NCBI RefSeq assembly: GCF_964204645.1
Contig: NC_134034.1
Coordinates: 2,700,072 to 2,760,071 of the forward strand
Direction of reading: 5' to 3'
Length of the DNA: 60,000 nucleotides
DNA from: Tubulanus polymorphus
Taxonomy: Eukaryota > Nemertea > Palaeonemertea > Tubulaniformes > Tubulanidae
Positions 1 through 60,000 of this stretch are shown one piece after another. A program made the position numbers and the translations under genes. Each line of letters begins with the position of its first letter. Within the stretch, counting starts at the first letter, position 1. The notes beneath the pieces were generated by a model. That model saw only the letters and a program-made list of their open reading frames with translations. It was not told where the DNA came from and did no database searches.

Positions 1-1090
1 GAAAAATGCGCGCGCCGATTTTGAATAATCGACCAGAGTCTCTGCAGCCGCGCATCGAATTAACTAACTTAAATTAAAAATATTCCGGCGTCATAAATCA
101 TGTCCTATTTACATGATTTTTTCTGTCTGATTCGCGCTAAACAAAAAGACCCAACAACCAGCTACCACCAGATGGCGTTTCTGTCCTATAGGTCTAGATG
201 TATATAGATCCCTCCGGCAGTATGTAAATAGTATGTCGTAAATAACGTTTGTTTTGTTTTGAAATACTTTTATTTCCTGTTTTTGTAAATGATTGCAAAA
301 ACTGTTTTCCTCCATATGCCATAGAAATGGTTGGAGTGAAATAGATATTCCTATTCCTTTTCGTATTCTGTTAGAGGACAACCGAGTTTCAAATATGTAC
401 TTTTTGGTGTTCTCTGGTTGACAAAAAGGCACTGCAAGGCAGGGAGATTTGTATATCCTAAACTACCTTGGATCTGGCCCCCGCCGTTGCCCGCGGACCC
501 CCCCAATAGACACCCATGATCTGCCAATGCAGAATGTTCTATTTAAACTTGGCTTTGGACGTCAGGTGGCCTAGACCAGTCGGTTACTAGCTTTCCCTAT
601 ATACGAGGGATCGCTGAAAAGTTCGTGTTGAAATAATAGGGGCCTTCGCGAAAATCATGGCCAACACTTTTTTTTCGCACCATCGGATCGACGCCGGAAG
701 TAAACTCAATCAATCGTCTGATCATCTCCGGAGAATAAATCGCCAATAACGAAGCTGCAAGTGTTAATTAGCGAGTACGTGAGTTGAGCGCCTTAATTCG
801 CAATTGAACGCACGACGCGCTGTGACGTAACAATGTCCCTAAATATGATTACAGCCAGTTTTCTTTTGCGCTTGTGAGAAACAGTGTGAAGTACTATGTA
901 CGTGGCCGTAATACGTGAATAAACGCTTTTATATTCGCTGCCGCTAGGAAACGATCGATAATGCGCGTCTTTAGTATACCTATACGATGATGCGCAGACG
1001 ATCGCTCCGAGCTGAGAGCAGGTCTACGCGCCCGCTCAGACTTCGGATACTTTATCATCATTCATCCAATTTCTGATCGTCCACGCGTGT
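1..1090. other. no gene seen
   Basis: Apart from the retroelement fragment at 196-345, I see no coding, RNA or repeat signal. Short open frames match chance expectation. Confidence 0.6.
196..345 (+). mobile_element. retroelement 3'-end fragment (same family as 5592-5800)
   Basis: Shares with 5592-5800 an opening AGATGTATATAGATCCCTCC and a closing TTTTCCTCCAT...CCAT(A/G)GAAATGGTTGGAGTG. The second copy ends in a hexanucleotide tail, which suggests a non-LTR 3' UTR. No coding part is visible upstream. Confidence 0.45.
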
Positions 1091-1290
1091 GTGAGGGCTT
1101 CACCTGAGACATTTCTAATCGAAAATCCCCCCCACACGAACTACCAGATATCAGACATTTTATCAGCGAAACTGATCCCCCGCAGTTCAGAACTTCACCC
1201 GAGATATTTTGAATTGAAAATGAATTACAGACACCAGACATTAGACATTTTCATCAGCAAACTTTCAAAAACTGATTACCCATACTTTTC
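1091..1290 (+). repeat. family D minisatellite, left part
   Basis: Two diverged units of the about 107-bp family D (CTTCACCTGAGA, ATGAATTACAGACACCAGAC, ACATTTTATCAGC). The array continues at 2321 after a LINE insertion. Confidence 0.7.
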
Positions 1291-2320
1291 ATTTGATTTG
1301 ATTTGATTTAATTGATGATTATCATGGTACAAATGTAAATACATAATTGTTACAAAATTTAAACGTACAATGCATGACAGTCATCAGGACCTCGGAAATC
1401 ATTAAGTGATTGTCAAGCCGAGGCCCTGGAGCAGATAACAAAAAATGCAATTATGAAAAGAAGGAACATTGAGAATGATGGAATGATACTAATTTGGATA
1501 ATGAGAAGGATGCAAAATTCTATGTTATAGCATAAACGAGTCATGGGATTAATTGATGGTAGACTGTTATTGATTAACGGGATAATTTGGGTAGAGTAGA
1601 AATGTCCTCCCATCTCGACGAATGAGATAAAATCCCTAAAAAGATAAGCATTTCTGCATATAATAAATTTCTACACATTTATAGTATTTTGGTTTGCTCA
1701 TGATTTTAGATGTCTATTAATAGGTTGACATGAGTTGCTTCTTGAGATTGTGCCTGAAACTATAAAGAGATGAACTATTTCGGATGTTGATTGGTAAAGA
1801 ATTCCGGAGCTTTGGGCCTGCTATACTAATAGAATACGAGCGTTTTGTAGTGCGATGTTGCGGTACATTTAGATTATTGGCATTTCGTAGACTATGTTGT
1901 TGTTGCTAACCAGACCTATATGAAAGAATATATATGTCGTAGGGTATTAGGTACCTGGTTGCACGTCGGCTTCAAAATGAAACTTGCTGTTTGGAGCTTA
2001 TTGATGTCAGTTAATTTAAGGTGATTGCCTTGTTTAAAGAGTGGACTCGAGTGTGCTAGGTAAGGTACATTATATACAAGTCGTAAAGCCCGTTTCTGTA
2101 GGATGCTAAGATGATGTAGACGGATTGGATATGTACTTCCCCAGACAATGTTGCAGTATTGGAAATATGGTAAAACTAAGGAATTATAAAGTGTGGGTTA
2201 AATGGGCTGGGGTAGACATTTGTGGGCTTTGAACAATAGACCAATAGCACGTGAAACTTTGGCAGAGGTATAGGCAGTATGTGCTGACCAGCTTAGGTTT
2301 TCATCAAAAATCACACCAAG
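1291..2320 (-). mobile_element. 5'-truncated CR1/L2-like LINE, decayed
   Basis: The minus-strand translation from 2320 downward begins LGVIFDENLSWSAHTAYTSA and runs through TLYNSLVLPYFQYCNIVWGS and HHLSILQKRALRLVYN. This is the conserved block that follows the reverse transcriptase domain in CR1/L2/Jockey-type non-LTR elements. A TAA at 2200-2198 interrupts the frame. Later parts are shifted and the RT catalytic domain is missing (5' truncation). The 3' UTR ends at a (ATCAA)n-type tail at about 1315-1291. It is inserted inside a family D array whose units flank it on both sides. Confidence 0.85.
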
Positions 2321-2560
2321 TTCACACCACATCAAATGTGTTCGGTAATTCACGTGAGACATTTTTGATCGAAAACGAGTTACTAAGACCAGACATTAGA
2401 CATTTTATCAGCGCATTTTCAAAGACTGATCGTCCACACTTCACATGTGTTCAGTAACTTCACTTGATACATTTTCTATTGAAAAAGATTAAACTACAAA
2501 CACCAGACATCAGTAAAAAATATCGGTACACTTCCGAAAACTGATCGTCCACACTTCCCA
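2321..2560 (+). repeat. family D minisatellite, right part
   Basis: Continuation of the array at 1091-1290: CACATGTGTTCAGTAACTTC, TGAGACATTTTTGATCGAAA and TTAGACATTTTATCAGC recur with a period of about 105-110 bp. Confidence 0.7.
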
Positions 2561-2984
2561 CTACATTGAGCGGGTGGTTCCAGACAGCTGATTGATGCCT
2601 ACACATGCACGTCGAAAGCAGGGAACGGCAACCAACTATTTTCATTATTGCATGATAGCCATTTTTAAACAGACATTATCAATGTTGTTAATACGAGGAG
2701 AGATGCTCGGCAATATCAACATTTAGTAACAATACAGCGGTCTATACGCGAGCGAGCGGGTGAATTTCTCTTTTGTGGGCCCAATAAATATGAGCACATA
2801 AATCGCGCTAGACGCGTAGCCACCGACTGTGGCATGTGGGTTTATCATTGCAGGTATATCTCATCAGTCACATTCCGGGGTTAACGCTACCGTATTAGGA
2901 TTTCTGAATGGTTTAGAATTATGTGCAACGGGTCGTAAAACAAGTTTTAAGACGTCTTTCCAGATTTGACCGGTCGGCGTCGGT

Positions 2985-3445
2985 TGGTGGTAGGAATTCG
3001 ATGACGTCACGAGGGGAAGAAGTCTTATCTTCGCGGGGGGGGGAGATCCTTCGATCAGATCACAAGCGAAACGATTTGATGACGTCATAGCAAGATCATT
3101 TCTGAAAGGGTCGACAAATTAAATCACTAACCGTCAATTCGATGATGTCATAAGGGGATTTAAAGAGGTAGCCATGTTTTTTAGAAGGTTCTGTGGATGA
3201 AATTACTTTTGTTGGTAATCCGGTGATGTCATAGGTGGATTTACGATGGAGGCAGCAACCACAGATCAGATAATTAACACGAGGCAATGCGATGATATCA
3301 TAAGGGGAAATTTTTAGAGCTAGCCATCTTTTCCTGGCAGGGTCTATAGATCAAACCATTAGTAGGTGATTTGATGATGTCATAGGGGGATATACGAATA
3401 CGGTAGATGAAATGGCTGGTAGGTAATTTGATGGCTGTCATTTTA
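2985..3445 (-). repeat. family C minisatellite (opposite orientation)
   Basis: Repeated GATGATGTCATAAGGGGATTT blocks with AGCCATCTTTT between them, at about 3000, 3070, 3140, 3220, 3290, 3375 and 3430. This is the reverse complement of the family found at 43135-43640 and 50645-51070. Copies are diverged and the period is about 75-80 bp. Confidence 0.75.
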
Positions 3446-3534
3446 ATAGCCATCTTTTCAAACGACGATAAAGTGAAACAACAAGCCTTACAAATGAGGT
3501 CTAGCCATCTCAGAATTCGTGAGCTCTGCTTGTT

Positions 3535-3558
3535 GGGGGGGGGGAGGGGGGAGGGGGT
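3535..3558 (+). other. G-rich tract, potential G-quadruplex
   Basis: Runs of 10, 6 and 5 guanines separated by single adenines. Sequence only; folding is not shown. Confidence 0.5.
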
Positions 3559-3910
3559 CTAATTCGACTACATAATATAGAATTTCACGATCGAATTCAA
3601 CTCGGCGATAACATAAGATTAGTTAGTTTTAGATTTCAATCCCCGCTGAGCAGCTACAAAGTTCCACCCGAGCTAGGCACGCCGTCTTATTTCATGTGAC
3701 GCGTCGAGATCACGTTTCAATTGAAGATACGTTTAAACGCGATATCACGTTTGGTCATTGGAAACTACGCCCTTATTTGGGCGGATATTAGGGTCGAATA
3801 GCACGAATCGACGTATCTCATTTCGCGTGAAACCAACTTTCTCCACCTCTCGCACATCGGTGCATTCGACCCGCACGGAACATTGCGCTGGACGGTAAAA
3901 CGTAATCGCT

Positions 3911-3950
3911 CGGGGGTGGGGGGTATTGGGGGGTTGGGCGAGGGAGGGGC
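3911..3950 (+). other. G-quadruplex-type motif
   Basis: At least five G-runs of three or more within 40 nt (GGGGGTGGGGGG, GGGGGG, GGG, GGG, GGGG) with loops of 1-5 nt, matching the usual G4 rule. No gene is adjacent. Confidence 0.6.
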
Positions 3951-4321
3951 CCTTGCTATTGGGGATCAACTAGCCGGTACTAGAATGTTCAAACCGAAAG
4001 ATTTACGAAGAATTAGGATAGATACAAACTAATCAACATTAGACATAAACACTCACGTGTGTTAAACTACGGACAGCCATTTGCTGGATGTGAACAATTG
4101 ATCCCCGAACAACGATTGATTCAAATAATGGTTCTGCTGTTTGGAAATGTCGGTATCACACGCGAGGGCAGACGAATGAGAAGTTAGTTTCTTTGACCTG
4201 TTTTATCGACCGAGTTTAATTTCAACAATGCGTAAAGCTTCAAGTTTGTTCTTCAATATCTAAATGGATTCATAGATTTATTCCATATTAGCACGATTTG
4301 ACTCCAACCTATTTGTATTAG

Positions 4322-5078
4322 AGAGTGACCACGGCCTAATGGTCATCATCAGAGGTGTGACCACAGCCTAGTGTCATCATCATATGAGTGACCACGGCCT
4401 AATGGTCATCATCAGAGGTGTGACCACAGCCTAGTGTCATCATCATATGAGTGACCCCAGGCTAGTGGTCATCATCAGAGAAGTGCATTAGAGGGGTGAC
4501 CACAATCTAGTGCATTGGCGGGGTGACCACAGGCTAGTGGTCATCATGTCCACAGCCGAGTGGTCATCTTCAGAGAAGTGACTACGACCTAGTGGTCATC
4601 ATTAGAGAAGTGACCACAGCCTAGTGGTCATCATTAGAGAAGTGACCACAGCCTAGTGGTCATCATTAGAGAAGTGACCACAGCCTAGTGGTCATCATTA
4701 GAGAAATGACACGACCTAGTGGTCATCATTAGAGAAGTGACACGACCTAGTTGTCATCTTAGAGAAGTGACCACGACCTAGTGGTCATCATTAGACAAGT
4801 GACCACGACCTAGTGGTCATCATTAGACAAGTGACCACGACCTAGTTGTCATCATTAGAGAAGTGACACGACCTAGTGGTCATCATTAGACAAGTGACAC
4901 GACCTAGTTGTCATCTTAGAGAAGTGACCACGACCTAGTGGTCATCATTAGACAAGTGACCAAGACCTAGTTGACACCATTAGAGAAGTGACCACGACCT
5001 AGTGGTCATCATTAGACAAGTGACCACAGCCTAGTGGTCACCATTAGAGAAGTGACCACAACCTAGTGGTCATCATGA
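4322..5078 (+). repeat. 32-bp minisatellite with internal palindrome
   Basis: About twenty tandem units of about 32 bp. Each contains GACCAC, three bases, CTA and GTGGTC, so a unit can fold as a short hairpin (GACCAC/GTGGTC), followed by ATCATTAGAGAA. The first units are longer and diverged (GGCCTAATGGTCATCATCAG); the rest are uniform. Confidence 0.9.
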
Positions 5079-5591
5079 GAGTGTGTAACATGATGTAAAT
5101 TCCCTATTGTTACTAAGAAGTAATTTCATTTGATTATGATATAATCATGGCAAATTTGGCAAATGTAGAAGGGATCGTATAATATATGTCGTACACTAAC
5201 CTAGCCCCGTATGACTAAATAACTTCACAACGCACATCAATCCGCTAGAAGCATTAGTAGTAAATTATTGAAAACCAATTGACCGATTGTGTAATGGGCC
5301 AATCAAATACATAACGCAAACAAGCGCGTGTTGATATCATAGAACAAAGTGTCAAACATCACGCCAAATATTTACCGTAAATAAACTAATATTTCGCGCG
5401 AATGGATGCTGCACGTGGGCGTTAGGTTTATTTGAGATCGCATTTAGCGGGTAAATACGACGCCTTTGTTGGAAGCGTCGCGATACGGCACGTTAGTAGA
5501 CCGGTGCGCAGTCACGTGGCACAGTAACACCGGCTTCACCGTCAGAGGGCGTGACGAGCACTCAGTTTGCTAAATTCATTAAAACCGGCTC

Positions 5592-5800
5592 AGATGTATA
5601 TAGATCCCTCCAATAGTATAAATATGTATTGTAAATAGTTGATGTATATATATTTTGTAACGTTTTCATTCTCTTAATTTTTATCACTTAAGTCTTGTTT
5701 TGTAGATATTTCTATATACGTGGTTAATAGTTTTCCTCCATGTACCATGGAAATGGTTGGAGTGTAAATAAAATCGTAATCGTAATCGTAATCGTAATCG
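5592..5800 (+). mobile_element. non-LTR retroelement 3' end with (CGTAAT)n tail
   Basis: Starts AGATGTATATAGATCCCTCC and ends GGAAATGGTTGGAGTGTAAA followed by AATCG/TAATCG repeats. Its match to 196-345 and the simple-repeat tail fit a LINE or SINE 3' end. No coding remnant is seen upstream. Confidence 0.55.
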
Positions 5801-6660
5801 TTTTCATTAAATCTTTTTCAAATCGAATTAAACAGATATTCCGTAACGAGCAACTTCAAGAAACCGTGTCTTAGATGAATATCATCTTATGTATATATCA
5901 TAGTCTCCTTCATATACCTTAATTTTTTACCCTTTGATTACAATTTTTTTTTCAAATACGAATAAGTTTTATCAATCAGAATCAGTGAATATACAAATAC
6001 ATTTCATTATCAACAACTAACCTTTAACCGAACTTACAAGGCTCCTCAATCCATACGCTATCACAGGTCTCGCGACACCGCCAGGTGGCGTCACTAATTG
6101 TCGGTCTGGCACGTAGAAACCCCACTGCCTTAAGACGGACGAAACTGTTCAGAAAGATAACTGCAAGAGCCCCGTGTGCCTTCTGTCAAAAGCATACGTC
6201 ATTTTGAAGTAACGTTTTTAAGAAATCGAGTGCGATTCACATTTCTAAACGCCATCAAGCCGTCCGAGCCATATGCCGACTCCGCAAATCGGGTGTCATC
6301 TTGAAAGCGGTTCAATGGCTTTTTGTTCATTCAGCAGAACACTTCGCAACGACCGGAAACGGTTTCAAAATCTTCGAAAAAACCGCGTAAGATCGTTTAT
6401 CCCGATCGAAGGATGTACATGTACCAAAGAAGGGCGAAAAACTAGCTTCCCCGCCAGATGGCGTGCAGTAAACATTTCATAAACAAATTCATTTTCAATC
6501 ATCGTTCATCCAGATTTAAAGCCTATCGCGTAATGAAATAGACAAATGAATTCTCTACTTAAACCTGGTATTTATGTGGTCGCAATTTTTATTCAACATT
6601 CGTCGAGAAAATGTTGGATAGATTTCAATCTGAGAATGAATCTAACAAATGAACTAATGA

Positions 6661-7050
6661 AAACCTGGTGGATCCTCACTTGCCATAAGAAGAATCCTCT
6701 TTTGCAGCAGTAGTTGATGTCCTACTGTACACTAGCGACACCTGGTGGATCCTCACTTGTGGAATCCTCTATTGACGCAGTAATTGATGTCCTACTGTAC
6801 ACTAGCGGCACCTGGTGGATCCTCACTTGTGGAATCCTCTATTGACGCAGTAATTGATGTCCTACTGTACACTAGCGGCACCTGGTGGATTCTCACTTGT
6901 AGAATCCTCCTTTGACGCAGTAGTTGATGTCCTACTGTACACTAGCGACACCTGGTGGATTCCCACTTGTAGAATCCTCCCTTGACACATTAGTTAGTGT
7001 CCTACTGTACACTAGCGACACCTGGTGGATCCTCATTTTCCACAGTGGAA
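6661..7050 (-). repeat. family A minisatellite
   Basis: Five to six units with ACCTGGTGGATCCTCACTTG, GGAATCCTC and GATGTCCTACTGTACACTAG. This is the reverse complement of the copies at 10.9, 25.6 and 34 kb. The period is about 60-65 bp. Confidence 0.85.
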
Positions 7051-7459
7051 TTCTCGACTGACATACTCGACAGCATAAGTCAGGATTAGTCGGAATTTCT
7101 GATTGCAACAAGCCCCCCCCCCCCCACCCATTGTTTTTTTTCTCATTGCACTAACAACTCATTCCAAGTCATTCTACAACGTTATTTACGATGTTATTTA
7201 ATCGGGTCTGAATGAACGAAATCCGGCGAACGCGAGTATATCACTCTGATCGTCTGCGGGCGCGTGAGACGCCGCCGTTTATTACCTACAATTCTATAGT
7301 TTAATGACGGTTTTTTCGAATTTAATCAACGCTTCGACTCATCGGGTGGTAACTATTCTAAATAACCGTTAATTCACAATAAGCGTTGTTAATAGTATTT
7401 TAGTAGAAACACATCAGTCTCAATCGGATCGCCTGGAAATCTGGTTGATTTTTAGTTGA

Positions 7460-7665
7460 CACAAATATGCACTCGGTGGATCCTCACTTGCCACAAGTGG
7501 AATCCTCCATTTCCGCAGTAGTTGATGCCTTACTGCACACTAGTGACACCTGGTAGATCCTCACGTAATACAATCATCTATTGCTGCAGATATCCTACTG
7601 CACACTAGTGACACCTAGTGGACCCTCACATGCTACAATCCTCTATTGGTGCAGTAACTGATGTT
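7460..7665 (-). repeat. family A minisatellite
   Basis: Three diverged units in the same orientation as 6661-7050 (GGTGGATCCTCACTTGCCAC, CTGCACACTAGTGACACC). Confidence 0.8.
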
Positions 7666-9205
7666 CAAGTAGTCATTGCGTAACTGAAAAATGAATATAC
7701 AGGGGAGATGCAAACTGCAATACTGGGAAAAAAATTAGTTCCAGCAGAACTGGAAAAAAACCTAATTTTCTTCGCTCGAAAATCTAACTTGATTCCGCCG
7801 CATATATGAGCTGACGTCGACCGAATCCACCCGGCAACCAGAGTAATCTCACTGTAAATTAATAAAGAATAACCATTATCAAGTTACCGTATAGAAAAAT
7901 GAATGGCGTCGCGCGATGCTTCATTCAATCTGTTTCGAATTTTCGGTGAAGGCGAGATCGTTAGTAAACCCAAGGGCGCGTGGAGCCAGTTGCGAACGAT
8001 AATTGCTTATTTTTTTATTCTACATTCACGGCGCGCGTTTACAGACAAGGTATAGATCTCAAGGGGTTTTTGGGGTTGGGTTAATTTCGGTTGAGACGAG
8101 GAGTTAGTCTCCTTCCATTGAGAGGCGCATTCTTCTTCATTCGTCTTATGAAGGCAGGCGTATAGGTGGAATATCGATCGCGTGCGGTGCGATTTGTTGT
8201 GGCTGGACGCAATCGGGCGCTTATAGTTCACCTGCGAGGTGATCGTTGTCAGCGTATCGATGCGTGACTAGTGTGTGCCAGTCGCTAGAGCTGCATAGGT
8301 CGGTTACCACTGGCAGAGACGGCCGAACCGCAGTAAAGCCCGACGCAGACGACGCACAGAAACACGGAAACATAGTTGGGTTCCGTGAGCAAGCGACTGT
8401 CTAATATCATTTGAATAAAAAATAACTGTCTAATAAATCTAAATAATGAGTCATTTAAAACGACTCGTAAGGTCGAAGAGTCGAATGCTCATATAGTTTT
8501 TTCTTTATATTGTGGGTTGTTCTTACCTCAAACGAAAACAGAATGCGGAATCAAACAACTCCGAACTTTGTTTCCGAAACCGTGTTTCTCGTTTCTTGTT
8601 TCTCGTAAACTCACACAGAGAAGAACGCTCGGAAACACGTTTTTGTTTCCTGTTTCCGCAGTTTACCTGCGTCGTATGCGTTATAAGGCAGGCGAAACAT
8701 GTGCGACTCGGTTGCGACTGGCGTCGCTGAAAGTCGGGAGGGCGTTTAGGTCGACGAGTCTTCGTTCAGGTCAAGAGTTCAATAGTTGCGAGTTACGTAA
8801 ATAGAGATAACCAATAGCAAGTCAATTCGCATTCAATTAGATAAACTCTACGGGGTACAGCGGCTGAATATAATGTTCGACAAAATTAATCGGAAGCTAT
8901 CAAGACTTGCCGGGTTTTCGGCAAAATTAACCGGAAACTACCGAAAATTGCCGAGTGTATGTCGGCTGCTATTCACGGAGCGCGAATCGATCGATACAAA
9001 CGACGAAAAAATTTCCGATCAGATTGGCGGAAAAATCGCCGACATAAAGCTCCAGCCGAGTGTAAACCTCCCGAGGGTCGGATATACCCGGCAACATGTC
9101 AATAACAGCGAGACGCCGACCCGCAGTGATACCAGTTTTGTCGAGAGCAAATGTTCTTGGGTCATCGCGGATCTAATATCCGTGAAAAACCGCAGCGTGT
9201 GGATC

Positions 9206-9242
9206 GCTACCGCTGCCGCTGCTGCTGCTGCTGCTGCTGCTA
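9206..9242 (+). repeat. (GCT/GCC)n trinucleotide tract
   Basis: Twelve or more alanine-type triplets inside a 182-codon open frame (8873-9421) with no recognisable domain. That frame ends inside a family D repeat, so I do not call it a gene. Confidence 0.7.
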
Positions 9243-9369
9243 CCATGAGAGATGCATCCGAACTCGCCGAATTAAATTGTAGTTGGAGACGTGTGGCATT
9301 AACGGAAACCAGTTCAACGATAATGCAGTTTTTCAATCAGATGCAGATATTCTCTCCTTATATCGCCAT

Positions 9370-9690
9370 TATTCCCATTGTTGATCGTCCGCACTTCACA
9401 TGTGTTCATTACTTCACGTGATATATTTTCATTTGAAAACGAACTGCAAACACCAGACATCAGACATTTTATCAGCACACTTTAAAAAACTGATCATCCA
9501 CACTTCACATGTGTTCAGTGCTTCACCTGAGGTATTATTGATTGAAATGAACTACAAACACCAGATATTAGACATTTTATCAGGTACACTTTAAAAAACT
9601 GATCATCCGCACTTCACATGTGTTCGGTACTTTACATGGAACATCTTTTTTTTTGAAAATGGTAATACAAACACCAGATTTGAGACATTT
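9370..9690 (+). repeat. family D minisatellite
   Basis: Three units: GATCATCCACACTTCACATG, CAAACACCAGACATCAGACA and TTTTATCAG recur with a period of about 107 bp. Confidence 0.8.
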
Positions 9691-10237
9691 TTTCGCGAAT
9701 TAGGCATTCAAGAACTGATCACCCAGCAAATGTTCGGCACTGCAGGAACATAAGTTCCATTTAATCTGTGCCACAATGCAAATGAGAACAATTTTTCGTG
9801 GCTTAAGTCTAAAACATGCCCGATAATCCTGCGAATGTTCAAACGGTAAAGATTCCAACTTTAAATTCACCCCAACTTTCAAATCCAGCCGGCAATTTCA
9901 ACGAACGAAAAATAATTTGTTATTTGGTCATGCAAATTTTTCCCTGTGATGCGCTCTGAAAAGGAATGTTGCCATGGGAATGACAACAATGCGCCGAAAA
10001 AAGATGACGAATGCGAATAGTTTTTTTTTTCGCAGGCGACTGATTTAGCATATTTCACCGGATTAGGGAGCGGGAGAAAAAGTTTCGAAGCGAGATGTTT
10101 TAAATACCACCTTCTTGGCTATACTTTTACGAAAAGGAGATTTGAATTAATAGGGCCGGAGAATGCTCGAACAATTTGCCGACGTTTGCGAAAGTTACAA
10201 TTACATGAATATATCACCGATGCAGCTTAAAGACCCT

Positions 10238-10377
10238 GGGGCCGGTTCCATAGTCGAGACTTAAGTCCAAAAGTGGTCTTAAATCTTAAGACTGGTCTTA
10301 AGCTGTTATATTAGCTATATAACTAAAATAGTCTCAGACTAGTCTTAAGTCTTAGCCATGACTATGGAACTGGGCCC
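10238..10377. mobile_element. MITE-like foldback element, 140 bp
   Basis: The left end GGGGCCGGTTCCATAGTC matches the reverse complement of the right end (GGGCCCAGTTCCATAGTC). Inside, GACTTAAG and CTTAAGTC repeats make the whole element close to self-complementary. No coding capacity. The target duplication is unclear. Confidence 0.65.
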
Positions 10378-10934
10378 TGAAGCCCCTCATGAGTTCGAAA
10401 CGTTATCGCCAAATCGCCAAATTCATCAAATCCATTGTGTAAACATACACGCTTCACACACGTGTTACGGACTTAGCTAGTTTTAAAAATAGCTAAACGT
10501 TTAGTTAGCGTCATGTTGTATTGTCACGAATGAAATTAAAGGCAATTAATGGTAGTCGAAGCAAATGGAAATACACGATCGCTTGCCCATTCTTACCTTA
10601 ACAATGCGCGCGTGAACTGAACAGAAGTCCGATATCGAACTCGAACGATTTAACGAGTGATAATATATCATCAATACGGTGGACGACTGTTACTCCTCTC
10701 ACACGGTGCGCTTTACCGGTAAACCCGCCCCGGGGGTGATCTAATAGCGAAATCAGTAATAACCTTCACTACCAGGCGGCGCTTGGAAATCGAAACTTAA
10801 ATCTAATAGCGCATCAGTTATACGTCAGTTTCGCTTTGAATTACAAAGAATGAAAGTGCAACTATAAGATATCTAGTAACTGGTGGTTTCGTGAAGCTGG
10901 ATCCAGTTCCATATAGATGCAATCTGAAGCAATA

Positions 10935-11285
10935 TAGTATTCCACTTGTGGCCAATGAGGATCCACCAGGTGTCGCTAGTGTGCAGTAGGACATCCGCTA
11001 CCGTGGATTCCACTTGTAGCAAGTGATGATCCACCAGGTGTCGCTAGTGTGCAGAAGGACATCAACTTCTGCGGCGATATATGATTCCACTTGTGGCAAG
11101 TGAGGATCCACCGAGTGTCGCTAGTGTGCAGATAACTACTCAACTACTCTGGCTACATAGGACTCCACTTGTGGCAAGCCGGGGTCCATTAGGTGTCGCT
11201 AGTGTGAGGTAGGACATCAACTGCTGCGGCAATAGAGGATTCCACTTTGTGGTAAGTGAGGTTCCACCAGGCGTCGCTAGTAGTA
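10935..11285 (+). repeat. family A minisatellite
   Basis: Five units with TTCCACTTGTGGCAAGTGAG, GATCCACCAGGTGTCGCTAG and GTGCAGTAGGACATCAAC. The period is about 65-80 bp. Confidence 0.9.
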
Positions 11286-12019
11286 ACTCAATGAACCACG
11301 CTTCGATCGATTTTTCGCTTAAGTAAATCAATAAAAAACCAAACCGAGAGTAGAAAATGAATGTTATCTTTCATTTTGTTCATTTGATTACATTTTGATT
11401 GGAAAATAAGAAAAAAGAATTAAGTTCAAAGTTTAAAATCTAAAAACTAACTGATTTCGCCTTCGTAAAACCGACTGCCAGTCACGCCATCTGGTGGGAT
11501 AACTGGTATTGGCGATTGCAGATTGAATGGTTTTATAGAGCGTGCATTAAATCAGCGCCTTAGAAAAGTGTGTTTATAAAACCAACACAGACAACAATAG
11601 CGATACTGGGATGCTACTGAAACTAACGGCAGAATTAGATTAAAAAAAGACGGCCGCAAAGCAGTGTATAACGATAACTATTGTTTATGACTACGCTGCA
11701 CGTTGATCTAAACCATCCCTACATCAATATATCTATGCGATTCAAACAAATGCGCTGATTTTGTTTATTGAGCTCGATCTATCACAATAGCCTGGGCGAT
11801 GACGTCTCGTCAAGTAATGGACGGCTTTTAGTGAGCGCTCAATTTCAACGCCTATGACGTAGCCGGTACGCGCTAATTAACGGACATGGACTGAAGATCC
11901 GCCTACCTAGTTCATTTGCGTAAATCATTTTTAAGGATGAGTGATGACTCGATGTGGAAAATAATACAACGCCGTCAATTTGCAAACCTTTTTAATAGTC
12001 AAGATAACCTACTTGTCCT

Positions 12020-12475
12020 GAACTGATCTCCCTTGTGATTTAAGAATATCATTTTGCAGGTTTCGTAGCTCTAACCATACCCTACCTATAGAAGTTGGTA
12101 GATACCAACGTATCCGCTGGGAGGATAGACTGTGCACGAAATGCCAGCTGGCTGTTGTTTGCGATGAATACCACTTCATTTTGGTATGCCCTTTTTGGAA
12201 AATATAAGGCAGACCTACATCAAAGCATATTATAGGAGTAACCCTAGTATAGTAAAATTTCAAAAACCGTTGCATTCCTCTGGTAAGGCGCGTTTGTCTC
12301 TTGTTAACTACATAAGAAAAGGCATGGCCTTCTATTAAATAACGTATAGTAACTTGATATTTTCTCATTGTCGATTTATGTACTAAGCCTGTCATCTTCC
12401 TGTATAGTTTTCTTTTTTGTATTAATCTGCCCTGTGCAAAAATTTCTTTTGTTGGGCAATAAACTTTTGAATTGA
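12020..12475 (+). mobile_element. LINE ORF2 C-terminal remnant with 3' tail
   Basis: A plus-strand frame reads DLRISFCRFRSSNHTLPIEV, then GRYQRIRWEDRLCTKC and DEYHFILVCPFW. This is the Cys-Cys-His-Cys end segment typical of many animal LINE ORF2 proteins. A one-base shift near 12200 moves the rest of the C-terminus to another frame, which ends at about 12335. A short 3' UTR with ATAAACTTTTGAATTGAATT closes it. RT and endonuclease domains are absent, so it is dead. Confidence 0.75.
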
Positions 12476-13357
12476 ATTGAATCCGCTATATTTACATATT
12501 ATTCTTAGATTTGTTTGTAATTGTATCAATTGTGTTATCGTAATTCATTTCATCCATAGAGCACGTTCAAACAAGTTATACACAATAAGTTTATAGTTAT
12601 ATTATGGAGATCCATACATTTTAACAACATAATTATGTAAATGTTAATATAATACTCTATAGAAAGGAATGGTCCTGAGCCAAATTGGCTGTAACCCATA
12701 GGGTGGACCACGCCTAGAAAGGGGAATATACGTTTGATTTATTTTTCAGAAATCGTATATTAAACTGAATTCGCTAGGTTGAAGTAAAATATTACTCATA
12801 AAACTGACCGTATGGGGATTAAAAGTTTTAATAGATTTCAGTCAAATTAGTTCATTTTCCTTAAATGAAGTCAAAAATGTTGATCTTGATTTTGGTTCGA
12901 ATATTTTCTTTCCAATTTCGTTCAAATTCTAGCGTTTGCAAATTTCCGTAAATTCGATTCGTTCTCGTCGATAATTCCTTACAAAAAAATCGATTTGAAT
13001 TATTGTCCCGTGGGTGGAATATTTGCAATTCAAATAAATATCTGCATGCGGGGGAGCTATGGGACTGGTTCCGTGGTAGAATTAGGCATAGTCGGGACTG
13101 CACTGTAGAGTTCCATCTCCTCGCTAGAGGCAGGACGTGGAACTCTTTTCTGAAAACAGTTGACGACGTCGAGACTCCTTGGGAAAACAGCGAGATGGAA
13201 TTTCCTTGCAGAAGTGCGTGTAGGTAAAACTCCCTAATGGATGCGGGTTAATGGGATTCCCTTGTAGGAGCAGGGAAATGGAACTGCCTCGTGGATACAG
13301 GCAATGGGATTCCCTAATGAAAGTAGGTAGATACGGGACTTATAGACGCAGAGAAGT

Positions 13358-14120
13358 GGGGAAATAGGACACCCTTATGAAAGTGGGTCGGTTTGACTCG
13401 TTGGTATGGACGGGGCGATGGGGTTCCCTTATGAAAGTGAGAGGTGGACTCCCCTTATGAAAGTGGGACGGTTTGACTGGTTGGTATGGACAGGGAGGTG
13501 GGATTCCCTTGTGAAAATGAGAGGTGGACTCCCCTTATGAAAGTGGGACGGTTTGACTGGTTGGTATGGACAGGGAGGTGGGATTCCCTTGTGAAAGTGA
13601 GAGGTGGACTCCCCTTATGAAAGTGGGACGGTTTGACTGGTTGGTATGGACAGGGAGGTGGGATTCCCTTGTGAAAGTGAGAGGTGGACTCCCCTTATGA
13701 AAGTGGGACGGTTTGACTGGTTGGTATGGACAGGGAGGTGGGATTCCCTTGTGAAAGTGAGAGGTGGACTCCCCTTATGAAAGTGGGACGGTTTGACTGG
13801 TTGGTATGGACAGGGAGGTGGGATTCCCTTGTGAAAGTGAGAGGTGGACTCCCCTTATGAAAGTGGAAAGGTTTGACTGGTTGGTATGGACAGGGAGGTG
13901 GGATTCCATTATAAAAGTGAGAGGTGGACTCCCCTTATGAAAGTGGAAAGGTTTGACTGGTTGGTATGGACAGGGAGGTGGGATTCCATTATAAAAGTGA
14001 GAGGTGGACTCCCCTTATGAAAGTGGAAAGGTTTGACTCGTTGGTATGGACAGGCAGTTGGGATTCCCTTATGAAAGTGAGAGGTGGACTCCCCTCTAGG
14101 AAGGTTTGACTCGTTGGTAG
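13358..14120 (+). repeat. 80-bp tandem array, highly homogeneous
   Basis: GAGGTGGACTCCCCT recurs at 13441 and then every 80 bp exactly up to 14081, nine times. Each unit has AAAGTGGGACGGTTTGACTG, GTTGGTATGGACAGGGAGG and GGATTCCCTTGTGAAA. The middle copies are nearly identical, the edges are diverged, and looser related DNA extends left to about 13225. Confidence 0.95.
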
Positions 14121-15310
14121 GAATTGGGAGGAGAGTTATAGTAGGAAGGAGGTGAACCAAAATCAATCAGAAGCAAAATCTCTAAGCGGCAAAATAAAGC
14201 ATGTTGCTCTGAGCTATAGACACGACACGCTAACGGCTTTCAGCGCCTTAAATCTGATATGAAAAATGATTAACTGATATCCGAATGTGTCGAGCTCCAC
14301 CCGATTTCACGTTTCAATGTAGAATGACTTCGATAGAAATATATATACTAATATATATATTTCGTCGAAATGAGGGCAATTGGTGCTAGTGTCTACATCC
14401 TCAGGTCCTATACGATTACTAACTAGAATGCAAAAATAGGAATTACATGACTAAAATTTTTAATAGTGAATTATATAATTGCTAGTTTGCCAACACTTTA
14501 TAGGAGATTCCCAACCCTCTCCAGGGCACCACCGACAAAGGAGGTGCCCTGGAAAGAAGAAATATGCAAATAAAAATAAATGTTTACATTATACGGAAGA
14601 TATGAAAATAGAAAACCAAATAAATCGATAACAATAGTAGCAATGATAATCAGTAGTTATACCGTTGAGAACTTGCTTGTTATGAGACATTCGAATTTCA
14701 CTATTAGAGTTTGCAAACAGACTATCCGATGGCATACATACAAGACTTCCATATTCCCGGTGAAGAATAGAATTAAGAAATATATACACGGTAAACTCCG
14801 CTTAGTTCTGATCGTTGGTAAACCGATAAAATCCAAGTTGAATAATACGATTAAGAAGTTAACGAATACCGCAGCTTCGCCAATCAAACCATATTTATAT
14901 TAAAATACTTGATTTATCTTAAATTATCACGAAGAAAAACCTTTATAATAGTTTGCGGGGTTTGATCTGAGGAATAAATGCCACTTGACCTTGGGGCAAG
15001 CATATGTAATATCACTTGCCTCCTCAAAAATCAACTTGCCCTACGAGCCAGTCTTTTTTAGAGAACTAATAACGAACTTCTTGGACCAGAAAATCTATTC
15101 GTTATTATAACCGATAGTTCGCTATATCCAGTATGAAACCAGTTGAATCTTTTAACTTAGGACGGAATTCTATATTTGTTATATCCGATGAATATTTGTT
15201 GCATCATAGTTCGTCTTAATGACAAACGTTGCGCTGTATTCACAACTTCTTCGTACAGGTGGGCCATAAATACTGAACCGCGAATCAAGCAGAGTTCGTT
15301 CAAACATAAA

Positions 15311-15760
15311 GTGGAATCTCGTTAATACAGGGGCGGATCCAGGGGCATGTTGTGACCATGTCGACCGATAGAAAAGGCATATATTCTTAATTTAGGGCTG
15401 AAAGGCGTATCAGCAAAAAATTTTTGAAATTTTACTATCATTTTAGAGCTTTCTGAGCATCTCTGAGAGGCATTTAGTCAAGAAACATAGATTATATATT
15501 TAGGAAAAATATCTATTGTGTATCTCAGGTGGTTACAACGGAAAATTTTGATACAGAGAAAAAATAAAAAGGCACTTAAAAATTCCGACCGTGTCGGGCC
15601 ACACGGTCGACACGGTCTAAATCCGCCCCTGTAATACGAAACTTAATGGGCAAAAGTTTTATTACAAGGGTTTCGTATTTTCAAGGGTTTCAATGGATTC
15701 GTATCAGCAATGTATGGGAATCGTCGTTTTAAGCGCGTTTCAATCGTATCAACTAGGTTC
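15311..15760. mobile_element. pogo/Tigger-like remnant carrying a nested MITE
   Basis: GTGGAATCTCGTTAATAC at 15311 resembles the pogo/Tigger-type terminus seen at 40441-40614. Its continuation (TAATACGAAACTTAATGGG) resumes at 15632 after the inner element at 15329-15631. The right end of the outer element is not clear. Confidence 0.4.
15329..15631. mobile_element. hAT-like MITE with CAGGGGCGGAT ends
   Basis: The left end (C)AGGGGCGGATCCAG mirrors the right end CTAAATCCGCCCCTG. TAATAC flanks both sides as an apparent target duplication (8 bp if one indel is allowed: GTTAATAC / GTAATAC). The roughly 300-bp interior has no ORF. Confidence 0.65.
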
Positions 15761-17825
15761 AACTCGTTAGCCACTTATAAGTAGGCCTACGGACGTAGCC
15801 CCCGTAGCGATTAACGCTATCAACAACCGTTGTGAGAAAATTGTTCAAAAAAAATTATTGAAAAAACTTGAAAAATATATCAGATTGCAGAACCCTTTGA
15901 TTACCAGCATTTTTTTAGATTCATCATTGCCGCCAGCGCAGTCTACGACAAAAAGTGATACATTTCATTAGAATTCAAACCAGGCCTGGTTCGATTTTTA
16001 ATTCATAATTGGTAAACGAACAAGCGCCGGGTTATAGATTCGTTCACAACGCGCACGATTGTACCCATAAATAAACCGGAACGCGCGGTATCAATTGCCG
16101 CTATCGCGTGAGCGAAGTTCAAATGCCGTATTGCGCGGTTCCTCGCGCGCGGTTGACGTCATCGTTACGAGGCGACTCAATATCGGACAGAAAATGCGGG
16201 GGTAACCAGTGGTACGAACCGGATGGCGCAACAATTCTCACGGCTACAAGGGTAGATCGGATCTGAAGACGACCACTATATCGGGGTTAACACAACTTAT
16301 AAAAATGACATAATCCAGGGCTCAGTTTTCTAGGGGTTAATTGAAAATGAATTGAGTTAGCCCCCGGTTTAAAGTTGATACCAGTCTATAAAACCGGGCG
16401 ACGACGACGACAGAAAACTAGATGTCCAACTGGAGAGAGATCTTTATTTGACTGCCCAGTACAAATTCTACACAGGTTTATATACAGGCAAGAATCATGA
16501 AGTATTAAAATAGCTTTTATCAAAATAGTGCCGGTTTAGGGTTTTTAACAATAAAATGTACTAGGTAACCGATCAATACAGAGAGGACTGTATGGTAGGT
16601 TTTAGCCAAATGCTATGAATTAGAGTTCAACAATGGGATTAAATAAACACAATAAGATCAGAAGTTACAACCGAGGAATATTCAATAAATGTTTCTAACA
16701 GGCTATTTGGTGCGATTTCCAAGCAATACGTAGATGAAGCCCTGATGCAAATTGCTCGGTTTAAAAAAAAAATTACTGCATTGAGATGTAGTTTCCTGGC
16801 AATAAATTTGAAATCCTGAATGTTGTGGCTTTTTTGCTTAGAATTATAAGCAATGTGCCTTTTTTATCCTTTGGGATTGATAGGGGTGACTAAATGTGCC
16901 CTTAACTTTGGGATGGAAAATAAAAAGTGAATTCGAAGTGAGGAGAACTGATGGCATAACATTATGTAGCTCATTAACATAATAGCGGGGATGTAGAAAC
17001 TTATGAAAAAAGAACTTTTTTTTAAATGAGAAATTCAAAACGTGCCACGAATGCGAATGAGTATCAAAATATCAAACCAAAGTTCATCGTCGTTTTTCGC
17101 GGCTTATAGGATTTATTTAAGGGGGGGGGGGTCGCATATCAAAGCGGTAGATTTCTTGTAAAAAGCACGACGGATCTTATTGATCAGAAGGGATTATCGC
17201 GGTTATGAATTCAATGCCGATTCCCAAGCGAACTGTATCAGAGAGCGGAACACGAGCGGCCGATATTTTTGATAAACATTAAGGTTATAATCCACAGTTG
17301 ATATTAGAACGTTTATTGTCTGATAGTTTCTGAGTTTATCTAAACTCCACCGTCAGAGAAACCCTAATTGATGTGTTAACCATCATATCATCTGATGAGA
17401 ACATATACATCATATGATGTCAATCATCATATCATCTGAATAATCTGATGTTGTTAAGATAGACTCCAAAACTGTCAGAAAACTAAACGCTTTATCATCG
17501 GTTGTGGGTTTTACTTAAGACCCACTAGGGTTACACACTTTTACTTGCACTCGGGACGTAAAACTCTTCTAAACTCTTACTTGTTAACTCTAAGTACTGA
17601 TATTAAAATGATTCGTCCAGTCATATTTAGGTTCGTTGTATATTGAAATGAAGACCGCCTCCAGTGGTGGCTGTCGACTGTTTGTGAGTCGTGGTCCATC
17701 TCTCCCTATCTCCATTTTTTGTCAATATTGTGTTCACCCTCCCCCCTAGAAATATCTACAGTACCTAAACAAATTTCGCTAGCTGCTCGGAAAATAAATC
17801 CGGAGTCGCCAGAACGTTATCCTCC

Positions 17826-17905
17826 GTCGGCAGGGATTCGAACCTGATGGCATCGCTACACTCAGCCTCGGCACGAACTCCTGCCACAGTAGACCGGGTG
17901 CGCAG
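17826..17905 (-). repeat. single family B (tRNA-like) unit
   Basis: The reverse complement reads TCTACTGTGGCAGGAGTTCG ... GCCATCAGGTTCGAATCCC. It is alignable to the units of the 22.8 and 32.2 kb arrays, with a perfect Pol III B-box (GGTTCGAATCC) at 17844-17834. Confidence 0.65.
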
Positions 17906-18098
17906 GTACATGTGCAGGTTAAACGCGCGAAAACTTACGGCACCAGTGATTGTAACTATTTTACGATTACTCTCGTTGTATAATCGCTGAGACAAATTTC
18001 ACCGAAGAACTATACACGGGAAAACCCGGGCTAAAATGAAACGGGATATCTGGCTGATAATGTCATCATCTAAGCTGCGCGTGTAGCTGCGCACTCGG

Positions 18099-18156
18099 TC
18101 TAGTGTGGCAGGGTTTCGTACCGTGGCATTCTCGATGCCGTCAGGTTCGAATCCAT
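18099..18156 (+). repeat. single family B (tRNA-like) unit
   Basis: TCTAGTGTGGCAGGGTTTCG ... GATGCCGTCAGGTTCGAATC with a B-box at 18144-18154. It is oriented opposite to 17826-17905 and abuts the 3' end of a LINE remnant. Confidence 0.6.
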
Positions 18157-18159
18157 TTA

Positions 18160-18450
18160 TCATCATCTTTTTTACATAAATAAAAGCCAGCCTATACAGA
18201 CTTACGTACAAAACAAATAAAAGTTAGTGGATAAATTATCCATATTAATATCTAAGAGTTCCTTGATTTTAGCGAATAATGTAATACGACTATCCCTATA
18301 TTCACTATATTCTAGACATTCACACAAAAAGTGAATTTCTGTCTCGACTACTCGCTCGGGACAAGAAGGGCATAGTCTCTCTTCCGCTGGTAGGTTCCTA
18401 TACCTTCCTAGCTTTTATATATCTTCACGCATTGATACAAAGTATGAAGA
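18160..18450 (-). mobile_element. LINE ORF2 C-terminal remnant
   Basis: The minus-strand frame reads KLGRYRNLPAEERLCPSC, ETEIHFLCECLEYSEYRDSR and ITLFAKIKELLDINMDNL, stopping near 18207. It is the same Cys-Cys-His-Cys end segment as in the 12.0-kb element but a different lineage. GATGATGATAAA follows as a possible tail. RT is not present. Confidence 0.8.
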
Positions 18451-20084
18451 AACAAATGCGATAGACAATACAAGGAAGAGCATTAACATGCCATAAACAT
18501 TCAAGACACTGAGGACTAATTACTTTGCAAACGCGACTGGCAAATACAAGTTGCTGTTTGTTCTGAGTGATTTTCATTGTTTGTTTCACAAAGAAAGAAG
18601 GCGGCTTCGCAAACGTTCAATCTTGAATGATTATGCAAAATTAAATCGTTGAGTTTACGTGATTGACATGACAAAATGAACATTCCAGCTGCGCTTTAAC
18701 TAACCTTCGACTTGGGACGTATATAGTCGACCAAAGGCACTCTAATCCAGGTCAATATTGTAGACGAATGAAAAGGTACCACAATTTCGCGATATTATTT
18801 TGAGGAATTTTTGATGCAGACCACAGTAACTAGTTAGAAATTTGATTTCTCTCATTCAGGATTTAACTTCCCCGCGATTGCGGAATGGGATCCGAAGACG
18901 ACAAAATTCTGGGAACACTTGCTCACAATTTTGTTCGTTTGTTTTTGCATCACTTCGCTTCTAAAATTAAGCCAATATTCTTAGATAGTTCCTTTCTATT
19001 TCCCCTAAGGAACCATGCATTTTTCTCATATCAGTTACATTCAAACAGCCACTCAGAATGCCCCTACTTCCTCCGTCTCTTACGAAGAAGAGAGGAACGG
19101 TCATCAATGGCAGGAGCCGAGTCTCCCGAAGGAAACAGCTCCTACCGGCTTCGCGCTCAGAAGCAGGGACTTCAGCTCGTCACCGTGGTGTTGAGGTCGG
19201 AATCACATTTGCGTGACGTCCTAGCGATACATACTATAGAAATGATCCCTAAAAGTATGATCTTAACAATCCGGCCGTCGACTAAACGATTATATACTTG
19301 ATTTCTGGTGTCGAAGTGTTCGGTGTTACAAGATTTCACCTATATATATTAATACCACTCATTTAGATATAATATGTGGAATTTCCTATTTCCTTAATAT
19401 TTACATACATTTAAATGTCTATATTTAATGATTTTTACAGTCCAATTTGTACAAATAAGAACAATCGCATGAAATAAGTGAGCGTGGTCGCGCTACGATT
19501 GTCTAGTGAAGATCGGACACAACTCAAAAGCCGTCACCTATTCTATGGACTTCTATCGCGTGCCTTTCACGCGTTGCGCGCGCGAATAGCTCGCGAAATC
19601 TTATATCTCACACTGGGATATCTTTAAGAGTATCCGCGCAAAGTAGCGAGCGCCGACCCGTCCCACCACGCGGTGTAGGTACTGGCTTTATGAAAGATTA
19701 ATCCGCAAATTTTACGCAAAAGCTAATCCGATATCAGTGATTAGCTGCGAGATGGAAGTTCGACGAATGTAATTAGATTTGGCGGCAATTTGCCGAAATG
19801 GCGGCCAATCAATAATTCACGTGACAATTGCGGCGTTACGTCACCAGTCTCGGAGGCCAGGCGTCGTATTTTACGGCGGTAATTGGCTGCGAATGAAAGA
19901 CTCGGCTATGATTGAATAAACGAGTGAATTTTAATCAGGCCACAGAACACGAGTATAACTCGATTTACAAAGACGACGAAAAATGCAAATTGCATTGATT
20001 CCGGTGGCGCCGCTCTAGCAGTGAGCGTCGGCGCTTTCGATTGTCCAGTTCGACTTGCGAAATCTCTCGACCCAGATCCGCAGT

Positions 20085-20405
20085 TGTGTGGTTTAATTTG
20101 ACTCTGAACTCGTTTCCACTGAGTGGGTTTAATTTGACTCTGAATCTAGTTCCACAGTTGTGCGGGTTTAATTTGAGTCTGAATCCAGTTCCACACTGTT
20201 GTGTGGGTTTAATTCGACTTCGAACCAAGTTCCACAGTTTTGTGGGATTAATTTGACTGATTCTGAATCCAGTTCCACAGTTGTATGGGTTTAATTTGAC
20301 TCTGGATCCAGTTCCACAGTTGTGCGGTTTTAATTTGACTCTGAATCCAGTTCCACAGTGCTGTGTGGGTTTGATTCGACTTCGAACCAAGTTCCACGGT
20401 GCAAG
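20085..20405 (+). repeat. family E minisatellite
   Basis: Seven to eight units of about 40-48 bp: GTTTAATTTGACTCTGAATC, CAGTTCCACAGTTGTG. Long open frames on both strands here are a by-product of the repeat. Confidence 0.85.
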
Positions 20406-20634
20406 TTTAATATCACTCTGGACACAATCGAGTAAAATGTTGTTTTTTTCCCAGATATTTACTGCTTCGATAAACTGCTTTGTAAAAAGGTTAAGCCGTA
20501 ACCGTTTCTATCTTACTGTTCGAAGTAAAAGCACGTATTCGTCAAGTGTTTAGAAATCGATCATGAAATCCAATTCGTGATTTATGTAACAAACAATCTA
20601 TTTAAGTAAGAAGCGAAATAATCCTCTTATCCTT

Positions 20635-21000
20635 TCTCTCCTCTTACCTATTTTCTCTGCATTTCTCGGCACCGATGCTGCTCTCTCCAACCCTCACCCT
20701 CTCTCATATCTATTCAGCCTTTTCTCCTCTTTTGCATTCCTCTCCCTCAGTCCTCTGTCCCCCTCCTCTCCCCCTCTCCCTCCTCTCTCCTCTCTGCTAT
20801 CCCTCCAGCATTCTCCTTTCTATCATCTCTCTCTTCTCCCTCCTCTCTCCACTACTAGGTTTTTTCTTCTCTTTCCTGTGCCTCCCTCTCCTCTCCTCTC
20901 ATCTCCTCTCTACCTCTCTCGTGACTTCTCTCCTCGGTTTTCTCTCCACTCTTCTCTCCCCTCTCCTCATTTCTCTCCATATCTCCTCTCCTCAAGGAAG
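20635..21000 (+). repeat. CT-rich low-complexity tract
   Basis: About 360 bp of imperfect polypyrimidine (CTCTCC, CCCTCTC, TCTCCTC). Open frames of low-complexity Ser/Leu/Pro here are not genes. Confidence 0.85.
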
Positions 21001-22823
21001 AATCGACGGCGCTGGCATGAAACGAATAATTCTTTAAACAATTCATTCATTTTTTCGCTATTTTCGGATTCACAACGAATGGGATGTTAATCAATCGATA
21101 ATAAACAACCATACGCGATTATTGTTACAATTATCGATTTCAACTGCGACCAGCAGACGATATCATACATTATGAATGCAAAATGGCGGCGTGATCCTTT
21201 TCAATTTCAAGTTGAAGTTTCTCTCTCGCGTCGAGGAGTATCGGCCTTCTTCTTGCCACCACCCGCTATCAATTAAGATTTACACGCGAAAATAATCATA
21301 TTTGTTCAGTCGGTTTAAACGGCGTCGTAAATTATCATCGGCGCGTGTTTATTCAACGGTTTAAGATCAAGGCAGTTTTTCAAATTTTGCGGTGTAGCGG
21401 CGACAGAGCGAGGAGAGAGGGGAGGGGATCGGGGGAGATTTTAAATCGCGAAAAGGCCGGCGCGTATGCGCACGCACGCGCCAGACAGCGGTATAGGGCG
21501 GTGAGAAATAGACCTTCGGCGAGAGAGAGAGAGAGGGGGGAGAGCTACTCGATCTTACGACAAATAGCAAACGACGTGCGATACAATCAAACAGTGGGAA
21601 ATCTTTGAATTAATGATATTTGAATAAAAGATCGGGTTACGCGAACGCGCGCGCGGAGTCTGCCCGTTTATCAGAGACAGAACCATCGAATGAAACCATC
21701 GTTTATTAGCGATTTATTAACATTCAAAGAAACTTCATCAGGCATGAGATTAAAATATTTACAACGGCTCACAATATCAATTTCAACAACTGTAATTGTG
21801 TTTTCTTTTCCTAAGTCTCGGGTATAGAATCCCTCCAACCATCTTCAGAGCTTTTTGTTTTTTTTTGGTTTTTGTTTTCAAAAAATTCAGGAAAAACTGG
21901 TTTCATAACTGATTAGTTTCCTTTTTTAACAAACAGGACATTATAATTCCCAACCAGTTTGGTTTGAATTTGAATTTATTTTGCATTTCAAAATTACATT
22001 ATAGATAGGAAAACTTGACAGGATTCCGTTTGAATTCTTTTACAATATAGCGAATGTGTGATGAAAATATAGGGGACCCAGAGGAGTAAAAAAGTCACTA
22101 ATATACAAATGTTTTCGTCCTAACTAATCTTCCAACCAGCCTGAACCGGCTAGCGACTGATTTTGGTATCTAAATTTGAGACGTGTTCACGGAATTCATG
22201 CCTAATTTCAAATCAGCGCCATTGCATCTCTATCGAACGGAACTTAATTTCTAGAGGTTTTTTCTCGTTCTTCGATGGCCCGTCAGTTGGAAACGGACTT
22301 AAGCAGCGACAATGCATCGGTTAGGTGCAAAAAAAACGCGGTGGATTACTAAGAAGATGATCGACCATAGCCCGCAGGCGCCGCCGCCGCCGCCGCCGCC
22401 GCCACCGCAATAGAATCGGTATACGCAGAAGTTTTAGATTTCAAAGTAAAAATATTTCCCAATAACCTTACATAATGCACGAAGTTTCCGAAATAAGCGG
22501 ATTTATGTTCGAGGATTAATTTCTTGCGAAAAAAAACCTCAACGATGTTTAAATGGAAAGGACAATAAACAACGTCAGCCGAGTAGGTTCTGATACCCGC
22601 TATCGCGTCGTCAAAGAATGACGTCACTTTAGAAAACCTTGGAAAACTCTTTTGATCTCCGATACGTCGACTTTATACTAGGAACCTGGTACAGATCAAA
22701 GTATCGTCAGGCACTGTTGATACAAACACTACCAGGAATGAGGGTGAAGCGGTAACCAACCCCACTGCCCATCCCCGCCGGAGCGCCCCTTGCCGTGCAG
22801 TGCAAAATACCACCAAGTTCGAA
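21001..22823. other. no gene seen
   Basis: Holds a GA-rich patch (21405-21545), T-runs near 21850 and the (CCG)n tract. No exon-like signal. Confidence 0.55.
22379..22407 (+). repeat. (CCG)n trinucleotide tract
   Basis: Nine CCG-type triplets followed by CCACCG. No gene is supported around it. Confidence 0.7.
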
Positions 22824-23555
22824 TCGTCTACTAGGGGCAGGAGTTTGTACTGTGACCGGACGTATAAACTAGATCTAGTTTATACGTCCATGCTGTGACA
22901 GAGTCTCATGATGTCATCAGGTTCAAATCCCTGTTGAGGGAGGATGTGTCTACTAAGGGGCAGGGGTTTGTACTGTGATAGAGTCTCGTGATGTCATCAG
23001 GTTTGAATCCCTGTTGAGGGAGGATGTGTCTACTAGGGGCAGGGGTTTGTACTGTGATAGAGTCTCACGATGTCATCGGGTTCAAATCCCTGCTGAGGGA
23101 GGATGTGTCTACTAGGGGCAGGGGTTTGTACTGTGACAGAGTCTCATGATGTCATCAGGTTTGAATCCCTGTTGAGGGAGGATGTGTCTACTAGGGGCAG
23201 GGGTTTGTACTGTGACAGAGTCTCACGATGTCATCAGGTTCAAATCTCTGCTGAGGGAGGATGTGTCTACTAGGGGCAGGGGTTTGTACTGTGACAGAGT
23301 CTCATGATGTCATCAGGTTCAAATCCCTGCTGAGGGAGGTTGTGTCTACTAGGGCAGGGGTCTGTACTGTGACAGAGTCTCATGATGTCATCAGGTTCAA
23401 ATCCCTGCTGAGGTAGGATGTGTCTACTAGGACAGGGGTTTGTACTGTGACAGAGTCTCACGATGTCATCAGGTTCAAATCCCTGCTGAGGGAGGATGTG
23501 CCTACTAGGGCAGGGGTTTGTACTGTCACAGATATGTCATCATGTCCCTGCCGCC
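22824..23555 (+). repeat. family B tandem array with tRNA B-box-like motif
   Basis: Nine units starting at 22827, 22949, 23027, 23106, 23185, 23265, 23345, 23421 and 23500 (period about 78-80 bp). Each has GTCTACTAGGGGCAGGGGTT, TGTACTGTGACAGAGTCTC and GATGTCATCAGGTTCAAATC. The last part resembles a Pol III B-box (GGTTCRANNCC). The first unit is longer because of a 43-bp insertion including its duplication. Confidence 0.9.
22857..22892. mobile_element. 36-bp palindromic micro-insertion with 7-bp duplication
   Basis: Positions 22858-22889 form a perfect 32-nt palindrome (half-site GGACGTATAAACTAGA). CTGTGAC stands on both sides (22850-22856 and 22893-22899) but only once in the other units of the array, so this looks like a recent insertion with target duplication. 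Confidence 0.6.
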
Positions 23556-23989
23556 GGAGATGCGTTCAACGATTTTCTAGCAGACTACACACGTTTCCGG
23601 CTTTTCTCCACGCCGATGAAGACGTCGCACGCTGTGGCGGGAAGGATTTGTCGGGGCTTTGCGCCTGGCGCGTTTGTCGGCTTGACTTTTAGATAAAACC
23701 AACACGGCCGGAAATATAATCGTATTTTGTCGGTGCTACGTCGATAGGATTACTCTCATAAGACGCGCTCAGACGTGATACCCCGATCAAATCGGATCCA
23801 CTGTCCTTCTTTCTTCGTCTATCGATATATAAACTTTCATATATATTAATGTATTTACGTGTATTAGTCAGCCTACACACAATCTTGCGAATTAAAAGGG
23901 ACGATTTGAGGACACCGTATCTTCTTTATACATAGGAAGCAAACACGTTCGCTTCAATCGTAAATAAGGCTACGACGTTTGTTGTAGAT

Positions 23990-24370
23990 TGCGTAATGGT
24001 CTCAAGTCGTTCGATTGGCTAAGGAACCAAAATGAGTTAAGACTGCCCTCAAGTCGTTGGGTTGAACCAAAAGGAACGTAACACCGATCTTCAAGTTGTC
24101 AGATTAGCTATAGAACCAACATGGCCTTAGTCTGCCCGAATTTTTTTAAGTTGAATATATAGAACCAAACCGATCTCAGGTTTGGTCTAGAGCTGTTATA
24201 GATCGTCCTAAGAACCAATATGGGGTTCGACTGGTATTAAGTTGCCTTAGATTAACTATAGAACGAAAATGAGCTTAGATCGGTCTTAAGTTGTAAGATG
24301 CACTTTATAACCAGAATGCGCTTCGACTGATCGGTCAAATGCACTTAAGACTTAAGACTAAGACTTAAGC
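23990..24370 (+). repeat. diverged 60-70-bp repeats
   Basis: AGAACCAAAATGAGCTTAGA, GGTCTTAAGTTGT and GATTGGCTATAGAACCA-type segments recur about six times with much drift. Parts resemble the interior of the MITE at 10238-10377. Confidence 0.55.
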
Positions 24371-24694
24371 GAACACAACACGGTTTATACGAGAGACTTG
24401 TCGAGGACTTCTCCCTGATGACTTATCCCTCGGTAGAATATATCCTCATCTATGAAAACTCTGCGTTACCGTCTAAAAATACACTTAGCATTCAACGGGT
24501 AAGCCGGTTACGTGACCGATCATGTGGGATTTGTTGAGCCGATTCGATAAGTGATTTTCAGACAAGATTCCCGCGCGTTAAACGGTTACATGTTTCTCCG
24601 TTATAAAACTATCAAGGGGGATTTCAACACACGTCCTCACTAGCCACAGCAGGCCTCTCGCGAAAACATGGTCTCATCACGACAAATCTTGAAA

Positions 24695-24905
24695 AAATGG
24701 ATGTGGGTTCACAGTTTTGTGGACTCTGAACCCAGTTCCACAGTTGTGTGGGTTTCCACTCTAGATTTCCACAGTTGCGTGGGGTTTAATTTGACCTGAA
24801 CCCAGTTCCACAGTTGTGTGGGTTTAATTTGACACTAGACCCAGTTCCACAGTTGTGTGGGTTTGACCCTGAAACAAGTTCCACAGTTGTTTGGGTTAAA
24901 TTTGA
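24695..24905 (+). repeat. family E minisatellite
   Basis: Five units with CCCAGTTCCACAGTTGTGTG and GGTTTAATTTGAC. Confidence 0.8.
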
Positions 24906-25639
24906 TTCTGTATCGTCCGCAGAATTTTGCGTGGGTTCTCGCCAAAAAACGCCCTGTGCGTCAAAATCTAATAAGCATTTTAAGTAACAACATATTCTAC
25001 AGAAAAAGAAAAACCAACTTCATTTGTTCGAATTTATTTTAGGCGACGATGAAGTCGATCATCAGACGCATTTTTAATAACGATTTTAGCTTTCGTCGTT
25101 AAATTCAAATGAAAAATCGATGCGTACGTTCTAAATAAAATAGCGCGGCACAAAAAGTCACCTGCAAACTGAGTCTTCACATTGTTATATAAACATATCG
25201 ATTTTACGCGACAATCTTTATACTTTATTGTTGGCCGTTGGGCAATACGGCAATTTTTCTAGTAATTATTTACGATGTTTAAAATTCTACACGGTAAATG
25301 TTTATGTTTAAGAATAGGTAGGTTTACGGTTGCAAAATCGATTCTAGTGTGAATCGCTTTAATTTATCTCCACCAAAGCGCCCGGCTCCGGGCTAACGTC
25401 TCCGCAAATGGTCTATTTAGATTGTCGATACTTGTTTGCGCAGGCACTTGGCAATTGGCCCAGTGTTTAAAATGTGCCTTAAAATAAATTTTCGATTTGA
25501 ATACTTCATCACGGTCTTAAGATCGTGACAAAAATAGGAGATGTCTGAAACTGTGCAAATATTAAGATCCGGGTGACTCCCTGTTGAATGGGTTGTAATC
25601 GATAATTTCACCTGTGGAAGGTGAGGGTCACTTAGTGCA

Positions 25640-25905
25640 TTAGTGTCCAGTCAGAGGACGGACATCTACTACTTTGGAAATAGAGGATTCCACTTGTGGC
25701 AATTCAGGGCCCGACAGGTGTCGCCAGTGTGCAGTAGGACTTCAAAACTACTGTGGCATAGGGGATTCCACTTCTGGCAAGTGAGAATCCACCAGGTGTC
25801 ACTAGTGTGCAGTAGGACATCAACTACTACAGCAATAGAGGATTCCAAATGTGGCAATTAAGGATCCGCCAGGTGTCGCCAGTGTGCAGTAGGACATCAA
25901 CATCC
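25640..25905 (+). repeat. family A minisatellite
   Basis: Four units (GATTCCACTTGTGGCAA, ACAGGTGTCGCCAGTGTG, GCAGTAGGACATCAAC). The array is interrupted at 25906 by a retroelement fragment and resumes at 26262. Confidence 0.85.
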
Positions 25906-26261
25906 CGATTGATCTTTTTGCTCAATCACCTAAAGATCTTGCAGTTTTTTGCAAGAAACTTATAAAAAATGGAATTTGTCTACTAAATGACTGCTCTCAT
26001 TTACATTTTTATAAAGTGTTATATTTGGATGTACATCTCTATGCTTGGAGTAATGATTCAAACGATTACTCCAAGCTCTATGCTTGGATAGTTCTAATTA
26101 GTTACTATGTCATTTTCTGTTTGTTCATTTTAATTAAACAAGTATATTGTGTTATTGAATTTGTAATTTTGTATGCCGTGTTATACATCTGTAAATCTTG
26201 TGTTGTCCCTCTAATACCTGTAATGGGTTTGAGTGTAAATAAAATAATCAACACACTAACT
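25906..26261 (+). mobile_element. probable LINE 3' fragment inside family A array
   Basis: Starts abruptly within a family A unit. The frame reads IPIDLFAQSPKDLAVFCKKL then IKNGICLLND, like the last residues of LINE ORF2 proteins. It is followed by AT-rich DNA and a GAGTGTAAATAAAATAATCA tail, then family A resumes. There is no RT domain, so the assignment is tentative. Confidence 0.45.
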
Positions 26262-26375
26262 ACTGTGGATCCGCCATGTGTCGCCAGTGTGCAGTAGGAC
26301 ATCAACACACTAACTACAGTGGCAACAGAGCATTCCACTTGTGGTAAGTGAGGATCTTATAGGTGTCGCTAGTAG
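26262..26375 (+). repeat. family A minisatellite
   Basis: Two units after the insertion (GTGGATCCGCCATGTGTCG, CATTCCACTTGTGGTAAGTG). Confidence 0.75.
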
Positions 26376-29300
26376 TTCCTCGGTGTTTCGCTGCTAAATT
26401 TCAATCAGAACGCGGTTAGAGGGATCTCACAACTCATGGAGCCCATAAACAGATTCAGTCAGTATATTTGCAAAAATACACTGATTTCTCATTCATTTGT
26501 GTCATTACCTGCTGTCATTTTGACGCGCGTTAGTTAATGACGGTTGGGATTTCGCTTGATATCTATTTCAAATTCATAAATGCAGAAACAATATGAGCAG
26601 CTAAGAGAATGACGGATGAAAATTATCCCCCAGGTATTAGTTTCATCGCGCGCGTTTTAAGTCGGATTTCTACCCGAGAATATAGAAAACTAAATGCGTG
26701 TGTGGGATGTGTGCATTGAAGGTGGAATCTACCCTGGCAATCGAGGAAACCGGGAACATCCGAGAATGCTAGACTTATAGTAAAATAACTGGAAAACTGA
26801 TATTAAGTCGAGAGACTGTCTTTTATTTGCTTGTTCACCTTCGTTTGATTCGGTGTCCACACCCACCACGTACGTATCTGCCGCGAGCGAAACAGGCCAT
26901 TTTTGAATCTGATTTTCGAAGTACGGATATTCTCGTGTGATCGTCCAATCTATAGAAGTTTTTGTTTAAATGGAAGAACATAATATTGCGAAATTACCAG
27001 TTCCGGTTCAATTCAAACAATCTTCCAACCCTGAACCGGCAAGCGACTGATTATAGGGTCAATTTTGTTAGTTGTCTAATTTAAAACATCGAGATTTCGG
27101 AAATAACTATATACTATAAGGTTGAAGATCATTTTGTCAATTTAAATGTCCTTTAAGCAAAACACACCCGAACTTGTAGCATACACAGACTATTATGACT
27201 TATCTAGAACTTGAACAAGTCGATACGTACAATAATTTGTCTACACCCTTTTTGCCCATATATGAAGCAGTAATAACTTACAGTAATACGACTATAACAG
27301 CTTTAAAGCAATTAAGTAATCCATAATCCAGTAAACAATATAAATAGCCTACTACAATCGCGAGTTATTTGGAGTTATTTGGTGCTCTTGAATGCAAAAA
27401 TAAAACCATATCGAATGCGGATAACAATTTAGTTGCGCGTAGTAAAAGTCGAAATGATTAAAGTTTGAATTGATGATTGACAGTATAGTTTTTATGCGTA
27501 CGTGTGTAGATTTTTTTCCCGAACCGACGATAGATATATTCAAAAGTTTTCGTTTTATATACAGATATTGATTAGCGTGTCGTTAGATTCAATGAAACGT
27601 CGATTCGATAATTCCGTTCGTACGAAATGTAAAATTCGATCGTGATTCTCGAAGAGATATTTTTATATGCTATTTATTGTGGCAGGTTACTACTATTCTG
27701 ATGACCTAGACTGATCCGTCCAATCAGAATCGGGCACATCCACGTGTACACAATAAGGCTCATAAAATTGATATCACGGGAAATGGTTTTTAGTATCAGA
27801 GCTGCATCGATTTAGATTTGTTTGACCTAGAATTGAGCACGATTTATCCTGTCATCTTTTTGATTGATTTGATGACATTTTCGGTGCTTTTTACTTAAGA
27901 AAAAAACCAACCAGACCTGCCGGGAACACAATGAAAGTAACGCTGATTTGTAAAGTTAATTTTATCATCATTTGCTCAGCAAGAAAGAAACACTTGCCTT
28001 GAGCCCAGAAAGAACTGGAAAGCTTGAAATTTTATTGACGTTCATTATTAGCAAATAATTCTCAATACTGTCATCAGTGAATAACATAATTTCCTACGAC
28101 CAATGAAATTGTTTCGAATTTGAATATATCGACAATTGAATTGAATCGACCGGTAACCGGTAACCGGTCGAGCCCAAATATCGATGACGTAGTACACGTT
28201 CGCTCAAAAATTCGTTTCCAAAAATGCGTGAAAATCTATTGAATAGAAAATATGAAAACTATTTAATTACGAAATCAAATTTTCACCGCGTTAATCGTTA
28301 TTTTGAAACACAAACATTGATGACGTAGTCCACATCGACTCGCAGAAGCCCTTAGAGATATTTTAAAGAAATTATTGAAAAACTTATTGTAACGGGTTTT
28401 ACGACCCAAAAAAATAAACAATGTATGTATGAATGTATTTCAAAGCATATTGATTATCATACATTTAACGCGGATATTGATTACAGCACAATCCATTTTT
28501 CTCTGATTGGTTAAAACAAATCTCAGTTACTCGGCCCTCTGATTGGTTGCTTACGAAAGTTAGGCAAACTATCAACAATTCAACGGATACTCTCTGATTT
28601 CACGCGAAACGAATGTATAACGCCACGCGGCCTTAAATCGGCAGAGACTAAATAAAAACCATCATCATCATCGGCAGGATTTTTATCAAAACAAACAGCA
28701 AAATATTGATAGATTTTATGAAATAGATAGAATAAAAGTCGTCACTCGCCGCCGAAACGTCGCATCGCGCAAACGGCTTTTGTGTGCTTAACGCTAAAAC
28801 GCGGTAAATCTAATGATGCCGGATGGATTCGGTTTTGACGTTAATACCACTGCGGACACCGCCGCCTGCTTTCGTGCGGGTAATAACCGTCATAAAAATC
28901 TGCCAGCAACAGATTTGTCATCATCGGTGTCGCCGTAAACCGATTTGAAATTGATGACTTCTGACGCCTGTAGTGTGGCGACTAAATCACATTCGCCATC
29001 GTCACATATCCGCCCCGTCTGCGACTAGCGCGCGTGTCATGTGATATCGATTTATGATGTTTTTTTTTTCGGTTTCGAAAATGATTTTTAATGGCGATAA
29101 AACAAAAATGAAATAGAAATGCTTTTAAGGCAGGAAACTATTGGAAAATAGGTCTATGATTTAAAAAACATTAAACTATTAGAGCCAGGGTAGGTGTGGT
29201 GGGGGTGGGCGGGAGTTGGTAGATTCAATGTGTTTCGATTTAAGGTGACAGTGAAATAACGCACACTTACCAGGGTTCGAACCCGGGTCGCGTGCATAGA

Positions 29301-29507
29301 AAGCTAGCACGCTTACCAGTATGGGCCAAAAGAATTACTCTACTATTGACCAGTAATCAATAAAAAAGCTTATCCTTTATTACGTAACGCGTGCGTTTTA
29401 TCATTCAGTTTCTTAACTGGAATTTTCCAGTTTGTGTGTAAACTTTCGAAGTCCCGGTCTTCAATTTCTGAGACTTGAATGCTACTATGCAATTAAAGAT
29501 GCCTCCT
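26376..29507. other. no gene seen
   Basis: AT-rich, with possible retroelement tails (AAAAAATAAACAATGTATGT at about 28410; AATAAAAACCATCATCATCA at about 28651). A near-palindrome of three ACCGGT-type sites lies at 28149-28172. Confidence 0.5.
29262..29330 (-). repeat. tRNA-like (SINE head?) fragment
   Basis: The reverse complement has TACTGGTAAGCG (weak A-box), a GCGTGC/GCACGC stem and ACCCGGGTTCGAACCCTGG (good B-box). There is no full cloverleaf, so a SINE remnant is more likely than a tRNA gene. Confidence 0.4.
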
Positions 29508-29550
29508 TTGGGAAGTGAGGATCCACCAGGTTCGCTAGTAGTTAGACCAT
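29508..29550 (+). repeat. single family A unit
   Basis: GGGAAGTGAGGATCCACCAG followed by GTTCGCTAGTAG. One isolated, slightly truncated unit about 480 bp upstream of the peptide precursor. Confidence 0.65.
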
Positions 29551-30033
29551 TTTCGGCGCTTCAGTTACTACTGTGGCAAGCGAGGATTCGTATCGCGCTC
29601 AAACGCTTTTTGGTGCCTCGATCCATTTCAAATTTTTCAATGAACCAAGAATTTAGACAGGTTCGAAATTAACGGAGGCAGAAGTGAAGCAAAACATTTG
29701 GCCCGAAGCCAACTAAGGGTTTTCGTTTGAAGTTCGAATGTTATACTTTCGATCGGAAATATTGGATTGACAAAAAAATGAAATCATGATTCATTTCCTT
29801 CACGTAACAGAGAACAAAATTAACGATTTTGTTTCTCTGCGATGATGCGAACTGCGACAAATACAACTCAGATTTTTAAAAAGACTAATTGTGACTCAGG
29901 GCACACAGGAAGACACACCCTAAATTATTTCCGGTGTTTATTGCCCATTATCCAATTGCGTCATACAAAATCATGCACAAAACATTCTCAAATTCTTATC
30001 GACCTGTTTTGTTTTTCAGATTGTTGTCTAAAA

Positions 30034-31109
30034 ATGAGGAGCCCTATTCGCTGTAGAGCGCTTTGTCTTTTATTACTGACCTTATATGCAACTACATTTG
30101 TTACGTGCGCGAGACACTATTTACGGGTAAGTTAGTTTGATGGGTTCGAATCCCGGAATCATCTTTTTTTATCTAACAAACACTGCAATATTGTTTTCCC
30201 CTATCGTTGCAGAATTTGAAACGATTCGATTCAGCCGAAGACTGGACCCGGGATAAACTGGCTAGATGGGCGAAACGGGCCTCGTACATTGACGATAAGA
30301 GGTCGAGATGGGCATCGAAAAGAGCATCTTTAATTGACGATAAAAGGGCCTCATTGATAGATGATAAAAGGGCTTCGTTGATAGATGATAAGAGGGCTTC
30401 GTTGATAGATGATAAGAGGGCCTCATTGATAGATGATAAGAGGGCTTCTTTGATAGATGATAAGCGGGCCTCATTGATAGACGATAAAAGGGCCTCGTTG
30501 ATAGATGACAAGCGGGCCTCATTGATAGATGATAAGAGGACTCCATTGAGAGATGATAAGCGTGCATCATTTATTGATGATAAGCGGGCATCGCTTATAG
30601 ATGATAAGAGAGCCTCGCTAATAGATGATAAGAGGGCATCATTCATTGATGATAAACGATCGCGATGGCCAGCTAAAAAGGCTTCATTTATAGATGATAA
30701 AAGGGCTTCGTTCATTGATGATAAGAGGTCCGATTGGTCTGATAAGAGGGCCTCGCTGATAGACGACAAGCGATGGTTTCCTGGTAAGAGAGCGTCATTC
30801 ATTGACGATAAGAGGGCCTCATTCATCGATGATAAAAGGGCACAACCAACTGATAATAAGAGGGCCTCGTTTATCGATGATAAAAGGGCCTCGCTGATAG
30901 ATGATAAGAGGGCTTCGTTCATTGATGATAAGAGGGCCTCGTTTATTGATGATAAGAGGGCTTCGCCGAGTCAGGATAAAAGGGCCTCGTTTATCGATGA
31001 TAAGAGGGCGTCGTTTATAGATGACAAGAGGGCCTCTCGACGGGAAAAGTTAGCTGACGCGATGGTGATGCACGAATTGAAAAGGGTAAGACACAAGTGT
31101 GGCGTTTGA
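30034..31109 (+). CDS. multicopy secreted peptide (neuropeptide-like) precursor, AS[L/F/Y]IDD repeats
   Basis: Likely secretory-pathway precursor processed at dibasic sites. Coding exon 1 is 30034-30126: its acceptor TTTTTCAG ends at 30019, the ATG is at 30034 and the donor GTAAGT at 30127. It encodes 31 residues with a basic n-region (MRSPIRCR) and hydrophobic core (ALCLLLLTLYATTFVTC), a classic signal peptide probably cleaved near TC-A or CA-R. Exon 2 starts at 30213 (acceptor TTGCAG) in phase 0. It has a short acidic leader (FDSAEDWTRDKLARWA), then 25 hexapeptides between Lys-Arg sites: 1 ASYIDD, 13 ASLIDD and 11 ASFIDD. The set is broken by SRWAS, TPLRDD, SRWPA (followed by KK), SDWSD, WFPG, AQPTDN and ASPSQD. 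Most copies lack a C-terminal Gly, so the main peptides would be free acids; only WFPG-KR could give an amide. The end is uncertain: a stop at 31107-31109 after LKRVRHKCGV (329 aa in total), or splicing at the donor GTAAGA at 31086 into an unseen exon. Variable third codon positions argue for selection on the protein. I do not recognise the family. Confidence 0.85.
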
Positions 31110-32159
31110 CGAGCTGTCAAACGCTAATGATAATTCGTCGTTTCATATCGAACTCTTTTTTGAAATCTACATTTTTTATCCGGTCCTCACTTTGCCCTCG
31201 CAAACTATCTCAGCACACGCACTGTCTTTGATTCGGCGTCCTAGGTTGCTCGAGGTGGTTATAGTTAACCATCCGATGAATCGATAGTAAAGAAACGACG
31301 CCGCTTTTATTGGCACTAATTGTTAAGTTATTCAATGGTTAACTTTTACCAGTTTTTATTGTCACTGTCAGTTATCCGATGGCTAACTTTAACCAGTTCT
31401 AACTGTCCGCTGGTTAACTTTATCCACCTGTTGAGCTGCTCGAACCTACATTGCAATCTATCCCTCACATACGTAGGAATTGAAATGCAGATAATTGTTT
31501 ATTCGACTAGATAACACCCCCCCCCCCATCACCCTTCCTCTTACCATAGAAGTATGGACTAGATTATGCGTCCATGCCCTTTTTCTTTAGCTCTCCGATC
31601 CAAACTCTAGTATCGCTGTCAAGCTCACAGTTGCTGACCGCTCGTTGGCTAATTATCAAACATCCTCGCACTTTCGCTATGCTACATAGTCGCTGATTGG
31701 TTGGTTCATTGCTTCGCAATCGTCAATTGCTCGAATCTCGAAAAGCGAATTGAACGCCACCTAGCGGTCAGCAATTGTTAAACGATCGTGTATAACGCCA
31801 ACAGAGGGCGTTAAAGGGTGATTGGTTGTTGTACGAAACGAATTATTATACAATTTCTAGATGATGTTAAACCGTGGCGCACAGTCCAATGATGAAGACA
31901 AAGGGCCCGTGGTTCGTCGCTATTACCAATATTGATACTATCATTAGATACATGCATGGTATGTTGTCACCTACGTATGTGTATAAACGTACTCTACATG
32001 TTGTTAAGAACTACTCAACCCCCCCCCCCCCCAAGTGTTATAGATGTATTCTGAAACCACGGACCGATTCACCCAATGCCATTCCTTTACCGATGGCAGA
32101 TCACCATCTGTCGACGTTTAAAAGTGAAAGAGTGAATCTCACGATGCTAGGGTTCAAAG
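31110..32159. other. no gene assigned; possible 3' part of the peptide gene
   Basis: If the donor at 31086 is used, the last exon of the peptide precursor should lie here or further right, but I could not find it. Poly-C runs are at about 31517 and 32020. Confidence 0.4.
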
Positions 32160-32880
32160 TCTCATGATGGTGTCATCGGGTTTAGATCTCTGCTGAGGGA
32201 GGATGTGTCTACTAGGGCAGGAGTTTGTACTGTGACTGTCTCATGATGTCATCAGGTTCAAATCCCTGCTGAGGGAGGATGTGTCTATTAGGGCAGGGGT
32301 TTGTACTGTGACAGAGTCTCATGATGTCATCAGGTTCAAATCCCTGCTGAGGGAGGATGTGTCTATTAGGGCAGGGGTTTGTACTGTGACAGAGTCTCGT
32401 GATGTCATCAGACTCAAATCCCTGCTGAGGGAGGATGCGTCTACTAGGGCAGGAGTTTGTACTTTGACTGTCTCATGATGTCATCAGGTTCAAATCCCTG
32501 CTGAGGGAGGATGTGTCTATTAGGGCAGGGGTTTGTACTGTGACAGTCTCATGATGTCATCAGGTTCAAATCCCTGCTGAGGGAGGATGTGTCTACTAGG
32601 GCAGGGGTTTGTACTGTGACAGAGTCTCGTGATGTCATCAGGTTCAAATCCCTGCTGAGGGAGGATGTGTCTATTAGGGCAGGGGTTTGTACTGTGACAG
32701 AGTCTCATGATGTCATCAGGTTCAAATCCCTGCTGAGGGAGGATGTGTCTATTAGGGCAAGGGTTTGTACTGAGGCAGAGTCTCGTGATGTCATCAGGTG
32801 CAAAAAAATCCCTACTAAGAGAGGATGTGTCTAGGGCAAGGGTTTATACTGAGGCTGGCTTTCTTGATCTCATCAGGTTC
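32160..32880 (+). repeat. family B tandem array
   Basis: About nine units of 74-80 bp, the same sequence family and orientation as 22824-23555 (GGGCAGGGGTTTGTACTGTG, CATCAGGTTCAAATCCCTGC). The last two units are diverged. No gene is involved; open frames here are frame-maintaining repeats. Confidence 0.9.
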
Positions 32881-33189
32881 ACACACAATATTACTAAACA
32901 ACTACGTATGCATACCTAAAATATCCCCTAGATGATTGGGTTTGAGGCCTACGCAACCAAAAAGCTACAACATTGAGATTTCATATCTTATATACCTCTA
33001 TTCCGCTCAAATGGTCTTCAGTATTTTGCTTTTTTACGCATCATCAAAGACAAACTTATAACTCGAAGTCAATATATCGCTTAAATCTTTCTCCGGCACA
33101 CTTTTCAATTTTGATGCCATCTTTGTTCTTAGCTTGGCCCGTTGCATTCTTAAATGATTTACCTCTTTGCCTTTTTGATTCGTTTCGAT

Positions 33190-33290
33190 AATCGATTTGA
33201 TCTTCTGCCGCGACGTCATCATCGATGACGTCATTAATCAACATCCAAATCGACAAACAGAACGCGTTGACACGGAGGCGTTTTATAGGT
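33190..33290 (-). promoter_or_regulatory. TATA plus CRE-type palindromes (possible promoter)
   Basis: On the minus strand CACCTATAAAACGCCTCC (about 33281) is followed about 50 nt later by ATGACGTCATCGATGATGAC, which contains a perfect CRE (TGACGTCA). A 60-codon minus frame starting about 33244 (MLINDVIDDDVAAEDQIDYR) follows, with a possible donor GTAAAT inside. No family is recognised; this could be chance. Confidence 0.25.
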
Positions 33291-34084
33291 GATCGCGATC
33301 AGACATCGAGGGGAACGCCCAGCTCGCCGATTCGACTTGGGGAGGCTTTAAAGCACCTTTCCATTCATTCGGAACCCCATCTCCAACTCAATTTTTCTAA
33401 ACCAACCCTGATCGATTCGGCTATGCCTGGGCAAAAGTTCTATTTACGGAGTTTAAGCTCAGCTTAGATTAATCAATAAAAAACGATGCCTAGTCGAAGC
33501 TGATCTTTCGAAGCGGACGTAATGCTTTTTCGTTGCCCACAGAAAAACGAAAATGTCGGTGCACATAAAAAAATGCCTCGGAGTGACGCAAGATATCCGC
33601 CAGTAACCTATTCTTTATATCAACAAGGCAAAGTTTCTTTTCGGTAAAAAAGAACGAGATGATTAAATCTGGCGAGATCGATAAAGACGTCTTTGTTCGC
33701 ACACAGAAACTAAAGTAAATAGATTTAAATGGGAAAACAAACATTGATTCATCGAGCGGAGATCATTTTCAACACAAAATTTCGATAGTCGATATTAAAA
33801 ATCTATCAAAAAGGCGTTTCAAGCATTTGACCCGTGATTTTTAGCGCGATGCTGAATGTCGAAATAATATAACCTTCACAATCGGTAATTCATAATCGAA
33901 AAAAATGAGTATAAATTGTTGATTTATTTTTTTGTACTCCTGTACGCCACCGCCCGACTCGCCCAGTATCTGTAATTCGCAACTACAATACGCAATATAC
34001 CTCTCAGATACATAGACAGAAATGTGATCAAAGCGAGATTGCGCGCAGAAGCCTGCGAATACTATTGCAAACCTTATAATAAGG

Positions 34085-34775
34085 GATTTTGAAAATTGTG
34101 GCAAGTAAGGATCCGCCGGGTGTTATCAATGGGCGGTCGGATACTCTTGCGATGGGGATTCCACTTGTGGCAAATTAGGATCCACCAGGGGTCGCTGTTG
34201 TACACTATTGGGAAAGTGAATGCAATAGCTCGCCGGTAAAGTTTGTCTATGAACATAGGCTTTACTGTGTAGCCATGGACATTCTACTTGTGGCAAGCGA
34301 CGGTCCAAAAGGTGTCGCCAGTGTGCAGTTGGACATACGCTATACAGCGGCAATAGGGATTCCCCTTGTGGCAAGTGAAGATCCACCAGGTGTCGCTAGT
34401 TTGCAGTAGGACATCAACTACTGAGGCAATAGGGGTTTCCCCTTGTGGCAAGTGAAGATCCACCAGATGTCGCTAGTGTGCACTAGGACATCAACTACTG
34501 AGGCAATAAAGGATTCCCCTTGTGGCAAGTGAAGATCCACCAGGTGTCGCTAGTGTGCACTAGGACATCAACTACTGAGGCAATAAAGGATTCCCCTTGT
34601 GGCAAGTGAAGATCCACCAGGTATCGCTAGTTGGCAGTAGGACATCAACTACTGAGGCAATAGGGGATTCCCCTTGTGGCAAGTGAAGATCCACCAGGTG
34701 TGCGATTAGACATCTGTTCAATCCACTAGTGCCAAACGATAATCCACCAGGTGGTGCCTGCAGTGTGTTATCAAA
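34085..34775 (+). repeat. family A minisatellite, longest array
   Basis: About ten units, period about 80 bp in the homogeneous part (34340-34700): TTCCCCTTGTGGCAAGTGAA, GATCCACCAGGTGTCGCTAG, GACATCAACTACTGAGGCAA. The left edge is diverged. Confidence 0.9.
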
Positions 34776-35401
34776 TCTCTTTTTGAGACTTTGAATTAGA
34801 CATTCTATATCTATGATTAGTCTAGCTCCATGTGGTGGAATAAGCCGACATCTAGCTCCCCCTATTGGCTGGAAATATTACTAAAATCGAGCTTTTATCT
34901 TTCGTTTAAAGGAAAACACGGAATCGGCGCGAGAATGAAGCCGCGGATACCCGGATGAGAAAACAGCAACAATAACCACCCGCGCGGACGATGAACGCGC
35001 ACGCCCAATGAGAACATTGGATTCCACCGATAACACGTGATTCTGTCGTTTAAGGCGAAAATGTATCGTTAAAGTTTAAATGCAAATAAGTCACTAATGA
35101 AAATAATTCTGATAAAAAATTAATAAGATTACTAGTCACTAATGTTAATATCCGTATTTTCACTGTGTATGATATAACTATTGATATTTCACTATTGATT
35201 ACTATTGATTAATTGATTAATGTAAAAATCGATAACTATCATTGATTTTAATATCGAAAAGTCAGGACACCTGTCTTTGGTGATCTTTTTTTCCGGTGAT
35301 GTTTTGACATCGCACTTTTTATACTTAGCGCCCCTCCTCCCACAGAGCCGAGTCCGTTCAACTACGCGAGCTATTAACATATAATAGCTGCCCATCAAGA
35401 G

Positions 35402-35590
35402 TTGGATCCAGTTCCGTAGTTGCGTGGGTTTAATTCGATTCTGATCCAGTTTCGTAGCTGTGCGGGTTTAATTTGACTCAAATCCAGTTCCACAGTTGTA
35501 AAGGTTTAATTCGACTCTGAAACCAGTTTCCACAGTTGTGAAGGTTTAATTCGACTCTGGATCTTATAGTTCTACAGTTGCGCCTGCATC
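35402..35590 (+). repeat. family E minisatellite
   Basis: Four to five units (GGGTTTAATTCGATTCTGA, CCAGTTCCACAGTTGT). Confidence 0.8.
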
Positions 35591-38197
35591 GATAAAACCT
35601 TTTTTCGTGTCCCTCGCGACCTTCCAGCTAGTCCTCATTCTGCCCTCCTTGCATCTTCTAAGATGGACAATTTTTGAAATCCCGTTACGCGCGTCAGGCA
35701 TTTTCTAGTTCTAGGCATTCGTTCGCTAATCGATGGGGAGCGGCAAAAAGAAGAACCATATTGCAATCACCTGAAAATTCTGCCGTCACCAGGATTCGAA
35801 CCCATACGATTCCTCTGATGTTGACAAACTCGAAAATCTGTAACACGACCTTGAACTTCATGTATTGTGTATAATGTGACGATTGTAAATTACATTATTA
35901 AACGTATTATATACCGTTTAGAAGTCGGAACTTTATCTGAAAATAAATATTCAAATGCCGTATGTTTCACAGCATAAACGAGTAGACGAAATTTTGTTTT
36001 TTTTTTCTTTAGATGTAAATCTCCCATCAGCCGATTGGGCAGGCGTGTAGCCAGGAATTTCTGTCGGGGGTTCGTCTTCGAGAAAGCGGAACTATCTTCT
36101 TTATGGAAACACAACGTGGCGTGTACCACGCCGAAGCGATGCTGGCTTAATGGGCGGCTATAGTTTCAATATGATTTGCAGAAAATCTACTAGACATTAA
36201 GGAAATTAGTTTTCAACACGGATAAGTGCCGCCCTACACTTGCCTCCTACTCGTTGTGAGCTATTAGATAGTCAGTCTTTGCTTTACCACCGAGAATGAA
36301 GCTTTCTCGATATGAGCCAACCATTCCAGGGCGGATTTAAGGGATGGACTCGGACCCCTGCTTTTTCATTAAGGTTGGCCTTTTCGTAACGACAGTAAAC
36401 AGCGTTAAAACCTACACACTTCACGCTCATTTTTTCGGAATTTACATCTTTTTGGTAATTTTTCTTCAAGAAAATATCCAACGTCGAGGGTGGAACTCAG
36501 CTAAAGCGACTATCCCATGACGCCCTGTTTTATCATGAAGGTATAGGCAGGTATAGGAGCCACAAGTTTGAGCAGCCACAAGCGACAACTATATGCGCAA
36601 TCATTAGAAATCGATGTGTTGTTATTGCACCGCGAGATGAATTACTAATTTTCTTCTATTTTGAATTTACGACCGCCCGAAAGAGAACAAAAAAAAACGC
36701 ACAAAAACATTAAATAATAGATGAAGAGACAAAACCCGCCGGGACTGGCGATTATGTAGAGGTCCACGCAGTATCGATATGATTGGATTCGAACTTTCGA
36801 TGTTAAGTAATTTGTGTATTCAATCGAAACCGACTTTTCATTAAACTCCGTCTCGAAGGACTCGACATATTTCCGCATTAACGTAGCTTAGACCTCAACT
36901 TCATGTACATATCAGTAATATATGTTTGTCGTGGCGAATCTAATTTTACAGTTGAAGTGTATAATACCCCCCCCCCCCCCCCGAAGTCACCCGTTCACGC
37001 AGTACTTTATGCATGGCCCATAATTTCACAAGTTCATTTACCATTTCATTTTTTTCCTTTCGTTTTTTCTTCTCGGTGCTTGCGACAGCGGCCTTAAGGC
37101 TTTGCTTGGCCCGCGCAGAAAACTACTGGTCTCTCTTTTTACAATTGTGATTGTTTAAAAATTGTAAATCTTATTGTTTGTTTCTCTCAAACTCTGTAAA
37201 TAGCCAGTCATGTTTTCCTCGAAATAAATTTGAACTTGAAAAAGTGATTTGTATCGTTAACAAAAACCAAGCTGGCTGCCACGCGACATCTCTAAATGCA
37301 CGATCGATTCGAGAATAGCGTTACAAAGAATGGTATCCGTCGACTTGGATTCGCGTCAGAAAAAAATGTCAACTTTCCAGGACTCGAACCCAAACAGAAG
37401 CGAGTCAAAATGACCTAAGCGGCTGTTACGTCACCATCATCAATATCATGGACGCCATTTTCACCGTAGACCACGAGTTCCGTCCAACCATGGAATCGAA
37501 TAAAACGAACCGTCTCAGGGTCCGAGGCCCAAATAACCACAGGCTAATGAATAACTAGTAAAAAATTCGTTACAAAATACCATATTTTATTGTCATAAAA
37601 CACAATAACTGACGTAAGCGCGTCAAAATTCCCAAGTATTTCATAGGCGATTTTTCAATTTTCCCAAATGGAAATGAACACATATCGTCATTCAACAGTC
37701 AATATTTTAGCGGTGACTGGTTGATAAAAGTGATTTTCAAGGAAATATGTGAAATGTAATGAATTTCCCAAGTATTTCCCTGATTTGAGGAAAATTTTTC
37801 AAATTCCCAAATATTTCCAAACCGGGAATTATTATTTCAAAAATTCCCAAGTTTTTTTCCCAATTTCCCTGTTCTGCGGGAACCATGGAAACTTGAAAGT
37901 GGAACGACTTTTAAGTGATGTAATGACTTAAACGGACTCTTTAGACTGTAGACATGGTTTCCTAGATGAACAAGACAAAATGTGGAAATAAAAATATTCT
38001 TTTTCATACATGATATTTTCTTTATCTCAACTTAACTCAGTTTTACAGAAGGGTTTTAACTTGAACCCCGCGAACCCAATACGAACCGCAGCCCGATTCT
38101 CCACAACTTCGTTATTACAAAGTACACGTATACACGTAATTTACATATAATTACGCATAAATTTAAATATGCAAATATTAAAATGTACAAAATCGTT
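35591..38197. other. no gene seen
   Basis: TTCCCAAGTATTTCCC-type short repeats at 37640-37870. A retroelement or gene 3' end-like stretch (GACAGCGGCCTTAAGGCTTT ... GAAATAAATTTGAACTTGAA) is at about 37085-37240. A tRNA-like TCGAACCC motif occurs at about 35800 and 37383. Confidence 0.45.
36966..36982 (+). repeat. poly-C tract
   Basis: Seventeen or so cytosines in a row. Similar runs occur at about 7114, 31517 and 32020. Homopolymers of this length are also prone to assembly error. Confidence 0.7.
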
Positions 38198-38243
38198 TTT
38201 ATTTTTTTCCGAAAATGCTTCAACTGATATGGGCACGTTTATT
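38198..38243 (-). promoter_or_regulatory. candidate polyadenylation signals of PRPF40
   Basis: Two AATAAA hexamers lie on the minus strand at 38243-38238 and 38203-38198, about 45 and 85 nt after the PRPF40 stop codon. The spacing suits a short 3' UTR. Cleavage sites cannot be seen from sequence alone. Confidence 0.5.
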
Positions 38244-38287
38244 CTTACGAAACATTCTCCCCGCCATCCGTCACTCTTCAAACTGTC

Positions 38288-52564
<14,277 letters not shown>

Positions 52565-52849
52565 CTGAAAATGAAACGAATCACTCAAATTAAGGACTGT
52601 CGTTAAGTCAGAATATCATCAGTAATTCAGTGCCGTGGTTTATTTTAGAAAGTGGTTATTTAGCCAGATGCGGTTACCGACTTATAAAAGATATTTTGCC
52701 GCATCCATATATTATGTAGCCTAACAATATAATCATTTTATTAGGGTTAGGGAGGGTGAGAAGGTTCCGTTTCACAACTAGGGATAGGATTAGGTTAAGG
52801 AGAGGTACTATATCTAGTTAAAACATTCGGTTGGTTTTCAGCGAGCTCA

Positions 52850-53060
52850 GCAGTGGTCTAGTGGGAAGACACTGCGCTAGTAATTTACCGGCCCGGGTTC
52901 GAGTCTCGCTCTATCTGCTCTATTTTCTCAAACTTTGTTCCCCACACTTCCTTTGAAGTCGCGCACCTCTCTGCATATGCAATCGTGAAACTAAACCACA
53001 GACAGACAGGTTACTGACTAGTCCGCAGTCGAAACGGTCCTCTCGTCATTTTATTTTCAA
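52850..53060 (+). repeat. tRNA-derived SINE-like element
   Basis: A-box TGGTCTAGTGG at 52854-52864 and B-box GGTTCGAGTCT at 52896-52906 (one mismatch), spaced as in a tRNA, followed by about 140 bp of non-tRNA body. The 3' end is uncertain. It lies just upstream of the first PRPF40 coding exon. Confidence 0.6.
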
Positions 53061-53062
53061 CA

Positions 53063-53202
53063 CAGGGGCTTGTCAAAATTTGATTGAGGATGGATGATAC
53101 CGTACCAGAATTCCTTCTTTTTTATACAGAGGCCTGAGAGGGATACCGGTACTGGTATCATCCATCCCCTCCGGGGCTCCATCAAATTGTGACAAGCCCC
53201 TG
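53063..53202. mobile_element. foldback MITE, 140 bp, CAGGGGCTTGTC ends
   Basis: The left end CAGGGGCTTGTCAAAATTTG matches the reverse complement of the right end (CAGGGGCTTGTCACAATTTG). GGATGGATGATACC and its complement extend the arms. The target duplication is unclear. Confidence 0.7.
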
Positions 53203-53814
53203 TGATTTTCAATTTCGTGGAGGCCTCAAAAACGATCAAAGGAATTTCACATTATTAAAAATAAGAAATAATTCTAATTTACCCCTAAATAACAGCTAGA
53301 ACACAAATTTACAGTTGATTTCTTGTTTTCTTTTCGTGCGCGTCGTAGCCGGGATAATCGACCAGTGCACCATCTAGCGGTCTGTTTAAGCGTAAATACT
53401 CGCTACCCTGTGTATACTTAATTAGAGCACCGGTTAGCCCAATAGTCTGAATACCAGTCGTTGTTACGGGTTCGCTACAACGTCTGATGCCAAACTGACA
53501 TTTTAGAGGTTAACTGTTGTTTACTGCAATGCAACAACTGATTTTAGCGTCAAATCAAACCTTTGTACTCAATAATAATATTTTTGATGATTTAAATCGG
53601 GGGGAACAACGGCTAGGTACTAGACTACGGTTAGCCTTTACTGGGAATTGCATACTGACTTGTAATAGTACCGCTCATGTTTAGCTACTAGTAGGTTATC
53701 ATGATTGTACTTAGTGAAATATACATTTGAACAAATTAATGTGCCAATGACCTTTAGTGGCTTGGCTTTGTAGAGACCAGGTATAGTAGCCAACATTTTT
53801 CTAACGATTGTTTA

Positions 53815-54105
53815 CCGAAATGTCACCCTATGTCTCCATACGTATGTCACTGCCCCTAATGTCGCCCTATGTCACTGTGCCCAGCCCTATGTCACTGCCC
53901 CCAATGTCACTGCCCCCAATGTCACCCTATGTCACTGTCCCCGATGATGTCGTCCTACGTCACTGCCCCAATGTCGCCCTATGCCACTGCCCCCCAATGT
54001 CACCCTATGTCACTGCCCCCAATGTCGTCCTATGTCACTGCCCCCAATGTCGTCCTACGTCACTGCCCCCAATGTCGCCCTATGTCACTGCCCCCAACGT
54101 CACCC
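53815..54105 (+). repeat. 24-bp minisatellite between PRPF40 and the GPCR array
   Basis: About eleven units of CCCTATGTCACTGCCCCCAA with TGTCG/TGTCA linkers. A period of 24 (sometimes 16) keeps frames open, but no coding signal is seen. Confidence 0.85.
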
Positions 54106-54896
54106 ATTGGTCCAATGAAGTAAATATCCTCATTATTGGTATTGTCAACTAATTTTAGTTTTGTCATCGTTAGCGTTCGAATCTCGCTCCAAAAAGAGTG
54201 CGGTTTTTAGCCCATTTTTGTATTTTGAATTACCCAATTCAATCAAGCTCCCGTCGTGGCAGGATCAGAATCCCTGGTTAAACTAATTCACGGTTGTGAA
54301 CCAGGCGTCGAAAAATAATCTGAAACTTCTAATTCGAATTAGCCAATCAACCCGAATTAGAGGCTTAATCCTCGTACCGGGTCCAGGAGTGCAATTTAGT
54401 CAATGTGCAAGTTGGGGATTGATTTTCAGTTAGGTTAGGAACCACCAGGTGATTGGGCGGGAATGATAATTAGGGTTTAGCTGAATGCTCATAAAACCCT
54501 AGATAACTTGCGAGCTGTTTCGAGATCCGGGCTTCACGCTGGTAATTCGGCAGTTTATGGAGGGCGCTCGAGAATCTGACTCGAGCGAACGGTCGTCGCA
54601 TTTCTCAACGATAGATTTTGTACAGAAATTTTGCTAGCTGAACACAACTTGAAAATGTTGGTTGAACATCTCGCTTTATTACTATATCACCCTCACTATA
54701 CAAATTCTACACTGAAAACATCGATTTCAAAAATTTATCTTTTCAGTGACGTATAGAACTAGAATATATATGAATATTTGATAGCACGAGACATTTTCTA
54801 GCAAGTTTTGTCACAGATATGATTATAGACCCGAGCCGCCAGTGAACAGCCGTCTGACATCAGACTCAGTGACGTCTGCGCTGCGCTGATCATAAC

Positions 54897-56150
54897 ATGA
54901 ATCAGTTGACTACAGTTACTTCACTTGAACCTGTGAACAATTTCACCTATACCGGCAGTTATACAACTACAACTCGTCGTCAGTATTCACTCACAGATGC
55001 GTTCTTTAGATTCATAACATATACCAGCAGTGGAAACCATTACACGAGAATATTGCTGGTGCATCCTATAGGAAATGTGTTCAATTTTCTAACTATATGT
55101 TTACTGATAAAATGTCGGAGAAGTCAGTCGATTCGTTACACGTTCCCCTATCTGATGACTATCGCGATCACTGATCAAACTGTTCTTATGTATCATTTGA
55201 TTCGTGATTACTCCCAAGTTATGATCGGATTCCTCTACAAAATCGGATTGAACAAATGTGTCATATTTTTCATGTCACTCAGTGACGTCAGAAAACGGTG
55301 TCCGTATATTTACTATTTCTATTACTATTTTCAGTATCTTCCCGAAAGGTTGGTTCCGGGGTGTTTCTGCGAAGCTCTGTTCTTTCATCGAGCAATTGCT
55401 GTATCAAACTACACAGTTCTAGTGATCGCTATCGAGAGATTTGTAGCGATTCGTTTTCCTTTCTTTCACATGAAACATTTCACCGTTCAAAGGCGTAAAA
55501 TGGCGGTTGTTGTCGTGTTGCTGTGGGCTTTTATTCTAGGAGTCTTCGACATTATTTCATTCAGTGATTTTCGCCTCGAAGAACGTAAAAGATTCAGACG
55601 CAATGAAACCATACTCGAATGGAAATGTAATTTTCCGAGTTTTCTGCTCGGATATGGACGGATTAGTAACTTTTTTTACTTTCTAGATCCTTTTATCAAA
55701 GATATGCTACCATGTTTTCAAATAGTTATATTGTCAGTAATAACTGCTGTATCACGTAATAAGATATCTGACCTGACAGCGATGAGGAGAACAGATCGTC
55801 ATCAATCTTCCGCTAGTAAAACTCTTCTTATTGTTGTTTTTTCGTTCATAGTGCTTGTTTTACCGAGTACCACATGCAGTTTATTATTTTACCTCAATAG
55901 ATTTATAGGTAGTATTTTCTCGGCTGCTGGTAAATGGTCCGCGTACCTAGTGACGCACAACAAGCTTAGTACCATGCATTACTTAGGGAGGTGGTTATTA
56001 ATATTCCGGCAATCAGTTTTCTGTGTAAACTTTTTCATATACGTAGGAACCATTCCGGTTTTCCGAAAACAATTCATTCACTTATTCATCTGTTCGAAAC
56101 GAGCAAATTCAATTGAGAAAAAAATGAAACAGAAAATGCATCAGGTGTGA
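54897..56150 (+). CDS. class A (rhodopsin-like) GPCR, tandem copy 1
   Basis: Intronless 417-aa seven-helix receptor, probably for a peptide at the plasma membrane. The N-terminus carries an N-glycosylation site (N15-F-T). TM1 is about 52-73 with the GN motif (N60). TM2 is 82-103 with D93 at position 2.50. TM3 is 157-185, starting at a Cys (C156/C158) and ending ERF (180-182) in place of DRY. TM4 is 201-220 with W210. ECL2 has C244, the disulfide partner, and a second glycosylation site (N236-E-T). TM5 is 264-285 with P272, TM6 306-331 with LVLP (P323), and TM7 366-390. The TM7 motif reads N378-F-F-I-Y instead of NPxxY. A short basic tail ends KKMKQKMHQV. The start ATG follows a region conserved in the next unit, and AATAAA lies at 56453. 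The motif set resembles invertebrate peptide receptors of the FMRFamide-receptor type, but the ligand cannot be assigned. Confidence 0.9.
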   Translation: MNQLTTVTSLEPVNNFTYTGSYTTTTRRQYSLTDAFFRFITYTSSGNHYTRILLVHPIGNVFNFLTICLLIKCRRSQSIRYTFPYLMTIAITDQTVLMYHLIRDYSQVMIGFLYKIGLNKCVIFFMSLSDVRKRCPYIYYFYYYFQYLPERLVPGCFCEALFFHRAIAVSNYTVLVIAIERFVAIRFPFFHMKHFTVQRRKMAVVVVLLWAFILGVFDIISFSDFRLEERKRFRRNETILEWKCNFPSFLLGYGRISNFFYFLDPFIKDMLPCFQIVILSVITAVSRNKISDLTAMRRTDRHQSSASKTLLIVVFSFIVLVLPSTTCSLLFYLNRFIGSIFSAAGKWSAYLVTHNKLSTMHYLGRWLLIFRQSVFCVNFFIYVGTIPVFRKQFIHLFICSKRANSIEKKMKQKMHQV

Positions 56151-57581
56151 AGTTAGTTCGACGACGGGCGAATTGACGACCGACGAATTTCATTTGTCTA
56201 AAAGTCAAACGCAAAGCTAATATTCGAGCCACACTAATTATACCCGCGGTAAACTTATCGAGTGATTCATCAAATTTCCTACATCGGTTACAGCTGCTCA
56301 CGACCCCGGTCCAAAATTCAAAATCCGCGCGAAGTGAAGAACGGATATCATTTCTCGCGGTCTTGGGAGCCTAAAATGTATTTCATGCACACGCCCGCTG
56401 ATTGGGTGAGAAGACCTACTAATATTTAACTTTTTCGTTCGAGAACAATCTAAATAAAGTTATCTGCACCCAACCGTATGATAGATCATTAAATGAATTG
56501 AAAAAAAAACTAAATAAACTTATTTTGAAGCATCTTCACCTAAACCGACAACATGAATCCGAGTTGTATCGGGAATCCGACATCAAACCAACCTTCACAG
56601 CCGCCACACCGACTGATGGCTTCAAGCCCGAATCTATGATTCCAAACAGGAAAATACGGGTCAAACGTATAAGTCGGGCACCAGAATGCCAAAAAGAGGT
56701 GTCTAGAAATGCATAGCAGGTTCTTTCAACAAAAATACCATACTGACAAATTAGGTATTTTTTAACATTAGACCTAAAATTCATTGGTCCAATGAAATAA
56801 ATATCCTCATTATTGGTATTGTCAACTAATTTTAGTTTTGTCATCGTTAGCGTTTGAATCTCGCTCTAAAAACAGTGCAGTTTTTAGCCGATTTTCGTAT
56901 TTCGAATTACCTCATTCAATCAAGCTCTCGTCGTGGCAGGATCAGAATCCCTGGTTAAACTGATTCGCGGTTGTGAACCAGGCGTCGAAAAATTATCTGA
57001 AACTTCTAATTCAAATTGGCCAATTAACCCGAATTAGAGGCTTAATCCTCGTACCGGGTCCAGGAGTGCAATTTAGTCAGTCAATGTGCCAGTAGGGGAT
57101 TGATCTTCAGTTAGGTTAGGATCCACCAGGTGATTGTGAACGGGAATGATAATCGGGGTTTAGCTGAATGCTCATAAAACCCTAGATAACATCCGAGCTG
57201 TTTATCGAGATCCGGGCTTCACGCTGGTAATTCGGCAGTTTATGGAGGGCGCTCGAGAATCTGACTCGAGCGAACGGTTGTCGCATTTCTCAACGATAGA
57301 TTTTGTACAGAAATTTTGCTAGCTGAACACAACTTGAAAATGTTGGTTAAACATCTCACTTTATTACTATATCACCCTAACTATACAAATTCTACACTGA
57401 AAACATCGATTTCAAAAATTTATCTTTTCAGTGACGTATAGAACTAGAATATATATGAATATTTGATAGTACGAGACATTTTCTAGCAAGTTTTGTCACA
57501 GATATGATTATAGACCCGAGCCGCCAGTGAACAGCCGTCTGACGTCAGACTCAGTGACGTCTGCGCTGCGCTGATCATAAC

Positions 57582-58835
57582 ATGAATCAGTTGACTGCAG
57601 TTACTTCACTTGAACTTGTGAACAATTTCACCTCAACCGGCAGTTATACAACTACAACTCGTCGTCAGTATTCACTCAGAGATGCGTTCCTTAGATTCAT
57701 ATCATATACCAGCAGTGGAAACCATTACACGAGAATATTGCTGGTGCATCCTATAGGAAATGTGTTCAATTTTCTAACTATATGTTTACTGATAAAATGT
57801 CGGAGAAGTCAGTCGGTTCGTTTCACGTTCCCCTATCTGATGACTATCGCGATCACTGATCAAACTGTTCTTATGTATCATTTGATTCGTGATTACTCCC
57901 AAGTTATGATCGGATTCCTCTACAGAATTGGATTGAACAAATGTGTCATATTTTTCATGTCACTCAGTGACGTCAGAAAACGGTGTCCGTATATTTACTA
58001 TTTCTATTACTATTTTCAGTATCTTCCCGAAAGGTTGGTTCCGGGGTGTTTCTGCGAGGCCCTGTTCTACTTTCCAGCAATTGCTGTATCAAACTACACA
58101 GTTCTAGTGATCGCTATCGAGAGATTTGTAGCGATTCGTTTTCCTTTCTTTCACATGAAACATTTCACCGTTCAGACGCGTAAAATGGCAGTTGTTGCCG
58201 TGTTGCTGTGGGCTTATATTCAAGGAGTTTACGATATTATTTCGTCCAGTGATATTCACCTCGAAGAGCGTAAAAGATTCAGACTTAATGAAACCATACT
58301 CGAATGGAAATGTAATTATCCGAGTTTTCTGCTCGGATATGGACGGATAGGTTACGTTTTTTCATTTCTTGATCCTTTTTTCACAGATATGCTACCATGT
58401 TTTCTAATAGTTATTTTATCAGTAATAACTGCTGTATCACGTGATAAGATATCTGACCTGACAGCGATGAGGAGAACAGATCGTCATCAATCTTCAGCTA
58501 GTAAAACTCTTCTTATTGTTGTTTTTTCGTTTATAGTGCTTGTTTTACCGAGTGCCACATGCAGTTTATTATTTTACCTCAATAGATTTATAGCTAGTAT
58601 TTTCTCGGCTGCTGGTGAAAGCTCCGCGTACCTAGTGACGCACTACACGCTTGGTCCCATGCATGACTTAGAGAGGTGGTTATACATATTCCGGCAATCA
58701 GTTTTCTGTGTAAACTTTTTCATATACGTAGGAACCATTCCAGTTTTCAGAAAACAATTCATCCAATTATTCACCTGTTCGAAACGAGCAAATTCAATCG
58801 AGAAAAAAATGAAAAACAAAGTGCATCAGGTGTGA
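57582..58835 (+). CDS. class A (rhodopsin-like) GPCR, tandem copy 2
   Basis: Intact 417-aa paralogue of the receptor at 54897-56150, about 89% identical by my count (45 substitutions, no gaps). All key positions are kept: N60, D93, ERF at 180-182, W210, C244, P272, P323 and the N-F-F-I-Y motif in TM7. Residues 42-162 (TM1-ECL1) differ at only three sites. Residues 206-275 (TM4, ECL2, TM5) differ at 16 and residues 338-368 (ECL3) at 10. The promoter-proximal 350 bp are almost identical to those of copy 1. The 3' region lacks the AATAAA that follows copy 1 (AATAAC here), but another AATAAA occurs near 59448. The shared flanks show duplication of the whole unit, not retroposition. Confidence 0.9.
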   Translation: MNQLTAVTSLELVNNFTSTGSYTTTTRRQYSLRDAFLRFISYTSSGNHYTRILLVHPIGNVFNFLTICLLIKCRRSQSVRFTFPYLMTIAITDQTVLMYHLIRDYSQVMIGFLYRIGLNKCVIFFMSLSDVRKRCPYIYYFYYYFQYLPERLVPGCFCEALFYFPAIAVSNYTVLVIAIERFVAIRFPFFHMKHFTVQTRKMAVVAVLLWAYIQGVYDIISSSDIHLEERKRFRLNETILEWKCNYPSFLLGYGRIGYVFSFLDPFFTDMLPCFLIVILSVITAVSRDKISDLTAMRRTDRHQSSASKTLLIVVFSFIVLVLPSATCSLLFYLNRFIASIFSAAGESSAYLVTHYTLGPMHDLERWLYIFRQSVFCVNFFIYVGTIPVFRKQFIQLFTCSKRANSIEKKMKNKVHQV

Positions 58836-60000
58836 AAGTAAGTTCGACGACGGACGAATTGACGACCGACGAAGTTCATTTGTCTCAAAGTCAAACGCAA
58901 AGCTAATATTCGAGCCACACTAATTATACCCGCGGTAAACTTATCGAGTGATATATCAAATTTCCTATATCGGTTACAGCTACTCATGACCCCGGTCCAA
59001 AATTCAAAATTCCCGCGAAGTGAAGAACGGATATCAAACCGCTATGGAAATATCATTTCTCGCGGTCTTGGAGCCTAAAATGTATTTCATGCACACGCCC
59101 GCTCATTGGGTGAGAAGACCTACTTATATTTAACTTTTTCGTTCGAGAACACTCTAATAACGTTATTTTCACCCAACCGTATGATAGATCATTAAATGAA
59201 TTGAAAAAAAAACTAAATGAACTTATTTTGAAGCGTTTTCACCTGAACCGACAACATGAATCCGAGTTGTATCGGGAATCCGACATCAAACCAAACAGGA
59301 AAGTACTGGTCAAACGTATTAGTCGGGCACCAGAATGCCAAAAAGAGGTGTCTGTCTAGAAATGCATAGCAGGTTCTTTCAACAAAAATACCATACTGAC
59401 AAATTAGGTATTTTTTAACATTAGACCTAAAATTCATTGGTCCAATGAAATAAATATCCTCATTATTGGTATTGTCAACTAATTTTAGTTTTGCCATCGT
59501 TAGCGTTTGAATCTCGCTCTAAAAAGAGTGCAGTTTTTAGCCGATTTTCGTATTTCGAATTACCTCATTCAATCAAGCTCTCGTCGTGGCACGATTAGAT
59601 TCCCTGGTTAAACTGATTCGCGGTTGTGAACCAGGCGTCGAAAAATTATCTGAAACTTCTAATTCGAATTAGCCAATTAACCCGAATTAGAGGCTTAATC
59701 CTCGTACCGGATCCAGGAGTGCAATTTAGTCAGTCAATGTGCCAGTAGGGGATTGATCTTCATTTAGGTTAGGAACCACCAAGTGATTGGGCGGGAATGA
59801 TAATTAGGGTTTAGCTGAATGCTCATAAAACCCTAGATAACTTGCGAGCTGTTTCGAGATCCGGGCTTCACGCTGGTAATTCGGCAGTTTATGGAGGGCG
59901 CTCGAGAATCTGACTCGAGCGAACGGTCGTCGCATTTCTCAACGATAGATTTTGTACAGAAATTTTGCTAACTGAACACAACTTGAAAATGTTGGTTGAA

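Follow-up and report, generated by a model that had tools for sequence, protein, structure and literature searches.

A two-exon gene for a repetitive peptide precursor lies on the forward strand of the window, by which we mean the whole 60,000-nucleotide stretch of Tubulanus polymorphus DNA that was analysed (contig NC_134034.1, positions 2,700,072 to 2,760,071). Its exons, the first of 31 codons, join in phase 0 when the sequence is read out and encode 329 amino acids (Table 1). The intron has consensus ends (donor CGG/GTAAGT, acceptor CGTTGCAG/). The first 26 residues of the precursor look like a signal peptide, with a Kyte-Doolittle hydropathy peak over residues 9-17 (nine-residue mean of 2.93), and from the (-3,-1) rule we presume that the signal is cleaved after TCA-26.

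Table 1. Features of the precursor gene, with positions counted from the first letter of the window.
Feature	Position	Strand	Content	Basis
Exon 1	30034..30126	+	start codon, signal-peptide-like segment (MRSPIRCRALCLLLLTLYATTFVTCA), RHYLR	sequence and hydropathy
Intron, 86 nt, phase 0	30127..30212	+	GTAAGT...TTGCAG	sequence only
Exon 2	30213..31109	+	linker, then 25 AS[LFY]IDD units with their spacers, followed by a C-terminal tail and TGA	sequence
Array	30279..31025	+	copy 1 (first codon) to copy 25 (last Asp codon), with intervening spacers	sequence
Putative alternative phase-0 splice donor	31086..31091	+	AAAAGG/GTAAGA	sequence

Both ends of this gene model carry some uncertainty. Because the frame upstream of the ATG at 30034 stays open from 29824, the choice of this start leans on an acceptor-like TTGTTTTTCAG that ends at 30020 and on the A at -3 of the ATG. 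At the other end, if the alternative donor at 31086 is used, VRHKCGV, the final seven residues, may be intron read-through together with the end of exon 2, and a further exon would exist; eight candidate exons were found 3' of this donor, which are not distinguishable from one another. No AATAAA was found from 30901 to 33474, and an AGTAAA is present at 31286. The uncertainties of the start and of the C-terminus both leave the repeat array untouched. A 265-aa frame that runs across the array on the minus strand was taken to be an antisense shadow of the repeat.

Several other features share the window with the precursor gene. A tRNA-Arg(tct) called by ARAGORN at 29261-29335 (-), 0.7 kb upstream of the gene, may be either a gene or a tRNA-derived repeat, and a full-length match to U3 snoRNA (Rfam RF00012, 148.7 bits) lies at 19048-19264 (-). 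Arrays resembling minisatellites, whose units measure about 77-80 bases, were seen at 13372-14095, 22893-23532, 32167-32881, 34287-34701 and 43125-43482; those at 22893-23532 and 32167-32881 have one unit in common, and the latter is found some 1 kb 3' of the precursor stop codon. An open frame at 42849-43151 (-) gave no Pfam family at E <= 0.1, and we take its C-terminal part to resemble the tail end of PRPF40, a splicing factor. Two rhodopsin-type (7tm_1) receptors without introns are found at 54897-56147 and 57582-58832 (+), with 372 of 417 residues identical, and two further copies lie just outside the window. When such a receptor was searched against its own assembly, scoring of 100 of the 399 candidates gave at least 100 matches with identities of 38-100%, and most of the matches listed consist of one open frame each, of roughly 400-450 codons. 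Among 2727 candidates no protein-database homologue of the receptor was found at E <= 0.001. By their sequences, these receptors look like a large lineage-specific, chemoreceptor-like expansion.

The precursor carries 25 hexapeptides (13 ASLIDD, 11 ASFIDD and one ASYIDD), and the linker RHYLRNLKRFDSAEDWTRDKLARWAKR precedes the array. KR directly follows every copy and stands before 24 of them, the remaining copy being preceded by KK, and the whole precursor holds 34 KR and one KK. The spliced gene with 25 such copies that had been put forward in a preliminary description of this DNA is thus borne out by our count. Its further statement that each copy is bounded by Lys-Arg holds for every site after a copy and for all but one of the sites before, while the strong signal peptide that it named stands as a hydrophobic start recognised by hydropathy, with the start codon taken from the sequence. 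The dibasic pairs are mostly six residues apart, with spacings of 4, 5 and 16 residues also present and a 16-residue stretch at each end. Three six-residue units are degenerate (TPLRDD, AQPTDN and ASPSQD), each of them between intact KR pairs, and the shorter spacers are SRWAS, SRWPA, SDWSD and WFPG; the copies that adjoin units of 4, 5 or 16 residues retain their dibasic pairs. In none of the 25 copies does a Gly stand before KR, and therefore the hexapeptides would be free acids, with predicted [M+H]+ values of 633.309 for ASLIDD, 667.293 for ASFIDD and 683.288 for ASYIDD. The WFPG spacer, the only fragment ending in Gly, could be amidated. Conserved repeats with dibasic bounds, the general mark of a multicopy prohormone, are found here in 25 copies, all of them flanked, and the multicopy, apparently secreted, free-acid architecture proposed earlier is upheld. 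Judged by these features, the locus is a well-preserved multicopy peptide precursor gene. In our judgement it is an unusual one, with acidic, unamidated peptides in so many copies.

In a search of the protein database, in which the 7999 candidates sharing most words were scored, the sole match at E <= 0.001 was LOC135500346 of Lineus longissimus (P0001), with E 9.3e-8, 41% identity and 46% of the query covered. P0001 has ten copies of ASWLDF, with KR or KK before each. When P0001 was in turn searched against the whole T. polymorphus assembly, with all four candidates scored, two matches were returned, both in the precursor gene (E 3.9e-10 and 5.3e-9). As a protein query P0001 retrieves, besides itself, P0002, a metagenome protein of 223 residues that lacks an initial Met and has eight ASWLDF and one ASWLDT; P0002 gave no match at E <= 0.001 in the T. 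polymorphus assembly (17 of 17 candidates scored). The BLASTP alignments reported for P0001 stay inside the repeat region and the linker, and beyond these no conserved stretch was seen. When 3000 random hexapeptides were substituted for the unit in the precursor scaffold, three matched P0001 as well as or better than the native one. Among the 720 orderings of the unit, four score at least as high as the native one against P0001, two of these being the native order and its swap of the last two positions, and three do so against P0002. As far as these alignments go, the resemblance to P0001 shows specificity in both residue order and composition, but descent cannot be proved from six residues. 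Pfam matches of the T. polymorphus precursor to Iron_traffic (E 1.1e-4, below its cut-off) and Gp5_trimer_C (E 0.16) were taken as repeat artefacts.

From its species and motif, we take P0001 to be the published L. longissimus AxxxDF precursor. In the portion of Thiel et al. 2021 (PMC8557429) drawn on here, an AxxxDF peptide is reported in nemerteans and brachiopods, and mass spectrometry of L. longissimus larvae is stated to have confirmed predicted peptides from 18 precursors, AxxxDF included. A literature search with AxxxDF, ASWLDF and the repeat motifs led to Thiel et al. as the source of AxxxDF and to no IDD peptide, supplements being outside the search, and a search with ASLIDD and ASFIDD gave no paper on neuropeptides among those listed, judged by title.

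The precursor was also searched against its own assembly (267.8 Mb in 77 contigs), and 27 matches were obtained among 122 of 201 candidates scored. Two of these lie in the precursor gene, one on its antisense strand and 24 elsewhere, with 13-39% identity. The six of these 24 that were read (L003-L008) are short-period repeats and have no run of KR-bounded hexapeptides; within this scope a second such gene was not recognised. A COX1 search of the assembly gave no candidate, the control succeeding in 8 of 14 genomes, and no cox1 motif was found in contig C77 (all 15,646 bases) or in the first 10 kb of C75 and C76. C77 has only short frames and, over its first 10 kb, no tRNA call; C76 contains an open frame of 1071 codons under table 5. 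Among viral contigs no relative was found either with P0002 or with a degenerate DNA pattern of the repeat.

We propose that the gene probably encodes a neuropeptide-type prohormone for free-acid AS[L/F/Y]IDD hexapeptides and that it is likely a divergent homologue of AxxxDF in which the final Phe has been replaced by Asp. Among the readings that accept a peptide precursor, the sequences make homology to AxxxDF fairly likely. The route through convertase, carboxypeptidase and dense-core vesicles is established for such precursors. Here the N-terminal signal sequence would bring the precursor into the secretory pathway, prohormone convertases would cut after the dibasic sites and a carboxypeptidase would then trim the basic residues, so that about 25 free-acid hexapeptides could be freed from each precursor. 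The hexapeptides would be released from dense-core vesicles and act on a putative receptor. Expression, processing, secretion from neurons and function, like homology, are what we infer from the gene.

Several other explanations of the array have to be weighed. In 2000 codon shuffles of exon 2, AS[LFY]IDDKR never appeared and the number of KR did not exceed 14, compared with 34 in the actual sequence, and thus the array is not a product of chance. Across the 25 copies pS is 0.753 and pN 0.033, a ratio of 0.044 that is biased low since the copies were picked by motif; over 28 six-residue units, the three degenerate ones included, the values are 0.746 and 0.083 and the ratio of 0.11 is the fairer one. 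Silent sites in the array have diverged widely, and the protein that it encodes is conserved. A secreted structural or adhesive protein made of charged ASLIDDKR octapeptide repeats, and left uncut, would account for the regular 8-residue period over long stretches and for the numerous charged residues. We consider such a protein very improbable, as the 4- and 5-residue units break the period although the copies next to such units still have their dibasic pairs, and as TPLRDD, AQPTDN and ASPSQD still stand between intact KR pairs. Near-free synonymous sites, a conserved peptide and dibasic pairs kept next to units of odd length fit selected, cleaved peptides better than a structural repeat.

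If the gene is a true peptide precursor, it might still belong to an independent, lineage-specific family whose likeness to AxxxDF came about by convergence of a very short motif. The few random hexapeptides that equalled the native one, together with the many precursor families that exist, are consistent with this, as are the empty search of the assembly with P0002 and the single database match among the candidates scored. The terminal residue, which is usually critical in short peptides, also differs in all 25 copies. Convergence nonetheless appears somewhat unlikely, given that five of the six positions are identical or conservative relative to ASWLDF, that both precursors have units of equal length in the same dibasic frame and without an amidation Gly, and that the whole-assembly search with P0001 returned the precursor gene only. 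The same peptides, AxxxDF-homologous or not, could instead serve outside the nervous system, in epithelial defence, as a pheromone or as a settlement cue, since nothing in the sequence fixes the cell type and the very high copy number would suit bulk release. We regard a non-neural role as unlikely, given that the nearest family was classed as neuropeptide by its authors, from larval extracts and sequence, a classification that does not in itself prove a neural origin (the portion of PMC8557429 drawn on here). This reading overlaps the others, so the confidences expressed here do not sum to one. More tentatively, and as a possible rather than a probable reading of the sequence, the gene may represent a lineage-specific system of acidic, free-acid, IDD-ending neuropeptides that either arose anew or switched a receptor-contacting C-terminus from Phe to Asp, with a co-evolved receptor of its own.

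Should the preferred reading of a divergent AxxxDF relative be correct, the gene would show how far the C-terminal residue of the family can change and would offer a second set of peptides for finding its receptor. According to the same portion of Thiel et al. (PMC8557429), no receptor is known for a large number of neuropeptides, the majority of which are confined to lophotrochozoan groups. Convergence, on the other hand, would add the gene to the examples of short free-acid peptide families that have arisen within single lineages.

The preliminary description had left the precursor unassigned and had given clear membership of a named peptide family as grounds against this. A relative has been found, the nemertean ASWLDF precursor that fits the AxxxDF motif, and the label now holds only in part. 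Ala1 and Asp5 of the six-residue AxxxDF unit are present in 25 of 25 copies, whereas the last residue is Asp instead of Phe in all 25, and for this reason we do not claim strict membership. With P0001 the copies have in common Ala1, Ser2, a large hydrophobic residue at position 3 (Trp in P0001), Ile or Leu at position 4 (Leu in P0001) and Asp5, in addition to the multicopy hexapeptide, the dibasic bounds and the lack of an amidation Gly. The two precursors differ in that P0001 has 10 copies, most of them separated by spacers, and the present one 25, mostly head-to-tail. In P0002 one of the nine ASWLD units ends in Thr and the other eight in Phe. Achatin-type peptides (GFFD/GFAD-like) are short, multicopy free acids that end in Asp and are bounded by dibasic sites, as are the hexapeptides described here; the achatin unit, however, is a tetrapeptide that begins with Gly, and none of the 35 fragments obtained by splitting at KR does so. 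Pedal peptide/orcokinin-type precursors likewise have many tandem copies between dibasic sites without amidation, but their units are much longer than the six residues of AS[L/F/Y]IDD.
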